Origin: Candidatus Aenigmatarchaeota archaeon
Lineage (GTDB): Archaea; EX4484-52; B79-G9
NCBI GenBank assembly: GCA_023142905.1
Contig: JAGLIP010000010.1
Location: forward strand, 1-12,609
Direction: 5' to 3'
Length of the DNA: 12,609 nucleotides
Shown: piece after piece, positions 1 to 12,609 of the stretch
Layout: every line of letters begins with the position of its first letter
Numbering within the stretch: position 1 is the first letter of the stretch
Made by a program: the position numbers and the translations under genes
The notes under the pieces: generated by a model
Database searches by the model: none
What the model was told of the DNA's origin: nothing
The model's input: only the letters and a program-made list of their open reading frames with translations

Positions 1-1
1 C

Positions 2-73
2 CTGCTCTTACATCCCAGTAAGGGAGATAAAACAAATATGAAGTTATCCGCCCTTAAAGAGCAACATGTCTAA
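2..73 (+). CDS. Possible 3' end of an unidentified CDS
   Basis: Frame 2 is open from the window edge to a TAA at 71-73 and gives 23 residues ending in KLSALKEQHV. The composition is protein-like, but 23 codons are too few to name a family. The same bases can form a nested stem (4-62), so this may be a structured RNA or intergenic DNA instead. No promoter or start is visible because the gene would begin outside the window. If real, it ends about 50 bases before the transposon insertion and would be convergent with rtcA in the uninterrupted chromosome. Confidence 0.3.
   Translation: MLLHPSKGDKTNMKLSALKEQHV
4..66 (+). other. Nested inverted repeats, possible RNA fold
   Basis: GCTCTT (4-9) pairs with AAGAGC (57-62), TAAGGG (19-24) with CCCTTA (51-56), and GATAA (26-30) with TTATC (44-48). 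That makes 17 pairs in register, with a 9-nt one-sided bulge (10-18) and a 13-nt loop. An ACA trinucleotide follows the basal stem at 64-66. This loosely recalls an archaeal H/ACA guide RNA, but a proper two-sided guide pocket is missing. It overlaps a possible CDS tail, so RNA function is only a suggestion. Confidence 0.25.
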
Positions 74-115
74 AGTTGTATACATATATTATCGCCAATC
101 ATATATATAGTTTTC

Positions 116-124
116 GGTCAATTT
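116..124. repeat. Target site duplication, left copy
   Basis: GGTCAATTT directly abuts the left inverted repeat and is repeated in the same orientation at 5534-5542. The match extends to 11 bp (115-125 versus 5533-5543) if the terminal base of each inverted repeat is counted as target. Confidence 0.85.
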
Positions 125-141
125 GGCTTTGTGTAAAAAGT
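125..141 (+). repeat. Left terminal inverted repeat, 17 bp
   Basis: GGCTTTGTGTAAAAAGT is the exact reverse complement of 5517-5533. Its inner part contains the TGTGTAAAAAGT motif that recurs in both ends. Confidence 0.9.
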
Positions 142-180
142 AGCGTTTGTGTATAAAGTCGGGAGTCTGTGTAAAAAGTT
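130..180 (+). repeat. Left-end triplicated 12-bp motif
   Basis: Three copies in one orientation: TGTGTAAAAAGT (130-141), TGTGTATAAAGT (148-159) and TGTGTAAAAAGT (168-179), spaced 18 and 20 bp start to start. The spacing is roughly two helical turns, which would place them on one face of the DNA. They are likely transposase or accessory-factor binding sites. The last copy overlaps the stop codon of the specificity-subunit gene. Confidence 0.75.
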
Positions 181-682
181 ACTTTATTGTTTTATCTAGT
201 AGAGAATTTGTTTCTTCTAAAGCAGATTCTAAGCGTTTTTTAATTATTTGTAGTATTTTATAATTTTTCAATTCTTTTAACTGTGTATTCATATCAGGAA
301 CATCAATATTCAATTCGTTAACAAGTTCTCGATTTAAATAACTTACTCCTTCCTTACTAGTTTGAACCTCACGAAATAAATGTCTTAATTTGAAAACAAC
401 CCATTCCAAAGATATTTTATCCCTCCATTCAGGTAATGGAATTATAACTGCGGTATTATTAGCATCAAATAAATTGTATTGAATATAAACATCTCCATCA
501 TTATTTCCTTTTGTTGGATAAGTTATACATGGTAAATCCTTATTTGAAACAAGTGATTTACCCCAATACCCCTTTAATTCATTTCGACCAGTCAATACGG
601 GGATTTTACCTTCTAAGATATAAAGCTCTTCATCAGTTATTTGATGCCCTTGTTTGATATTAAACATCTGATTTAATTTCAT
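179..682 (-). CDS. Half-size restriction-modification specificity subunit (single TRD)
   Basis: A 167-residue HsdS-type protein that should give DNA target recognition to the methyltransferase encoded just upstream. Residues 1-130 form one target recognition domain: the FNIKQGHQIT opening followed by GKIPVLTGRNELKGYWG is the usual start of such domains. Residues 131-165 are a leucine- and lysine-rich helix like the conserved spacer helix. Standard HsdS proteins have two TRDs and two helices in about 400 residues, so this is a natural half subunit. It is not visibly truncated: it has its own start with a GAGGTG ribosome site and a normal stop. The family precedent is that half subunits pair to read a palindromic two-part site. 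The start overlaps the end of the methyltransferase gene by 23 bases, suggesting coupled translation. The stop lies in the transposon's left-end repeats. Confidence 0.8.
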   Translation of the reverse strand: MKLNQMFNIKQGHQITDEELYILEGKIPVLTGRNELKGYWGKSLVSNKDLPCITYPTKGNNDGDVYIQYNLFDANNTAVIIPLPEWRDKISLEWVVFKLRHLFREVQTSKEGVSYLNRELVNELNIDVPDMNTQLKELKNYKILQIIKKRLESALEETNSLLDKTIK

Positions 683-2687
683 TTATTTTTTTCACCTCTG
701 TTTGTAGTTTCTTTACTCTTTTTTCAAATTCAATAAGTGTAATGTTTTTTGCTTCATAAGGTCTTAACCAATATTCAGGCATAAGTGTCATATAAGTATC
801 ATTAATAATTTTTGATATATCTAAAAAACCACATTTTCTTAATTTCCGTTTTATGTATTTATCATCAATCCATTCAGTACCCTTCGTTAGAGAATCATCA
901 AATGTACCCCAACGACCCTCAAGTTTTCCAACCACCTCTTCACCATTTGTGCGCACCCAACTTAAAATTTCATTATGCAACCATCCAGTTTTATTGTTTC
1001 TTTTTTTTGTAGGGAATCGTTTATCAGAATTTGCTAAACCGTCATTATCTATAATATACGCCCAAATCGGTTTTTTCTGAATTTTTGTAATTGTTTTACT
1101 CCTTTTTGTAAAAAACAACGCATAAGTCTTTTCTTTTGTGTATGGGGCAAAAGCGAACTTTGGGAGGGAAACAATATAATCAATATTGCATTTTTCTAAC
1201 AAATCTTTCCTAAATTTCTTATATGTTGGATTTTCAAGAACGCCATCAGGAGTTATTACGCAAGCTTTTCCACCAAGTTTAAGTAATTTTATTATCTTAC
1301 ATAAAAAAGCAATCTCAGTTCTTACTGTTGAAATTGAACTTGTTTCAGCTTTAATTGTACCGTTACCGTATGGCGGATTCGTTATAATATAATCATATTC
1401 TTTATATTTCCATATTTTCTCAGGGTTCAAACTATCATCACGAAACATATTTGTGTGTCCGTCGCCAACTAAAAACATATTGAGTTTGGTTCGCGAAATA
1501 TTTTCTTCACGAACATCAACACCATAAAAACAAGTTTTTGATATAAATTTCTCTGCATCTTTGTTTAATGTATCACTTTGCAGATAATTATTGTGCAATA
1601 CCTTAAAACACTCTGTTAAAAATCCACCCGTACCACATGCGAGGTCTAAAATAGTAAATTGTCGTTCTTTATTAAAAAATTTTTCATCTTTCAAAAGAAG
1701 TTTTGCAAATATGTGCGCATAAGGTCTTCTTGTAAAATATTCACCGAACTGTTTTTTTTCTTTCTTTGAAGCAAACCTTTCATAAACCGCACCAAATAAA
1801 TCGAAACCGCAACCATGAAGTGGTTTCATAGAATCAATTATATTATAAATATCAACAACATAATTTTTATGAATTTTTGATTTCTGCCCATTTGAACTAG
1901 AAATTAGTTTCCTAACAACATCCATCAACTTTTTGAAATCTCTGAAATCGGTCTCAGAGTCTAATCTTTGTATATATTGAACTAATTTCGCTATAACAAC
2001 TTCAGATTTTTCATCATTACAGTCAGACCAATAGATTTCAGATTCGTCTTTCGTTTTTTCGATATTTGATTTTTCTTCAAAATATTCTAACGCGATAAAA
2101 CCAATTGTAAAATCTATTTTTTCAACAGCATTTTCAAAATTGATGGCGCGATAAATTCTTGCCAATTCCCATAACTTCTTGTTAAATGTCGCCTCAGAAA
2201 TTGTTGATGCAGAATCAACACTTGTATGTATATTGAGCATTTCTGGAGTTTTCTGTAACCCATTTTTAATTAAACGAAGAATATCAATATTTTGAAATTC
2301 TCTGATGGGATTTCCATTTAGTATTATTTCTTTACCCAGATAACCATTATAGAAAATTGAAGTTTTACAATTCGTTACAATAAAATACGGTATTTTTAAT
2401 TTTTCTGATTTTTCTTTTCCTTGCTTAATTGCATCTTTCCAATCGGCATCATCTATCGAACAATTGTCTTTGACTTCAGCATAAGCAACTAAATTCTGAA
2501 CAAATTGAGTTTCATTTTCTCCATCAAATTCGACTTCAGAAATCAATAAATCTGGTCTTTTAATTCCGGTGTATTTTTTGAAAGTAGTGTCGTTGACTAT
2601 TTGTTTTGAAGGTATACTTAATTGAGCAACTAAAATATCCTCAATTAATCTTCTAACGGTCAACGCTTCTCTTTTCGTCTTAACCAT
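660..2687 (-). CDS. Fused restriction nuclease and adenine methyltransferase, BcgI-like
   Basis: A 675-residue protein predicted to cut and methylate DNA in one polypeptide. Residues 1-140 are a PD-(D/E)xK nuclease domain of the HsdR_N/type IIG kind: P45-D46, then E71-V-K73, followed by a helix (QGKEKSEKLK) and IPYFIVTN strand typical of the fold. Residues 165-330 are the helical HsdM-like N-terminal region, ending in GEYFTRRPYA. Residues 340-540 are an N6-adenine methyltransferase core with SAM motif LDLACGTGGF (347-356) and catalytic NPPY (437-440). The C-terminal helix (645-675) probably contacts the specificity subunit. BcgI subunit A has this same nuclease-methylase order with a separate S subunit. 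No HsdR helicase gene is in the window, so the cleavage activity is probably this N-terminal domain. AAGGAG lies 7 bases before the ATG. Whether the system is type IIB or IIG, and its target, cannot be read here. Confidence 0.85.
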   Translation of the reverse strand: MVKTKREALTVRRLIEDILVAQLSIPSKQIVNDTTFKKYTGIKRPDLLISEVEFDGENETQFVQNLVAYAEVKDNCSIDDADWKDAIKQGKEKSEKLKIPYFIVTNCKTSIFYNGYLGKEIILNGNPIREFQNIDILRLIKNGLQKTPEMLNIHTSVDSASTISEATFNKKLWELARIYRAINFENAVEKIDFTIGFIALEYFEEKSNIEKTKDESEIYWSDCNDEKSEVVIAKLVQYIQRLDSETDFRDFKKLMDVVRKLISSSNGQKSKIHKNYVVDIYNIIDSMKPLHGCGFDLFGAVYERFASKKEKKQFGEYFTRRPYAHIFAKLLLKDEKFFNKERQFTILDLACGTGGFLTECFKVLHNNYLQSDTLNKDAEKFISKTCFYGVDVREENISRTKLNMFLVGDGHTNMFRDDSLNPEKIWKYKEYDYIITNPPYGNGTIKAETSSISTVRTEIAFLCKIIKLLKLGGKACVITPDGVLENPTYKKFRKDLLEKCNIDYIVSLPKFAFAPYTKEKTYALFFTKRSKTITKIQKKPIWAYIIDNDGLANSDKRFPTKKRNNKTGWLHNEILSWVRTNGEEVVGKLEGRWGTFDDSLTKGTEWIDDKYIKRKLRKCGFLDISKIINDTYMTLMPEYWLRPYEAKNITLIEFEKRVKKLQTEVKKINEIKSDV
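693..698 (-). promoter_or_regulatory. Ribosome binding site of the specificity subunit
   Basis: On the minus strand GAGGTG lies 10 bases before the ATG at 682, inside the end of the upstream gene. It supports this ATG over the in-frame one five codons later and points to independent or coupled initiation. Confidence 0.6.
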
Positions 2688-2756
2688 CAGGATTCTCCTT
2701 CTAAAAACATTTTTATCGTTTGTTTTACAAATTCCGCCTTTATTATCATTAATTAA

Positions 2757-2791
2757 CCTATTTATACATTATTCTTAATCCATTTATAATA
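2757..2791 (-). promoter_or_regulatory. Candidate promoter of the restriction-modification operon
   Basis: In the 132 bases between the winged-helix gene and the methyltransferase, the minus strand has two TATA-like boxes: TATAAATAGG (2757-2766) and TATTATAAATG (2781-2791). Either would give a leader of about 50-75 nt carrying the strong AAGGAG site (2695-2700). Read-through from the regulator genes upstream is also possible. Confidence 0.4.
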
Positions 2792-2819
2792 GTATGTAGA
2801 CCCTATAGTGCCAATATAA

Positions 2820-3032
2820 TCAACCGTCAAACATAGCATAATTAACTACCCATGTCTTCCTTAATGTCCTTTTTTGTAATATCACAAGATTATGCCTTTG
2901 CAATATCTCCAAATTGTTTTTTACAGTTATCCAGCTTATATGCGACACTTTCGCAATTTCATTAACTGTTGTCGGTTTTCTTATCCTATGCATTGCCTTT
3001 AAAATATCTCTTTGTGTTCTACTCAGAGGCAT
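2820..3032 (-). CDS. Small winged-helix DNA-binding protein
   Basis: A 70-residue protein with a helix-turn-helix: SRTQRDILKAMHRIR forms helix 1, TTVNEIAKVSHIS and WITVKNNLEILQRHN form the helix-turn and recognition helix, and NLVILQKRTLRKTWVVNY resembles the wing. It is short for a repressor and probably works as a dimer. The start overlaps the end of the AbrB-like gene by 14 bases, so the two are co-translated. Their place next to the transposase promoter, in the same direction as the restriction-modification operon, suggests they control transposase and/or restriction gene expression. The specific target is inferred. Confidence 0.7.
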   Translation of the reverse strand: MPLSRTQRDILKAMHRIRKPTTVNEIAKVSHISWITVKNNLEILQRHNLVILQKRTLRKTWVVNYAMFDG

Positions 3033-3270
3033 TTTTAATCAACTCAATTTTAAGTTCTGGTTTTTCATTAAATTTTGAAGGAATAGTGACTGTGAACTTT
3101 ATTTTGTCTGTCTTTGGTTCGAGATTCATTGTTTTCGCTATTTTCGCGGGAATCCTAACAGAATATTGCCTTTTGTCATATATAATTTTCGCGTCTTTTT
3201 CAATAATTTCTGGTTCGGCTTCCATTTCCTTTTTCAAATTTAGCAATTCGTCTTTATTTATCTCATTCAT
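3019..3270 (-). CDS. AbrB/SpoVT-like DNA-binding protein
   Basis: An 83-residue protein. Residues 29-45 (IYDKRQYSVRIPAKIA and on) match the swapped-hairpin AbrB-type motif, in which a short strand leads into R-x-P-x-K-I and a short helix. Residues 1-27 are an acidic, probably helical extension, and residues 50-83 are strand-rich. Such proteins are common archaeal regulators and antitoxins. It is the first gene of a two-gene unit with the winged-helix protein. A TATA box about 27 nt upstream of the ATG implies a leaderless mRNA. It faces the transposase across a 137-bp divergent region that holds paired operator-like repeats, which makes it a candidate repressor of transposition. An antitoxin role was considered, but no obvious toxin partner is present. 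Confidence 0.7.
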   Translation of the reverse strand: MNEINKDELLNLKKEMEAEPEIIEKDAKIIYDKRQYSVRIPAKIAKTMNLEPKTDKIKFTVTIPSKFNEKPELKIELIKNASE

Positions 3271-3292
3271 GCATATAATTTAGGTCGAGAAA

Positions 3293-3302
3293 CTATATAA
3301 AA
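3293..3302 (-). promoter_or_regulatory. TATA box of the AbrB-like/winged-helix unit
   Basis: TTTTATATAG on the minus strand is centred about 27 nt before the ATG at 3270. This places transcription start at or next to the start codon. Confidence 0.6.
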
Positions 3303-3323
3303 CTACCGATTATCTATACAAAA

Positions 3324-3345
3324 TAGGACGAAAATGTCGATACAT
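3324..3345 (+). promoter_or_regulatory. Operator-like repeat, copy 1
   Basis: This 22-bp segment beginning TAGGACGAAAATGTC matches 3374-3395 at 18 of 22 positions, offset by exactly 50 bp. Each copy has a GAC-N6-GTC dyad. Copy 1 touches the upstream edge of the transposase TATA box. Confidence 0.55.
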
Positions 3346-3364
3346 TTATAAAGGTTTGTGACCT
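3345..3364 (+). promoter_or_regulatory. Transposase promoter with short palindrome
   Basis: TTTATAAAG (3345-3353) is a good archaeal TATA box about 60 nt before the transposase ATG. It predicts a start near 3375 and a leader of about 33 nt containing an AGGTG ribosome site (3396-3400). A further inverted repeat, AGGT-N5-ACCT (3352-3364), directly overlaps the box. Confidence 0.55.
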
Positions 3365-3373
3365 ATAATATAG

Positions 3374-3395
3374 TAGGACGAATAAGTCTAAACAT
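3374..3395 (+). promoter_or_regulatory. Operator-like repeat, copy 2
   Basis: This copy begins TAGGACGAATAAGTC and starts at the transcription start expected from the transposase TATA box. A protein bound here and at copy 1 would block the promoter. The small regulators encoded divergently are the obvious candidates. Confidence 0.55.
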
Positions 3396-3407
3396 AGGTG
3401 ATTCAAA

Positions 3408-4610
3408 ATGAACAAACACGAAATGCAGGCGAGAAAAGAACGGGGTCTTATGATTGCGAAAACAGCGAGAATTGAAAAAACAGACAATGGCTGGAAAGTT
3501 CCAAGCCAATACGGTAATGGCACATATACCGTTATCAGCAACGGTTTCGAGGCAAAATGCAACTGCCCTGACCACGAGAAAAGAAAATGCAAGTGCAAGC
3601 ACATATTCGCTGTTGAGTTCATGGTCACAAAACAGGTTGATAATGAAGGCAATGTAACAATAACGCAGACAGTAAGAAAGACTTATAAACAGAATTGGAA
3701 CGCTTACGACAACGCGCAGACAAACGAAAAACAGCATTTCATGAAACTGTTAAAAGACATAACAGGCAATATAGAACAGCCAGAATACGCCTTTGGAAGA
3801 CCTACTTTACCTATAAGCGACATGATTTACAGTTCAGTCCTTAAAACATACACCACATTCTCATTAAGACGGTTCATGAGCGACATTGAGACGGCGAAAG
3901 AGAAAGGATATGTCGAAAACAAGCCATGTTACGCATCTGTTGGTCATTTCATGCAGAGAGAAGACATAACGCCTGTTTTAAGCGAAATGGTGGCTCTTAC
4001 AAGCGCACCATTAAAGGCAGTTGAGCATGACTTCGCCATTGACAGCACAGGATTCGGAACAAGCAATTTCCAAAGATGGTTCTCTTTCAAGCATGGAAAG
4101 GATATTAATTCAAGAAGATGGGTCAAATGCCATTTCATGACAGGCGTTAAGACAAATATAATCTCAAGCGTTAAGGTAACATCCGAATTTAACAATGATT
4201 CTCCCGAACTTAAAGGATTAGTTGCGAAAACGGATGAAACCTTTGAAATGGATGAAATATGCTGTGACAAGGCGTATTCTTCAAGGGATAACCACAAAAT
4301 AATTGCACAAACAGGTGCAACGCCTTTTATCCCTTTCAAGAAAAACGCAACAGGCAAATCAAGAGGTTCTTTAATTTGGAGTAAAATGTATCATTATTTT
4401 ATGCTGAACAACAACGAATACATGGAACACTATCACAAGAGAAGCAACGCTGAGACAACAGTTCATATGGTAAAATCAAAGTTCGGCGACAGGGTAAGAA
4501 GCAAATCATGGACTGCACAGGTCAATGAGGTATTATGCAAGATAATCTGCCACAATATATGCGTGGTTGTTCAGGAAATGCATGAATTGGGGTTAAACCC
4601 TCAATTCTGA
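3408..4610 (+). CDS. SWIM zinc finger DDE transposase (IS4-like superfamily)
   Basis: A 400-residue transposase. Residues 45-66 are a SWIM zinc finger, C51-x-C53 followed by C63-x-H65, with an extra C61. Residues 70-200 are a mixed region that probably binds the element ends. The catalytic RNase H-fold core follows, with D212 in IDSTGF, D287 in CCDKAY and E349 in KRSNAETTVHMVKSKFG; this last block is the YREK-like region typical of IS4/IS5-type enzymes. All three acidic residues are present and the frame is intact, so it could be active. It has its own promoter and an AGGTG ribosome site 7 bases from the ATG. No second pair of inverted repeats was found close around the gene, which supports it acting on the 125/5533 ends. 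I could not place it in a named IS family. Confidence 0.85.
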   Translation: MNKHEMQARKERGLMIAKTARIEKTDNGWKVPSQYGNGTYTVISNGFEAKCNCPDHEKRKCKCKHIFAVEFMVTKQVDNEGNVTITQTVRKTYKQNWNAYDNAQTNEKQHFMKLLKDITGNIEQPEYAFGRPTLPISDMIYSSVLKTYTTFSLRRFMSDIETAKEKGYVENKPCYASVGHFMQREDITPVLSEMVALTSAPLKAVEHDFAIDSTGFGTSNFQRWFSFKHGKDINSRRWVKCHFMTGVKTNIISSVKVTSEFNNDSPELKGLVAKTDETFEMDEICCDKAYSSRDNHKIIAQTGATPFIPFKKNATGKSRGSLIWSKMYHYFMLNNNEYMEHYHKRSNAETTVHMVKSKFGDRVRSKSWTAQVNEVLCKIICHNICVVVQEMHELGLNPQF

Positions 4611-4620
4611 ATCTGATTGA

Positions 4621-4710
4621 TTATATTTTAATAATACCTAGTGAAATCAAAATTATTACTACTAATACCGCCACAACAACATATAAAAAAATATCATTTT
4701 TTAGATTCAT
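4621..4710 (-). CDS. 29-residue single-pass membrane peptide
   Basis: This short frame encodes a peptide beginning MNLKNDIF, followed by an almost unbroken hydrophobic stretch rich in V, I and L (residues 8-27) and ending in KI. It should form one membrane helix. The start overlaps the end of the two-TM gene by 17 bases. A GAGGT ribosome site lies 8 bases upstream (in GAGGTAGAAAGAAATG), which argues that it is translated. Its end lies 10 bases from the convergent transposase stop. Tiny membrane peptides of this kind can be toxins, holin-like factors or subunits of a membrane complex. The function is not known, and such a short frame could be chance. Confidence 0.5.
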   Translation of the reverse strand: MNLKNDIFLYVVVAVLVVIILISLGIIKI

Positions 4711-4966
4711 TTCTTTCTACCTCTCTTTCTTTTTCAATTGCTTCAAGTTTTTTAATTTCCTTACTTAATTTTTTGTTAGTGTGGTAAATATAAAATACGA
4801 TGATAATTAACAAATATCCGATAGTTGCAATTAATTTTGTTATTATCTCAATTTCTAATTTAAAGGAACTAAAAAACCCCCATATAGCCATCAAAGGAAC
4901 TAAAATAGCACTTAATTTGGTGAGAAAAATAGATAATTCAGTAAAAAAACTGTTATCGTCACTCAT
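4694..4966 (-). CDS. Two-TM membrane protein with charged helical tail
   Basis: A 90-residue protein from the ATG at 4966. An in-frame TTG three codons upstream, directly after the previous stop, is an alternative start. It has two hydrophobic helices (about residues 12-35 and 43-62) separated by a short loop with acidic residues. A highly charged tail (about 63-90: K and E in KKLSKEIKKLEAIEKERE) is probably a cytoplasmic coiled coil. No family is recognised. The layout resembles small membrane effectors and small phage-encoded membrane proteins. Close packing with the PD-(D/E)xK-like gene upstream (ATG 10 bases after its stop) and the 29-residue peptide downstream suggests one transcript and a shared role. 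Confidence 0.6.
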   Translation of the reverse strand: MSDDNSFFTELSIFLTKLSAILVPLMAIWGFFSSFKLEIEIITKLIATIGYLLIIIVFYIYHTNKKLSKEIKKLEAIEKEREVERNESKK

Positions 4967-4975
4967 TTTAATCAA

Positions 4976-5383
4976 TCAAATATCTTTAAAATAGTAAAAA
5001 GCAATATTTTTAATTTCCCATTTTTTTGCAACGGCTAATGCTTTATTGGAACAGTCTTTAGGCGTATATACTCTGAATTTATATCCTGCTGTAGAAAAAG
5101 CAGTATATTGTTCTTTTGTATGTTCTGTATCAATTGAGTCACAAGTCTCAATTTCTATTATTATTTTCTCTCCATCTATAATCCCAACAACATCTGGAAT
5201 CATATTATTTATGGATTCTGGTTTTGGATAACCATTTATATCCGCAGAAATGACTTTGTCAACCCGTTCTGTAACCCTTTTAAGTAATTTTTTATGAATT
5301 TCGTCAGTTGGCATAACTAAATTAAAGCAACTGACTTTTAAATATTTGATTAATGATTGAATTATTTTTTTTGTTTTTTTCAT
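4976..5383 (-). CDS. PD-(D/E)xK-like protein with altered catalytic motif
   Basis: A protein of 135 residues from the ATG at 5383, which has GGTGAT 5 bases or so upstream. In-frame upstream starts exist at 5395 (ATG) and 5407 (TTG). It begins with a basic helical region (KKTKKIIQSLIKYLK). It then has PDVVGIIDGEKIIIEIETCDS: a PD, a hairpin, then EIET where an active nuclease of this fold normally has (D/E)xK. The HTKEQYTAFSTAGYKFRVYTPK block that follows fits the helix and strand after the active site. The fold assignment is reasonable, but activity is doubtful because lysine is replaced by threonine. It may bind DNA or use a variant site. It is the first gene of the leftward three-gene unit, with a TATA-like box near 5430, and lies about 90 bases inside the right end of the transposon. 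Confidence 0.6.
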   Translation of the reverse strand: MKKTKKIIQSLIKYLKVSCFNLVMPTDEIHKKLLKRVTERVDKVISADINGYPKPESINNMIPDVVGIIDGEKIIIEIETCDSIDTEHTKEQYTAFSTAGYKFRVYTPKDCSNKALAVAKKWEIKNIAFYYFKDI

Positions 5384-5421
5384 ATAATCACCCATTTTTA
5401 ATTCCAAAGTCTGTCATCTGT

Positions 5422-5435
5422 TCTTAAAATTATAG
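5422..5435 (-). promoter_or_regulatory. Candidate promoter of the right-hand cargo unit
   Basis: ACTATAATTTTAAG on the minus strand is TATA-like. It would start transcription near 5403, giving a leader of about 20 nt with the GGTGAT site before the ATG at 5383. Confidence 0.4.
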
Positions 5436-5470
5436 TATTCTGCCCGAAAACTCCTGTTTCTGTTCCATTT

Positions 5471-5528
5471 TGTGTATAAAGTCCCTATTGTGTGTATAAA
5501 GTCGGCTCTTTTTTGGACTTTTTACACA
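5471..5528. repeat. Right-end triplicated 12-13 bp motif
   Basis: TGTGTATAAAGTC occurs at 5471-5483 and 5491-5503 in the same orientation as the left-end copies. The terminal copy at 5517-5528 is inverted (ACTTTTTACACA). The 20-bp spacing of the two direct copies matches the left end. The second direct copy and the inverted terminal copy can form a 13-bp stem with one mismatch around a 12-nt loop (5491-5503 with 5516-5528). Confidence 0.75.
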
Positions 5529-5533
5529 AAGCC
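5517..5533 (-). repeat. Right terminal inverted repeat, 17 bp
   Basis: ACTTTTTACACAAAGCC is the perfect inverse of the left end. It lies 16 bp from the stop codon of rtcA. Confidence 0.9.
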
Positions 5534-5542
5534 GGTCAATTT
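5534..5542. repeat. Target site duplication, right copy
   Basis: GGTCAATTT abuts the right inverted repeat. It lies just downstream of rtcA, whose reading frame (stop codon at 5550-5552) is untouched. Confidence 0.85.
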
Positions 5543-5549
5543 GATAACC

Positions 5550-6551
5550 CTAAAAAGAAATTAAATTAGTTCGATAATCGATATTGAATCTCTTGTTGAC
5601 AAACTGTTCTGTAACCCATATGTTTGTTTCAGTATGCTGTGTGGTCTTTTCAACTTTAATTACCCCACCTGCAAACGCAAGATAGGGCATAATCTGGTCT
5701 GCAAGATTTCGGTCAATAGGTGCTTTGGATTCAAGAATCTCAGCCAATGTGTCACATGCCACAGAACCTACTTTATCTGCCGGAACACCCCGTTCGCCAA
5801 GGTCATCTGCACCAACCCTGGAGTTTTTGCCTCTGCCCCAAAGGACGACGGCACTTCCTGGACAATCACATTCAACATATTCTTCTTTTATATATATTTC
5901 TCGTTCAATTTGTTTTTCTGCTGCTTTTTTTTGCCTTTCTGTAACATGTGCCGCCATAAGGCTTTTGGATGCAATGGACAATCCAAACAACTTCAAATCC
6001 TCTTGTTTTTGCAATTCAAATGGATTCAGCTTTTTTGGCGGCGATATTGTTACTAAAACTTTTGCGCCGCCTTTAGGATAAAACCCATGCCTTAAAACAG
6101 AAATGTTAAAATCATAACCTATTTTTGAAAGAATCGGTCTTAACACTTCCTGTGTGTATGTAATCGGCGGTGCCCACTTACCGAAAGTTGCACCGCCGTC
6201 AATTGTAATTGTAATTGGTTTTTTTAAGTGCCACCCCACAATAAGTATGGCTTGCAAAACAAGGCTTACAGATGCTGCTGTCGGAACTGCCACATGAATG
6301 TCCTTATTGGATAAACTGCTAGGATAAAACTCAATTTCTTTTGAGCCTAAAAAAACGCCTTTTGTCTTTGCATTGCACATTTTCGCAACTGCGGTTATTG
6401 CACATATATGCTGGCTTTTAAGACCGGGAGTGCATCTTTTTGCTCGGATGTTTGTTATTTTCACAGGCACGCCCATAACAGCGGACAGTGCAGCCGCAGT
6501 TCTTACAATCTGGCCGCCACCCTCTTTATATGAACCGTCAATTGTCAACAT
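5550..6551 (-). CDS. rtcA: RNA 3'-terminal phosphate cyclase
   Basis: A 333-residue enzyme that converts an RNA 3'-phosphate to a 2',3'-cyclic phosphate using ATP, through a covalent histidine-AMP intermediate. The family is clear from the opening IDGSYKEGGGQIVRTA, CTPGLKSQH (40-48), GFYPKGG (157-162) and the C-terminal TTQHTETNIWVTEQF, where H306 is the predicted nucleophile. The length is usual for archaeal members. The gene is divergent from tyrS, with 64 bases between the starts. A TATA box centred about 26 nt before the ATG predicts a leaderless mRNA. The transposon inserted 7 bases after the stop codon, leaving the protein whole but replacing its 3' flank, so the transcript may now run into the transposon's right end. 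Confidence 0.93.
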   Translation of the reverse strand: MLTIDGSYKEGGGQIVRTAAALSAVMGVPVKITNIRAKRCTPGLKSQHICAITAVAKMCNAKTKGVFLGSKEIEFYPSSLSNKDIHVAVPTAASVSLVLQAILIVGWHLKKPITITIDGGATFGKWAPPITYTQEVLRPILSKIGYDFNISVLRHGFYPKGGAKVLVTISPPKKLNPFELQKQEDLKLFGLSIASKSLMAAHVTERQKKAAEKQIEREIYIKEEYVECDCPGSAVVLWGRGKNSRVGADDLGERGVPADKVGSVACDTLAEILESKAPIDRNLADQIMPYLAFAGGVIKVEKTTQHTETNIWVTEQFVNKRFNIDYRTNLISF

Positions 6552-6570
6552 AAATACAATCTTCGTGTTT

Positions 6571-6583
6571 AAAGATATAAATC
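6571..6583. promoter_or_regulatory. Shared TATA region for divergent rtcA and tyrS
   Basis: AAAGATATAAATC reads as a TATA-type box on both strands. It is centred about 26 nt from the rtcA ATG (leaderless). It is about 39 nt from the tyrS ATG, leaving a leader of about 12 nt with an AGGTG ribosome site (6605-6609). A single box may therefore serve both genes. Confidence 0.5.
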
Positions 6584-6615
6584 TGGCTTGTCAAATTATC
6601 CAACAGGTGTATTAG

Positions 6616-7584
6616 ATGAATATCACAGAACAGATGGCTCTTGCAAAAAGAAACACAGTTGAAATTGTAACTGAATCGGAGCTTAAAGACATTCTTTCAA
6701 AAAAAAAGCATCCTGTGTGCTATTGTGGGTACGAGACTTCCGGGGCCGTGCACCTAGGGCATGCGGTGACCATAACAAAGCTTATGGATCTTGAAAAAGC
6801 AGGATTCAAGGTAAAAGTGCTTTTTGCAGACTGGCACACTTGGCTTAACCGCAAAGGGGATTGGGATTTTATCCATAAGACAACAAAGATATGGGAAAGA
6901 TCATTCAAAAGCATGGGCCTTAAAAATGCAGAGTTTGTTTTAGGCTCAACATTTCAAAGAAAAATGAGCTATGTCGATGACCTTCTTTCAATGTCTCTTG
7001 ACACTACAATAAACAGGGCGCTTAGGAGCATGCAGGGAATCGCGCGGGATATTGAGCATGCGCATGTTTCTCAAGTAATCTATCCTTTTATGCAAATAGA
7101 GGATATAAAAGCACTTAAAGTGGATGTCGCTGTTGGTGGAATAGAGCAGAGAAAAATACACATGCTAGGCCGCGAACTTACACCAGTTCTTAATTATGGA
7201 CCTTTTGCATGCATACACACACCATTAATTCCTTCACTTCAGGGACCTAGCGGCAAAATGTCATCCTCAAAACCAGAAACAATGATATCTGTTGCTGACA
7301 GTGATGAAGAGATAAAGAAAAAAATCAAAAAATCGTATTGCCCCGAAGGAATTGTTCAAGACAATCCAGTCTTGTCCATAGCAAAACTTCTTGTTTTCCC
7401 ACGAATTGATGTACTAGAAATCAAACGACCGGAAAAGTTCGGAGGAACTGTTCAGTTTGAAAATTATGACTCTCTTGAGAGCGCTTTTGTAGATAAAAAG
7501 CTTCACCCGCTTGATCTTAAAAACAAAATTGCCGATGAAGTCTCTGATATTTTCGAGCCAGTACGCAGACATTTTAAAAAATAG
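6616..7584 (+). CDS. tyrS: Tyrosyl-tRNA synthetase, archaeal type
   Basis: A 322-residue class I synthetase that charges tRNA-Tyr. The class I signatures are HLGH (46-49) and KMSSSK (214-219). The tyrosine pocket is recognisable: CGYETSG (Y39) and VIYPFMQIEDI, whose Y156, Q160 and D163 correspond to the known tyrosine-binding residues of the Methanocaldococcus jannaschii enzyme. The VAVGGIEQRKIHMLGREL block is typical of archaeal TyrRS. The enzyme has the short archaeal/eukaryotic C-terminal domain without a bacterial S4-like extension. AGGTG lies 6 bases before the ATG. It is convergent with the following gene, with a 16-base gap containing a T-run that may end transcription. Confidence 0.95.
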   Translation: MNITEQMALAKRNTVEIVTESELKDILSKKKHPVCYCGYETSGAVHLGHAVTITKLMDLEKAGFKVKVLFADWHTWLNRKGDWDFIHKTTKIWERSFKSMGLKNAEFVLGSTFQRKMSYVDDLLSMSLDTTINRALRSMQGIARDIEHAHVSQVIYPFMQIEDIKALKVDVAVGGIEQRKIHMLGRELTPVLNYGPFACIHTPLIPSLQGPSGKMSSSKPETMISVADSDEEIKKKIKKSYCPEGIVQDNPVLSIAKLLVFPRIDVLEIKRPEKFGGTVQFENYDSLESAFVDKKLHPLDLKNKIADEVSDIFEPVRRHFKK

Positions 7585-7600
7585 TCTCACATTTTTAGAA

Positions 7601-8533
7601 TTATTTGTTCTCAAATCGTTCAATCATATAGGTTCTACAATAATCTATTGCGTTTTTTGTAAGCCATACGCTTGTTGACTTACCGGTTCGCTGCTTTATT
7701 GTAAGCCCTAAGTCTTCCATTTTCTTAACACTTCTTGAAATATATGATGTTTTGGACTGGTCAGCCACATCATACATGCCCTCAACAATAGATTTTATTG
7801 TAATTGCACGGACTTGCCTGTCTGCCTGAACATTGTACAAATAAAAAAGAATTTGTTTTTCCTGGGGTGCAAGTGCGTCATTTTGTTTACTAAACTTTAC
7901 TAAACTAAACTTTACTAAACTTGGTTTAGTTAACTTTACTAAACCGGATTTGGTTAAGCTTTGGTTTGGTTTAGTGTTTTCATCATATTCGCTGCCATCG
8001 TTTTCAAAGTTAACTGCTTTTTGGTTTAGTTTAGTTAAGTTAACTGAATTGGTTAAGTTTGCCGCAGGTAAGTTAACTGAATTGGTTAACTGTTCTTCGG
8101 AGAAAATTTGTGTTTTTGAAAGATTTTTGATTGATTGTTCAATCATATACATGCGATCATTTAACCCCATTTCATGTTCATGATTTTGTATTGCCAATTT
8201 ACCAAAAATCATTAAATCTTTCTGATTTTGATGCATGAGATTTATTTTATTTTCAAGAACCGCCATATGCTGCTGTAACTGAGGTATTTGAGGGTTGTTT
8301 TGTGTGTGCTCAGAGTTCATCTTTTGCTTAATATCAACAATGTCTTCATCGAGAACGCATAGTGCGTGCGTGAAATCGTTAATTTTAGAATCTGTCTCTT
8401 TTTTGCTTCCAAGAATTAATTCGCGTAAATCAGCGTATTTTAGGTCTGTTGTTTTTTTGAGCTCCAAAAATTGTTCTTTGTTTTGATATTCTCTTTTTTT
8501 TGCCGAATTCCTAAAAAATATCCCGAATACCAT
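7601..8533 (-). CDS. Coiled-coil protein with C-terminal winged helix and internal repeats
   Basis: A 310-residue protein of unknown function. Residues 12-145 are charged and helical, probably coiled coil. Residues 148-216 are low complexity, with in-frame repeats: TNSVNL twice, then LVKL, LVKF, LVKF. Residues 222-302 form a winged-helix domain (LAPQEKQILFYLYN, ITIKSIVEGM, SYISRSVKKMEDLGLTIKQR, then VWLTKNAIDYC), like MarR-type or replication/partition DNA-binding domains. I chose the ATG at 8533. The frame extends 20 codons upstream to 8593, but that stretch contains the likely TATA box (8561-8571). A DNA-binding, oligomerising protein whose gene also holds a dense array of short repeats suggests chromosome organisation, partition or autoregulation; this is inference. 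It is divergent from serS. Confidence 0.7.
   Translation of the reverse strand: MVFGIFFRNSAKKREYQNKEQFLELKKTTDLKYADLRELILGSKKETDSKINDFTHALCVLDEDIVDIKQKMNSEHTQNNPQIPQLQQHMAVLENKINLMHQNQKDLMIFGKLAIQNHEHEMGLNDRMYMIEQSIKNLSKTQIFSEEQLTNSVNLPAANLTNSVNLTKLNQKAVNFENDGSEYDENTKPNQSLTKSGLVKLTKPSLVKFSLVKFSKQNDALAPQEKQILFYLYNVQADRQVRAITIKSIVEGMYDVADQSKTSYISRSVKKMEDLGLTIKQRTGKSTSVWLTKNAIDYCRTYMIERFENK
7885..8089. repeat. Array of short A/T-rich repeats inside the winged-helix gene
   Basis: TTTACTAAAC occurs at 7886-7895, 7896-7905, 7911-7920 and 7935-7944. Related inverted forms (GGTTTAGTTAAC, GGTTTAG, GGTTAAG) lie at 7923-7934, 7974-7980, 8023-8029 and 8051-8057. A 20-bp direct repeat, AAGTTAACTGAATTGGTTAA, is perfect at 8037-8056 and 8070-8089, offset 33 bp (11 codons). 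The segment 7923-7945 is close to a palindrome. The spacing and the many repeats look like an iteron or operator array, or like repeat slippage kept in frame. Confidence 0.75.
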
Positions 8534-8560
8534 ATTGCTCTTTAATGTATTGTTACGCCA

Positions 8561-8571
8561 AAGATATAAAT
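8561..8571 (-). promoter_or_regulatory. TATA box of the winged-helix gene
   Basis: On the minus strand ATTTATATCTT matches the rtcA TATA region closely and is centred about 33 nt before the ATG at 8533. It lies within the upstream extension of the frame, which argues against the earlier start. Confidence 0.5.
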
Positions 8572-8590
8572 GTTGGTGCATATAAGCATG

Positions 8591-8605
8591 CATATATCGA
8601 TATAG
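8591..8605 (+). promoter_or_regulatory. TATA region of serS
   Basis: CATATATCGATATAG places a TATA-like box 25-32 nt before the serS ATG at 8628, fitting a leaderless or nearly leaderless mRNA. Confidence 0.45.
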
Positions 8606-8627
8606 TTAATATGTTGCTTGTGATTTT

Positions 8628-9917
8628 ATGATTGATATCAATACCCTCAGAGAAACCCCGGAAATTGTAATAAAAGATCTTGAAAAACGAGGGGATACAG
8701 AAAAGATAAAATGGATTGCAGACATTCTTGAAAAAGACAAGAAATGGCGGCAATCAATAAACAAGGTAAATGAGCTTAGATGCAAAAGAAATAAGGTTTC
8801 TCTTGAGATATCCGCCCTAAAAAAACAAAAAAAAGATGTGGTAGAAAAGATAGCTGAAATGAAAAAAGTCGCATCAAAAATAGATGCGCTAGAAAAAACA
8901 ATAGAAAATGTGAGAGTTAAGATAGAATATATGCTTTTGCGACTTCCAAATATCATGCATGAGAGTGTACCTAAAGGTGTGGATGATACAAAAAATGTTG
9001 AAGTGCGGGCAGTCGGTAAAATAAAAAAAATGTCTTTTGAGCCAAAAGACCACATAGATATTGGCGAATCGTTGGATCTTTTTGATTTAGAACGAGGGGC
9101 TAAAGTATCTGGTGCGCGGTTTTATTACCTTAAGAATGATGCCGTTCTTTTAGAGTTTGCAATAATCCGTTTTGTGGTTGACCAACTTCAAAAAGATGGA
9201 TATGAACTGATTATACCACCCATGCTTGTAAGAGAAAAAGTAATGGAAGGTGCGGGATTTCTTCCAGTTGGTGCTGAAGACATATACAAGATAGAAAATG
9301 AGGATTTGTATCTTGTCGGCACATCTGAGCAGGCGCTTGCAGGAATTCATATGGGTGAGACACTTGATGCAGCCACACTACCTAAAAAATATGCAGGGTA
9401 TTCAACATGCTTTCGAACCGAAGCCGGAAGTCATGGGCGAGACACAAAAGGAATATTTAGAGTGCATCAATTTGAGAAAATTGAGATGTTTGTCTACACC
9501 AATCCTAAAAAATCGTGGGCTGAACACGAAAAATTAATCAAAACAGCAGAAAAACTGGTTAAAATGTTAGAGTTACCGTATAGAGTGGTAAATATATGCA
9601 CCGGAGATTTGGGTGTTGTTGCCGCAAAAAAATACGATATTGAAGTGTGGCTCCCAGGGCAGGGAAAATATCGGGAGCTTGTATCCTGCAGCAACGATAC
9701 GGATTATCAGGCAAGACGGCTGAATATAAAATACCGCAATAAAGTTGGCGAGTCTCCGGCAGGCCTTGTGCATACGCTGAATTCAACTGCTGTTGCTGTT
9801 ACACGAATGATTGTCGCAATACTTGAAAATTACCAGCAAAAAGACGGTTCTGTTAAAATACCTAAAGTTCTTGTTCATTATATGGGTGGAAAGACAAAAA
9901 TCATAAAATCCGCATAA
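8628..9917 (+). CDS. serS: Seryl-tRNA synthetase, common (bacterial-type) class
   Basis: A 429-residue class II synthetase that charges tRNA-Ser. Residues 26-103 form the long antiparallel coiled-coil arm that holds the tRNA-Ser variable arm. The catalytic core has LVGTSEQAL (229-237), the serine-binding TxE segment; motif 2 FRTEAGSHGRDTKG (262-275) with R263; QFEKIE (281-286); and motif 3 NSTAVAVTRMIVAILE (385-400) with R393. The long arm and the motif set identify the common SerRS rather than the rare zinc-dependent type found in some methanogens. The start is supported by the upstream TATA region. The downstream gap to topA is 156 bases and holds no gene that I can see. Confidence 0.95.
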   Translation: MIDINTLRETPEIVIKDLEKRGDTEKIKWIADILEKDKKWRQSINKVNELRCKRNKVSLEISALKKQKKDVVEKIAEMKKVASKIDALEKTIENVRVKIEYMLLRLPNIMHESVPKGVDDTKNVEVRAVGKIKKMSFEPKDHIDIGESLDLFDLERGAKVSGARFYYLKNDAVLLEFAIIRFVVDQLQKDGYELIIPPMLVREKVMEGAGFLPVGAEDIYKIENEDLYLVGTSEQALAGIHMGETLDAATLPKKYAGYSTCFRTEAGSHGRDTKGIFRVHQFEKIEMFVYTNPKKSWAEHEKLIKTAEKLVKMLELPYRVVNICTGDLGVVAAKKYDIEVWLPGQGKYRELVSCSNDTDYQARRLNIKYRNKVGESPAGLVHTLNSTAVAVTRMIVAILENYQQKDGSVKIPKVLVHYMGGKTKIIKSA

Positions 9918-10040
9918 TATTCTCTAGTGTGTGATGTTCCTGTTTCGCGCTTTTGATGTTGTTCTATTGTTCTTGTGAGTGTATTTTATTGCACACAAAC
10001 CATAAACCCTTGTGTTTTTGTGAGAATTGCACGCGCTAAA

Positions 10041-10050
10041 GTTTTATAAA
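10041..10050 (+). promoter_or_regulatory. TATA box of topA
   Basis: GTTTTATAAA is centred about 28 nt before the ATG at 10074, so the transcript is probably leaderless. This supports that ATG as the start. Confidence 0.6.
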
Positions 10051-10073
10051 CCTACTATTCTTTTATTTATGGT

Positions 10074-12134
10074 ATGTCTTACGAGCTTATAATTGCGGAA
10101 AAGCCAAGTGCCGCAAGAAAAATTGCAGCAGCACTTGCTGAAGGCAAAACAGACACAATAAAAGAAGGCACAGTATCGTACCAAAAATTTTCCCGTTCAG
10201 GAAAAGAGGTTATTGTTGCCTGTGCGGTTGGCCATTTGTATGGTGTTGCTGCAAAATCAAAAAACTGGACTTATCCGGTGTTTGATGTTGAGTGGCTTCC
10301 GACATCAGAGATAGACAAAGGTGCGGCATTCTCAAAAAAATATCTTTCGGTTATAAAAAAACTTGCAAAAAAAGCAGACTCGTTTGTGATAGCAACAGAC
10401 CTTGATATTGAAGGCGAGGCAATCGCATATAATATTCTTCGCTTCGCATGCCAAAAAGAGGATGCTAAAAGAATGAAATTCTCAACACTCACTAAAAATG
10501 AACTTTCAAATGCATTCGATAATGCGCTGCCGCATATATTTTTCGGGCTTGCTGAGGCCGGAACAACACGACATGTGCTTGATTTTTACTTCGGTATCAA
10601 TGTATCTAGGGCACTAACACTTGCAGTCCGCCATGCTGGAAGATATAAACTTCTAACTGCTGGTCGTGTTCAGGGTCCGGCGCTTAATTTTCTTGCAAAA
10701 AGAGAAAAAGAGATAGCTGCATTTACAGCAGTACCTTATTTTGAGCTTGAATGTGTGACAAAAGACTTTTCTGCATTGCATGAAAAAAACCCATTTTCTA
10801 AAAAAGAGGATGCGAATCTAATTTTTGAAAAATGCAAAGGCAAAAATGGTTCTATTTTAAAAACAGAGCGCAAAAAATACAAGACTCGCCCACCAACTCC
10901 ATTTAATCTAACGGATTTGCAGGTTGAAGCACACAAGCTCTTTGGAATAAAACCTTCAGAGACTCAAAAAATCGCACAAACCCTATACGAGCAGGCAACA
11001 ATAAGCTATCCTAGAACAAGCTCTCAAAAACTGCCGATAGCTCTTGATTTCAAGACAATAATAACAAAACTTAAGAGCAATATAGAATACGATAAGCTTG
11101 CAAGTATTATTTTGAGCACAAACCTTGTGCCTAATGAAGGGGCTAAAACAGATGATGCTCACCCGGCAATACACCCAACAGGGGAGAGACCAAAGGATTT
11201 GGGCGCTCGCGACAAAAAAATATATGACTTGATTGTAAAACGATTCTTAGCTGTTTTCGGAGAAGCTGCTGTTAGGGAATCAATGACAATTGCCATCTCT
11301 GTTGAGAATGAAATCTTTGTTGCAAAGGGTGCAAGAACCGTTGAAAAAAACTGGTTTGAATTGTATGCGCCCTATGTTAAGCTTGATGAAGTCACACTTC
11401 CGGACTTAAAAGAAGGGGATAATATTGATATCCGCAAGATAAATCTGCTTGAAAAAGAAACAAAACCGCCTAACCGGTACAATCAGGCATCGATAATACG
11501 GGCGCTTGAAAAGCGCGGTCTTGGAACCAAGGCAACGCGCGCAGAGATTGTCGGCAACCTATACAAACGGGGATATCTTGTTGAGGACAGAATTGAAGTC
11601 ACATCGTTAGGTCTTAAGGTTATAGAAACACTTGAAAAATACTGCCCCGAGATAATTTCAGAAGAGCTTACGCGCCGTTTCGAAAATGAGATGGTTGAAA
11701 TAGAGAAAGGAAAAACAAAGGGTGGTGCGGTTCTTAAAGGGGCTGAAAAAGAACTTACGAGCATACTTGAAAAATTCAAGAAAAATGAAAAAGAAATCGG
11801 CACATCGCTTCTTGATTCTGCCATGAAAGCACAACAGGAAGAAAATTTTCTTGGAAAATGCCCCAAATGCGAAAAAGGAAATTTGCGCATGATAAAAACC
11901 CGTATGGGATCCAGATTTGCCGGATGTTCATCATATCCTGAATGCAAAAACACATATTCTCTGCCAAAAGTAGGGCTTATAAAAAAAACAGATAAAGTTT
12001 GCGAAGTCTGTAAAACCCCAATCATAACGGTCATAAACAAAGGCATTAAACCATGGTCTTCATGCATTGACTTAACATGTCCTACAAAGGCATTGGTCAA
12101 AAAACCGATAAAACCGGCAGAAGATAAGAAATAG
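10074..12134 (+). CDS. topA: DNA topoisomerase I (type IA)
   Basis: A 686-residue type IA topoisomerase that relaxes negatively supercoiled DNA by single-strand passage. The N-terminal Toprim domain begins LIIAEKPSAARKIA and carries the metal-binding DLDIEGE motif (D109, D111, E113). Further blocks are TAGRVQGPAL (195-203), the active-site segment ISYPRTSSQ with the nucleophile Y312 and R314, HPAIHPTG (363-370), and YNQASIIRALEKRGLGTKATRA (469-490). Two C4 zinc ribbons close the protein: C596, C599, C618, C624 and C643, C646, C664, C669. The lysine-rich tail is usual. All catalytic residues are present. It follows serS in the same direction but has its own promoter. Confidence 0.94.
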   Translation: MSYELIIAEKPSAARKIAAALAEGKTDTIKEGTVSYQKFSRSGKEVIVACAVGHLYGVAAKSKNWTYPVFDVEWLPTSEIDKGAAFSKKYLSVIKKLAKKADSFVIATDLDIEGEAIAYNILRFACQKEDAKRMKFSTLTKNELSNAFDNALPHIFFGLAEAGTTRHVLDFYFGINVSRALTLAVRHAGRYKLLTAGRVQGPALNFLAKREKEIAAFTAVPYFELECVTKDFSALHEKNPFSKKEDANLIFEKCKGKNGSILKTERKKYKTRPPTPFNLTDLQVEAHKLFGIKPSETQKIAQTLYEQATISYPRTSSQKLPIALDFKTIITKLKSNIEYDKLASIILSTNLVPNEGAKTDDAHPAIHPTGERPKDLGARDKKIYDLIVKRFLAVFGEAAVRESMTIAISVENEIFVAKGARTVEKNWFELYAPYVKLDEVTLPDLKEGDNIDIRKINLLEKETKPPNRYNQASIIRALEKRGLGTKATRAEIVGNLYKRGYLVEDRIEVTSLGLKVIETLEKYCPEIISEELTRRFENEMVEIEKGKTKGGAVLKGAEKELTSILEKFKKNEKEIGTSLLDSAMKAQQEENFLGKCPKCEKGNLRMIKTRMGSRFAGCSSYPECKNTYSLPKVGLIKKTDKVCEVCKTPIITVINKGIKPWSSCIDLTCPTKALVKKPIKPAEDKK

Positions 12135-12227
12135 ATTCGGCTAAGAAAAAGTCTTAACACCATAACTAAAAAAATTAGTCACCCACACAAATAATCATTT
12201 CTTAATAGATTAATCACACCACAGTAA

Positions 12228-12241
12228 CTTATTTAAAATAC
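12228..12241 (+). promoter_or_regulatory. TATA box of the purM-like gene
   Basis: CTTATTTAAAATAC is centred about 25 nt before the ATG at 12259, again fitting a leaderless mRNA. The 124-base gap after topA otherwise holds only a weak inverted repeat (ACTAA/TTAGT, 12164-12178). Confidence 0.5.
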
Positions 12242-12258
12242 TATAATTCATTTAAAAC

Positions 12259-12609
12259 ATGGCCGAAAAAACATACGCTGATTCGGGAGTAAATGTTACA
12301 AACGATGACGAATTCTCAAAAATTATGGTCAAACACTCAAAAGCAACACATAATAATATACCCCATCCTGTTAGAAATAATATTGTAAATATTAGACCGG
12401 ATCTAAGTCTGGTCTATAGTGTAGACGGTATAGGAACAAACATAACACATGCGGTTCTTGTAAACGACCATAGCACAATGGCATCTAAATTACTATCAAT
12501 GGTTCTAGACGACATATCTATAATTGGCGCTGAACCGATTACGATTTCAAATTATCTTGCCGTAAGTGATATGAACCCAGATTTAGCAAAACAATTAGGT
12601 GTGTCTCTC
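12259..12609 (+). CDS. purM: PurM-like AIR synthase homologue, 5' part only
   Basis: The first 117 residues of a protein of the PurM superfamily, cut by the window edge. PurM makes aminoimidazole ribotide in purine synthesis using ATP. Supporting blocks are TYADSGVNV near the start (compare the usual TYxxAGVD), SVDGIGT (54-60), and a segment LDDISIIGAEPITISNYLA that aligns with the NDIxxxGAEPLFFLDYLA region of PurM. Two differences from standard PurM are visible. The glycine-rich GGFxGLF-like stretch expected before the DGxGT motif is absent, and the usual GTK is GTN (N61). It may be a divergent PurM or a related ATP-using paralogue. The rest of the gene is needed to decide. Confidence 0.7.
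   Translation, partial: MAEKTYADSGVNVTNDDEFSKIMVKHSKATHNNIPHPVRNNIVNIRPDLSLVYSVDGIGTNITHAVLVNDHSTMASKLLSMVLDDISIIGAEPITISNYLAVSDMNPDLAKQLGVSL

Follow-up and report, generated by a model that had tools for sequence, protein, structure and literature searches.

How does a fused restriction-modification (R-M) enzyme come to lie in a Candidatus Aenigmatarchaeota genome, and do the genes around it travel as a single unit? We addressed this question in a stretch of 12,609 nucleotides (hereafter the window), in which a sequence-only reading had proposed an intact transposon carrying a restriction system. The following features define it:

116..124, no strand: left target-site duplication GGTCAATTT, single copy in the empty site of locus L082
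125..141, plus strand: left terminal inverted repeat GGCTTTGTGTAAAAAGT, 17/17 bp match to the right end
130..179, plus strand: left end array in which the direct repeat TGTGTAWAAAGT occurs three times (130, 148, 168), a layout common to several related elements
179..682, minus strand: short S (specificity) subunit of 167 aa, roughly half as long as is usual (Specificity_I in PADLOC, E 4.8e-10; without a Pfam match)
660..2687, minus strand: fused R-M enzyme of 675 aa with an N-terminal PD-(D/E)XK-type motif and an N6-adenine methyltransferase (Pfam N6_Mtase, E 2.8e-34)
2820..3032, minus strand: winged-HTH regulator, 70 aa (Pfam matches below cut-off; homologues in L059, L060, L080)
3019..3270, minus strand: AbrB/MazE-like regulator, 83 aa, divergent from the transposase (Pfam MazE below cut-off; homologues in L053, L059, L060, L080)
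3408..4610, plus strand: DDE transposase, 400 aa, SWIM-like Cys/His N-terminus (below Pfam cut-off), DDE_Tnp_1 domain, YREK signature
4694..4975, minus strand: small membrane protein of 93 aa with two hydrophobic segments (crude scan)
4976..5407, minus strand: 143-aa protein, PD...EIE resembling a nuclease motif by eye only
5471..5533, plus strand: right end array, made up of two direct repeats (5471, 5491) and one inverted repeat (5517)
5517..5533, minus strand: right terminal inverted repeat, 17/17 bp match to the left end
5534..5542, no strand: right target-site duplication GGTCAATTT, 9/9 bp identical to the left copy

The transposon occupies positions 125–5533 (about 5,418 bp), and the structure proposed from the letters alone was found in place: perfect 17-bp inverted ends, a 9-bp flanking direct repeat, an intact transposase and genes on both sides of it between the ends. 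The right GGTCAATTT copy stops, as described, 7 bp short of the stop codon (5550–5552) of the adjoining gene, which the sequence-only reading names rtcA, a name that fits its sequence. The same reading held that an empty site with one GGTCAATTT would settle the matter, and such a site exists: a genome of the same genus (G008, locus L082) is unbroken across the junction, carries one GGTCAATTT, and encodes an RtcA protein 87% identical to that beside the transposon. In all seven other same-family genomes in which rtcA was found (10 searched), the space separating the conserved left flank from rtcA likewise lacks a 5.4-kb insert. Relatives thus have the empty site. Nor do the ends occur independently of each other. 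Without mismatch, the 17-bp end is present at only these two places in the assembled part of its own genome (80% complete); at up to three mismatches, four more places outside the window appear, which is not above a backwards-pattern control. The second match to the transposon in this genome is only 55 bp long at 80%, and the exact TGTGTA-core pattern of the end array has no further copies in 33 other genomes of the phylum. An Rfam search of the left-flank block returned nothing above threshold, and covariation was absent.

The contig starts 115 bp left of the duplication, a position that could favor a chimeric contig of a metagenome-assembled genome (MAG) or a chance pair of repeats. We rejected this explanation, which is extremely improbable, on the basis of the empty site, where the flanks are contiguous in the same-genus genome, and of the end architecture, which recurs in 22 other loci; moreover, a simple composition model predicts about 5e-8 chance occurrences of a 17/17 plus 9/9 pair spanning the transposase. 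The bounded transposon is thus confirmed.

The transposase is a single open frame without frameshift, with catalytic residues D212, D287 and E349. Its assignment as IS4-type was partly correct: Y342, R345, E349 and K356 reproduce the Y-(2)-R-(3)-E-(6)-K signature that, together with subgroup end types, defines the IS4 family (PMC2266710, 2008), and the 9-bp duplication lies within the range of that family (about 10 bp, 7–13). The rest of the assignment did not hold, since the nearest NCBIfam model is IS5_2 (136.9 bits, just under the 140-bit cut-off; 130.7 for L015), IS4_1 scores 24.5 bits against a cut-off of 115, and the GGCTTTG ends are of none of the IS4 subgroup types (CA-, CAT-, CT-, AATR-type). 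A PDB sequence search with the transposase gave no match. Non-transposition genes lie inside one pair of ends, as in transporter IS/MIC elements. A close parallel is IS231/MIC231 of the Bacillus cereus group, an IS4-family system that also has a YREK DDE transposase (PMC2266710), extra genes between the left end and the transposase, and a modular build. However, its ends are CAT instead of GGCTTTG and its duplications 10–12 bp instead of 9. The window family differs further in its archaeal hosts, in R-M as its commonest cargo, in cargo also to the right of the transposase, and perhaps in repeat arrays at both ends.

Both components of the predicted restriction system were recovered. In the fused enzyme, D46, E71-x-K73 (nuclease) and NPPY at 437–440 (methyltransferase) are invariant in 10 aligned sequences, and its PDB relatives are EcoKI M and RM.BsaXI. 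Nuclease and N6-methyltransferase motifs thus stand in one chain, as in Type IIB/IIG enzymes, with a nuclease match just under the Pfam cut-off (HSDR_N_2, E 5.6e-5, 23.6 bits against 25). BsaXI, a Type IIB/IIG enzyme (RM plus S), likewise combines a fused nuclease and N6-methyltransferase with S; the window S differs in being separate and short. Judging from its length and its weak alignment with the longer S of L013 and L070, it probably holds a single TRD. Homologues of the window enzyme fused to a Methylase_S domain exist.

The other genes are less clear-cut. The two regulators had been counted as cargo, and AbrB-like and HTH genes are indeed present; yet, at other loci with different R-M kinds, such genes again lie upstream of the transposase in divergent orientation, so that they may belong to the transposon backbone. 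Against this, both have a cargo-like low GC (31.9%), the S and R-M genes being at 28–30%, the transposase at 40.0% and the adjoining host genes at 40.1%. As for the suggested membrane/nuclease-like set, the 93-aa protein has its two hydrophobic segments, whereas the 143-aa protein matches no Pfam or PADLOC family and has two homologues besides itself; the fold of its predicted model was discarded (mean pLDDT 48.8 from 3 sequences).

Is this architecture particular to the window? The wider transposase set numbers 7,088 scored proteins; bounded elements were counted over 50 transposase loci, in host genomes that include MAGs. In a scan that sought 9-bp duplications only, GGCTTTG-type ends with an exact duplication were found at 23 of the 50 loci (22 distinct elements), against 0/50 in a mirrored control. 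When 8, 9 and 10 bp were allowed, the chosen pair had 9 bp in all 19 elements bounded there (for L079, the second-ranked pair). L108 has two possible right ends, and L109 ends in GGCGTTG. The other 27 loci yielded no bounded element: contig ends truncate several of them, some have decayed, and others gave no clear bounds. The left end usually has three repeats and the right end two direct and one inverted, with one repeat fewer per side in L066, L067 and L070. The end repeats of a given element have a 4-base core specific to it: core identity within an element is 0.87, a value reached in none of 10,000 permutations, against 0.34 between elements. No strict target preference was found over 21 junctions, a number in which L061 and L062 are separate entries; a long ORF (197–552 aa) crosses the insertion site in three of them (L053, L104, L109), and only short ORFs (108–131 aa) in two more (L015, L066).

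The 22 distinct bounded elements include no bare IS (their minimum size is 2.36 kb), and 12 carry a DNA methyltransferase. In a clade of nine transposases (support 100/100), seven elements have one, representing about six R-M kinds. A scan of the larger proteins, which covered part of the proteins of L022, L106, L108 and L109, found no methyltransferase in six elements with distant transposases (L022, L023, L104, L106, L108, L109), in two with middling ones (L054, L067) or in two with close ones (L057, L058). Seven of the 27 unbounded loci were read, and a DNA methyltransferase gene lies by the transposase in five (none by eye in L068 and L111). Not all cargo is intact, since the L012 methyltransferase does not cover positions 1–83 of the 345-position profile. 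Elements make up 0.48% of the bases of 16 host genomes and hold 7 of their 27 N6_Mtase genes, a 54-fold enrichment (P 5e-11) that is 48-fold without the window (6/26). Within the same genomes, an N6_Mtase or N6_N4_Mtase gene lies within 8 kb of 9 of 17 family transposases and of none of 14 other DDE_Tnp_1 transposases (P 0.0012).

Can cargo be replaced? The R-M pairs of L012 and L079 share 90% and 79% protein identity and 82% DNA identity over 2,119 bp, while their transposases are only 46% identical, which shows that cargo moves between elements; in L012, the shared block directly adjoins a solo inner left end with a different type of core. Recent exchange of an R-M pair is supported by L012/L079 only. 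We dropped it for the window enzyme, whose 68% identity to those of L013 and L070 points to a common family and not to a recent transfer, because this R-M family is 63–72% identical across archaea and bacteria among the best 120 of 821 relatives (one of which is a fragment of the window's own enzyme).

Solo inner ends occur in L012, L104 and L108, and they could also reflect a passive process, in which elements insert into existing defence islands and take up neighboring R-M genes with the help of a solo end or a distant one. The GC difference between window cargo and transposase fits this process. We nevertheless consider it unlikely as the origin of the cargo: no R-M gene was seen in 3 kb around the L082 empty site, and although 20 of the 27 N6_Mtase genes of the 16 genomes lie outside elements, none of the 14 other transposases adjoins one.

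Two further explanations concern why the cargo is kept. It could be retained for host protection, the transposon hitch-hiking on the benefit as a mobile defence island, a proposal for which we would give slightly less than even odds. Besides R-M, the family carries a BglII-type endonuclease (L104), BrxC/D-like and Cas4/Csa1-like genes (L106), HD/dGTPase-like and Type III genes, and Tn7-like transposons share the preference, R-M being their commonest defence cargo (PMC8649781). The sequence-only reading had suggested that the window element would be a mobile defence island in compact form, which the other R-M cargo of related elements upholds; however, most small elements hold one recognisable system and no island. 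Alternatively, R-M could ride mainly as an addiction module, loss of the element killing the cell through cutting at unmethylated sites, which would stabilise the transposon regardless of viruses. The recruitment of about six R-M kinds by one transposase clade and the lack of bare IS among the bounded elements speak for it, as does the capacity of R-M systems to stabilise mobile units (PMC3031569). Elements in which no R-M was found (L054, L057, L058, L067 and others) and the other defence-like genes of L106 speak against it, and we regard it as a tentative candidate, somewhat short of even odds; the gene content expected under addiction hardly differs from that expected under defence.

Known systems offer partial parallels. 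Tn7-like transposons also have repeat arrays at their ends and diverse cargo in which R-M and further defence genes abound, and the study of their cargo found none in archaea (PMC8649781). By contrast, among the seven proteins between the ends of the window element, Pfam detects one DDE_Tnp_1 transposase and neither a second transposition protein nor Tns-type multi-protein machinery (TnsA/B/C). PluTI and the Rhizobium leguminosarum VF39SM system, both named in PMC3031569, are R-M systems moved by transposition, but are described there as complexes flanked by IS copies, whereas the window element is a single unit whose one pair of ends encloses its transposase.

Ends, duplication, empty site and related elements together support the sequence-only reading of a single mobile unit with an R-M system. 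We conclude, with a probability of roughly 0.86, that the window holds an intact, recently inserted DDE transposon whose family occurs in several archaeal groups and has R-M as its commonest payload. We read this family as an archaeal cut-and-paste lineage with a swappable payload. One transposase would use its SWIM-like N-terminus to bind the repeat arrays and would mobilise the whole unit in a cut-and-paste manner, cutting the target with a 9-bp stagger. The core particular to each element would pair its transposase with its own ends, and the divergent regulators would repress the transposase. By methylating and cutting DNA, the R-M system could both shield the cell from foreign DNA and penalise loss of the element. 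Insertion of one element into another, or recombination between two, would replace the cargo and leave solo inner ends behind. A bolder proposal, against which we would put the odds, is that of an undescribed lineage in DPANN and other archaea that pairs its transposase with any R-M at hand, unrelated systems being repeatedly substituted as a penalty on excision or loss, while a private end code stops mobilisation by relatives. We found no description of this family in the open-licence literature.

This family is a candidate vehicle for the spread of R-M systems among small-genome archaea: it combines a single transposition gene and short ends with a payload that can be swapped and is frequently R-M. 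The private end codes, if they are read by the transposases, would provide naturally matched pairs of enzyme and ends.

The element of the window is delimited by two exact repeats: a target duplication, GGTCAATTT, with copies at 116-124 and 5534-5542, and a terminal inverted repeat, GGCTTTGTGTAAAAAGT, at 125-141, found as its exact reverse complement at 5517-5533. These exact ends and this duplication bear out the single mobile unit with 17-bp inverted ends and a 9-bp direct repeat that the sequence-only reading had proposed, and the chance expectation for such pairs of ends and duplications spanning a transposase is 5e-8. Inner repeats of TGTGTAWAAAGT lie at 130, 148 and 168 at the left end, all direct, and at 5471 and 5491 (direct) and 5517 (inverted) at the right end. 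The element is present in one copy in its own assembly (G000:C2; 1.04 Mb in 218 contigs, 80% complete), where the sole further match covers 55 bp at 80% identity. Both gene content and relatives mark the host as an archaeon.

The same reading had suggested looking for the site downstream of the gene called rtcA without the insert. We found such an empty site at L082, in a genome of the same genus (G008, rtcA 87% identical), where the sequences on the two sides of the element align without a break and with a single GGTCAATTT. Another genome (G006, locus L083) is also contiguous across the site, but its target sequence differs, and in five other genomes of the family that have rtcA, the spacing from the conserved left flank to rtcA is too short for 5.4 kb. 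The insert is thus absent in 7/7 same-family genomes where rtcA was found; three further genomes of the family, in which it was not found, stand outside this count. Beyond the 3' end of rtcA lies an intergenic block, ACATCCCAGTAAGGGAGATAAAACAAAYATGAA (window 1-48; L082 1363-1410; also L083 to L088), which is nearly invariant in 8/8 sequences (the window and seven relatives), while rtcA itself is only 42-59% identical in 6/7; no Rfam match over threshold, tRNA or covariation was found for it. On the other side of the element, a gene at 7601-8593 (minus strand) encodes a 330-aa protein whose C-terminal half matches, at 57% identity, a sequence near rtcA in L083. Short repeats of the AACTTTACTAAAC type, some direct and some inverted, lie in this gene within 7882-8089.

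Genes inside the element of the window

179-682, minus strand: specificity (S) subunit, 167 aa; PADLOC Specificity_I
660-2687, minus strand: fused restriction-modification (R-M) enzyme, 675 aa
2820-3032, minus strand: HTH regulator, left of the transposase
3019-3270, minus strand: AbrB-like regulator, left of the transposase
3408-4610, plus strand: DDE transposase; DDE_Tnp_1 domain, sub-threshold SWIM, D212, D287, E349, YREK
right of the transposase: small membrane protein
right of the transposase: 143-aa protein without known family

Among solved structures, the fused enzyme is related to M subunits of type I systems (EcoKI M, for example) and to RM.BsaXI; its nuclease motif (D46, E71, K73) and methyltransferase NPPY are common to ten aligned sequences, including the window's. 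The S subunit (167 aa here) measures 319 aa in L013 and 414 aa in L070, two other loci of the family. The GC content is 40.0% in the transposase, 40.1% in 5543-7584 and 26.5-31.9% in the remaining genes of the element. L053, L059, L060 and L080, which have other kinds of R-M, carry homologues of the HTH gene, the AbrB-like gene or both in the corresponding divergent position, and we infer that these two genes belong to the transposon backbone, though their GC content matches that of the cargo.

A search of genome_contigs with the window transposase gave five relatives, in Woesearchaeota, Nanoarchaeota and one 'Euryarchaeota' MAG. By profile search, the transposase is present in 5/34 genomes of its own phylum (E <= 1e-20) and, at E <= 1e-100, in 26/371 genomes of the phylum of L012, 9/389 of the phylum of L011 and 17/352 of the order of L012 (a count overlapping the 26/371). 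It is also present in three viral contigs; L022 and L023, from IMG/VR viral contigs, are bounded copies with 9-bp duplications, and the viral contigs that carry them are a possible vehicle between hosts.

We read 50 loci, selected by transposase and not by cargo. An element counted as bounded if it had an exact duplication of 9 bp, 17-bp ends that differ from each other at no more than six positions, and GGCTTTG with two mismatches or fewer; this rule was formulated after the first 19 elements had already been seen. By this rule, 23/50 loci contain bounded elements, against 0/50 with mirrored flanks. L061 and L062 being the same element in two genomes, 22 are distinct; the bounded elements range from 2,359 to 9,992 bp, and there is no bare IS among the 22. 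In L060 and L069 the ends are paired, but no exact duplication flanks them. The element of L013 has an exact duplication, yet its transposase (6001-7116) is missing a segment that includes some of the SWIM-like region and may no longer be active. In L055 (G005) the element has decayed to a transposase fragment between two end arrays of TGCTCC, the core also seen in the bounded L054, from another genome of the same genus.

The end repeats contain a 4-base core specific to each element. Across the 18 distinct elements in which two or more repeats could be read, core identity is 87% within an element versus 34% between elements, and 0/10,000 permutations were as high. Examples, given with the TG that precedes the core, are TGTGTA, TGCACA, TGCCCG, TGCCTC, TGCTCC, TGTTTA and TGTTAA; cores vary within L013, L104, L106 and L108, among others. 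The transposase would read this core, enzyme and ends presumably changing together. One genome (G369) hosts two family elements, L067 and L070, with different cores (TGTTTA, TGTTAA) and different cargo.

DNA methyltransferases (Pfam) are carried by 12/22 distinct elements, the window's included.

Cargo of other family elements

L011: D12 and HNH
L012, L079: EcoRI-type methylase and GmrSD/HNH (methylase N-terminus missing in L012)
L013, L070: R-M like the window's
L015, L071: IIG-like
L053: N6_Mtase and S
L061: Type III Mod/Res
L066: HSDR_N-N6_Mtase, HNH, PDDEXK_3
L076: two C5 methylases, Vsr, GHKL-type ATPase
L104: BglII-type endonuclease and HD protein
L106: BrxC/D-like and Cas4/Csa1-like proteins

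Among the proteins scanned, which are part of their content, R-M was not found in L022, L023, L054, L057, L058, L067, L108 and L109; L109 gave a sub-threshold HNH hit. The transposase tree places the window in a clade of nine (support 100/100); a methyltransferase is present in 7/9, with about six kinds represented. L076 (1543-9092, oriented) also encodes a protein related to PDDEXK proteins of L070 and L071. Solo Cas4 adjoining R-M genes has been described in DPANN (PMC5704561), and these related proteins may be such a case.

The R-M association was measured in the 16 genomes holding 17 bounded elements of the first scan, viral contigs left out. They contain 27 N6_Mtase genes, and 7/27 lie inside elements, which make up 0.48% of bases: a 54-fold enrichment (binomial P 5e-11; 48-fold without the window), calculated with rounded genome sizes except for the own genome. 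These genomes gave 31 DDE_Tnp_1 hits, 17 of them being the transposases belonging to the 17 elements; an N6_Mtase or N6_N4_Mtase gene lies within 8 kb of 9/17 of these versus 0/14 others (P 0.0012). The window and each of L061 and L062 are counted here, and some of the 14 are on short contigs.

Cargo can be compared between elements. The two proteins of the R-M pair common to L012 and L079 are 90% and 79% identical, and their DNA is 82% identical across 2,119 bp; no other DNA of the two elements aligns, and the transposases are 46% identical. The ends of L012 have the core TGCACA, and an inner left-end array with the core TGTGTA (1900-1954) lies ten bases away from where the block common with L079 begins; we read it as the putative remnant of the element that delivered this block. 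Inner ends are present in L104 and L108 too. In L070 the R-M family of the window is encoded on the plus strand to the right of the transposase, while the window and L013 have it to the left, on the minus strand. The comparison of L012 with L079 indicates that cargo moves between elements.

In the literature, IS4 is defined by YREK and duplications of about 10 bp, and modular passenger genes within IS4 are, as of 2008, reported for IS231 only (PMC2266710). Tn7-like elements have end arrays and carry R-M as their commonest defence cargo, with none found in archaea (PMC8649781), R-M within transposon-like structures is known from bacteria (PMC3031569), and IS-like transposons have one or two genes in a survey of thaumarchaeal elements (PMC6563490). 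We found no account of the present family among open-licence papers. Our confidence is slightly lowered because the L012 methylase is truncated and the presumed backbone regulators are low in GC. In conclusion, with a probability of about 0.86, the window carries an intact DDE transposon of an archaeal family whose commonest payload is restriction-modification.
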